Shown here in pieces: positions 1-37,035 of a stretch of DNA of 37,035 nt. The position numbers were made by a program, and so were the translations under genes. Source of the DNA: a virus; IMG/VR virus record IMGVR_UViG_3300050821_004906, positions 1 to 37,035 of that record; one strand, given 5' to 3'. How positions within the stretch are numbered: position 1 is the stretch's first letter; the number at the start of each line of letters is the position of its first letter. The notes beneath the pieces are model-generated. The model did no database searches. It saw only the letters and a list, made by a program, of their open reading frames with translations, and was not told where the DNA came from.

Positions 1-84
1 CTCACATTCTATGTTATCAAGATCATCTAACTCCTCATCTAATTCGTATTGTTTAGTTTCTAACCAAATATCAAAATGACTCAT
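1..84 (-). CDS. Partial gene, unknown acidic protein (N-terminus only)
   Basis: The first 28 codons of a leftward gene that continues beyond the left edge. The reading begins MSHFDIWLETKQYELDEE and is rich in Asp/Glu. Its ATG overlaps the recT stop codon (ATGA), and a GGAGG Shine-Dalgarno sequence lies inside the end of recT, so it is co-transcribed and probably translationally coupled with the recombination genes. Function cannot be assigned from this fragment; a small accessory of the recombination module is a positional guess only. Confidence 0.6.
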   Translation of the reverse strand, partial: MSHFDIWLETKQYELDEELDDLDNIECE

Positions 85-932
85 TTTTTGTCCTCCGTGT
101 TTTCTAGCATTGTAGCCAAAGCTTCTGCTTTAGTTTGGGGTGATATATCGTTTTCAATATTTTGTCCAGAGATTTCATTAACTATTAATGAGGCATTATC
201 TTGGTCATCTCTATCAGCTAGCTCATCGGTATTAATAGCTGAATCAATCTCAGCACTCATAGGTATATATTTGAAGAGCCTTCTGATAACGGTTTTACGT
301 GCCATAGAATCATAGTTAGTTTTCCACGGTGAGTCACCATATCCTGAGCTCTTAGAAGTTGTCATAATCCTATCTATATCCGTTTTAGGCATAAACTCAG
401 GTACAAAGATAATAGTACTATCAGGAAGTACTACCCTGGCCATGGCATAAGCTCCTATAATAGCACCTCTTTGTCCGTTATGGCATGGTCTAAAACTAAG
501 TTTGGTATCTAAGCCTTTTTGGAATTCAAAGTCATCGTTTTCATAGACTACATCGCTTTCTATGTATATATTTGACCGGCTAGCTAGCGCTAGAAAGCCT
601 CTATAGCCTACCATTACATTACATTCCATTCTATTGGCTTTGTTGTTTTTGAAAGGTATAAGATATACCAATTGCCTTTCAGAAGAGGGTTCTAGGCCGA
701 TTTGAGCGCAGCGCATAATGGCACCAGCAAAGCTCATCGGGTCACATTCAGCAAGCTTAGGATTCATGCGCATTTCACTTAGAGCTATACGCACAAGCCT
801 CTCAGGTGTAAGTGTTGATGGAAGCACTGCTTCAAGTTGCTTTTTAAAAGCTGGGCTATTAAGAAAAGACATTATAGTAGGAGCTTTCTTAATAACTGCG
901 GTATTTTCTGGAAGTGTTTGAGTTGTAGACAT
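81..932 (-). CDS. recT: RecT-family single-strand DNA annealing protein
   Basis: A 283-aa protein of the phage RecT/Red-beta class, which coats the single strand made by the partner exonuclease and anneals it to a complementary strand. Family-like segments are LVRIALSEMRMNPKLAECDP, the GAIMRCAQIGLEPSSERQ block, the VMVGYRGFLALASRS block and the KTNYDSMARKTVIRRL block. The start at 932 is chosen because it has a GAGG ribosome site 8 nt upstream and gives the usual RecT length. The same frame stays open upstream to an ATG at 1163, which would add 77 residues and overlap the exonuclease gene. The position just downstream of a YqaJ exonuclease is the standard pairing. Confidence 0.92.
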   Translation of the reverse strand: MSTTQTLPENTAVIKKAPTIMSFLNSPAFKKQLEAVLPSTLTPERLVRIALSEMRMNPKLAECDPMSFAGAIMRCAQIGLEPSSERQLVYLIPFKNNKANRMECNVMVGYRGFLALASRSNIYIESDVVYENDDFEFQKGLDTKLSFRPCHNGQRGAIIGAYAMARVVLPDSTIIFVPEFMPKTDIDRIMTTSKSSGYGDSPWKTNYDSMARKTVIRRLFKYIPMSAEIDSAINTDELADRDDQDNASLIVNEISGQNIENDISPQTKAEALATMLENTEDKK

Positions 933-1104
933 AGTTTTTACCTCTTTAAATTTTAATCCTTCAATAACATTTATTATATCTATTAGCTTCTCATTGAGCG
1001 CCTTCTTTGCCTCGATGATATCACATCTTAGCTGGCTACATACAGAATGGTTGTATAAATCCGTAAGTAAAGAATAAGCCTTTTGTAAGCTAATAGATTG
1101 ATTT

Positions 1105-2025
1105 TCATAATACTTCTTTAATCCTAAAGACTCTGGTTTGAGTTTCTTTAATACATTCATCATAAACCGTTGGGTGCTCTTTTTTAAGTTTGTCCAAGTC
1201 TACACGATTACTCTTTTGAGATTTCCAGGTTGCAAGCATCTTACCCTGTGCATCCGTTAAAGTTTCTGCGTCTTGCATAAAATCAGTGATATACATTTGC
1301 TGAGTTTCAATAAGTTTGGTTAAGTCTCTTACCTGAGCCTTTATCCGGGACATTTCCCAGAACACAGACTCTATATACTCATCTACTGATTTGTTCAACC
1401 CTTCTGTAGATTTACTCCAGAGCTTTTTTACGTCGTTAAGATCGCTTGGTTGGGGTGGGTACTTAGTTAATACATTCCCATTCCAGAAGGCACTTTCCCG
1501 GTCAATAATGATTCGTTCTAATTCAGGAGTACGAGTGTACTTATAGATGCGGAAGTCATTTATGCTTATGAGTACAGCTATATAAACTATCTCAACATTA
1601 TAAACTGCGGCATAATGGGCGCATTGAACCAAATAGTAATGGGGAATGTCATCCTGGGAAGTATACTTCCAATTTTGAGCAACAAAGTAGTCAGCGGTTT
1701 TGCATTCCAAAATGGCATTGATTTCAGGAATATAGGCATCTATATTAGCCCTCATGAAAGGATAATCAGGATGTACTCTAAGTTTTTGGTTAGGTTCACA
1801 TGACAGTCCGGTTATCCTTTCAAATTCACTTATGATTATAGGCTCAAGTAAGTTTCCCCAGCGTTGGTTCGGGGTAATTTCCTCAAGTTCCGGCTCATCG
1901 TAATTGAGCTTATCAAAGAATATGTCTAGAGGTGTAGCCCAGGGGGATAATCCCAGGATAGCTGCGCAATCACTTCCGCCTAATCCTTTTTTGCGTTCTA
2001 TACGCTGTTGATAGGTAAGACTCAT
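1105..2025 (-). CDS. YqaJ-type viral recombinase (lambda-exonuclease fold)
   Basis: A 306-aa 5'-3' double-strand DNA exonuclease of the YqaJ/lambda Exo family (PD-(D/E)XK fold), making single-stranded DNA for RecT. The N-terminal GLGGSDCAAILGLSPW signature is at residues 14-29. NLLEPIIISEFERITG at 58-73 carries the conserved Glu61. The catalytic core is D96 in the RANIDAYIP segment plus E107-x-K109 in ILECKTA. The C-terminal third is a charged, probably helical region. A GGAGA ribosome site precedes the ATG. It is the second gene of the leftward operon starting near 2153. Confidence 0.93.
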   Translation of the reverse strand: MSLTYQQRIERKKGLGGSDCAAILGLSPWATPLDIFFDKLNYDEPELEEITPNQRWGNLLEPIIISEFERITGLSCEPNQKLRVHPDYPFMRANIDAYIPEINAILECKTADYFVAQNWKYTSQDDIPHYYLVQCAHYAAVYNVEIVYIAVLISINDFRIYKYTRTPELERIIIDRESAFWNGNVLTKYPPQPSDLNDVKKLWSKSTEGLNKSVDEYIESVFWEMSRIKAQVRDLTKLIETQQMYITDFMQDAETLTDAQGKMLATWKSQKSNRVDLDKLKKEHPTVYDECIKETQTRVFRIKEVL

Positions 2026-2028
2026 AAT

Positions 2029-2127
2029 CTAATCTCCAAAAATTACACCTAATATTATACCTATAAGATATAATCCTACTACGATTCCTAGGTATAACTG
2101 TCCAATGTAAATCAAAAAACTACACAT
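2029..2127 (-). CDS. 32-aa single-pass membrane peptide
   Basis: A short gene encoding MCSFLIYIGQLYLGIVVGLY followed by a further hydrophobic stretch ending in GD. Almost the whole peptide is one membrane-spanning segment. It has a perfect AAGGAG ribosome site (2134-2139) 6 nt before the ATG, and its stop lies 3 nt from the exonuclease start. It is the first gene of the leftward recombination operon, about 26 nt below the inferred transcription start. Function is unknown; it would sit in the inner membrane. Confidence 0.65.
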   Translation of the reverse strand: MCSFLIYIGQLYLGIVVGLYLIGIILGVIFGD

Positions 2128-2140
2128 AAAAAACTCCTTA

Positions 2141-2169
2141 TTGACTGTTTACAGAAGCAATGATAGTAT
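2141..2169 (+). promoter_or_regulatory. Sigma70-like promoter, rightward
   Basis: TTGACT (-35, 2141-2146), 17-nt spacer, TAGTAT (-10, 2164-2169) preceded by an extended-10 TG at 2161-2162. The predicted start is near 2176, about 29 nt before the ribbon-helix-helix gene. It shares bases with the opposing leftward promoter. Confidence 0.6.
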
Positions 2170-2188
2170 TGATAAATAATTGTGTCAA
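2160..2188 (-). promoter_or_regulatory. Strong sigma70-like promoter, leftward (recombination operon)
   Basis: Reading leftward: TTGACA (-35, 2188-2183), exactly 17 nt, then TATCAT (-10, 2165-2160). It would start transcription near 2153 and drive the membrane peptide, exonuclease and recT. Its -10 overlaps the -10 of the rightward promoter, so the two should exclude each other. ATTGA/TCAAT half-sites at 2140-2144, 2168-2172, 2185-2189 and 2196-2200 could be operator elements, though they are short and AT-rich. Confidence 0.65.
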
Positions 2189-2204
2189 TGATTTAATTGA
2201 TGGT

Positions 2205-2447
2205 ATGAAAAAAAAGAGGAAATTACAGCGTGCTCGCATGCCTGATGGATTTGTTTTAGTCCAGACTAAGCTAGATAGGCACCTTTTAGCTGCATTAAAG
2301 ATGATGGCAGCCCATAAAGAGCAGAGTTTGCAAATGTATTTGAACAATTTTTTCAAGGATTTCCTTGATTTGGAAGCCGAGAATTTGGGCAATAGCGCAT
2401 TACTGATGGCTATTAGGGATAAACTGACTAAAGTAAGATATCTTTAA
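2205..2447 (+). CDS. Ribbon-helix-helix (Arc/MetJ-like) DNA-binding protein candidate
   Basis: An 80-aa basic protein. The segment LVQTKLDRHLLAALKMMAAH followed by KEQSLQMYLNNFF matches the beta-strand/helix/helix pattern of ribbon-helix-helix repressors (strand VLVQTKLD, then two helices). The ATG at 2205 is preferred to one at 2160 because the latter lies inside the promoter. It is the first gene right of the overlapping divergent promoters, the usual place for a repressor controlling both. The ribosome site is weak. DNA binding is inferred from the pattern only. Confidence 0.6.
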   Translation: MKKKRKLQRARMPDGFVLVQTKLDRHLLAALKMMAAHKEQSLQMYLNNFFKDFLDLEAENLGNSALLMAIRDKLTKVRYL

Positions 2448-2456
2448 GTAAAACGG

Positions 2457-2531
2457 TGGGAATGGACGGAATCGAACCGTCACCACTGCACTTCATCAAA
2501 AGCAGGCTCTTAACCAATGAGTTACATTCCC
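2457..2531 (-). tRNA. tRNA-like gene, anticodon arm anomalous
   Basis: Read leftward, the 75-nt sequence has a perfect 7-bp acceptor stem (GGGAATG/CATTCCC), a perfect T-arm (GACGG-TTCGATT-CCGTC), T8-A9, a D-arm ACTC/GAGC with GG and one A-C mismatch, discriminator A and CC following. The anticodon region TGCTT-TTGATGA-AGTGCA does not close cleanly. It forms five pairs only if one U in the 3' strand is bulged, giving anticodon GAU (Ile) but G at position 37. Alternatively the UUUUGAU string resembles a Gln(UUG) loop with 5 extra nt. Identity is left open. Confidence 0.65.
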
Positions 2532-2544
2532 TAGTATAATGGAC

Positions 2545-2574
2545 TTTACTAATAAATCCGGTTACAAGTATAAT
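2545..2574 (+). promoter_or_regulatory. Sigma70-like promoter upstream of gene at 2606
   Basis: TTTACT (-35, 2545-2550), 18-nt spacer, perfect TATAAT (-10, 2569-2574). The predicted start near 2581 gives a short leader carrying AAAGGAG just before the ATG at 2606. It may also supply the initiator-like gene downstream. Confidence 0.55.
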
Positions 2575-2605
2575 GTGCTAATCTACAAATTGGAAAGGAG
2601 AAAAT

Positions 2606-2983
2606 ATGCCATGGAAAAATAAAATCAATGAAATACTTGAAAAGGATAAGGATTATTTCAAAGAGGCTTTCAAGCAGCAAAAGGAATTAAGTTTACTTGA
2701 TATTTCTGAAGGGAAAAGATCTTTAAAAAAACAACTTAAAATGAACCTTTTTTTTGAACAATTAGATCAAATAGATTTTTTGAATAATGAAACTTTAGAT
2801 TTAAAAATAAAAGATTGTAAATTTATGTATGGGGGAATGCATTTTGAATATATTTATAGTAGACTTCAAAAAGAAATTCCTTCGTTTGAATGCAGTTATG
2901 AAGATTTCTTAATCATAATGAACATGGGACTATTCTTGGATGTTTTAAGGAACTTATTTCAAGATTTTGTCAGGAGAGATTAA
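2606..2983 (+). CDS. Hypothetical protein, 125 aa
   Basis: Unrecognised soluble, mostly helical protein. The N-terminal third is highly charged (Lys/Glu), and the C-terminal half is aromatic-rich (FMYGGMHFEYIYSRLQKE). A strong AAAGGAG ribosome site and its own promoter with TATAAT at 2569 support it as real. It is the first gene of a short rightward group leading to the replication-initiator-like gene, so an early role is plausible but unproven. Confidence 0.75.
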   Translation: MPWKNKINEILEKDKDYFKEAFKQQKELSLLDISEGKRSLKKQLKMNLFFEQLDQIDFLNNETLDLKIKDCKFMYGGMHFEYIYSRLQKEIPSFECSYEDFLIIMNMGLFLDVLRNLFQDFVRRD

Positions 2984-3018
2984 ACATTTTAAAAGATTGA
3001 TCTTTACAAAAAAAGAAA

Positions 3019-3063
3019 GGGCGCCTATTTTGTTTTAATCCCACTCAAAACAAGGAGGCACCC
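3019..3063 (+). promoter_or_regulatory. Shine-Dalgarno-sequestering hairpin before the initiator-like gene
   Basis: An RNA hairpin: GGG 3019-3021 with CCC 3061-3063; GCCT 3023-3026 with AGGC 3056-3059; TTGTTTT 3030-3036 with AAAACAA 3047-3053, around a 10-nt loop. The 3' arm contains the whole AAGGAGG ribosome site (3052-3058), whose spacing fits an ATT start codon at 3067. No U-run follows, so it is not a typical terminator. Translational repression is the inference. Confidence 0.6.
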
Positions 3064-3066
3064 AAG

Positions 3067-4098
3067 ATTCTTATTCAATTAAATACTTCAAAAACCTTTA
3101 ATGGACAAGCATTATTTGATAATAATAGCAATAATTATATTGCTAAATTATTACAAAACCCTTTAAACACCCTTTCTACCAAGCATTTACGCCGAAAATT
3201 TAAAAGGGATTCTCTCAGTAAATTAGCTGATCAACCTCCTATTGCTAGGATAGTGTTTAAGCATTTTATGCATATTAGTGATTATAGGACAGGAATTTTC
3301 TGGCATAAACTTGATACGCTTGCCGATGATTTGGGTTATACAGCCCGACATATTAAACGTGGAACACATATTCTTGAGCAACTTGGAATTATCAATAAAA
3401 AGCAAAGAGGGTTCAATAAATCTAATCTCTATTGTCTAAATTTTACCCTACCTCAAAACCCGCACTATCACTACACTTCAAGCCAAAATGTCCCACTATC
3501 TTATCTCTCTAAGAGAGAAGATAGTATTAATACTAATTCAAACACTTTGTCGGAAAAACCGACAGAGTCAGTACCAAAACTCATAGTTAAGGATGGTATG
3601 TTTGAATTGACCTATGACTGGTCGCCTGATCTTTACACAATTAATAACCTTGAGAGAATCCTCGGCTTTAACTATGAAAAACGCGACTCAGAGCGACGAA
3701 GTTGGATAGCTTATACCCTTAAGCAAGCCGGTGGCAAAAAAGTCTACTTAACCCAAAAGCAAGCCAATGCGATGTACTTTCATTTTTGCAAGACCTCAAA
3801 GGAAAAGGAAAAGCACTACATTTTGCAAGGCAAGCCATTTATTTCAATGGAACAAAGGCGCAATTACCATGAACAAAAGCAGTACCCTGAACCAAAACCA
3901 ATTCAGCGTTATGAGCGAGAGATTGATAACCATTCAATTGACCTAGGGCTTTTCAAAGTAAAAAGGTCTGTAATATGCAATAATACTAATAATTGGGAGG
4001 TTGAAGCTGCAAGAAAGCTTGCGGAAGAAAAATGGATGGAAGGGCTTTCAGTTGAGCAAAGAGCCATTTTTTCTGAGTATTCCGGAAATTCCGGATAA
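3067..4098 (+). CDS. Winged-helix replication-initiator-like protein (ATT start proposed)
   Basis: A 343-aa protein if it starts at ATT 3067. A shorter form from GTG 3253 has no proper ribosome site. Between 3067 and 3253 the frame contains no ATG, GTG or TTG but reads as protein (for example KHLRRKFKRDSLSKLADQPP). An AAGGAGG lies 8 nt before ATT 3067. At about residues 82-126 there is a winged-helix domain of the HTH_36/initiator type: LDTLADDLGYTARHIKRGTH, then LEQLGIINKKQRG and a wing ending NLYCLNF. The remainder is basic and aromatic (RRSWIAYTLKQAG). Such proteins bind an origin and recruit helicase, but could also be transcription regulators. It is followed by a hairpin at 4105. Confidence 0.7.
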   Translation: MLIQLNTSKTFNGQALFDNNSNNYIAKLLQNPLNTLSTKHLRRKFKRDSLSKLADQPPIARIVFKHFMHISDYRTGIFWHKLDTLADDLGYTARHIKRGTHILEQLGIINKKQRGFNKSNLYCLNFTLPQNPHYHYTSSQNVPLSYLSKREDSINTNSNTLSEKPTESVPKLIVKDGMFELTYDWSPDLYTINNLERILGFNYEKRDSERRSWIAYTLKQAGGKKVYLTQKQANAMYFHFCKTSKEKEKHYILQGKPFISMEQRRNYHEQKQYPEPKPIQRYEREIDNHSIDLGLFKVKRSVICNNTNNWEVEAARKLAEEKWMEGLSVEQRAIFSEYSGNSG

Positions 4099-4104
4099 CT
4101 GAAA

Positions 4105-4136
4105 AAGGCATAGGCCATTCTTCCCACCTATGCCTT
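4105..4136 (-). terminator. Intrinsic terminator for leftward transcription
   Basis: A perfect 10-bp stem AAGGCATAGG (4105-4114) / CCTATGCCTT (4127-4136) with a 12-nt loop. Read leftward, the stem is followed by a run of five U (complement of the As at 4102-4106), as expected of a Rho-independent terminator for the leftward operon entering from 4661. The rightward side lacks a U-run, so termination of the initiator gene is less certain. The rest of 4099-4242 holds no gene that I can see. Confidence 0.65.
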
Positions 4137-4242
4137 AAGGAGTCTACAAGCCTATGAGAGCTTAATAGATTCCAAATTATACAATAAGTGCTTGCAAAGT
4201 AAAATAAAAAGATGTAAAACCTACCGCAACTTAGAGGTAACT

Positions 4243-4680
4243 ATGATTGAAAACTTTGACTTAGCTGCAATGATTCTAGCATTAGCATTAAACTATTTAG
4301 CAGGTTTTGCTGGGGCGTTAGGTGGATTTTACTTTTATCATAGAGCGGTTAAATCCAAGTTTAGAATTAATATAGAAAACTGGCAAAGACAAACAGAATT
4401 TAATGACTTACTTTTGAACTGCGCGCGGGAAAACGAAAAGAATATTGAAGAGCTACGCAATAAATATAATCATCACGGGGTAACTTTAGACTGCTTTCAA
4501 GATCAAATGAATGAAATAAAAGTTGAAAATGATAGGGCAAAAAAGTTTTATGACCAAGATATACTTGAATTTTGCAAAAATACTTCCGGTGATTTTGTAA
4601 CGATTACTGCAGCAAAAGCACCTATTTTAAATAAAGCTAAGCTTAAAAAACGTGGCCGCCCTAGAAAGGCGCAGGGTTAA
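4243..4680 (+). CDS. Membrane-anchored coiled-coil protein with C-terminal AT-hook
   Basis: A 145-aa protein from the ATG at 4243 (AGAGG ribosome site 7 nt upstream); an upstream TTG at 4192 is in frame but lacks a ribosome site. Residues about 6-30 form one transmembrane segment (LALALNYLAGFAGALGGFYF). Next comes a charged, helical, probably coiled-coil stretch to about residue 110, then a basic tail with KKRGRPRK (135-142), the GRP-core AT-hook that binds the minor groove of AT-rich DNA. With the basic flank after the membrane segment, the tail should be cytoplasmic. Its 3' end overlaps the convergent gene at 4661 by 20 nt. Tethering DNA to the membrane is an inference. Confidence 0.75.
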   Translation: MIENFDLAAMILALALNYLAGFAGALGGFYFYHRAVKSKFRINIENWQRQTEFNDLLLNCARENEKNIEELRNKYNHHGVTLDCFQDQMNEIKVENDRAKKFYDQDILEFCKNTSGDFVTITAAKAPILNKAKLKKRGRPRKAQG

Positions 4681-4891
4681 TTTTATCTCGCAAGTAGTCT
4701 ATAAGCTCATCTTTGATTGCAGGGTTAAAGCCTTTAAGTGAAGGTATATAATCAGTGTATAAAGCGTATTTAAGGCAATCATCTATAATGTCGGTTATAG
4801 ATACTTTACTTAATACACTCACCGCACGCAATACCTCATCAACTTCAGGCTCAAGGTATACATTCAGGCGTACTTTCTTTTGATCATTCAT
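4661..4891 (-). CDS. Ribbon-helix-helix (CopG-like) protein
   Basis: A 76-aa protein with a clear ribbon-helix-helix N-terminal half. The strand KVRLNVYLEPEV is followed by helix DEVLRAVSVLSK, a turn and helix SITDIIDDCLKYAL. The C-terminal 30 residues are acidic/basic mixed (IKDELIDYLRDKIN). It starts behind AGGAAAAAGCT and is the last gene of the leftward early operon. Its 3' end overlaps the convergent AT-hook gene by 20 nt, which could give antisense interference. Likely a transcriptional regulator or antitoxin-type protein; no toxin partner is apparent. Confidence 0.75.
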   Translation of the reverse strand: MNDQKKVRLNVYLEPEVDEVLRAVSVLSKVSITDIIDDCLKYALYTDYIPSLKGFNPAIKDELIDYLRDKINPAPF

Positions 4892-4900
4892 AGCTTTTTC

Positions 4901-5134
4901 CTAAATTAGTGAGTTAGTGTAGTTTACATAGCGTTTACCAGCCATAAAACCGTCAATGTAGTAGTTTAAGTTTTCTAAGCTTCCGTAAGCGTGATGCATG
5001 CCTGTTTCTATTTCAACTAACTTGTAACAATTAAGAGTGTGTAAATCAGCTACTATTTTGTATATTTTATGCAAATCTAACTGCTCTATAAGTTTATTTA
5101 AATTCTCTATATTCTTAAAATGGTATTCGCTCAT
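4901..5134 (-). CDS. Hypothetical small protein, 77 aa
   Basis: Unrecognised. A helical N-terminus (YHFKNIENLNKLIEQLDLHK) is followed by short strands and a final helix with YYIDGFMAGKRYVNY. The ending, helix plus GF(M/L)xG then aromatics, resembles the ends of the genes at 5131 and 5354, so the three may be diverged relatives. Ribosome site GGAGAAAGCC; the start overlaps the preceding stop (ATGA). Confidence 0.7.
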   Translation of the reverse strand: MSEYHFKNIENLNKLIEQLDLHKIYKIVADLHTLNCYKLVEIETGMHHAYGSLENLNYYIDGFMAGKRYVNYTNSLI

Positions 5135-5376
5135 GGCTTTCTCCGTTTACGTTTAAGTTTATTAATATGCTGCCATTGTGTTTGAAAGTGCATACCCTCA
5201 ACAAACGTTGCAATAGCGCGGGCGATAGCAGCCTTACCGCCCTTTGCTACTACACGCTTGCTTTCCGAGTAATGCAAGATCGTATAGCCGTAGTTATCAT
5301 CTATAGCCAAGTCATCACCAAGGCCATAATCCCTTAGCAACTGCTCTAGCTTCTCAACTGTTGTTTTGCGGCTCAT
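5131..5376 (-). CDS. Hypothetical small protein, about 81 aa
   Basis: Unrecognised. The start at 5376 (MSRKTTVEKLEQLLRDYG) keeps overlap with the upstream gene to 23 nt. In-frame ATGs at 5398 and 5409 would overlap it more, and none has a good ribosome site, so translational coupling is likely. The core has two probable strands (DDNYGYTILHYSESKR) and a helix ending FVEGMHFQTQW. The C-terminus is strongly basic (NKLKRKRRKP), suggesting nucleic-acid contact. Confidence 0.65.
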   Translation of the reverse strand: MSRKTTVEKLEQLLRDYGLGDDLAIDDNYGYTILHYSESKRVVAKGGKAAIARAIATFVEGMHFQTQWQHINKLKRKRRKP

Positions 5377-5641
5377 TCCAATTAAAAAAGTGCCCATGTA
5401 AAAAACCATTTAAAAACTTTTTCATGCCTTTGTCATCACATTCATAAACAAAGATTTCTTCACCAGTTGTATAAGTATAATAAAGAGCAAAATTGCCGCC
5501 CTTAAATTCAATGCGCAGCTTATTCTTACAAGAAAGGCTTTTGCTTATAATACGGCGGTAATTATCAAGGCGTTTTTGATAATATAGGTCATCAGCTATT
5601 TTTTCACGCCGATAATGACCTAAAGTAAATATACTACTCAT
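5354..5641 (-). CDS. Hypothetical small protein, 95 aa
   Basis: Unrecognised. A basic N-terminal half (ADDLYYQKRLDNYRRIISKS) is followed by three probable strands (LRIEFKGGNFALYYTYTTGE) and a helix ending FLNGFLHGHFFNW. The strand-strand-helix-GxxxG ending is shared in outline with the next two genes of the operon. The ATG overlaps the upstream stop (ATGA) and sits behind GGAGGCCAAGC. Confidence 0.7.
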   Translation of the reverse strand: MSSIFTLGHYRREKIADDLYYQKRLDNYRRIISKSLSCKNKLRIEFKGGNFALYYTYTTGEEIFVYECDDKGMKKFLNGFLHGHFFNWNEPQNNS

Positions 5642-5964
5642 TGCTTGGCCTCCAATTCATTCTTATGTAAATGATTATAGATATCTAAGACTACACGGTC
5701 ATCTTCCAATGACTCATCTTCAATAACTCGCCCCCAAAAAAACCGATTACAGTATTGAATTACCTGTTGATCACGTTTTATGAGCCATTCACTCATTTTA
5801 TAAGTAACCGAAAGCCACTCATCAGGTATCATTTGTTTATCATCATCAGGCCTAAAATTAAAGATATCATCATCACCGATTAATTTATGTTTAAAAAGCT
5901 GGTCTATGATTCTATTCATATCTAAAAATATATGTTTTCTTATAAATTGTTTTAAAGCGGTCAT
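5638..5964 (-). CDS. Hypothetical protein, 108 aa; paralogue of the adjacent gene
   Basis: Unrecognised. It aligns along its length with the gene just upstream (5967-6317): FIRKHIFLDMNRIIDQLF against FVDKHIYSNVTNLMNAFL, and FFWGRVIEDESL against KYWGRETYGQLI. Shared features are a conserved KHI near the N-terminus, a central acidic turn, a Trp preceding a helix, and (F/Y)WGR then an acidic C-terminal helix. It is less acidic than its twin. GGGAG ribosome site. The tandem order implies local gene duplication. Confidence 0.75.
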   Translation of the reverse strand: MTALKQFIRKHIFLDMNRIIDQLFKHKLIGDDDIFNFRPDDDKQMIPDEWLSVTYKMSEWLIKRDQQVIQYCNRFFWGRVIEDESLEDDRVVLDIYNHLHKNELEAKQ

Positions 5965-5966
5965 AG

Positions 5967-6317
5967 TTATTTACTCCCATTCATTAAATCTTTATAGATA
6001 TCTTCAATTACATAATCATCTTCAATGAGTTGACCGTAAGTTTCGCGTCCCCAATATTTTTCGTCCCAAATATCAAAGACAATATAACCTTTTTCACTCA
6101 ATTTTTCATAAAGATAGTTAGATATCCTATACCATTGGGTAATATCTTTTATATCTTGATCTTCCAACTCGTTACCGTCATCATCATGCGTTATATACAT
6201 ATTTTCTATATCATCATAACGCTCCGGCTCATAAAGTAAGAATGCATTCATTAAGTTTGTGACATTTGAATAGATGTGTTTGTCTACAAAGTTACGTATT
6301 GTAAAATCTTTTGCCAT
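5967..6317 (-). CDS. Hypothetical highly acidic protein, 116 aa; paralogue of 5638-5964
   Basis: Unrecognised. By count it has 27 Asp/Glu against about 12 Lys/Arg, a net charge near -15. Acidic stretches include the EPERYDDIENMY and DDDGNELEDQD segments. It has the same KHI...WGR layout as its neighbour. The small size, acidity and early-operon location fit the general profile of phage DNA-mimic or anti-restriction proteins, but no family motif is visible. GGGGCGCATAAC precedes the ATG. Confidence 0.75.
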   Translation of the reverse strand: MAKDFTIRNFVDKHIYSNVTNLMNAFLLYEPERYDDIENMYITHDDDGNELEDQDIKDITQWYRISNYLYEKLSEKGYIVFDIWDEKYWGRETYGQLIEDDYVIEDIYKDLMNGSK

Positions 6318-6318
6318 G

Positions 6319-6561
6319 TTATGCGCCCCTCATATCATCTAAGTATTGAAGTGAGCCTTTAATTCTGCCATTCTCATAAAGAGCGCAGCGTATTTTCACG
6401 CAATCCTTTAAATAACCATAAGTAATGACAAAATGCTCGTTCTCATCTTCACCGTCGATATAATATGCATGGCAATCAGTATCAACCGGCCTATTAGCAT
6501 TTAAAAGCTCAAGATATTCTTTGTTTGTGTCAAGAATGTGCTGTAATGAAAATTTTCTCAT
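6319..6561 (-). CDS. Hypothetical small protein, 80 aa
   Basis: Unrecognised alpha/beta protein. An N-terminal helix (SLQHILDTNKEYLELLNANR) is followed by several strands (HAYYIDGED, HFVITYGYLKDCVKIRCALY). It is acidic in the middle and has no membrane segment. A good AAGGGGAATATC ribosome site precedes the ATG, and the stop lies 1 nt from the next gene. It is part of the leftward early operon. Confidence 0.7.
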   Translation of the reverse strand: MRKFSLQHILDTNKEYLELLNANRPVDTDCHAYYIDGEDENEHFVITYGYLKDCVKIRCALYENGRIKGSLQYLDDMRGA

Positions 6562-6571
6562 GATATTCCCC

Positions 6572-6751
6572 TTATAATGATTGAGATTGAATGTTGATTG
6601 TATAGCCTAGGCTCTTAAGCGTGTCTATATCCTTGCGTAAAAGCGTTTTTCTGCCAGTTAGCTCTAGGATTTTAAAGCCTGTGTCACAAATAGGATAGAT
6701 TGCCTCTACGCCGTAATTGCGAGTGATCTTGATTGTTATTGTGTTACTCAT
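6572..6751 (-). CDS. Hypothetical small protein, 59 aa
   Basis: Encodes MSNTITIKITRNYGVEAIYP, continuing PICDTGFKILELTGRKTLLRKD and ending SLGYTINIQSQSL. It has a perfect AAGGAG ribosome site 8 nt before the ATG and a well-formed promoter about 55 nt upstream, making it the probable first gene of the leftward early operon. It reads as a compact beta-strand/helix protein. I recognise the style of a small phage early protein but cannot name a function. Confidence 0.7.
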   Translation of the reverse strand: MSNTITIKITRNYGVEAIYPICDTGFKILELTGRKTLLRKDIDTLKSLGYTINIQSQSL

Positions 6752-6804
6752 AGTTAGTACTCCTTATTGATTGTATTAAACGCTTTATCTGCGCTCATGA
6801 AAGT

Positions 6805-6833
6805 ACTCTAACTCATTAACTCAATAGTGTCAA
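6805..6833 (-). promoter_or_regulatory. Sigma70-like promoter for the leftward early operon
   Basis: Leftward reading: TTGACA (6833-6828), 17-nt spacer, TAGAGT (6810-6805). The predicted start, near 6799, lies almost on an ATG (6798) that opens a 14-codon frame, MSADKAFNTINKEY, ending 2 nt before the 59-aa gene. That could be a leaderless leader peptide or chance. The spacer holds repeated TTGAGTTAATGAGTTAGAG-type words that could be operator sites. Confidence 0.55.
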
Positions 6834-6845
6834 TAACAAAAAACA

Positions 6846-7256
6846 CTATTTTATCACTTTTTTTAAGAATGTTATTGCAATGTCTATATTACTTGTGACT
6901 ATCCACTTGATATTTAAGGAATCTAGCAATGTAGAAAACTTAATCTGCATAGGCGATAATTTACATTTATTATCCCTTTTGAACTCTATAAAGGCACATC
7001 CACTTGCAAAAAGTATCATATAATCAAATACACCCGGCATTAATCCTAGTGCTTTTAAATGCCAGCGGTAGCCCTTACTATTCATATTCTCATTCGCTAT
7101 GTGTATAAGCGCAAACGGCTTCTCAAAGTAGCCCGCAGATTGCAATTGTTTAACTAACATTACAAAAGACTTGCAAATATCTGATTCCTTTGGAATTATA
7201 GTATGAATACAATTTGATGCTTTGTGATTCAGTGTTAGAGTTTTTATTCGTGGCAT
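6846..7256 (-). CDS. VRR-NUC domain nuclease
   Basis: A 136-aa protein of the stand-alone phage VRR-NUC type, PD-(D/E)XK nucleases that act on branched or double-stranded DNA. The catalytic core is visible: G75-V-F-D78, then E91-F-K93 in AFIEFKRD, then LSPMQ with Q104, followed by the typical strand KWIVTS and a C-terminal helix. The N-terminal region carries the usual His/Asn-rich lead-in (IHIANENMNSKGYRWH). A likely role is resolving replication or recombination junctions, or trimming concatemers before packaging. GGATAATAAGT precedes the ATG. It lies upstream of the operon promoter at 6805, so it probably has a separate one. Confidence 0.85.
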   Translation of the reverse strand: MPRIKTLTLNHKASNCIHTIIPKESDICKSFVMLVKQLQSAGYFEKPFALIHIANENMNSKGYRWHLKALGLMPGVFDYMILFASGCAFIEFKRDNKCKLSPMQIKFSTLLDSLNIKWIVTSNIDIAITFLKKVIK

Positions 7257-7378
7257 TACTTATTATCCTATTAATAGTATCAGTTGCGGGGATATATCTT
7301 TATAACTCAATTACTAAAATAATCAATGAGTTAGAATCAAATGAAATAAAAGGTATAATATGCCGTATGAAAAAGTAA
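7217..7378 (+). CDS. Possible 53-aa single-pass membrane protein
   Basis: A frame reading MLCDSVLEFLFVALLIILLI, then VSVAGIYLYNS and a charged tail ITKIINELESNEIKG. It has one strong transmembrane segment at about residues 8-27 and a short helical tail. A GTG at 7232 is an alternative start; neither has a clear ribosome site. It overlaps the start of the VRR-NUC gene on the other strand by 40 nt and ends 2 nt before the convergent HNH gene. The protein-like composition favours a real gene, but there is no recognisable family. Confidence 0.4.
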   Translation: MLCDSVLEFLFVALLIILLIVSVAGIYLYNSITKIINELESNEIKGIICRMKK

Positions 7379-7379
7379 A

Positions 7380-7874
7380 TTATTTTTTAAAACCGTGAGG
7401 TATGTGTTTTATATGTTCAAGAGAATGACAGTTAGGGCACAAAATCATAAGATTATCCGGCAGATTATTATGTCGATCTCTATCTTTATGATGTACGCCA
7501 AGTATTCTAGGCTCTTTGTTATATCCGCATTGCTCACATTCTTTGATCATATTACGCCTAATCAAATTTTTTCTAACAGTAGTATATTTGGCTTTCCAAA
7601 CAGCTTTTATAGGTTTATTGACGCATGTTTTAGAGCAATATTTTCTTTTTTTGCATGGCGAGTCATAGAATTCTTTACTACAGTAAAGACAATTATGCTT
7701 AATCAAATTCTTATTATAAGGAATTTTACCAGTAATACTTTTAAGTCTTTGTGGTTCACGTTGAGCTTTGGTTATATGCCACAAACAAGCTCTAGAACAA
7801 CAAATAGCTTTAAGCTTGCGATAAGGCTTTACATTAAAAGGTTTTTTACATTTAACACATATCAAGGTTATCAT
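7380..7874 (-). CDS. Freestanding HNH endonuclease
   Basis: A 164-aa protein with two zinc-ribbon-like cysteine sets (CVKC...CCSRAC at about 6-30; CLYC...YCSKTC at about 62-84) followed by an HNH core. The core has [18 protein letters not shown], the [12 protein letters not shown] block and LEHIKH. The HH/N/H residues and the metal-binding CxxC...CxxC are intact. Such genes are commonly freestanding homing-type or packaging-associated nucleases in phages. It is transcribed against the late genes, and its start is 1 nt from the divergent gene at 7876, as though inserted at the module boundary. Confidence 0.85.
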
Positions 7875-7875
7875 T

Positions 7876-8019
7876 ATGCCTCTTAAAAAAGGAAAATCAA
7901 ATAAGATTAAAAGTGAGAATATATCAGAATTGCGACATTCTGGCTACCCACAAAAGCAAGCTGTAGCTATAGCTTATAGTGAAGCCGGTAAAAGCAAAAA
8001 GAAAAAGAAAGGTAAATAA
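7876..8019 (+). CDS. Small basic phage protein, 47 aa (DUF6496-like)
   Basis: Encodes [20 protein letters not shown], continuing [20 protein letters not shown] and a poly-Lys tail. The phrase [20 protein letters not shown] is a recurring signature of small basic phage proteins found near terminase genes. Function is unknown; the charge suggests DNA contact. AAGG upstream serves as ribosome site. It opens the long rightward late gene series, and its TAA overlaps the next ATG (TAATG). Confidence 0.75.
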
Positions 8020-8279
8020 TGAGCTTAGAAAGTTTACATGAAATACCTATAAACCATATTGACGGCCTTATATCGGCCGTATTACGCACTACTACTAATC
8101 AAGAATGGGAAGTTGCAGTTAAACATAAAGTTAGCGACATGCCTATATCGCCTAATTATATAAATGGCTACCAAATAGATATTACAGTCACTAGCAGACT
8201 TAAAGATGATTATCACAACCCACATACTACAATGTATAGAACTATTTGGGTTGATAAGGGGGATTTAACGCCCAAATGA
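8019..8279 (+). CDS. Hypothetical protein, 86 aa
   Basis: Unrecognised beta-rich protein (QEWEVAVKHKV, YQIDITVTSRL, TTMYRTIWVDKG). It overlaps the genes on both sides by 1-4 nt, so it is translationally coupled in the pre-terminase group 7876-8923. No catalytic motif or membrane segment. Confidence 0.7.
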   Translation: MSLESLHEIPINHIDGLISAVLRTTTNQEWEVAVKHKVSDMPISPNYINGYQIDITVTSRLKDDYHNPHTTMYRTIWVDKGDLTPK

Positions 8280-8461
8280 TTGAAAAAGGCATTGTAAATA
8301 TAGGTGAGCTTAAAGTCAGGCTTTATATAGACCCCTGCGAGCCTGAATACTTACAATTTACCATTTATGAGTGTGAAGAAAAACAAAGTGAAATAACAGA
8401 TGACATGGCAAACATGATATTAACGCAAGCACTAGAGCAAATAGGTTTAAGTTATGATTGA
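8276..8461 (+). CDS. Hypothetical acidic protein, 61 aa
   Basis: Unrecognised small acidic alpha/beta protein (VRLYIDPCEPEYLQFTIYEC, then a helix MANMILTQALEQIG). ATGA overlap with the preceding gene and an 8-nt overlap with the next. Part of the compact pre-terminase group of very short genes. Confidence 0.7.
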   Translation: MIEKGIVNIGELKVRLYIDPCEPEYLQFTIYECEEKQSEITDDMANMILTQALEQIGLSYD

Positions 8462-8750
8462 GAATACAAAACATATATATCAATGCTGGTATAGAGCTTT
8501 GTGGGTAAGTGGAACTATAGATAACGAATTACAATATACCACTCAAGGCTATTATAGCGAGTTCAATACACCTTATGAGGCTGCAATTAGTTGCCATGGT
8601 AAGTTTCCTGCTTTTCTTAACGAATTGCGTCGCACTGTATTAAGTATTTATAAGTTAACAAGGAAAATAGTCCCTGAATCGCATGAATTAATACATATCA
8701 AAGAGCTTTCACTTAAAGAATTTAAACAGCTTGAAAGGAAGTTTTCATGA
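8454..8750 (+). CDS. Hypothetical protein, 98 aa
   Basis: Unrecognised. The aromatic-rich N-terminal half (KHIYQCWYRALWVSG, YTTQGYYSEFNTPYEAA) is followed by a basic helical C-terminus (FLNELRRTVLSIYKLTRK). The stop overlaps the next start (ATGA). No domain assigned. Confidence 0.7.
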   Translation: MIENTKHIYQCWYRALWVSGTIDNELQYTTQGYYSEFNTPYEAAISCHGKFPAFLNELRRTVLSIYKLTRKIVPESHELIHIKELSLKEFKQLERKFS

Positions 8751-8923
8751 TCATTAAAGAGCTTATTACATTACTAGTTAAATGCAATCCTGATGCACGA
8801 GTGGGTATTGAATGCGACAATAATAAACATGATATCGCATATATATATAATGATCTTGATGATGACCCTGAATTCCCTGTTGTAATACATATTGAACCTT
8901 TTGCAGATAAGGGGGCTTTATGA
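8747..8923 (+). CDS. Hypothetical acidic protein, 58 aa
   Basis: Encodes MIIKELITLLVKCNPDARVG, continuing with an acidic stretch (NDLDDDPEFPVVIHIEPF). The opening IKELITLLxxxNPDAxV is a pattern seen in many small phage proteins of unknown function. It overlaps both neighbours through ATGA junctions, including the small terminase candidate, which supports translation. Confidence 0.65.
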   Translation: MIIKELITLLVKCNPDARVGIECDNNKHDIAYIYNDLDDDPEFPVVIHIEPFADKGAL

Positions 8924-9342
8924 GTGACGATGTTTCGCAATCAAATATCAATGAAAATTCAGTGACCCTTTATGAGAAGCGTTGCGCTAACTTAAAACCC
9001 TTTAAACCTGGACAAACAGGCAATCCGCTAGGCAAACCTAAAGGCCGTTTGAATATGACAACCATGCTTAGAGCATTGCTTGAAACAGAAACAGTTGATG
9101 AGTTCGGCAATGTAAACACGCATGCAGCATTAATCAACCAAGCATTAGCAAAGAAAGCTGCAAGCGGCGACACAGCAGCGATTAAAGAGGTTTATGAGCG
9201 CATTGACGGTAAGACTTCACAGGTAGTGGAAATAGGCAATAAGGATGAGATAGCTTTCAAGATAGCTCAAAGCCTTGGCAAAGATCAAATAGACGAAATA
9301 GTCAATGTGCGCGATGATGACAGCGACACCAGCACAACATAA
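8920..9342 (+). CDS. DUF5681 protein, probable small terminase subunit
   Basis: A 140-aa protein with the DUF5681 signature FKPGQTGNPLGKPKG (residues about 28-42), then helical segments TMLRALLETETVDEFGN and AKKAASGDTAAIKEVYERID. Its place immediately before, and overlapping, the large terminase by 38 nt is where the DNA-recognising small subunit is normally found. The C-terminus is acidic (NVRDDDSDTSTT), as would suit docking to the large subunit. Assignment is by signature plus position. Confidence 0.75.
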   Translation: MSDDVSQSNINENSVTLYEKRCANLKPFKPGQTGNPLGKPKGRLNMTTMLRALLETETVDEFGNVNTHAALINQALAKKAASGDTAAIKEVYERIDGKTSQVVEIGNKDEIAFKIAQSLGKDQIDEIVNVRDDDSDTSTT

Positions 9343-10753
9343 ATATAAAGATGTACCACTAGAATATATAGCCTTTAGTAAGCTTAGGGCTTTCGCCAAG
9401 GCACTTAATCCGCAGTTCGATACTACACCCTATCACATCAAGAGAATAGCTAGCGCTTTACAGCAAGTGGAGCGTGGAGCTATTAAGCGTTTGATGATCA
9501 GTTGCCCGCCTAGGCATGGTAAGTCAATGCTGACTAGTGAGATGTTTCCTGCATGGTACTTTGGGCGTAACCCTGAGAAGAATATTATCTTTGCTACATA
9601 TGGTCAGGATTTTGCGGAAGAGTTCGGGCGCAAGGTACGCAATCATATTACAGACCCTCTTTATAATATGATCTTTCCGACAACTATGCTAGCTGATGAT
9701 TCAGCGGCTGCTAAGAAGTTCAGCACTACTAGAGGCGGCTCTTACTATGCTGTGGGTATGGGCGCAGCTATAACAGGCCGTGGAGCGCATTGCTTGATCA
9801 TAGATGACCCGATAAAGAACCATGAAGAGGCAGATAGCTCACTTATACGGCAAAGAATCAAAGACTGGTATAGTAGTACGGCTTACACAAGGCTAGAGCC
9901 AGATGGTGCTATTATCATCATACAAACACGCTGGCATAATGATGATCTGTCAGGCTGGTTGCTGCATGAGAAGAAAGAGCCTTGGCATGTGATATCACTA
10001 CCAGCAATTACTCGCAATGAGCAAGGCATAGAGCAAGCCTTATGGCCTGAGCGGTATAGCATTGAGAACCTAACTAACATACGCAATACAGTGTCTTCAC
10101 GTGACTGGGCAGCTCTCTATATGCAAACGCCTATACTTGACGGCGGTAATGTGTTTAAGGAAGCATGGCTGCAATACTATCGTGAAGAGCTCAACCTGAA
10201 TGAAATGAATATCTATGTCTTTGTTGATCCTGCAAACTCAAAGGATAAGGAAAGCGATAACACAGCTATAGTAGTGATAGGGGCTAACAAGGATGGTCAT
10301 CTATATCTGATTGACGCATGGGTTGACAAGCTTAATATCAAAGAGCGTGAGAACCTAGTGTTTAAAATACATGAAAAGTACCAACCTAAGATGATCTATT
10401 ATGAGAAGTATGGCATGCAGATAGATATAGACTACATGCGACAGGCGATGGAATATCGCAACTATAGGTTCTCTATCACTGAGGTAGGGGGTAACAAGAT
10501 GAAAAAGAATGACCGCATAGAGAGGCTTGCACCGCTATTTGAAGATGGTAAGATATGGCTGCCGTTATTCCTAAAGAAAAAGAACTACCTAGGGCGTGAA
10601 GTGGACTTAGTAACATACTTCAAAGACGAAGAGTATACACAGTTCCCTGCCGGAAAGCATGATGACTTCCTAGACGCCTTTGCACGTGTTTGTGATGTAC
10701 CTATTATGTATCCTAAAAAATCTAAGTTGAATTATTACGAATTATATAGATAA
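9305..10753 (+). CDS. terL: Terminase large subunit
   Basis: A 482-aa packaging motor and nuclease. The ATPase half has Walker A SCPPRHGKS (66-74), Walker B HCLIIDDP (162-169) with the following KNHEEA, and the coupling segment IIIIQTRWHNDDLSGW (203-218). The RNase H-like nuclease half has D308 (YVFVDPA), a second acidic position near E367 (YYEKYG) and KHDDFLDAF (451-459) near the C-terminus. It packages the genome through the portal encoded at 12325. It starts inside the small subunit gene. The family is TerL of podo- and siphoviruses with the Terminase_6-type nuclease. Confidence 0.95.
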   Translation: MCAMMTATPAQHKYKDVPLEYIAFSKLRAFAKALNPQFDTTPYHIKRIASALQQVERGAIKRLMISCPPRHGKSMLTSEMFPAWYFGRNPEKNIIFATYGQDFAEEFGRKVRNHITDPLYNMIFPTTMLADDSAAAKKFSTTRGGSYYAVGMGAAITGRGAHCLIIDDPIKNHEEADSSLIRQRIKDWYSSTAYTRLEPDGAIIIIQTRWHNDDLSGWLLHEKKEPWHVISLPAITRNEQGIEQALWPERYSIENLTNIRNTVSSRDWAALYMQTPILDGGNVFKEAWLQYYREELNLNEMNIYVFVDPANSKDKESDNTAIVVIGANKDGHLYLIDAWVDKLNIKERENLVFKIHEKYQPKMIYYEKYGMQIDIDYMRQAMEYRNYRFSITEVGGNKMKKNDRIERLAPLFEDGKIWLPLFLKKKNYLGREVDLVTYFKDEEYTQFPAGKHDDFLDAFARVCDVPIMYPKKSKLNYYELYR

Positions 10754-10789
10754 TATGCACACATCAACCATATTGGCGGAGCCGACAAA

Positions 10790-11056
10790 ATGGATACAAC
10801 TCAGATAAAGAGCCTGAATTTCGCTTTATATGATTCTGTAAAAACAGATATAGAGAAAGTAATTGAGAAGCATAATTTGTATGGCTATCAGGCTTGTGCG
10901 ATATTGGATACTATAGTTAAGGCTCAAATTATATCTAACTTAGTAGCTAATGCACCTAATTTAGATGCTGCTATAAAATCAATGAGAGATAGTAACAATG
11001 CAATATTAGAAGAAAGTATAGAGTTATTGAAAAAAACTTACAATAAAAGGAGTTAA
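10790..11056 (+). CDS. Hypothetical helical protein, 88 aa; first of a paralogous pair
   Basis: Unrecognised all-helical protein. It aligns with the next gene: AILDTIVKAQIISNLVANAP with FIEMLNARLLITQLVRLNPN, then DAAIKSMRDSNNAILEES with DDSIATLRQTYAGIVENT. GGAG lies 11 nt before the ATG. It sits between terminase and portal, so a packaging or head-assembly accessory is possible. Confidence 0.7.
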   Translation: MDTTQIKSLNFALYDSVKTDIEKVIEKHNLYGYQACAILDTIVKAQIISNLVANAPNLDAAIKSMRDSNNAILEESIELLKKTYNKRS

Positions 11057-11057
11057 C

Positions 11058-11333
11058 ATGTCAACACCAGTAGATTTTAAAACATTTGAGATAATGCTAG
11101 AAGAGTTTGATGGCTTATTTGATAAATATAAAATGGATAATGTAGCCCGCGTTAGTTTTATTGAAATGTTAAATGCTAGACTTTTAATAACTCAATTAGT
11201 AAGATTGAACCCTAATATAGATGACTCAATAGCTACATTGAGGCAGACTTATGCAGGAATAGTAGAGAATACTGTTGTGTTATTAAAAGCTGCTTATAAA
11301 TTACGTGAAGAGGTTACAAAGAAAAATGACTGA
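11058..11333 (+). CDS. Hypothetical helical protein, 91 aa; second of a paralogous pair
   Basis: Unrecognised. It shares with its upstream neighbour (1 nt away) a central amphipathic helix, an N-P-N-(I/L)-D turn and a final helix ending in LLKxxYK. The ribosome site AAAAGGAG lies in the end of the upstream gene. The similarity and adjacency imply tandem duplication. No catalytic residues are evident. Confidence 0.7.
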   Translation: MSTPVDFKTFEIMLEEFDGLFDKYKMDNVARVSFIEMLNARLLITQLVRLNPNIDDSIATLRQTYAGIVENTVVLLKAAYKLREEVTKKND

Positions 11334-11685
11334 CAATATACGCTTAGATGACTATGAAATAGCTTATTATATTGATGATTTTAAGAAAAGCACGATCAAA
11401 GCCATTAGAAAGGACAGAACCCCTATAAGTGAAGAGTTAGCTAAAGAAGTTAAAGACTTACTCTTAGAAAGGGAACTTAAGAATATGAAAGCTCATTTTC
11501 TTAAAGCGGATATGAATAAGATACTAGAATTAAAGCCTATGCTTGAGCAAGTAGCAGTACTCTTAGAAAAGATGACATTTAATAACCCTGATAAAGATAT
11601 AATCTTAAAAGAGATCATAAAGAAGCTAAGAGAGATATCTTTTGAGCTTATACCTTTTTTGCAAGGTGATGATGACCCAAATTAA
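11326..11685 (+). CDS. Hypothetical helical protein, 119 aa
   Basis: Unrecognised, strongly charged, almost entirely helical (EELAKEVKDLLLERELKNMK; LKEIIKKLREISFELIPFL). The ATG at 11326 gives an 8-nt overlap with the previous stop; a GTG at 11305 would overlap by 29 nt. The Lys/Glu richness suggests a coiled coil or small helical bundle. Part of the small-gene group between terminase and portal. Confidence 0.65.
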   Translation: MTDNIRLDDYEIAYYIDDFKKSTIKAIRKDRTPISEELAKEVKDLLLERELKNMKAHFLKADMNKILELKPMLEQVAVLLEKMTFNNPDKDIILKEIIKKLREISFELIPFLQGDDDPN

Positions 11686-12097
11686 TAATCTAGCGCTATA
11701 TCTTATGGAAATAATTGAAATGACTTCTAATTGGAAGTCATTGAATGTAGAGCAATTAAGTATAGTAAATGAAAAGCTGAAATATCTTTATAATTACTTT
11801 GAATTGTTACCTCCCGATTTAATTGAATACACTCATAATCAGGCTAAAATGCAAGCTTTCTTAAAAGAGCGTGATGTATTGAGAAGTAAATTACAGAAAG
11901 CTGAGAATTTATATAATATAGCTAATGTTGAAGCGAGAAGAGCTAAGCGTGGGCGTAATAATTGGAAGAGTAAATATAGGCGATTAAATAGAAAATATAA
12001 AATCGATACAATGTTTTTAGATTATTATAAGCAAGAGCATACCAAAAAAGTAGAAAATCTTATAGGTGTTGAGTTCCCAAAATGGCCTAAAAAGTAG
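11672..12097 (+). CDS. Hypothetical coiled-coil protein, 141 aa
   Basis: Unrecognised. The ATG at 11672 is chosen because AAGG precedes it at 5 nt and overlap with the previous gene is only 14 nt. The central part is a coiled coil (FLKERDVLRSKLQKAENLYN) followed by a very basic stretch (RRAKRGRNNWKSKYRRLNRK). It ends before a non-coding stretch at 12098-12324. The basic region could bind nucleic acid. Confidence 0.65.
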   Translation: MTQINNLALYLMEIIEMTSNWKSLNVEQLSIVNEKLKYLYNYFELLPPDLIEYTHNQAKMQAFLKERDVLRSKLQKAENLYNIANVEARRAKRGRNNWKSKYRRLNRKYKIDTMFLDYYKQEHTKKVENLIGVEFPKWPKK

Positions 12098-12106
12098 ATA
12101 TTCTGT

Positions 12107-12211
12107 GCTCATTCGTTAGCTTGGAGGGTAGGATTCGAACCCACGATTACTGCCGATTGCCAACTTTTGTTATCCTCGATAGATATTCTCTATCACAGCC
12201 TACAAATGAGC
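12107..12211 (-). ncRNA. tRNA-like / structured element in the gap before the portal gene
   Basis: Read leftward it contains a tRNA-like 3' half: T-arm GTGGG-TTCGAAT-CCTAC (12144-12128), then CCTCCAA, which can pair with TTGTAGG (12205-12199) with one mismatch. The middle does not form an anticodon arm; it has a separate GATAG/CTATC hairpin (12178-12194). A larger stem, GCTCATTTGTAGGC (12211-12198) with GCTAACGAATGAGC (12120-12107), closes the whole element with one mismatch. It could be a decayed tRNA, a tRNA 3' end used as a phage attachment core, or another structured RNA. The rest of 12098-12324 shows only short AT-rich hairpins and no gene. Confidence 0.4.
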
Positions 12212-12324
12212 TTTTAAAGCTTATCATATAATTTCCTTAATGGAAATGGTTGCTTCACACTTTCCCTTTGCTGTTAATCATTTATTGAGATAGTCTATAA
12301 ACTATTGAAATACATAATCTGTAG

Positions 12325-14436
12325 ATGATAGACAAACAGTTAAATGAAGCTTTTATTGGTTTGCCTAATGATGAAGATATCATTGCACGCATGGAAGCTC
12401 GATTGAATGAATCGCTTACAATATCACAAGACTGGCGGCAATATGAAGTTCGGGAGAACTATGCCTTGTTTGAAGGCAACCAGTGGACTACTGAAGGTAT
12501 AAACACTCAGACTAAGAACTCACAGGCTATTATCAATATCAATCGTACTGCGCCTATTCTTGAGTCTATATGCGGCTTTGAGATACAAAACCGTTTGGAT
12601 ATAAACTACCTTCCAAGATTACATGATGAAGAGCAAGAGGGTTTTGCAAGCGATATCATGAACCCTGCAGTGAAATACATTGAGCAGAATGCACATGCTT
12701 ATATGGCATATACTCTATCATTCAAAGATATGCTTATATGCGGTATAGGGGCAGTAGATGTAAGTATTAATTATGACAATAATCCCGATGGGGAATGCGT
12801 TATTGAGCGTTTGTTTCCGGCTTTTTTATTCTGGGATAACGCAGCACGTGCAAAGAATATAACTGATAGTGATTATGTAGTAAGACTCAAAGTAATGAAT
12901 CAGGAGCTCATTAAAGAGCAATATGGAGCTGATTACTTTGATAGTATATATGATGCAGCACTTGATGCACGTATCCTTGAGTTTTTTAATGCGGTTTTAG
13001 CAGTGAAAACCCTTGGGGTGGTATATGAATACCAGTGGAGACAAAAAGAGCCCTTCTATAGGGTAAAAAACCCCTTTATGGATTTAGACTTTAATGACTT
13101 CCCTCCTGAAGCTGCTCAGTTGATACAAGCGCTTATGATGGATTATGCTCAGAGATTTGAGTTTGACCCGCAAAGAGATTCTCTTTTCTCAGTTGAGAAA
13201 ATGTCTCAAATTAGTGATCTTAAGATGATGCTTGAGCCGGCAGGTATTAAAATAAAGTCCACCAAGCAGCATAAGTTTAAATACTATCGAGCTATTATAA
13301 CTGGAAGTAAAGTAGTCGAAAAGTCGGAGAACTATTCTCACACTGGCTTTTCTATCAAGTTTATGACAGGTCAGTTTAGCGAGCTAACGCAAAGTTATTA
13401 TGGCCTTGGAAGGTCTTGTAAAGAACCTCAGCGTTTATTAAATCAGGCAGTGGCAGATTATGTAGGATTCTTGCAAACAATACCTAAAGGTGGCGTTGAA
13501 ATAGAGCGTGATGCTGTGGATGATATCAATGCTTTTATAGATACTTATGCAAAAGCCAGGCATGTGACAGTATATGAGCCGGGGGGATTAGCAAAGAGTC
13601 GCCCTAAGATCACCCCGCCTATACCGGCAGGTGTACTTGAGATGATACAATATGCAGATCAGCAAATCATGCAGGTTTGTGGTGTAACTCCTGAGCTTAT
13701 GGGAATGATGCAGTCTAAAGAGATGAATAGTTCTTTTATGCGTCAGCAGATTAGACAGAGTCTTACGCCATTAGCTATATATTTTGACTCAAAGTATTAC
13801 TTTTTGCAGCAAATAGCTTATTTATTTACCGATGTAGTAAGGATACTTGCTGATAATAATGAAGGGAGATTAATCAAGAATGTTACCGGTGAGGGAACTG
13901 AGAAGTTTTTCCCACTTACTAAGTCAAGAATTGCCGCTGAATATGACATAACTGTTGATGAAATGCCTTCAACACCAGATCAGGACAACGATACATTCCA
14001 AAAACTCCTGGATTTACAGGTGACTTCGATGAATTCGCCTTCTCCTGTGAATTTCTTACCATTAGCAATGCAATTTGCACCATTTAATTCAAAGATTAAA
14101 GAGCAAGTTACTGAAATGATGAAACCGCCGCCTCCACCAGAGCCAGACCCAGTCCAACAAGCACTATTAGAGTCTGAAACTAACTATAAGAATGCTTCGG
14201 CAGAGAAACTGAAAGTAGAAGCAATGCGTTCGCAAATAGAAATGCAGACCAAACAGGCGGAAGCAGAGTTCTCGCCATTAAGACAAGCCGCAGATATCGA
14301 TTATATAGAAGCAAAAACAATCAGCGAACATGTAAAAGCTGGAGTGGCAATGCATACTCCTTTGCATGATAAAAACAGACCTGAAAGGTCTGCTAATAAC
14401 ACAAATAAAGGTAATTATGACCGAGCAAAACAATGA
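12325..14436 (+). CDS. Portal protein (P22 gp1-like)
   Basis: A 703-aa portal that forms the dodecameric ring at the capsid vertex through which TerL packages DNA. The length and segments match the P22-type family: an N-terminal DWRQYEVRENYALFEGNQWT block, the IININRTAPILESICGFEIQ block, a central FPAFLFWDNAARAKNITDSD block, and the GVTPELMGMMQSKEMNS clip/stem region followed by RQQIRQSLTPLAIYFDS. The C-terminal region is Pro-rich (PPPPPEPDP), then helical, resembling a barrel domain. No Shine-Dalgarno is visible before the ATG, which lies after the tRNA-like element. Confidence 0.92.
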   Translation: MIDKQLNEAFIGLPNDEDIIARMEARLNESLTISQDWRQYEVRENYALFEGNQWTTEGINTQTKNSQAIININRTAPILESICGFEIQNRLDINYLPRLHDEEQEGFASDIMNPAVKYIEQNAHAYMAYTLSFKDMLICGIGAVDVSINYDNNPDGECVIERLFPAFLFWDNAARAKNITDSDYVVRLKVMNQELIKEQYGADYFDSIYDAALDARILEFFNAVLAVKTLGVVYEYQWRQKEPFYRVKNPFMDLDFNDFPPEAAQLIQALMMDYAQRFEFDPQRDSLFSVEKMSQISDLKMMLEPAGIKIKSTKQHKFKYYRAIITGSKVVEKSENYSHTGFSIKFMTGQFSELTQSYYGLGRSCKEPQRLLNQAVADYVGFLQTIPKGGVEIERDAVDDINAFIDTYAKARHVTVYEPGGLAKSRPKITPPIPAGVLEMIQYADQQIMQVCGVTPELMGMMQSKEMNSSFMRQQIRQSLTPLAIYFDSKYYFLQQIAYLFTDVVRILADNNEGRLIKNVTGEGTEKFFPLTKSRIAAEYDITVDEMPSTPDQDNDTFQKLLDLQVTSMNSPSPVNFLPLAMQFAPFNSKIKEQVTEMMKPPPPPEPDPVQQALLESETNYKNASAEKLKVEAMRSQIEMQTKQAEAEFSPLRQAADIDYIEAKTISEHVKAGVAMHTPLHDKNRPERSANNTNKGNYDRAKQ

Positions 14437-15391
14437 TATTTTCTCTAGCGCTGATAAGTTCCACGAAGAACTTGAGAAAGTAAGTAATTCAAATATACCT
14501 GAACCCGTACAAAAGGAGTCTAATGATGAACCAATACTTGCAACGGAAACCACTCTACCAGAAAAACTTGAAGAGGCGTCTGAGCCTGATGTTTCTGAAT
14601 CTGAAGCCTCGCCTGATGAGTCTTATAAAGAAAATAAATACATTCCTAAGTCCCGATTTAACCAGGAAATAGAGAAACGCAAAGCTCTTGAAGAACAGTT
14701 ACAAGCAGAAAGAGAAGCCAAAATACGCTATGAAACTCAACTTGAGATGCTTAAACAGGCTCAATTATCTGCTAATCAAGAGCAACCTGAATTAGTAGAA
14801 GAATATGACCCTCTTGACCCTGATGCTCATAAGATGTATATGCGTGAGATTAATAACCTTAAGCAAAAAATTGAGAGCGTAACTCAGGAAACTAATCAAC
14901 GAACTCAACAACAAAACTATTACAATAGAGTGGTAGCAGATGGAAAAACCTTTGAGAAAGATCACCCTGACTTCAATAATGCCTTACAATATCTGGAGAA
15001 AGTCGAAATTGATGCTGCAAGGACTTTGTTCTCTGAAACGGAGGCACAACAATTTGTACAGCAAAAGCTACAAAACACTATGGTAGCAGCCGTAAATGGT
15101 GGTAAAAATGCAGCAGAAGTCGCATATAATATGGCTAAAAGCTATGGTTATTCTCCTAAATCTGCGCAACCAAAGGCTAAAGCCGGTTCAAATCTAGATG
15201 CAATTAATGACAATATGAAAAAATCTGCCTCAATTAATGGGTTACCTAACTCAATCAATATGACAAGCAATATTGATGAGAATGATTCTGATAACCTTAG
15301 AATTGACCCTAAGAATCCTCAAAGCCCATTTGACCCAGTGAAGTTCCATAAGCGTTTGGAGAAGGTTAGTGCGCCTCGTCCACATTTTTGA
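14417..15391 (+). CDS. Capsid scaffolding protein
   Basis: A 324-aa acidic, Gln/Glu-rich, coiled-coil protein between portal and capsid, the standard scaffold position. The start at 14417 has AAAGG upstream and overlaps the portal stop by 20 nt. Features: a disordered acidic N-terminus (EEASEPDVSESEASPDESYK), then KSRFNQEIEKRKALEEQLQA starting a long coiled coil, a central VVADGKTFEKDHPDFNNAL motif common in podovirus scaffolds, and a C-terminus ending KFHKRLEKVSAPRPHF that may bind capsid. Scaffolds guide procapsid assembly and then leave. Confidence 0.82.
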   Translation: MTEQNNDIFSSADKFHEELEKVSNSNIPEPVQKESNDEPILATETTLPEKLEEASEPDVSESEASPDESYKENKYIPKSRFNQEIEKRKALEEQLQAEREAKIRYETQLEMLKQAQLSANQEQPELVEEYDPLDPDAHKMYMREINNLKQKIESVTQETNQRTQQQNYYNRVVADGKTFEKDHPDFNNALQYLEKVEIDAARTLFSETEAQQFVQQKLQNTMVAAVNGGKNAAEVAYNMAKSYGYSPKSAQPKAKAGSNLDAINDNMKKSASINGLPNSINMTSNIDENDSDNLRIDPKNPQSPFDPVKFHKRLEKVSAPRPHF

Positions 15392-15420
15392 TTGACGAAA
15401 CATTTATTATAGTATGATAT
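15392..15420 (+). promoter_or_regulatory. Possible promoter for the capsid gene
   Basis: TTGACG (15392-15397), directly after the scaffold stop, with TGATAT at 17 nt or TATGAT at 15 nt as -10. The match is modest, but its position just before the long structured leader would let the capsid be transcribed separately at high level. Confidence 0.35.
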
Positions 15421-15421
15421 A

Positions 15422-15588
15422 GAAATGTGATAAGCATTTGTAGTTTATCGCATTTCTTTGCTAAATAGGGCGACGTTACAGCCAACAGAGATGGGCAACT
15501 CTATAAAAGGTTCGTGTTAGGGCAATCACGGAAAACAGCCTCGTAAAATAAGCAAGACATTTTCATTGTTTTTTTAATTTTTACGAGG
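15422..15588 (+). ncRNA. Structured 5' leader of the capsid gene with Shine-Dalgarno-masking stem
   Basis: This non-coding stretch folds into at least four hairpins. (a) A 12-bp stem, GAAATGTGATAA (15422-15433) with TTATCGCATTTC (15445-15456). (b) AGAG/CTCT (15487-15502), loop ATGGGCAA. (c) TTCGTG/CACGGA (15511-15532), loop TTAGGGCAAT, so both loops show GGGCAA. (d) A perfect 10-bp stem, CCTCGTAAAA (15539-15548) with TTTTACGAGG (15579-15588), which buries the ribosome site GAGG 8 nt before the capsid ATG. GGGC at 15520-15523 can alternatively pair with GCCT at 15538-15541, freeing the ribosome site. A regulatory RNA is inferred. Confidence 0.6.
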
Positions 15589-15596
15589 ATTTCTGC

Positions 15597-16718
15597 ATGG
15601 CAACAACCAATTTTGCAAGCAATTCTTCGAGTACCGTAAAACTGTGGTCAGAGAGAACCCTCTATGACTTCGTATCTGACACAGAAATGCTAGGGCAAAT
15701 GATACGCACCGGCGTACTACGAAGAGTTGACAACACTAATAAAGAATCAGGAGATAGAGTTACAATTTCTTTCCTTAATCGCTTAACAGACCAAGGCTTA
15801 CTTGGTTCGGCAGCGGCTACAGGTCAGGAATCAGCTCTTACATATTTCACTGACAATCTATTGATTGATCAGTTGAGAATTCCTGTCTCAATCCCAGCAC
15901 CATATACAATTGATACTCAGCGCGTTCAATATGACCTCCCTGAAGATACCTATCGTGTTATGTCTGAATGGATGAAAGTTCGCGGCGTCTTAGGAGCTTT
16001 CAATCAACTTGCTGGTAATACTGCAACAACTATTACTTATGATGGTGAGAATTACTCTGGTAATGACAGACTTAAGATCGAAGGTCTTAATGCTGCTCTT
16101 GCACCTTCTACAGCTTCAGGTGTTCAACGCATTATAAGAGCTAACAATCTTGCTACAGATCAGGCAGTCGGAGCCGATACTACAGCTACAATGAAACTTA
16201 GTTACATTTTAAATGCTGAAGTTATTGCTCAAACTGCAAGACCTTACATTCGTCCATTGTCAGAAACCAGTGAAGTAAAATATCACTGCTATGTACATAC
16301 TCAACAATATAATGACTTATTGAATGATACTACGAGTCCATTCCAGTTCCGTGATATCAATCAATCTCTCATTACTTCGGGTCGTGGTGAAGGTGAAATC
16401 CAACGTAGCTTTGTGTTCTCTCAAACTCGCATATTTAACTCTGACAAACTTCCTTTAGGCGTAAACGGAAGCTCAAGTGCCGCTGTATCTAACTGCCGTA
16501 GAGCAATCTTCTGTGGTCGTGATGCAGGTGCTATTGCTTTTGGAAAAGGCTATTCCGATGGTCGTGCTGAAGTGGCAGGTTTCAGAATTAATAGTGATTA
16601 CTATGATATCGCACAATTGCAACGCTTTGCCATGGTTGGTGTATTTGGAATTAAAAAAGTCCAATTCAACAGCAATGATAATGGCGTGATCGTAATCTCA
16701 ACTTATTCATTAATATAG
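15597..16718 (+). CDS. Major capsid protein (N4 gp56 / DUF4043-like)
   Basis: A 373-aa HK97-fold-type shell protein. The family pattern is visible: the N-terminal TVKLWSERTLYDFVSDTEML segment, GVLRRVDNTNKESGDRVTIS, the GLLGSAAATGQESALTYFTD block, a basic helix YRVMSEWMKVRGVL, and the late domain VKYHCYVHTQQYNDLL followed by RAIFCGRDAGAIAFGKG. The order scaffold-capsid-decoration-adaptor agrees. It is preceded by the structured leader and a sequestered GAGG ribosome site, so expression may be translationally controlled. No second capsid gene is seen. Confidence 0.9.
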   Translation: MATTNFASNSSSTVKLWSERTLYDFVSDTEMLGQMIRTGVLRRVDNTNKESGDRVTISFLNRLTDQGLLGSAAATGQESALTYFTDNLLIDQLRIPVSIPAPYTIDTQRVQYDLPEDTYRVMSEWMKVRGVLGAFNQLAGNTATTITYDGENYSGNDRLKIEGLNAALAPSTASGVQRIIRANNLATDQAVGADTTATMKLSYILNAEVIAQTARPYIRPLSETSEVKYHCYVHTQQYNDLLNDTTSPFQFRDINQSLITSGRGEGEIQRSFVFSQTRIFNSDKLPLGVNGSSSAAVSNCRRAIFCGRDAGAIAFGKGYSDGRAEVAGFRINSDYYDIAQLQRFAMVGVFGIKKVQFNSNDNGVIVISTYSLI

Positions 16719-16727
16719 GAGGATATC

Positions 16728-17222
16728 ATGGCTACTGCTTACAATTTTTCACAAATACTTCCTTATAGCTCTTATCCACCTAAATTTGAGCCAGGTGAGT
16801 TATATTTGATTGATTTTGAATATACACTCCTTGGAGCTGTAGTAACTGGGGATACTTATACTACTCCAGCTAATGCACTCCCAAATAGTGGATTTAGAAT
16901 TGTAGATACACAATTAATCATGCCTCCTTTAGATACTAATGCCACCCCTACTGCAACAATTAGTGTGGGTGACTCAGGTTCAGCAACTCGGTTTATTAAT
17001 GCGGCTCAGGCAGGTTCTGCTACAGCTACACAAGTAACCCGGTGGATTAATCAGGCGCAGGGTCTCACAAATGGCGTTGTGACTTCAGGTTCTGGTTATT
17101 TGTATGGTAATGGAGCTAATCCGCAATTAATCGTAACTGTAGGTGGAACTGTAGCAACAGCGCAAACCACAGGAACAATCAGATTAAGAGTATCTTACTA
17201 TTGTACCTCTGAATATCAGTAG
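16728..17222 (+). CDS. Probable capsid-associated/decoration protein, 164 aa
   Basis: A beta-rich, Ala/Thr/Gly-rich protein with no known signature. Segments such as DTQLIMPPLDTNATPTATIS and NPQLIVTVGGTVATAQTTG suggest a jelly-roll or Ig-like fold. AGGAGGATATC before the ATG is a strong ribosome site, consistent with abundant product. The position right after the capsid gene (9-nt gap) points to a head decoration or stabilising protein. This is inference from order and composition. Confidence 0.65.
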   Translation: MATAYNFSQILPYSSYPPKFEPGELYLIDFEYTLLGAVVTGDTYTTPANALPNSGFRIVDTQLIMPPLDTNATPTATISVGDSGSATRFINAAQAGSATATQVTRWINQAQGLTNGVVTSGSGYLYGNGANPQLIVTVGGTVATAQTTGTIRLRVSYYCTSEYQ

Positions 17223-17232
17223 AGGTATTTAA

Positions 17233-17892
17233 ATGGCGGGAACTTTAGGTGATTTGAAAACCAGAATCTTATACGAAACCAATAAAAGTGGTGCGGATTT
17301 TGATTTTGGGGTAACAAATGCCATTGTGACCGCCATTATTTACATGGAGCAAAATCATCCCTGGATGTTTGTTAAACAAGCATTTTTTACAATAGATGCA
17401 GGAACTAATTTCTTTACGTTTCCAGATGATTTTAATGAACTTATAGACGCTAAATATGCCGTAGTATCTCCTCCTTTTCCCGCGCCATTATCTTCTTATG
17501 TATATTATGGAGTTCGCCAGGGATTTACCGCGATTCCATTTGATGATTTAAACTCACTTTTTAATAATGGAGCAGAAAATGGATTGCCTACTAAATATGC
17601 CACTCTGGGTAATTTGTTTTATGTCTATCCACTAGCTGCTTCCGATACTCCAGTATTAATTACATACCGTTATAAGGATGCGGTTTATCCAGAAGCCAAT
17701 AATGAAGTCTCTATTTGGTTTAATGACCAAACTATAGATGCACTTCGCAATAAAGCCCTTGAGATTTTCTATCGAGATACTCTTCAAAGTCCTGACTTAG
17801 CTAACAGCTATATTCCGATAGTTGAAGATTATATCAATACAATCAAACGCAAAAATAGTTCCAAAACAGTTTATAACATATTGAGTATTTAA
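17233..17892 (+). CDS. Head-tail adaptor (P22 gp4-like) protein
   Basis: A 219-aa protein of the podovirus adaptor type that docks below the portal. The family pattern: an opening helix LGDLKTRILYETN, then IVTAIIYMEQNHPWMFVKQ, the strand pair ... AGTNFFTFPDDFNELIDAKY, a central YATLGNLFYVYPLAASDTPV block, and a C-terminal helix ALRNKALEIFYRDTLQSPDL. The N-terminal helix + PWMF + D(D)FxE arrangement is typical of these adaptors. It lies 10 nt after the previous gene and one base before the next. Confidence 0.82.
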   Translation: MAGTLGDLKTRILYETNKSGADFDFGVTNAIVTAIIYMEQNHPWMFVKQAFFTIDAGTNFFTFPDDFNELIDAKYAVVSPPFPAPLSSYVYYGVRQGFTAIPFDDLNSLFNNGAENGLPTKYATLGNLFYVYPLAASDTPVLITYRYKDAVYPEANNEVSIWFNDQTIDALRNKALEIFYRDTLQSPDLANSYIPIVEDYINTIKRKNSSKTVYNILSI

Positions 17893-17893
17893 C

Positions 17894-18640
17894 ATGGTTA
17901 CTAATACACCGAATTTTAATTGGAAACTTCCTGATGTAGGCGGAGATGTTGATTTATGGGGAGGATATCTAAATGAAAATATCTCTAATCAGGATACTCT
18001 CGTTCGCGCATTCATGAATACTTTTATAGGTACAAGCGCACCTGCAACATTCCAAAAAGGGACCTTCTGGCTTGATACTACAACTTCACCTATTGATGTA
18101 GTCAAAGTCTATGATGGCACTCAATGGGTTGCTACAGGAGTTTTAAATGAAACAACTCATACGTTTGCAGGTATGGGAATTGCAGCAGTTACAGGTGATT
18201 ATAAGTTTTCTCTTCAGACATCTAATCACAATGGCTGGATAATATGCGATGGAGGCACATATTTAGTAGCTGCCTATACCGAATTATTTGCACTTATTGG
18301 TTATGCATTTGGAGGAGCGGGTCCTAATTTCTTTGTCCCTGACTTACGTGGGCGTATTCCAGGTGCAACTGGAATAGGAACTGGATTAACTCCTAGAGCA
18401 TTAGGAGCAACTGTAGGTGAAGAAACTCATACTTTAACAAGGCCGGAATTACCTGACCCTCTTACAAATACAGCAGCATTTGGGAATTTTACATTTGGAA
18501 CTCCTACTACAGCTCAGGCTATTCAAAACACACCGGGATATGCTTCAGGCGTAGTTGCAAATCAAGGCGGCAATCAACCTCATAACAATATGCAACCTAC
18601 CTTATTTGTGGGCAACTTCTTTATTTATAGTGGAGCATGA
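17894..18640 (+). CDS. Tail collar domain protein
   Basis: A 248-aa protein. The N-terminal half has a WDTT-type insertion (KGTFWLDTTTSPIDVVKVYD, as in tail proteins with FWxDTS turns). The C-terminal half is a phage tail collar domain: GWIICDGGTYLVAAYTELFA, then FFVPDLRGRIPGATGIGTG and a His-containing end (NNMQPTLFVGNFFIYSG). Collar domains occur at fibre tips and tail baseplates. Here it sits inside the tail module before the nozzle-like gene, so it is likely a tail needle/fibre element. Confidence 0.82.
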   Translation: MVTNTPNFNWKLPDVGGDVDLWGGYLNENISNQDTLVRAFMNTFIGTSAPATFQKGTFWLDTTTSPIDVVKVYDGTQWVATGVLNETTHTFAGMGIAAVTGDYKFSLQTSNHNGWIICDGGTYLVAAYTELFALIGYAFGGAGPNFFVPDLRGRIPGATGIGTGLTPRALGATVGEETHTLTRPELPDPLTNTAAFGNFTFGTPTTAQAIQNTPGYASGVVANQGGNQPHNNMQPTLFVGNFFIYSGA

Positions 18641-18643
18641 TAG

Positions 18644-20776
18644 ATGCTTGGAAAGCGAAGTATTATCAATGTACCTCCTGGCGTAAACAAAGAGGATAAT
18701 TCGCTTACTAGCTTTTTATATTCAAATGCTGATAAGATAAGGTTTTATCAACAACTGCCTGAGAAAATCGGAGGGTGGAAAGAAAATGTCCCTGAAAACA
18801 ATCAAGTCATTACAGGTGTACCCCGAACATTATTTAGTTTTATTGATTTTAGTAATCTTGAGCATCTGCTTGTCGGAACTCATACTGGTCTATACGTTTC
18901 CCAACTAGGAAATATATACAACATTACACCGCTAGATTCGGCAACAACTGCTATAGCTAATAGTTTAGCTACTAACTATATAGCTTCTTTTGCGGGGAAT
19001 GCTATTGCAACCTTTGCGGTAGGGAGTCCTGTAGTAATAGTTACTTTTGCTCCTTTACTAGCTCCTATATTTCAGGTGGGAGATATTATTCAAATCTCAG
19101 GGTCTGGTGCTATAGGTGGGATAATAGCCGGCAATATAAATGGGAACCATTCCATAAGTGCTATCACTTCAACTACTTTTAGTTTTGTGGCTAATACTAA
19201 TGCATTGAGTATTGCTTCAGGAGGTATAGGTGCAACTCTTACTACAAGAGTTGTAACAGTATCACAAGTTGCGCATGGTTATGATGATGGCGATAGAATC
19301 AAGATAACCATGGCTGCAAATATGGGTGGCGGAACTGGTGGCTTTACAGCGGCAGATTTGAATATCGAAAGCTGGGTAAGAGAAATAGATGACAATACCT
19401 GGGCATATTATCTTAATGGCACGGCTATTTTTGCAGATGCTAGTGCAGTTAATCGAGGAGGCGCTGCAACCTTAGTTCAGCATCAAATTGCTGCAGGATT
19501 TTGTACAGTTCCAAATGGTTTAGGTTATGGAGGAGGAGCCTATGGCAAAGGTAAATATGGTGTTCCAAAGCAATTCCAGGCTGGGTTCTTATTGCCTCAG
19601 ATTTGGTCAATAAATTATATAACTAATACAGCTATAGTCTGCCCAGGTAATCAGGGGATAATTTATCAATGGACACGTTCAGCAACAACTGCTCCGGTAA
19701 AAATTACTAATTCTCCTCCAGCAAATTATGTATTTGTAGCAGAAGCAGAAGGTATTCTTGTGGCGCTAGGCGCAGATAATGTACCAAATAAAATACGCTC
19801 CAGTGATAATTTAGATATAACTAATTGGACACCTGATGCAACAAGTAATGCCTATAATGCTAATGTAGAAGGTGCAGGTAGATTTATCGCGCATAGTTAT
19901 GTAAAGGGACAATATCTGCTTTTTACACCGAACGCCGTCTACACAATGATTTATGTAGGTAAACCTGATATTTGGGTAATAAGACTACTTACAGATACAG
20001 ATGGATTAATTGGTCCAAATGCTGTTATGGAAATTCCTGATGCAGTAGCATGGCAAGGTCAAAATGATTTTTATATTTATAATGGTTCAGTTGTAAGTCA
20101 AATCCCTAATAATACACTTCTTCATTGGATGATTGATAATATCAATTGGCATTATTCCTATCTTTGCTTTGCAAGAAAGGTCATAGAGTTTAATGAAGTG
20201 TGGTGGTATTTTGTCGCTAATAATTATCCTATTATTCCGCCTTTTTCTCCAGTAGTTGAGCCTAATACATATATTATATGGAATTATATGGAAGGGCATG
20301 TAACAAATGGCCAAATGGTACGCACTGCGGCAGAAAAACCCACAAATCCTACCAGAGCACAATATATGGCAGTAGGAACATGTGACCAAAGCATTCCTAC
20401 TAAGCTCTATCAGCATGAAGTTGATTTTAGTGATAATGGACAACCGATGACAGGAAGTCTAACCACTAATTACAATCTCTTTGAGACAGGCGATTTTGTC
20501 CAGCAAATCAGCCAGATTATACCAAGTAATCTAGTATTACCTATTGGGAGTTTGGATACTAATCAGCATCTATATACCCTAACAGTAAATACAAAGGAAT
20601 ATGATGGACAAGCTGATGCGAGAACATTTGGTCCTTATGAAGTCTTTGGCAATACAACTAAGATAGATACGCGTATTACGGGAAGGCAGAGGCAATATAT
20701 GTATGACTTCTCAAATACAATTGGGTTCCGTATTCAAAAAACCTATGAAATGCAAAAACCTTATGGAGTGAGATAA
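18644..20776 (+). CDS. Large podovirus tail protein, nozzle-like
   Basis: A 710-aa virion protein. The N-terminus SIINVPPGVNKEDNSLTSFL ... IGGWKENV matches the opening of podovirus tail proteins that build the nozzle/stopper below the adaptor (P22 gp10 class and relatives). The body is beta-rich, with repeats of short hydrophobic strands and an YIWNYMEGHVTNGQMVRTAA block typical of this group. It is flanked by the collar protein and a small gene overlapping its stop (TAATG). Precise equivalence to P22 gp10 is inferred, not shown. Confidence 0.75.
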   Translation: MLGKRSIINVPPGVNKEDNSLTSFLYSNADKIRFYQQLPEKIGGWKENVPENNQVITGVPRTLFSFIDFSNLEHLLVGTHTGLYVSQLGNIYNITPLDSATTAIANSLATNYIASFAGNAIATFAVGSPVVIVTFAPLLAPIFQVGDIIQISGSGAIGGIIAGNINGNHSISAITSTTFSFVANTNALSIASGGIGATLTTRVVTVSQVAHGYDDGDRIKITMAANMGGGTGGFTAADLNIESWVREIDDNTWAYYLNGTAIFADASAVNRGGAATLVQHQIAAGFCTVPNGLGYGGGAYGKGKYGVPKQFQAGFLLPQIWSINYITNTAIVCPGNQGIIYQWTRSATTAPVKITNSPPANYVFVAEAEGILVALGADNVPNKIRSSDNLDITNWTPDATSNAYNANVEGAGRFIAHSYVKGQYLLFTPNAVYTMIYVGKPDIWVIRLLTDTDGLIGPNAVMEIPDAVAWQGQNDFYIYNGSVVSQIPNNTLLHWMIDNINWHYSYLCFARKVIEFNEVWWYFVANNYPIIPPFSPVVEPNTYIIWNYMEGHVTNGQMVRTAAEKPTNPTRAQYMAVGTCDQSIPTKLYQHEVDFSDNGQPMTGSLTTNYNLFETGDFVQQISQIIPSNLVLPIGSLDTNQHLYTLTVNTKEYDGQADARTFGPYEVFGNTTKIDTRITGRQRQYMYDFSNTIGFRIQKTYEMQKPYGVR

Positions 20777-21048
20777 TGGCATATATAAAAGGAGTTTTTA
20801 ATCTCCCAAATGAAATCGAACAGAGACTGGTTTTTCTTGAGAATCAGTTGCGAATTATAAATAAGCTACTCCAACCCTATTTTTTACAAGGAAGGCTTAG
20901 AACAGACCGTTCCGTGCCGGCAAATAGTACAGATGTTTTTGACCCTGACAGGTTATACGACAGAGTAGTTACTCCAGATTATGAATACTTCTTGATAGAT
21001 AATGCGGGTGCATTAGAATGGAGAAGAGTAGCAATTACAGTATTTTAG
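20776..21048 (+). CDS. Hypothetical virion-module protein, 90 aa
   Basis: Unrecognised. The N-terminal helix EIEQRLVFLENQLRIINKLL is coiled-coil-like; the rest is beta/turn (DPDRLYDRVVTPDYEYFLID). Its ATG overlaps the nozzle-like stop by 1 nt, so it is coupled and probably structural. No signature is recognised. Confidence 0.75.
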   Translation: MAYIKGVFNLPNEIEQRLVFLENQLRIINKLLQPYFLQGRLRTDRSVPANSTDVFDPDRLYDRVVTPDYEYFLIDNAGALEWRRVAITVF

Positions 21049-21058
21049 GAGAAATTTT

Positions 21059-21898
21059 ATGGGTTTCGCAGCATTTATACCTTTTGCAGCATCAATGGCT
21101 GCCTCAGCATTTGGAGGTAAAAAGAAGGGTTCAGGTCAACCTGGATATCAAACTCAACAAAGCGGTTATGGAGCTTTACCACCTGAAGCACAACAAGCTT
21201 ATCAAAAGTTCTTTGCTATGCTTAATAATATGCAAGGCCCAACTATGGGAATGGCTCCAGAATATAATCCCGAAGATATGTTTTCCTCTCCTGAAATGGG
21301 CGCATACCAACAAGCGATGGGGAATACTCCTACTAGACCTATTGGAGTATTAGAGCCTCTAAATGGAGTTCAAAGGAGCGCTATAAGTGATTATGCTAAT
21401 GAGGACTTTTCTGAAGGTGGACTAGGAAAATATATGCTTCCTTTCCAACAAGCACGTGATAGAGCAATGACTAATATAAATCGCAATGCAGACACTCAAT
21501 TAGCTGGTATTCGAGATAGAGCAAGTCGTATAGGAAGTTTAGGACGTGACCCTTTGTATGGCGGTCAATTACCGCAAGTAGAAGAAGCTCGTGCTCGTGC
21601 AATGCTTGATGCAGAAGCAGCTTTTGGAGAGAAAGCACTTGGTTTAAGAAGTCAGTCACTTGCTGATGTATTAAGCGGCGGCAATCTAATACAAAAACAA
21701 AACCAGGCCGGACTCAGTGCAAAATATATGCATCCAATGGCATTTATGCAATTACTTGCGGGAATGCCAAACTCAAGTACCGGATATCAACGCGGAGCCA
21801 CTCCTTATGAATCATCTAATCTACAAAAATTTGGAAATATAGGATTAAGTATGTTTGGTCAAGGAGGTGGTGGTCAATTTGGAGGTATGTTTGGATGA
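21059..21898 (+). CDS. Internal virion/ejection-type protein, 279 aa
   Basis: Unrecognised by motif, but typical in style of podovirus ejection proteins. It has a short hydrophobic N-terminus (FAAFIPFAASMAASAFGGKK), a Gln/Gly/Met-rich low-complexity stretch, a helical middle (FQQARDRAMTNINRNADTQL) and a Gly-rich end (FGQGGGGQFGGMFG). GGAG precedes the start at 21059. Its stop overlaps the next ATG, and it leads a run of three genes ending in a transglycosylase, as in T7/P22 ejection clusters. Confidence 0.7.
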   Translation: MGFAAFIPFAASMAASAFGGKKKGSGQPGYQTQQSGYGALPPEAQQAYQKFFAMLNNMQGPTMGMAPEYNPEDMFSSPEMGAYQQAMGNTPTRPIGVLEPLNGVQRSAISDYANEDFSEGGLGKYMLPFQQARDRAMTNINRNADTQLAGIRDRASRIGSLGRDPLYGGQLPQVEEARARAMLDAEAAFGEKALGLRSQSLADVLSGGNLIQKQNQAGLSAKYMHPMAFMQLLAGMPNSSTGYQRGATPYESSNLQKFGNIGLSMFGQGGGGQFGGMFG

Positions 21899-23133
21899 AA
21901 GACTTTTTTGAACAATTATTTGGCCCTAATGCACAAGGTGAAACTAATGCTTATGGAAGTAATCCCAGTACACTAAGTCTTGCGGGTCTAATGGCCGCGA
22001 CGTCTGGTAAACGTTTAGGCGATGTGATGACTGATGCTGCAGCAGTTAATAGAGATCGTGAAATGACACGTCTGAATAAAATGAAGCAAGAGCAAGAGGC
22101 GAATCAAATAATTGCTCAGCAAAAATTAGGTCAATGGATGCAGGAAAATCCACGAGCTAATAATCAACAAATAGTACAAAAAGCCAATGAATTAGGTTTA
22201 CCATTTGCTAATATAGCTAGTCTAGTTTCATCTATAGGTAATGAGGAAAAATTAGTTGAAGATAAGATTTACGGTGAAGAACCTAAAATATTGAGCAAAC
22301 AAGGAGGCCGAATTACTGGACTGACTCCTACCTCTCAAGCTTTAGGTAGTGCTGGCTCTGGAGGAGAAATGCCAGTGTTTGCTCCTAATACTCCAAATAT
22401 GACTTCTCTCCCCGCACCTTCAAATTCTACTGAAGGAGGTAAAGTTAATGCTAAAAGTTCTCCGAAAGAAATGGTATCAAACTTTATAAATGAATCGGAT
22501 AAATATGCACCTAAAGTAAGACAAACACTTAATGAAAAGTTAGTTGATAAAAAAGCTTTCAATGAATTTCGTAAGGATGTGATACAGCCTACTAATGATG
22601 TAGTTAGAAGCACTAGATTAGCACTTAATGTACTTACAAATGCGGCCCAAACATTTAAAACTGGAACAGCTGGGGAACAAAGATTAGCTGCTAAAAGCTT
22701 GGGTAATTTTTTAGGTATTAAAAATGCAGAAGAAGTGGGTTCAGGCGAGTTAATTCGCACGGCGGCAAATGAATTGTCTATAAAACTAGCCGAAAAAATG
22801 AAGCCTGTATCGGACTCAGACAGAAAGCACTTCTTAACTGTAGTCCCTTCACTTTCTACAAGTCCTGAAGGAATAAAAAAGTTAGCTGAATATTTTGATA
22901 AGATTAATGATCGAATTGAAATGTATAATACCGCTGCCGAAAAATATTATCTGAAACATAGGACATTAGAAGGATTTGAAACTGCTTGGACGGAATTTGC
23001 TAATACTAATAGTTTATTTGCTGGTGAAACTCCACAAAGCAATGGAACAAATTTATCTGAGAAATTTAAGAATGCTTCTCGACAAGATATCGAAAGGGCT
23101 TTGGCAAATAAAAGAAACCAGGGAGCTAAATGA
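21895..23133 (+). CDS. Internal virion/ejection-type protein, 412 aa
   Basis: Unrecognised. Helical, Gln/Asn-rich, with no membrane segment. It has an N-terminal coiled stretch (MTRLNKMKQEQEANQIIAQQ), a Pro/Ser-rich linker at about 140-190, then a long helical region (AAEKYYLKHRTLEGFETAWT). ATGA overlaps at both ends tie it to the genes before and after. Position and composition suggest a DNA-ejection protein stored inside the capsid. Confidence 0.68.
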   Translation: MKDFFEQLFGPNAQGETNAYGSNPSTLSLAGLMAATSGKRLGDVMTDAAAVNRDREMTRLNKMKQEQEANQIIAQQKLGQWMQENPRANNQQIVQKANELGLPFANIASLVSSIGNEEKLVEDKIYGEEPKILSKQGGRITGLTPTSQALGSAGSGGEMPVFAPNTPNMTSLPAPSNSTEGGKVNAKSSPKEMVSNFINESDKYAPKVRQTLNEKLVDKKAFNEFRKDVIQPTNDVVRSTRLALNVLTNAAQTFKTGTAGEQRLAAKSLGNFLGIKNAEEVGSGELIRTAANELSIKLAEKMKPVSDSDRKHFLTVVPSLSTSPEGIKKLAEYFDKINDRIEMYNTAAEKYYLKHRTLEGFETAWTEFANTNSLFAGETPQSNGTNLSEKFKNASRQDIERALANKRNQGAK

Positions 23134-25787
23134 AAGGCAAACCTTCAAAATCCTTAAGTGCATTACTTGGAGCTCAAGATACCTTATCTTTTGGTGCAAC
23201 CCCGAAAGCTGGAGGCTTATTAGGCGCATTGATAGCTAGATATTTGCGGCCAGAATTATTTGAGAATGAAGAGTTCGCTGAGACTTATAAAAAAGGTAGG
23301 GATTATCTCAGAAATGCTAATGTGGAAGCAGCGCAAGAAAACCCTTGGTCGTATGGATTAGGAGCTTTAGGAGGTGGAGTGATTAATCCAATAGGAAGAG
23401 GAGTAAACACAATTAAAGGAGCTGTCGGAGCTGGAGGATTTTTAGGAGGTTTACATGGATTAGGCTCAAGCGATGTTGGTGATGTGGGAGAACTTAATGC
23501 TGAAAACATGTTAGATGCTTTAAAAGGTGGCGCTATAGGCGCAGGAGTTGGTGGAGGATTGCAAGCCTTAATGAAAGGTGCTGGAAGTATATTCAGCCGA
23601 TATAAAAATCTAAGTCCTGAGCAACAACAAGCCATAGAATTATCTCAGAAATTTAATGTACCGATATCACTTGGACAAGCCTCACAAAACACTTCTCAGC
23701 AAGTGGCAGAAGATTTATTAAGTGGCGGAGCTAGAGGTGGCAATGCCGCAAATATTCTATCCTCATTCAAAAATCAACAACAGAGTGCATTTCAGGATGC
23801 GGCAAGGAATTTAAGACAAGATCTAGGTAAAGGGAATTTTACTGAAAAAGGCGCTTCTTTAAAACCTGCCACAAATAAGATAGTTGGTGATTATAATAAA
23901 GTCGCTGGCAAAGTTAAACATGCTTATGATGAAGCCTATGAATCAGTTGGATTTTTTAATATAAAAGATATAAAGAAATTTAATAAAAGAGCAGAAGCTA
24001 AATTAGTTGAAAAAGGACTTTCTTTTGAAAATGCTCCTGGCACATACGCTGAACTAGCTGCCTTCAAAAGATTATTTAGGAAAGCTCCTAAAGGGGCTAA
24101 AGGAGTAAACTTCCAAAGGATTGAAGCTTATAGGCAAGGTTTAAATTTAGCACGTGATGGGGCGAAAGGACGTGATAAAGGCGGCATAGATTTATTAAGA
24201 AGAGAATTAGACGAACATTTGGATAATACCATTGAAAGAGCATTAATCGAAGGCGACACAGCAATTTTAGACCAATTTAAAAAAGCTCGTAAACTTAATA
24301 CCGAAATGAAAGAAAGATTTTCTGCGCAACATGAAACTGAGTTTGGTAAGAAGTTTATTCAGGATATTGTGGAAAATGCCGATAAATCACGCGAGCCTTA
24401 TACTTATGCGATGATAAGTGATAAGATTTTTGGCGCTAATAAATATGGTTTTAGCAAACAAGCTGAAAGCATTGTTAAAGAAATCAAAAAGCATGTTGGC
24501 GCAGATAGTCCAGAATTTAATGGAATAAAACTTGATGCAGCCCAAAGAGTTCTAAAACCTTTGTTCAATGATAAAGGTAAAATTAACTTTAATAATCCTT
24601 CAGTACAAACTTTTAAAAACAATCTTGAAGAAAACAAGGCATTTTTAAAGACTATATTTAGCGAAAAGGAATTTAAAGATTTGCTGGATTTAGGCGATTT
24701 AGGAAGTGTTCTTTATCAAAGTAGAAAAAGTACTGTTAACCCTTCTGGAAGTGGTATTGTAAATTTATTAAAAGACTCTCCAATACTTCAAAGCTTATTT
24801 AAAGTTCCTTATGTTAAAGAAGCAGTTGGAGCATTACAAGATTTTGGCGGCTCAAGTTTGGCTAAGAAATCTATAAATCAAGCTGATTTAGAAAAGAATC
24901 TTAGACAAGGACTAGAACTTCCGAATTTTGAAAATCCCGTCAAAAGCTCTTCATTAGCAGCAAACTCACTTATCGATGCTTTGAATAAATCTACAACTGA
25001 GGAAAAGGAATCCCAAACTATTTCAGATTTGAATAATCTTTCTGAAGAGGAACTTCAAGGTTTACTTACAGCTAGACAACAAGAGGAGCAAGGAATCAAT
25101 GGAGATAATGATTTGAATTCTTTGTCTGAACAAGAATTGCAACAGCTCCTGCAACAAAAATCTCAGGAACCAACTCATCAGGAATCCTTACAAGTTCCTA
25201 TGCAATCGCAACCTCCAATGCCTCAAATGCCTCAAGCTCCTGGACAAATGGCGCAACAACAAATGCGTCAACCAATGAATGGCGCAGAAAGGATAGAGCA
25301 AACTATAAACAATAGCGCTACTCAATTAGGTCTCAACCCGCAATTTGTACGACAAATAGCTAAAGTTGAGAGCGGTCTTAACCCTAATGCAAAGTCTAAA
25401 TCTTCATCAGCTAGTGGTTTGTTTCAGTTTACTAATGGCACATGGCGCAACATGGTAAAGCAATATGGGGGTCAATTAGGAATAGATATTCGGGATAAAA
25501 ACAATCCTGAAGCTAATGCGATTATGGGCGCATTGCATATTAGAGATAATGCAATGGGACTTATGGAGTCAATAGGCCGTCAACCTACAAGCGGAGAAGT
25601 CTATATGGCTCATTTCTTGGGACTTAATGGTGCTAAATCTCTTATAAGGAACTATGGGCGTGGCATGAGTGCGGCTAAACTTTTTCCTGATGCGGCTAAG
25701 GCTAATAAAGGTCTTTTCTACGAAAAAGGCAAGCCAGTAACGGTAGAACACCTCTACAGGTTACTATCTCGTAAAATTAATGCATAA
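23130..25787 (+). CDS. Internal virion protein with lytic transglycosylase domain, 885 aa
   Basis: A large ejection protein. The N-terminal 700 residues are Gly/Ala-rich at first (GALGGGVINPIGRGVNTIKG) and then long and helical. A Gln/Met/Pro linker follows (about 660-715). Residues 717-885 form a lytic transglycosylase (SLT) domain: IAKVESGLNP with the catalytic Glu near 747, SASGLFQF at about 761-768, then an AHFLGLNGAKSLIR segment. It resembles T7 gp16 and related proteins that open peptidoglycan during DNA entry, although here the SLT is C-terminal. It overlaps the previous gene by 4 nt. Confidence 0.88.
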   Translation: MKGKPSKSLSALLGAQDTLSFGATPKAGGLLGALIARYLRPELFENEEFAETYKKGRDYLRNANVEAAQENPWSYGLGALGGGVINPIGRGVNTIKGAVGAGGFLGGLHGLGSSDVGDVGELNAENMLDALKGGAIGAGVGGGLQALMKGAGSIFSRYKNLSPEQQQAIELSQKFNVPISLGQASQNTSQQVAEDLLSGGARGGNAANILSSFKNQQQSAFQDAARNLRQDLGKGNFTEKGASLKPATNKIVGDYNKVAGKVKHAYDEAYESVGFFNIKDIKKFNKRAEAKLVEKGLSFENAPGTYAELAAFKRLFRKAPKGAKGVNFQRIEAYRQGLNLARDGAKGRDKGGIDLLRRELDEHLDNTIERALIEGDTAILDQFKKARKLNTEMKERFSAQHETEFGKKFIQDIVENADKSREPYTYAMISDKIFGANKYGFSKQAESIVKEIKKHVGADSPEFNGIKLDAAQRVLKPLFNDKGKINFNNPSVQTFKNNLEENKAFLKTIFSEKEFKDLLDLGDLGSVLYQSRKSTVNPSGSGIVNLLKDSPILQSLFKVPYVKEAVGALQDFGGSSLAKKSINQADLEKNLRQGLELPNFENPVKSSSLAANSLIDALNKSTTEEKESQTISDLNNLSEEELQGLLTARQQEEQGINGDNDLNSLSEQELQQLLQQKSQEPTHQESLQVPMQSQPPMPQMPQAPGQMAQQQMRQPMNGAERIEQTINNSATQLGLNPQFVRQIAKVESGLNPNAKSKSSSASGLFQFTNGTWRNMVKQYGGQLGIDIRDKNNPEANAIMGALHIRDNAMGLMESIGRQPTSGEVYMAHFLGLNGAKSLIRNYGRGMSAAKLFPDAAKANKGLFYEKGKPVTVEHLYRLLSRKINA

Positions 25788-25823
25788 AGTATTGGTTTAT
25801 ATATAAAAAGATGCTAGGGTTAA

Positions 25824-25832
25824 TGCTATAAT
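25824..25832 (+). promoter_or_regulatory. Extended -10 promoter before the fibre region
   Basis: TGC directly followed by a perfect TATAAT (25827-25832), the extended -10 form that needs no good -35. It lies in the only gap between ejection and fibre genes, about 18 nt before the fibre gene start at 25851, so the leader would be about 12 nt. The gap 25788-25850 holds no gene. Confidence 0.5.
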
Positions 25833-25850
25833 AACTCTTCGAGGCAAGGT

Positions 25851-26804
25851 ATGTCACGTGCAGGTCTGTCTAGGGCGGAAGGACAGGTAGTTACTTCCAC
25901 TAGCGCAAGTTCTCAAATTCTTATTCAACAACCTGATTCTATAACAGGTCAATTAACTCCTGCGCAGATTACTGTAGCCAATTTGTTCTCAGGAGGTGCA
26001 GATACTCCGATTATAAATGTTGGAGCTTCAGGAGTTCCAGGAACTTTAAATATTTTCCCCCCTACAGTAGCTAGCGGTAAATTAACTTTTACAGCTACAA
26101 ATAACACAGGTAATACTACTACTACTATTACCAATGCAGCAATGGGGCAAGCTTCAGTTATAAGTGTGCCAGACCCAGGAGCTTCTACAGCTAATTTTGC
26201 ATTGGATAAATTTGCCAATGTGTTTACCGCGGCACAACAAATCAATACTTTGAATATTGGAGCTTCAGGCACTTTAGGTGCGCTGAATCTTTTCTCGACT
26301 ACGGCTTCTAAAGGAAAGTGGTTATTTGTTCCGGTAGATAATACTGGTAATACCACAATGACCATTACCAATGCGGCTCAGGCAGGAGCTTATACTTATA
26401 CAATACCTTCAGCGGGTGCAAGTGCTTCATTCATGATGACTCAAGGAGCACAAACTGTAGTAGGCGCTCAAACATTCAGTGCTGATATTACTGCTTCTGC
26501 AAACGTGATTATTAATACCGCTGGTAAAGGCGTACAAATTAAAGAAGGTTCAAATGCTCGTATGGGTACTGCAACCCTCTCTTCAGGTACTGTGACTGTA
26601 GCAAATACTTCGGTTACAGCGAGCACAAGGATATTCCTTTCAAGATATAGCATAGGAGCTTCAGCAGGTGCGATAGGCGTTCTATCAGTTGGCACAGTTT
26701 CTGCAGGAACCAGCTTTATTATTAATGCCCTAAAAACCGCAGATCATACAGTAGAAACTAATGATGTGTCAGTCGTTCACTGGCTCCTGGTTGAACCATT
26801 ATAA
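25851..26804 (+). CDS. Tail fibre-like protein with internal repeats, 317 aa
   Basis: A Gly/Ser/Thr/Ala-rich, beta-structured fibre protein. Two long internal repeats, residues 56-116 and 135-194, share GASG-(V/T)xGxLN-(I/L)F, then N(N)TGNTT-TITNAA and P-x-(P/A)GAS. Residues 195-230 form a stalk with a QTVVGAQTFSADITAS motif common in fibres. The C-terminal 90 residues (STRIFLSRYSIGASAGAIGV ... VSVVHWLLVEP) look like a trimeric fibre tip. It probably binds the host surface. It is the first gene of the fibre region and has its own promoter. Confidence 0.8.
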   Translation: MSRAGLSRAEGQVVTSTSASSQILIQQPDSITGQLTPAQITVANLFSGGADTPIINVGASGVPGTLNIFPPTVASGKLTFTATNNTGNTTTTITNAAMGQASVISVPDPGASTANFALDKFANVFTAAQQINTLNIGASGTLGALNLFSTTASKGKWLFVPVDNTGNTTMTITNAAQAGAYTYTIPSAGASASFMMTQGAQTVVGAQTFSADITASANVIINTAGKGVQIKEGSNARMGTATLSSGTVTVANTSVTASTRIFLSRYSIGASAGAIGVLSVGTVSAGTSFIINALKTADHTVETNDVSVVHWLLVEPL

Positions 26805-26818
26805 TATATTGAGGATAT

Positions 26819-27022
26819 ATGTCTAATTTTAATATTTCATACGAAGATGCACAAAGAATTCTAGATGCTTTTTATAATTCAACTTACAGAGTTGCAACAG
26901 GATATGTAGATATTCTTCATGGTCTTAAAGAAGAAGGAAGTGATCTTACTTTAAAGCAAAAGATAGAAATTGATCATGCTTTAAGGAATGCCGCTCAAAC
27001 AGTGCAACCTTCAAATGAATAG
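26819..27022 (+). CDS. Hypothetical small protein, 67 aa
   Basis: Unrecognised helical, acidic protein (YEDAQRILDAFYNSTYRVAT; LTLKQKIEIDHALRNAAQTV). GAGG 7 nt before the ATG. It sits between two fibre genes and could be a fibre assembly chaperone; there is no sequence evidence for that. Confidence 0.65.
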   Translation: MSNFNISYEDAQRILDAFYNSTYRVATGYVDILHGLKEEGSDLTLKQKIEIDHALRNAAQTVQPSNE

Positions 27023-27027
27023 TAATT

Positions 27028-27363
27028 ATGTCATCAACAGGGTACGGCACGTTTAGGCTATTTACTAATCAGACAACTGATGGAACGAGTGATCCTGTTA
27101 TCATTAATTATCAAAATAAAACTGCGATAGTAAAAGTTTGGGGAACCTTTGGGGGAGCTAGTGTTAAATTTCAGACATTAGCCCCTCAAACTGACCCAGC
27201 AGTCTGGATAGATGTTCCAGATAGATATGGCGCTACTATGAATTTTGCAGCCGAGAATGGACAAGCAACACTCCAATATTTAGTTTTAAACGAGCAAGTC
27301 AGAGCAGTTCAAAGCACTTCAGGAGTCAGTACTACACTAAATGCATCTTTGGAGATTTATTAA
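27028..27363 (+). CDS. Fibre-adaptor-like protein, copy 1, 111 aa
   Basis: A beta-rich small protein paralogous to the gene at 30284. Shared: an FTNQTTxxxSxP opening after residue 10, then a G-T(F/W)-(G/D)GA(S/N)-(V/I)-x(F/Y)QTL segment and a (V/F)RAV...(G)(V/T)xxT(L/V) end. Each copy is immediately followed by a fibre gene, whose ATG overlaps its stop. It may be a small trimeric domain joining a fibre to the tail or closing the fibre shaft. The function is inferred from this repeated pairing. Confidence 0.68.
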
Positions 27364-29438
27364 TGGCGCAATTTTCAAGTTTCCAAAATGTAGGTTCTGG
27401 TGCAACTATCATTCAAGATAATGGCAATCCTTTGCCGCAAAGGCAAAATCTAAACTTTATAGGTAACCAATTTACTATTGTAGATGATGGGGCCAATAGC
27501 AGAACTAATATAAGTTTTCCAAATTTTGTATTACAAGCGGGTGATACAATGACAGGTCCACTTATTCTTAGTGGAGACCCAACTCTCCCATTAGGGGCTG
27601 CCACAAAAGAGTATGTGGACAATATTGCAGCAGGTTTAACTCCGATTACAGCGGTAAAATATGCAAGTACCGGAGCTTATACAGCTACTTATAATAATGG
27701 CGCTTCAGGTGTTGGAGCAACTCTTACAAATGCCGCCGCAATGGCCGCATTTTCTATAGATGGTTCAACTCCAAGTGTTAATGATAGAGTATTGATAAAA
27801 GATCAAGCGGCTCCTGCTCAAAATGGTATTTATACAGTTACTACTGTAGGTAATGGGGCGGTTAATTGGGTATTAACTCGTGCAACTGACTATGATACAT
27901 CGGCAGAAATTAAAACTGGAACATATACTATAGCTTCCGCCGGAACTGTAAATAGTGGTATTCTTTACATAATGACTACTTCAGGAACTATTACAGTTGG
28001 TACAACAGCAATAGTTTTCTCGGCTTTTGAAACAGCCGCAAATATCACTGTTACAGCACCCCTTACAAAGGTTGGTAATGTTATAGGCATTACTACACCT
28101 TTAAATGCCATTTATGGAGGCACAGGAGTAGCAAACGCAAATGATATCACTTTAGGAGGCGATCTAACTACTGGAGGTCCATTTACAACTAGTGGTGCAA
28201 GCAGTCTTACTTTGACAACTACTGGCGTTACAAATGTTACTTTACCTACAACAGGAACATTAATTACATCGACAGTAAGTTCTCTCACAAACCTTAATAC
28301 CATAGGAACAATAGTTGTAGGAACATGGAATGCTTCAATAATTTCTCCCACGTATGGTGGTACAGGGATTAATAATGGCGCTAACACGATAACTCTTGGA
28401 GGCAATGTTTCCACAGCGGGTGCATTTACTTTAAGTGGAGCGCATTCTCTTACATTTACTCTTACAGGTAATACAGCTCTTACATTACCTACTAGTGGAA
28501 CTATAATGGTTGGCTCTAATAATCTTTCTGAAATAACTAGCGCTGCTACTGCTAGGACAAATCTTGGTCTTGTAATAGGTACAAATGTAGAAGCATGGAG
28601 TAGTGTACTTGATTCGGTTGTCGCGGGGACTTATACAGGAAGTACTAGTATTACAACCTTGGGAACTATTACAACTGGCGTTTGGTCTGGTACAGCTATT
28701 GGTGTAACGAAAGGTGGAACAGGTCTCACAAGCTGCTCTCAGGGCGATTTAATATATGGTTCGGCGGCTAATACCTTTTCATTATTAAATAAAAATACTA
28801 CTGCAACTCGCTATTTAGCTAATACGGGCACTAGCAATAATCCCAATTGGGACCAGATAAATCTTGCGAATGGCGTTACAGGCAATCTCTCGGTTAATAA
28901 TCTGAATAGCGGTACTAGCGCAAGTTCGACTACTTTCTGGCGTGGGGATGGCACTTGGGCTACACCTGCATCCCAAACTGGACAAATTGTGCAGGTTAAA
29001 ACTGCAGCTTTAACATCTACTTTTACAACTAGCAGTACTACATTCGTAGATTCGGGGTTAAGTGTTTCAATAACGCCTTCTTCTATCACAAATAAAATTT
29101 ATGCAATGGCTACTTTAAATTGCGGTGGCGCAATATCTATAACCATTGATGCATTATTAGTAAGAAATTCAACTGCTATTTGTATTGGGGATGCCGCAGG
29201 AAGCAGAACTCAAATTAGTAGTAGTGCAGGAGTCCCTGGCACAACTGCCGACATGGTATTTTGTGCTATCAATTTTGTGGATTCTCCGGCATCGACTTCA
29301 GCTCAGACTTATAAAATTCAAGTTAGAGCAGGAGTTGGTTCGGGTTCTCTTTATATCAATAGGTCATCTTTAGATACTGACTCTGCGGCATTTTCTCGTT
29401 CGGCGAGTACATTAACTTTATTTGAGATTACAGCATAA
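27363..29438 (+). CDS. Tail fibre protein, 691 aa
   Basis: A long Thr/Gly/Ser-rich fibre. The N-terminal region has [20 protein letters not shown], which recurs in phage tail fibres. A middle stalk of repeated GGT-x-TTG words ([20 protein letters not shown] and a second YGGTGINN copy) follows. The C-terminal 150 residues form a receptor-binding-type domain ending with [20 protein letters not shown], then [12 protein letters not shown] and a final LTLFEI. This C-terminal domain recurs as separate genes at 31992, 32498 and 32960. A segment near residues 400-540 matches the other fibre (30613). Confidence 0.85.
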
Positions 29439-29439
29439 T

Positions 29440-29985
29440 ATGGATTTATATAAAGCATTAGAATGGTATTGCAGACAATCACCCTCGATTTATAATTGTG
29501 GTGAAACCTATGAGTCTTTGAAATGGGAAAGTAGCAATAAACTTTCTCAACCTACAATGTCTGATTTAGAAAAAGCATGGGAAGAATATCTTGAAGAAAG
29601 AAATAAGAATGTCTATAAGGTTTTACGATCAAATGAATATATACCTCTTCAAGATCAACTAGACATGATTTATAATCATGGACTAGATGCATGGATGGAA
29701 TACATCCAAAGCATAAAAAATAAGTATCCTTCTCCAAATTCAAAAGACAAACCTATTAGAATTAATCCAATGGATAAAATGAAAGATCAATTAGAAACTC
29801 TTATTGCCGATACGGATAAGCGAATCTCAGCTCAGTCAGAAGATATAACTAAACTAAGAAATGCTCTGAATGAGACTCAAAGCGCAATTCTTGCTATCAA
29901 AGGTTTTATGATGGAAATACCTGTAATAAGCAAGCAATTACAAGAACTTAAAGAAAGTATTAATAATAACTTTACAAGTAAATAA
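29440..29985 (+). CDS. Fibre-associated protein with DQLD motif, 181 aa
   Basis: A helical protein containing VLRSNEYIPLQDQLDMIYNH ... DAWMEYIQSIKNKYP. This R-x-x-x-Y-(P/I)-x-L-x-D-Q-L-D then W-x-x-x-I-x-x-I-K-x-x-Y-P pattern is common in small fibre-linked proteins of podo- and siphophages. The last 70 residues are a coiled coil (DTDKRISAQSEDITKLRNAL). The ATG at 29440 follows the fibre stop by 1 nt. Probably a fibre assembly or structural accessory. Confidence 0.72.
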   Translation: MDLYKALEWYCRQSPSIYNCGETYESLKWESSNKLSQPTMSDLEKAWEEYLEERNKNVYKVLRSNEYIPLQDQLDMIYNHGLDAWMEYIQSIKNKYPSPNSKDKPIRINPMDKMKDQLETLIADTDKRISAQSEDITKLRNALNETQSAILAIKGFMMEIPVISKQLQELKESINNNFTSK

Positions 29986-30029
29986 CTGGGTGTAACATAG
30001 TAATATAATATATATATTAATAGGTTAAC

Positions 30030-30260
30030 ATGTCCAAGTCTTATGATATCTCAAGTAAGTTTTCTTCAAATCAAAAGGCAATGATTAAAGACCAGTTCGA
30101 CTATTCGCCAGCTCAAAAAGAGCATTACAATTTCAAGGATTGTGTTGTGGGTGGTATCCATGTGGGTGGTATGGGTGAAGAAAAATCTATGTATTCCAAA
30201 ATGGAACGTAGTGGTCAAAAGAAAATGGCTCGTATGGAACAAGATAGAGAGCTTGACTAA
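30030..30260 (+). CDS. Hypothetical small basic protein, 76 aa
   Basis: Unrecognised. Hydrophilic, with a Lys/Ser-rich N-terminus (SSKFSSNQKAMIKDQFDY), a short Gly/Val segment (CVVGGIHVGGMG) and a Met-rich charged end (SKMERSGQKKMARMEQ). AGG lies before the ATG. It sits at the boundary between the two fibre cassettes. Confidence 0.6.
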   Translation: MSKSYDISSKFSSNQKAMIKDQFDYSPAQKEHYNFKDCVVGGIHVGGMGEEKSMYSKMERSGQKKMARMEQDRELD

Positions 30261-30277
30261 CTCTAATTTAATTAGAG
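30261..30277 (+). promoter_or_regulatory. Hairpin overlapping the ribosome site of fibre-adaptor copy 2
   Basis: CTCTAAT (30261-30267) pairs with ATTAGAG (30271-30277) around TTA. The 3' arm contains most of the AGAGG ribosome site (30274-30278) that lies 5 nt before the ATG at 30284. No U-run follows. It is short and AU-rich, so it may be weak or coincidental. Confidence 0.4.
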
Positions 30278-30283
30278 GTTGCA

Positions 30284-30613
30284 ATGAGCTCTACTTCACC
30301 AAACGTTCCGCAATATGTATTCACTAATCAGACTACAAATGCAAATTCTAATCCATGTAATCTGACTTATACTGATTTGGCAATTACATTAATGGCTTAT
30401 GGGACATGGGATGGAGCCAATATAACTTATCAAACTTTAACGCCTGATAGAACAACTTGGGTGAATATTTTTGATATAGCTAATAATCCTGTGACTTCTA
30501 CTGCCGACGATCAATTTGCTATTAATGATTTTGTTAAAGGAAAGCCTTTTAGGGCTGTTTTAGCCAATGCGGGTGCAGGAACGAATTTAACGGTTACTTT
30601 GGAAGATGCATAA
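30284..30613 (+). CDS. Fibre-adaptor-like protein, copy 2, 109 aa
   Basis: A paralogue of the gene at 27028 (FTNQTTNANSNP; YGTWDGANITYQTLTPD; a KPFRAVLANAGAG end). The stop overlaps the next fibre ATG (TAATG), exactly as in copy 1, so adaptor plus fibre has been duplicated as a unit. The two proteins are now quite different, so duplication is old or the cassettes came from different sources. Confidence 0.68.
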   Translation: MSSTSPNVPQYVFTNQTTNANSNPCNLTYTDLAITLMAYGTWDGANITYQTLTPDRTTWVNIFDIANNPVTSTADDQFAINDFVKGKPFRAVLANAGAGTNLTVTLEDA

Positions 30614-31995
30614 TGGCGCAAATATTACGTATTGGTACATTCAAAGGAGCTACAAGCTTAATAAATGGCACTAATGGTTTAGTTCCTGCTCCATTAGCTG
30701 GAGCGCAAGGTCAATTCTTAAGAGGGGATGGCACTTGGCAAACAGTAAGTACTCAGTCTTATCAGACGATTGAGAATAATGGGACGCCTTTAGTACAGCG
30801 TAGTATTATTAATATTAGCGGAACTGGATTAACTGCGGCTGATAATGCTGGAGCTACTCGTACTGATATTACATTCGATCAAACAGCTATTACTATCGCA
30901 GAATCTCAGGTCACAAATCTTACAACTGATCTAGCTGCTAAGCTAGTTAAGGCCAGCAATCTCTCAGATGTAGTTAGTGCAAATTCTGCACGTACTAATC
31001 TTGGTTTAGCAATTGGAACTAATGTGCAGGCGTGGAGTGCAATACTAGATACTGTGACAGCAGGAACTTATACAGGCGCAACTTCTATAGTTACATTGGG
31101 AACGGTGACTTCAGGAACTTGGAATGGCTCCGCAATCAATTTAGCAAGTTATGTAACAGGCAACCTTTCAGTTAACAATCTGAATAGCGGGACTGGCGCA
31201 AGCTCTTCTACGGCATGGTTCGGTGATGGCACTTGGAAAACTATAAGTGGTTCTACTGTTACAAAATCAATTAATCAATCTGCACATGGCTTTAGTGCTG
31301 GGAATTGGTTATACATTAATGGTTCAGGAACTTATGCATTAGCTAAGGCTGATGCGGCATCTACCGCTGAATGTGTGGGTGTTGTTTCATCAGTCACAGA
31401 TGCTAATAATTTTATATTACAGGTTTCTGGTTATATATCAGGTTTATCGGGTTTTACAGCTGCAAGCGCACATTTTATATCGGATTCTAGTGCTGGTGCG
31501 ATTACATCAACAGAACCTACAACTGTAGGGCATATAAGCAAACCTGTATTTGAAGCAGACACTACTACCTCTGGCTGGATACAAATAGGTAGAGGTATAA
31601 CAATTGCTTCTACGATAGGATATGCTGCCAAATCAGATATGCAATCAGCAACAGCTACTAACCTTATTGTGACTCCTGGCCAAGTACAAAATCATCCTGG
31701 AGTCTCAAAAGCTGCCGCTATTATTACTCCTGGGGGAACAACTACTACTTATACTTATAATGTTACAAGTGTATCTAGAACGGCGGCAGGTGATTATACG
31801 CTTAACTTTACAACTAACTTTGCGAATACAACAGATATGAGGGTATATGGGAGCTGTATTAGTTCTAGCACTGTGTTGGTTTTTTTGGTGCAAGCGATAA
31901 CTACAAGTACTGCAAGAGTACAATTTAGAAACACAAGTGGAACATTAACTGACCCGTCAGGCGCAATAATGGTTGATGTATTCGGTACGCAATGA
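30613..31995 (+). CDS. Tail fibre protein, 460 aa
   Basis: A Thr/Ser/Gly-rich fibre. Its central part is close to the other fibre: ARTNLGLAIGTNVQAWSAIL ... GTYTGATSIVTLGTVTSGTW, then [20 protein letters not shown] with FGDGTWKT. After residue 210 it departs: a beta region with SAHGFSAGNWLYINGSGTYA and FILQVSGYISGLSG, then a different tip (TDMRVYGSCISSSTVLVFLV ... VDVFGTQ). Fibre sequences that agree in the shaft and differ at the tip are typical of receptor-range diversification. Confidence 0.82.
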   Translation: MAQILRIGTFKGATSLINGTNGLVPAPLAGAQGQFLRGDGTWQTVSTQSYQTIENNGTPLVQRSIINISGTGLTAADNAGATRTDITFDQTAITIAESQVTNLTTDLAAKLVKASNLSDVVSANSARTNLGLAIGTNVQAWSAILDTVTAGTYTGATSIVTLGTVTSGTWNGSAINLASYVTGNLSVNNLNSGTGASSSTAWFGDGTWKTISGSTVTKSINQSAHGFSAGNWLYINGSGTYALAKADAASTAECVGVVSSVTDANNFILQVSGYISGLSGFTAASAHFISDSSAGAITSTEPTTVGHISKPVFEADTTTSGWIQIGRGITIASTIGYAAKSDMQSATATNLIVTPGQVQNHPGVSKAAAIITPGGTTTTYTYNVTSVSRTAAGDYTLNFTTNFANTTDMRVYGSCISSSTVLVFLVQAITTSTARVQFRNTSGTLTDPSGAIMVDVFGTQ

Positions 31996-32501
31996 GTACT
32001 TCACAAATAGCGAATATCATTGCTGTACAAAAGAGTAAAATTGCTCAGATAGTTTCAGGTGTATTAACTACTAAGCAAGCTACAACTTTAACAACTGTTA
32101 ATACATTTGTAGCAGTCACATCTCCTACAGTAACAATCACTCCTACAAATGCTTCTAGCAGAATTATATTATTTATCTCGTTAAGTAATAGTGGGAAGCA
32201 ATCAACAGCTAATTATTATTTTCAGGTTCTGCGGGATAGCACTGTTATAGGTGGCGGAAATGGTGGCACTACTTTGAATTGTAGTTTTGGAAGTGCAGCT
32301 TTATCTACTGGCAGACAAACCACAGTAACTGCAATCGAATATGATTTGCCAGGAGATACCTCGGCTCACACTTATAGTCTTAAAGTTGCATCTGATGTGG
32401 CTACCGATGAATTAGATATAAATCGAACCAATGGTGATGCTAATACTACTGCAACAGCTTGCTGCGCATCTTCAATAGTAGCAATGGAGGTTTTACCATG
32501 A
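31992..32501 (+). CDS. Separate receptor-binding-type domain protein, 169 aa
   Basis: A stand-alone copy of the C-terminal fibre domain: KQATTLTTVNTFVAVTSPTV for the first strands, then GDTSAHTYSLKV and DELDINRTNGDAN, ending VAMEVLP. It overlaps the fibre stop by 4 nt and the next gene by 4 nt (ATGA). Likely a fibre-tip or tail-surface protein that can trimerise. Confidence 0.72.
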   Translation: MSTSQIANIIAVQKSKIAQIVSGVLTTKQATTLTTVNTFVAVTSPTVTITPTNASSRIILFISLSNSGKQSTANYYFQVLRDSTVIGGGNGGTTLNCSFGSAALSTGRQTTVTAIEYDLPGDTSAHTYSLKVASDVATDELDINRTNGDANTTATACCASSIVAMEVLP

Positions 32502-32959
32502 GCACTTCTAACGGTAGTTTAGGAAATTTTGGTAATATAGGACTTTCTTATATAAATAAAAAGCAAGCAATCACTCCGGCAAGTGCTACCGATACTACAT
32601 TAGGCGGATTTGGCGCAAAGATAACTCCGGTATCTTCTTCTAATAAAGTTTTATGCTTATGTTCTTTTAGTGGTTATCAATCGCAGCAAGGAGGTTTTTC
32701 TTTTGCAAGGAATGGTACTAATTTAAGTGCTGCAACTAGCGCTGGAAGCCGCAATGTTGCTCAATTTGCAGATGGAATGAATTCTGTCACAAATTCTGGA
32801 TCAGTTTCTTTTTGTAGCTATTTGGATTCTCCGGCAACTACGTCAGTTACTACTTATACCTTGCTAGTAAATAATCAGGGCGTTGCTGTGGATATAAATC
32901 AAATTGGTGGTTCGACAGCTTATATCGGCTCTAGTTATTTAATTTTACTGGAGGTTTAA
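32498..32959 (+). CDS. Separate receptor-binding-type domain protein, 153 aa
   Basis: A second stand-alone copy: KKQAITPASATDTTLGGFGA, then the family end CSYLDSPATTSVTTYTLLVN ... YLILLEV. GGAGG lies 8 nt before the ATG at 32498. Compared with its neighbours it has lost the LYxNRSxxDTD segment, replaced by VDINQIGGSTAYIG. A TTG at 32459 is in frame but would overlap more. Confidence 0.7.
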   Translation: MSTSNGSLGNFGNIGLSYINKKQAITPASATDTTLGGFGAKITPVSSSNKVLCLCSFSGYQSQQGGFSFARNGTNLSAATSAGSRNVAQFADGMNSVTNSGSVSFCSYLDSPATTSVTTYTLLVNNQGVAVDINQIGGSTAYIGSSYLILLEV

Positions 32960-33475
32960 ATGAGTAATTCTACTATTATAAGACTTCCTACTACAAGTAA
33001 AATCGGTCAGTCGGTCTTTACGGAATTGACATCATCGCAGGCTCAATCTATAAGCAACGTTACATGGACTACAATAAGCGATGGTACTACTAATTTTAGT
33101 GTCGTTATTACGCCGACATTAAACACTAGCTCAGTGCTTTTATTTATTGATTTTACTGGAGCTTTTACAACTGCGGGTTATTGGAAAATCCAACGTAATG
33201 GAAGTGATATTGGCGTAGGAACTGGTGCTACAGGAGTCCAAGTTAATGCTACTGGGGGAATGTATGGAAACGCCGCTACCGCTTATGTGTATTCTAGCTT
33301 TAAGTATGTATATCTTGATTCTCCTGCTTCTACATCCGCGCAAACCTACACAATACAAGCTTATACTGGCAATGGCGCTTCTACTTTGTATGTTAATCGC
33401 AGTGGCACAGATACTAATTCAAATGCATGTTATCGTTATACATCAAGGCTTATTGCTATTGAAGTGCTAGCTTGA
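32960..33475 (+). CDS. Separate receptor-binding-type domain protein, 171 aa
   Basis: A third stand-alone copy: the first strands SQAQSISNVTWTTISDGTTN are followed by a [20 protein letters not shown] segment and STLYVNRSGTDTNSNACY, ending LIAIEVLA. The [10 protein letters not shown] stretch is identical to that in the 691-aa fibre, showing recent common origin. It begins directly after the previous stop behind GGAGG. It is the last gene of the long rightward series, ending in a 9-nt convergent overlap. Confidence 0.72.
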   Translation: MSNSTIIRLPTTSKIGQSVFTELTSSQAQSISNVTWTTISDGTTNFSVVITPTLNTSSVLLFIDFTGAFTTAGYWKIQRNGSDIGVGTGATGVQVNATGGMYGNAATAYVYSSFKYVYLDSPASTSAQTYTIQAYTGNGASTLYVNRSGTDTNSNACYRYTSRLIAIEVLA

Positions 33476-33724
33476 TTCGTATAAATGCACCGTAGAGTAT
33501 TTGCCATTTACTCGATTTTCTAATACTTGTAAATCCCTATAGAGGTGATTTACCTTTTCCTCTAAATCTGCATAATGCTTCATATTCTCGCGTGTATTAT
33601 CTATTCTAACAGATAGTTGTTCTACTTCGTAATGAAGATAATTTACCTTGCGAGTAAAAATCATTAAGTAATAGCCAAAAAAAGTTAGTATAAAACCTAA
33701 TAAGAATTCTATCATAAAATCCAT
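33467..33724 (-). CDS. Small membrane coiled-coil protein, 85 aa (spanin-like shape)
   Basis: A single N-terminal transmembrane segment (EFLLGFILTFFGYYLMIF), then a continuous coiled coil (VEQLSVRIDNTRENMKHYAD ... VNHLYRDLQVLENRVNG). One membrane helix plus a helical soluble domain is the shape of inner-membrane spanins, but no family motif is visible and no outer-membrane lipoprotein partner is seen. ATG 33724 or 33715 could start it; the second has GGA 4 nt upstream. Transcribed opposite to its neighbours. Confidence 0.6.
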   Translation of the reverse strand: MDFMIEFLLGFILTFFGYYLMIFTRKVNYLHYEVEQLSVRIDNTRENMKHYADLEEKVNHLYRDLQVLENRVNGKYSTVHLYESS

Positions 33725-33729
33725 TTTGT

Positions 33730-33758
33730 TTGCAATAATGATGGATGTATACTATACT
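33730..33758 (+). promoter_or_regulatory. Sigma70-like promoter for 33784-34638 genes
   Basis: TTGCAA (33730-33735), 17-nt spacer, TATACT (33753-33758). The predicted start near 33765 leaves a short leader with AAAGGAG before the ATG at 33784. TTGCAA with a 17-nt spacer is repeated at 36949. Confidence 0.6.
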
Positions 33759-33783
33759 TAGCGCGGAAATTAAAGGAGTTTAT

Positions 33784-34068
33784 ATGAGATATCCAGATAC
33801 AAATCAAATTATTAAAGAATTAGAAGAAGTTAATTTCACACATGATCAAGGTGAAAAATTAATAAAAACTATGCATCAAATTAATGATGCTCATTATCAA
33901 GGACTTGCTACTACATATCAAGTTGATCAATTACGAAGCGATTTAATAATACATACTAATAATATGGAAAAAGATTTAACTGATAAAATTAATTCTTCAT
34001 TTAATCGACAAACTCTAATAATTATAATTTCTATTCTTGCTATGCTTTGTGCTGTAAAATGGGGATAA
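33784..34068 (+). CDS. Coiled-coil protein with C-terminal membrane anchor (DUF1640-like), 94 aa
   Basis: The layout of the DUF1640/CCDC90 family is visible. The N-terminal motif IIKELEEVNFTHDQGEKLIK (helix, then F-T-x-x-Q-A/G-E-x-L) is followed by LATTYQVDQLRSDLI with a heptad coiled coil. The C-terminus is one hydrophobic helix, LIIIISILAMLCAV. Such proteins are scattered in phages and in alpha- and gammaproteobacteria, with unsettled roles. A strong AAAGGAG lies 7 nt before the ATG. It begins the rightward group 33784-34638. Confidence 0.7.
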   Translation: MRYPDTNQIIKELEEVNFTHDQGEKLIKTMHQINDAHYQGLATTYQVDQLRSDLIIHTNNMEKDLTDKINSSFNRQTLIIIISILAMLCAVKWG

Positions 34069-34072
34069 TAAA

Positions 34073-34225
34073 ATGGAAAACTTTCATATTCGTAATGATA
34101 TTATGTTTTGGGCAATTATCATAATAATGGTTCAAATTAATTTAACTTTATTGATTTGTAATGTAGTTAAAAAACATTCCGCTTCTGAAAATCTTTGCCA
34201 AACTGAAAAAAAAGGCGCACCATAA
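34073..34225 (+). CDS. 50-aa membrane protein, possible holin
   Basis: Encodes MENFHIRNDIMFWAIIIIMV, then QINLTLLICNVV and a charged tail ending TEKKGAP. One strong membrane helix (about residues 11-32) is flanked by a short acidic N-terminus and a basic C-terminus. GGGGAT lies upstream. Size, topology and position among other envelope genes would suit a holin or other lysis accessory, but single-helix proteins are common and no family is recognised. Confidence 0.6.
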   Translation: MENFHIRNDIMFWAIIIIMVQINLTLLICNVVKKHSASENLCQTEKKGAP

Positions 34226-34251
34226 GTATATTAACCTTTTAAAGGTATGAT

Positions 34252-34638
34252 ATGACCGATATTAGATTACAGCCGCAATATTATGCACCGCCTGTTTCTC
34301 CTCCTCCTGGAGCTGCTCCGCCTCCTTATGAAGTATCGCATAAATCTTTTCCTATCGGCGCTGTTATAGTTGGAATACTTACTAGTGGCCTGGGTATGCT
34401 TGCTTATTGGTTTAAGCCTCAAGCTGAAGAGAATATTGTATTTGTCGACAAACCTACAATAGTCGAAAAGCCAGTTTTCATAAATAAAACTGTGGAAGTT
34501 GAAAAAATAGTCTACGTCGATAAACCGGTTATCAAGGAGAAGATCGTAGAAAAAACTGTCTATGTTGACAAGATCATTGAGCATGACTGTCCCTTAGTAG
34601 TTCCTATCGAATACACTGACCCTTATAATGGGCTTTAA
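34252..34638 (+). CDS. Proline-rich membrane protein with VDK/VEK repeats, 128 aa
   Basis: Residues 10-26 are Pro-rich (PPVSPPPGAAPPP) and cytoplasmic if the single membrane helix at 33-54 (FPIGAVIVGILTSGLGMLAY) inserts N-in. Residues 62-110 are a periodic series of V-(D/E)-K-P/x-(T/V)-I-V-E-K words (VFVDKPTIVEK, VEVEKIVYVDK, VIKEKIVEKTVYVDKIIE), probably an extended rod. The end HDCPLVVPIEYTDPYNGL carries a single Cys. AAAGGT lies before the ATG. It overlaps the convergent barrel gene by 4 nt. A trans-periplasmic spacer such as a spanin or TonB-like arm is one reading. Confidence 0.7.
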   Translation: MTDIRLQPQYYAPPVSPPPGAAPPPYEVSHKSFPIGAVIVGILTSGLGMLAYWFKPQAEENIVFVDKPTIVEKPVFINKTVEVEKIVYVDKPVIKEKIVEKTVYVDKIIEHDCPLVVPIEYTDPYNGL

Positions 34639-35276
34639 AAACTCATTCTAACGCCGGCAAAGACGCCATGGATTCTACCATTAGACCTATGACCTTTAAT
34701 ATGAGCAGCTTCGCCACTATTAAGCATCTTGGTTTTTACGCCCTTGTTTACGAAGCGATACCCCAATTCAGCGGTTATCTCCTTATTGATTGCATACCCA
34801 ATACCTGACCCAAACTGATAAGCCATTCCATTAGAAGTCCCTGTGTAACGCTTTGTGCATGAATAAATAGAAGTCTTATTATGAGCGTAACCAATTCCAG
34901 CCATTACAAAAGGCATGAACTTGCTTTTGGTGATATGATCAAAATATACATTCGCAAAGCCAGCAATAGTCTTAGTCTTGAAATTCAATACTGAGTTCTT
35001 ATATTGCTTCTGACCCTTAATACCGTCATCCAAATAAAGCTCTAAGTCAGCACGGAGATTGTCTTTAATGCGAGAGCCCATTCCCAAAGCGCCTGTAAAG
35101 AAAGTACCTTCGCCTTTTGATTTAAGGATATCTGAGCCAACTCTATCATTTACTGTAAGTTTGTTATGAGGTAAATGCGCCCAGCCAACCGCAATCTTAC
35201 CATAAGGTGCAAGGTCATCTGCTATTGTAGTTGTTGCTATTAAAGCGATTGTGGCAGTCAATATAAAATTCTTCAT
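34635..35276 (-). CDS. Outer-membrane beta-barrel protein (Adr/Opa-like)
   Basis: A 213-aa protein. A Sec signal peptide (MKNFILTATIALIATTTIA, cleavage before DDLAPYG) is followed by alternating strands typical of an eight-stranded barrel (FFTGALGMGSRI, LRADLELYLDD, TIAGFANVYFD, FMPFVMAGIGYAHNK, QFGSGIGYAI, ITAELGYRFV) and a final GVFAGVRMSF whose C-terminal Phe is the BAM-recognition signature. The two Cys of the family core are not obvious; only one (YSCTKRY) is seen. Host-like in style and unusual in a phage; it would change the infected cell's surface. AGGA lies before the ATG. Confidence 0.85.
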   Translation of the reverse strand: MKNFILTATIALIATTTIADDLAPYGKIAVGWAHLPHNKLTVNDRVGSDILKSKGEGTFFTGALGMGSRIKDNLRADLELYLDDGIKGQKQYKNSVLNFKTKTIAGFANVYFDHITKSKFMPFVMAGIGYAHNKTSIYSCTKRYTGTSNGMAYQFGSGIGYAINKEITAELGYRFVNKGVKTKMLNSGEAAHIKGHRSNGRIHGVFAGVRMSF

Positions 35277-35346
35277 AAGTTCCTGTTTTATATATGGTTA
35301 TATTTACACCATACATCAATGAGATACAAATGTCTCGCAGAAAATC

Positions 35347-35964
35347 CTATAATTCCCTTAACTTTAGATCAAGTGCATCCAAAGCTTCCTGAATCTTACG
35401 AACTCTTACCACTCCAATATTCTCTAATCTCAAAAGCTCTCTCTCATTCATAGTAATGAGTTGTTTAATAGTCTTAATGCCATGACGGCCTAAAACAAAC
35501 TTAGAATTATAAGCCAATTTGAACTTAGGGTCTGAAAGCGGCATGTTTTCAATAGATTGTTTATGTTTTTGAGCTTCATCAACAAGTTCGGCGGCTTTAT
35601 CTTGCAATTCCTTTGCTTTCCGGGACTCCTTATAAGCTTCTGTATATTCTAATAACTCCATAAGCACATCGAATTTGGCATTCGTAGCTTGAATTGACAC
35701 ATCAATGTTGGAAAGCTGGACTTGAAAGTTTTTAAGAAGATTGTGATTGTCTATTCTAAAATCATTAAGCTCAATTACTTCCTCATGGATTTTTTTAAGA
35801 TTATATTCTATCTCATGGAACTTTTGAAGTGACTTATGGTGATAAGCTTCTTGTAATTCATTAGAATTCAGAGGTTTATTCTGTTCTCCTTTTTCATGCT
35901 TCTCCAATTGATCAAGTTTTTTTAATAATTCTATAAATTTTTCAAGCTCCATTCCATTACTCAT
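35347..35964 (-). CDS. Coiled-coil protein with C-terminal RNA polymerase alpha-CTD-like domain
   Basis: A 205-aa protein from the ATG at 35964 (8-nt overlap with the upstream gene). Residues about 1-145 are mainly coiled coil (HEIEYNLKKIHEEVIELNDF; KAKELQDKAAELVDEAQKHK). The last 55 residues match the alpha-subunit C-terminal domain: LSDPKFKLAYNSKFVLGRHG, then IKTIKQLITMNERELLRLEN and IGVVRVRKIQEALDALDLKL, including the helix-hairpin-helix turn NIG. By alignment, the DNA-contact residues of E. coli (R265, N268, K298) appear replaced by N, F and V. It may act as an alpha-CTD decoy or adaptor. No sigma or polymerase gene is nearby. Confidence 0.75.
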   Translation of the reverse strand: MSNGMELEKFIELLKKLDQLEKHEKGEQNKPLNSNELQEAYHHKSLQKFHEIEYNLKKIHEEVIELNDFRIDNHNLLKNFQVQLSNIDVSIQATNAKFDVLMELLEYTEAYKESRKAKELQDKAAELVDEAQKHKQSIENMPLSDPKFKLAYNSKFVLGRHGIKTIKQLITMNERELLRLENIGVVRVRKIQEALDALDLKLREL

Positions 35965-36256
35965 ATATTTTGTTGATCTGTAGTATTTCATCAAACAAAT
36001 GCTCGGTAGCCGCTTTAAACTCTTCCATATACTCAGAAAAAACCTTATTGGCATCTTCTTTACATATAATAGCTCCAGCTTTCCTGGCGTTCATCATTGC
36101 ATTAGCGCTAAAATTACAAATTATGCCTATAATAGCAGTATTTATCTTATTAGGATCTTTTAGTTCAGCTAATGTCTTACTAATGTCATTGATCATTTTG
36201 TTCATCTGCTCATTTTCAGCTTTAGTAATGGGTACAGTTTTAATGGTCATTTTCAT
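35957..36256 (-). CDS. Hypothetical small helical protein, 99 aa (related trio, third)
   Basis: Unrecognised all-helical protein (ENEQMNKMINDISKTLAELK; TAIIGIICNFSANAMMNARK; FSEYMEEFKAATEHLFDEIL). The layout, hydrophobic helix with Cys in the middle and amphipathic helix at the end, resembles those of the two genes upstream. Overlaps of 4-8 nt on both sides show one operon with the alpha-CTD-like gene. Confidence 0.68.
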   Translation of the reverse strand: MKMTIKTVPITKAENEQMNKMINDISKTLAELKDPNKINTAIIGIICNFSANAMMNARKAGAIICKEDANKVFSEYMEEFKAATEHLFDEILQINKIYE

Positions 36257-36582
36257 TCCTCAAATTCAAAATGATGTTTTGATACTTCTTGGAATATTCT
36301 TGAAGTACCCGCATTAAAAGTCTCTAACTGATCTTTAAAATTTGCTAAAACCATGTTTAGAGTTAATTTCTTGCCTTCTTTTATATCTGCTTCAGTAGCG
36401 CAGAGTTTAATTTTACAAAGCAAATGCATTATTGCAGACATAGCTACCTGACCGTCTTTAATCTGCAAAAGAACCCCAAACATTTTCTCTACTGCTTCAT
36501 CAATCTGTTTGATCTCTTCAGGAGAACCTACTACGACAGGGACTTCTTCTTCATAAGAAGAATGTTGTACTTTAACCTTCAT
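36253..36582 (-). CDS. Hypothetical small helical protein, 109 aa (related trio, second)
   Basis: Unrecognised. The start at 36582 (MKVKVQHSSYEEEVPVVV) gives an 11-nt overlap with the gene before; an ATG at 36603 would overlap more. Helical core: EIKQIDEAVEKMFGVLLQIK, then MSAIMHLLCKIKLCATEADI, then MVLANFKDQLETFNAGTSRI. The middle hydrophobic helix with Cys and the final helix parallel those of the neighbours. Confidence 0.65.
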   Translation of the reverse strand: MKVKVQHSSYEEEVPVVVGSPEEIKQIDEAVEKMFGVLLQIKDGQVAMSAIMHLLCKIKLCATEADIKEGKKLTLNMVLANFKDQLETFNAGTSRIFQEVSKHHFEFEE

Positions 36583-36871
36583 TTTCTTTAAACTCCAAAC
36601 CATCTTTTAATGCTCTTCTAAATAAGTTCACAAAAGCACCTTCAAATTTTTGACGATCTTTAATCTCAATTTCATTTACCATATAAAAAGTACATATAAG
36701 ATTAGTCGTTACTGTCAAGGAGCATAGCATCATTGTGACAAAAGACTCATCAGCTTTGCTATCAACCGGCAAATATATTTTTGAACGAGCAAAACAATAA
36801 TCCAAAATATCTTTAATTAACTCATCAGAAGTAGGAGCATCATATAGTTTAGCTATTTTTTCAAAGTCCAT
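36572..36871 (-). CDS. Hypothetical small helical protein, 99 aa (related trio, first)
   Basis: Unrecognised. Segments DEFL-type acidic helix (TSDELIKDILDYCFARSKIY), the hydrophobic FVTMMLCSLTVTTNLICTFY, and KFEGAFVNLFRRALKDGLEF. It is the first gene of the leftward operon ending in the outer-membrane barrel or just before it. Upstream lies an inverted repeat at 36897-36944 and then the divergent gene at 37005. A promoter for this strand is not clear. Confidence 0.65.
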   Translation of the reverse strand: MDFEKIAKLYDAPTSDELIKDILDYCFARSKIYLPVDSKADESFVTMMLCSLTVTTNLICTFYMVNEIEIKDRQKFEGAFVNLFRRALKDGLEFKENEG

Positions 36872-36896
36872 TTTCGCTCATAAATATGCATTACAT

Positions 36897-36944
36897 AAAC
36901 GGGCGTCTGTCAGGAACAATCAAAAACCTGTCCTACACCCGTTT
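36897..36944. repeat. Large interrupted inverted repeat between divergent genes
   Basis: AAACGGG (36897-36903) with CCCGTTT (36938-36944), GT (36905-36906) with AC (36935-36936), and CAGG (36911-36914) with CCTG (36927-36930), separated by symmetric internal loops around a 12-nt apical loop. It sits between divergent genes and directly upstream of the promoter at 36949. It could be an operator for a dimeric protein, an RNA hairpin, or a weak bidirectional terminator; neither strand has a U-run. Confidence 0.5.
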
Positions 36945-36948
36945 AATC

Positions 36949-36977
36949 TTGCAAAGTATATCAAATGCCATTATCAT
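36949..36977 (+). promoter_or_regulatory. Sigma70-like promoter before the right-end gene
   Basis: TTGCAA (36949-36954), 17-nt spacer, TATCAT (36972-36977); predicted start near 36984, with GGAGGG between it and the ATG at 37005. The same -35 and spacing are used at 33730. Confidence 0.6.
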
Positions 36978-37004
36978 AATCAAGACATATTTGGAGGGAA
37001 AGTT

Positions 37005-37035
37005 ATGAATTACAGTTTAAAGTACAATTTGAGCT
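37005..37035 (+). CDS. Partial gene at the right edge
   Basis: The start of a rightward gene cut by the window end: MNYSLKYNLS so far. It is supported by a strong GGAGGG ribosome site 7 nt upstream and a well-spaced promoter at 36949. Nothing can be said of its function. Confidence 0.55.
   Translation, partial: MNYSLKYNLS

Follow-up and report, generated by a model that had tools for sequence, protein, structure and literature searches.

Capsid protein must be produced in the right amount and proportion, and to our knowledge little is known about RNA-level control of its synthesis in tailed DNA phages. The virus described here (the window, 37,035 bases that make up an entire IMG/VR virus record) raises the question of whether such control is written into the DNA just before its major capsid gene. 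A gap of 205 nt (15392-15596), already pointed out in the first-pass annotation of this DNA, separates the capsid ATG at 15597 from an upstream ORF that stops at 15391. This ORF, for which no PHROG or NCBIfam family match was found, occupies the expected position of a scaffold gene.

The capsid gene and its leader

The features of the gap and of the gene that follows it are listed below.

15392..15421, + strand: promoter-like boxes, weak and seen by eye; TTGACG (15392-15397), then TATGAT (15413-15418, spacer 15) or GATATA (15416-15421, spacer 18)
15421..15457, + strand: 5' hairpin of 15 pairs (15421-15435 with 15443-15457), -17.7 kcal/mol
15455-15462 with 15551-15557, + strand: P1, a tentative long-range helix with its 3' strand inside the P5 loop
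15469..15483, + strand: P2, hairpin GGC-GACGUUACA-GCC (15469-15471/15481-15483)
15487..15502, + strand: P3, hairpin AGAG-AUGGGCAA-CUCU (15487-15490/15499-15502)
15494..15512, + strand: possible 3-bp P3-loop pairing (15494-15496 with 15510-15512), weak
15513..15530, + strand: P4, hairpin CGUG-UUAGGGCAAU-CACG (15513-15516/15527-15530)
15520..15541, + strand: PK, pseudoknot of 4 bp, P4-loop GGGC (15520-15523) with GCCU (15538-15541)
15539..15588, + strand: P5, 10-bp stem masking the Shine-Dalgarno (SD), CCTCGTAAAA (15539-15548) with TTTTACGAGG (15579-15588)
15585..15588, + strand: SD of the capsid gene, GAGG by sequence, 8 nt 5' of the ATG
15597..16718, + strand: major capsid gene, PF13252 Phage_capsid_3 (E 5e-30), phrog_334

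The folding energy of the leader lay 3.05 sd below that of dinucleotide shuffles, none of which was as stable (0 out of 200). The 5' hairpin had been noticed earlier as a 12-bp stem; it is present, with 15 pairs, and several relatives exhibited a hairpin of different sequence at this position (by eye). Three elements had been overlooked, namely the promoter-like TTGACG at 15392, hairpin P2 and the possible helix P1. The promoter-like boxes were absent from the list given by a consensus promoter scan, and TTGACA-like boxes were seen by eye at the same leader position in relatives. P1 appeared to be remade in leaders L045, L050, L069 and L109, and the overall test of cognate against non-cognate duplexes was not significant (p 0.14); with its 3' strand within the P5 loop, it might form a further pseudoknot.

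Two other candidates were rejected. The ORFs of the window leader did not exceed 20 codons and were not preserved in relatives (by eye), which spoke against a leader peptide, and the minus-strand promoter-like site considered for an antisense RNA (15433-15406) was directed away from the core.

Elsewhere in the window, on the minus strand, a RecT-like recombinase adjoined a lambda-exonuclease family protein (81-1163 and 1105-2025), a tRNA gene was located at 2457-2531, and 34635-35276 encoded a beta-barrel protein of the outer membrane, with a Pfam OMP_b-brl hit that passed the cut-off. This protein also scored 62 bits, against a cut-off of 210, with the Rickettsiales adhesin Adr family, a weak likeness and a possible hint of the host.

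Conservation and covariation of the hairpin core

A capsid search identified 19 viral loci, 18 of them at 66-86% identity, and a search with the DNA pattern of the core identified 20 loci, including four that the capsid search had not given; a capsid gene followed in each case (20 out of 20). Wider capsid searches added further relatives. Among genome contigs, only two capsid relatives were found (30-31% identity), and 385 genomes from the class of one of these two yielded six capsid matches, five of them partial. Overall, a core of about 77 nt was common to nineteen distinct leaders, that of the window and those of 18 related phages, whose capsids were 60-86% identical to the window's where measured. 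Its approximate consensus was GGGCRACGNUACAGCC AAC RGAGAUAAGCAACUCY NUAAAAGGUUCGAGCYAAGGYANCCUCG RUAAACR CCUCGU.

With a covariance model, each record yielded one hit, located at the capsid leader, and no further copy was found in the rest of the record. The model likewise recovered leaders that were outside the alignment, in L078 (E 3e-10), L059 (3e-9) and L058 (3e-7), with a weak match to the L076 leader (E 0.006). In L001, L013 and L054, the sequence just upstream differed (by eye) and the leader still accompanied the capsid gene. The capsid gene itself was interrupted by group I introns (RF00028, 84-88 bits) at 5990-6215 of L013 and 3979-4204 of L014.

No family of Rfam 15, riboswitches included, matched the window leader at the curated threshold (best E 6 at a lax threshold), in agreement with the earlier view that it belongs to no known riboswitch class, and none matched the relatives' leaders at the curated threshold. 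Likewise, the leader DNA gave no match in a phage collection, and literature searches returned no description of a capsid leader RNA of this kind.

Hairpins P2, P3 and P4 were drawn by RNAalifold unaided. Among the 19 leaders, P2 was 100% paired, with one double change (GAC/GUC in L103) and two G-U pairs; P3 was 100% paired, with double changes at two pairs; and P4 was 97% paired, with CG/GC and AU/UA double changes. The P3-loop pairing was 93% paired and showed one-sided changes only. PK, which had been predicted in the first-pass annotation as a pairing of GGGC in the second loop with GCCU, was 96% paired and covaried: on its own it exhibited 10 double-change cells versus 3.2 in shuffles (0/500) and a covariation of 0.418 versus 0.242 (0/500). 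Taken jointly in alignment A6, P2, P3, P4, PK and the P3-loop pairing were 97.4% paired, with 22 double-change cells versus 6.0 in shuffles (0/500) and a covariation of 0.258 versus 0.144 (0/500); these shuffle tests ignore the relatedness of the leaders. When the partner strand was slid by 1-3 columns in the same alignment, pairing fell to 24-45%.

The fourth pair of PK was A-A in L050 and L103. RNAalifold's own choice for the RCCU strand, an extended P4 in which the linker (AAAAGG/AGGU) pairs with RCCU, was discarded, as it showed no covariation; where RCCU had become GUCU or AUCU (L045, L109, L054), the P4 loop had changed to AGAC or AGAU and the linker was unchanged. G-U pairs were kept in P2, PK and the P3-loop pairing, which indicates that the plus-strand RNA is the selected molecule.

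Both small hairpins, P3 and P4, do present GGGCAA in the window (15493-15498 and 15520-15525), as had been reported. These twin loops, which might have been a shared recognition element, were not conserved: the P3 loop of relatives was mostly AUAAGCAA and the P4 loop AAGGYA-like, so that the repetition is peculiar to the window genome, a local coincidence.

Masking of the Shine-Dalgarno and more distant leaders

The 10-bp stem described earlier as burying the capsid ribosome site is exact in the sequence. P5 was 92% paired in the main clade and gave no covariation there because it is nearly invariant. Other observations bear on it. In RNAfold predictions, the SD was less exposed than the mean of shuffled-upstream controls in all 15 main-clade leaders considered (15/15). 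Moreover, in 13 out of 23 capsid leaders, including that of the window, the SD strand was more strongly complementary to the leader than at any of the 49 control starts taken from these phages. In farther clades, with L059 as an exception, the SD stem was rebuilt with other letters, as seen by eye:

L077: GCUUCGUAAAUAA with UUAUUUAUGGAGGC, one bulge
L076: GCUCC with GGAGC
L053: CUUUAAG with CUUAAAG
L096: CCUCUAA with UUAGAGG

PK and P5 both require CCU 15539-15541. The anti-SD strand can therefore pair in one or the other, which supports the two mutually exclusive folds put forward in the first-pass annotation. In the window, PK stacking amounted to about -8.3 kcal/mol (pseudoknot entropy excluded), and breaking the three P5 pairs that compete with it would cost 6.3; seven inner P5 pairs can persist alongside PK while the AGG of the SD is freed.

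Capsid relatives at about 45-57% identity exhibited leaders with tandem mini H-type pseudoknots, built on a CGUG/CACG stem and a GUAAA or UUAAA linker. Where present, these units numbered 1-3 per leader, versus 0.00-0.04 expected, and their 4-bp loop pairing varied (GAGC/GCUC and AUCG/CGAU in L055, GUCA/UGAC in L059, GCCU/AGGC in L079). P4 and PK of the window form a unit of the same kind, which a strict search found in 13 out of the 19 main-clade leaders. Exclusivity between PK and P5 was clear only in the main clade; L079 and L059 either had their last pseudoknot next to the SD stem or showed no masking.

A pattern scan for tandem CGUG/CACG units beyond the known clade gave one match convincing by eye, in L165, and two doubtful ones, in L146 and L153; the remainder either fell within coding frames or belonged to a distinct repeat family. 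At 3218-3300 of L165, repeated CGUG-UGAUAU-CACG-UUAAAA-AUAUCA units, with a 6-bp loop pairing, preceded a 453-aa ORF for which a family match and protein relatives were sought and not found. In L146 (2997-3052, minus strand), two CGUG/CACG-KUAAA hairpins immediately preceded a head scaffolding gene (phrog_194), possibly by chance. The separate family, consisting of the repeat CGUGACGCGUCACGAUAAA and similar units, was present in the small contigs L140, L141, L143, L145, L149, L150, L160 and L163, and gave no Rfam match in L140, L141 and L143.

At about 22-36% capsid identity, relatives, among them the cultured phages RHph_Y1_10 and Mae-JY35, carried hairpins with the loop RGCGUSAN on unrelated stems (TGCCGGTG/CACCGGCA, TGACAG/CTGTCG and TTCGC/GCGAA); 0.004-0.01 such hairpins per leader were expected in these two phages. 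The cultured relatives PBC5, Pam5, Itty13 and Skulduggery were without one. P2 of L103, GAC-AGCGUAAU-GUC, is intermediate between P2 and these hairpins. A link between the two, noticed by eye before testing, is suggestive only. By eye, a small GCGCAUGACGUGC-like hairpin was also seen just before the capsid gene in L175, L176, L177, L179 and L180, which belong to phages of different hosts.

A putative switch, its alternatives and known pseudoknots

Given two competing folds, compensatory changes in 18 related phages and no RNA-family match, the leader looks like a conserved regulatory RNA, absent from every source searched, and apparently a new means of controlling capsid production at the RNA level. 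The earlier proposal of a structured cis-regulatory leader is supported by the compensatory changes in the 19 leaders. Judging from sequence, the leader is probably a cis-acting translational switch, controlled by the pseudoknot, that would set the level of major capsid synthesis. The structure is well supported, and the manner of switching is our proposal. P2, P3 and P4 would fold first, after which the P4 loop (AGGY) would pair with RCCU just downstream to give PK. The SD strand would be made about 40 nt later, when the same CCU, if available, could close P5 and hide the ribosome site (OFF); a CCU held in PK would leave the AGG of the SD free, even with the inner part of P5 paired (ON). Since transcription reaches both strands of PK ahead of the SD strand, PK frees AGG and the energies are similar, we infer that PK is the ON state and P5 the OFF state, and that the two would exchange in the cell. 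The hairpin block (P2, P3 and linkers) would be the likely sensor.

As the element follows one capsid family across host phyla, a phage-encoded partner seems likelier than a host metabolite, and our leading, still tentative, candidate for the trigger is a virion protein of the phage (capsid or scaffold) giving feedback. A more specific and rather doubtful version is that the PF13252 capsid protein (or scaffold) recognises its own mRNA through the RRCGU-loop hairpins and mini-pseudoknots, and that this binding flips the pseudoknot/SD switch.

The same structures could instead form a constitutive translation element, in which PK and the hairpins stabilise the capsid mRNA or aid ribosome binding (standby/S1-type) and the SD is always open. 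The capsid protein is made in greater quantity than any other product, the strong 5' hairpin is close to the likely start, PK stacking in the window exceeds the cost of freeing the SD, and some of the tandem pseudoknots of far relatives lie clear of the SD stem. However, a purely enhancing leader would avoid the unusually strong complementarity between leader and SD that is rebuilt in far clades, and we consider this reading unlikely. Conserved unpaired nucleotides, nested pseudoknots and an SD output would also suit a ligand-sensing riboswitch, with P2-P4 and P1 as an aptamer for a host metabolite whose binding fixes PK; this is improbable, given that no Rfam class matched, that the searched records always place the element before a single type of gene, the phage capsid gene, with no instance ahead of a metabolic gene, and that the sensor part changes fast between clades. 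The fixed place among head genes might even suggest a DNA element (a packaging, recombination or operator site), a highly improbable reading, as SD pairing is meaningless at the DNA level and the kept G-U pairs can be formed by plus-strand RNA only.

The putative capsid switch resembles known systems in part. In the plasmid replication gene repZ, which requires translation of repY and is blocked by the antisense Inc RNA, the SD becomes accessible when a loop pairs with the beginning of the stem that masks it. The pseudoknot upstream of the ribosome site in the ColIb-P9 (IncI) repZ leader is cited as governing translation (Asano and Mizobuchi 1998, as referred to in PMC8383071). The capsid leader likewise pairs a loop with the anti-SD strand, exclusively of SD masking, but it has only short ORFs and no leader ORF, no antisense promoter over the core and no plasmid sequence match (L006 leader DNA tested). 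The operator of gene 32 in T4/T2/RB69, which encodes an ssDNA-binding protein, contains UUAA(A) repeats and, 5' of the start codon, an H-type pseudoknot; in this autogenous control of translation, the pseudoknot is the nucleation point for cooperative binding across a ribosome site that lacks structure (PMC3014915). The capsid leader also has UUAA(A) repeats and an H-type pseudoknot 5' of the ribosome site, whereas its SD is masked by a stem, one strand of which, the anti-SD strand, also takes part in the pseudoknot. The STAXI motif is a small pseudoknot repeated two or three times, near DNA-handling genes and with UUCG tetraloops (PMC2864571). Tandem pseudoknots occur similarly in L055, L059 and L079, with one such unit in the window, but these units precede capsid genes and have GUAAA linkers, and the STAXI covariance model matched neither the window nor the relatives' leaders searched. 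If the capsid protein binds P2-like hairpins, the MS2-type coat operator hairpin would be an analogue. That operator is a single hairpin at the replicase start of an RNA phage whose coat fold is unrelated.

A 2010 review regarded the gene 32 pseudoknot as perhaps the sole viral example that serves translational autoregulation (PMC3014915). The capsid leader family would be a second candidate, on a capsid gene. Related, testable hairpins are carried by cultured phages of the PF13252 family (Rhizobium RHph_Y1_10 and Microcystis Mae-JY35) and, if the proposed binding by the capsid or scaffold protein is true, a capsid-sensing RNA switch would be common to phages of alphaproteobacteria and cyanobacteria.
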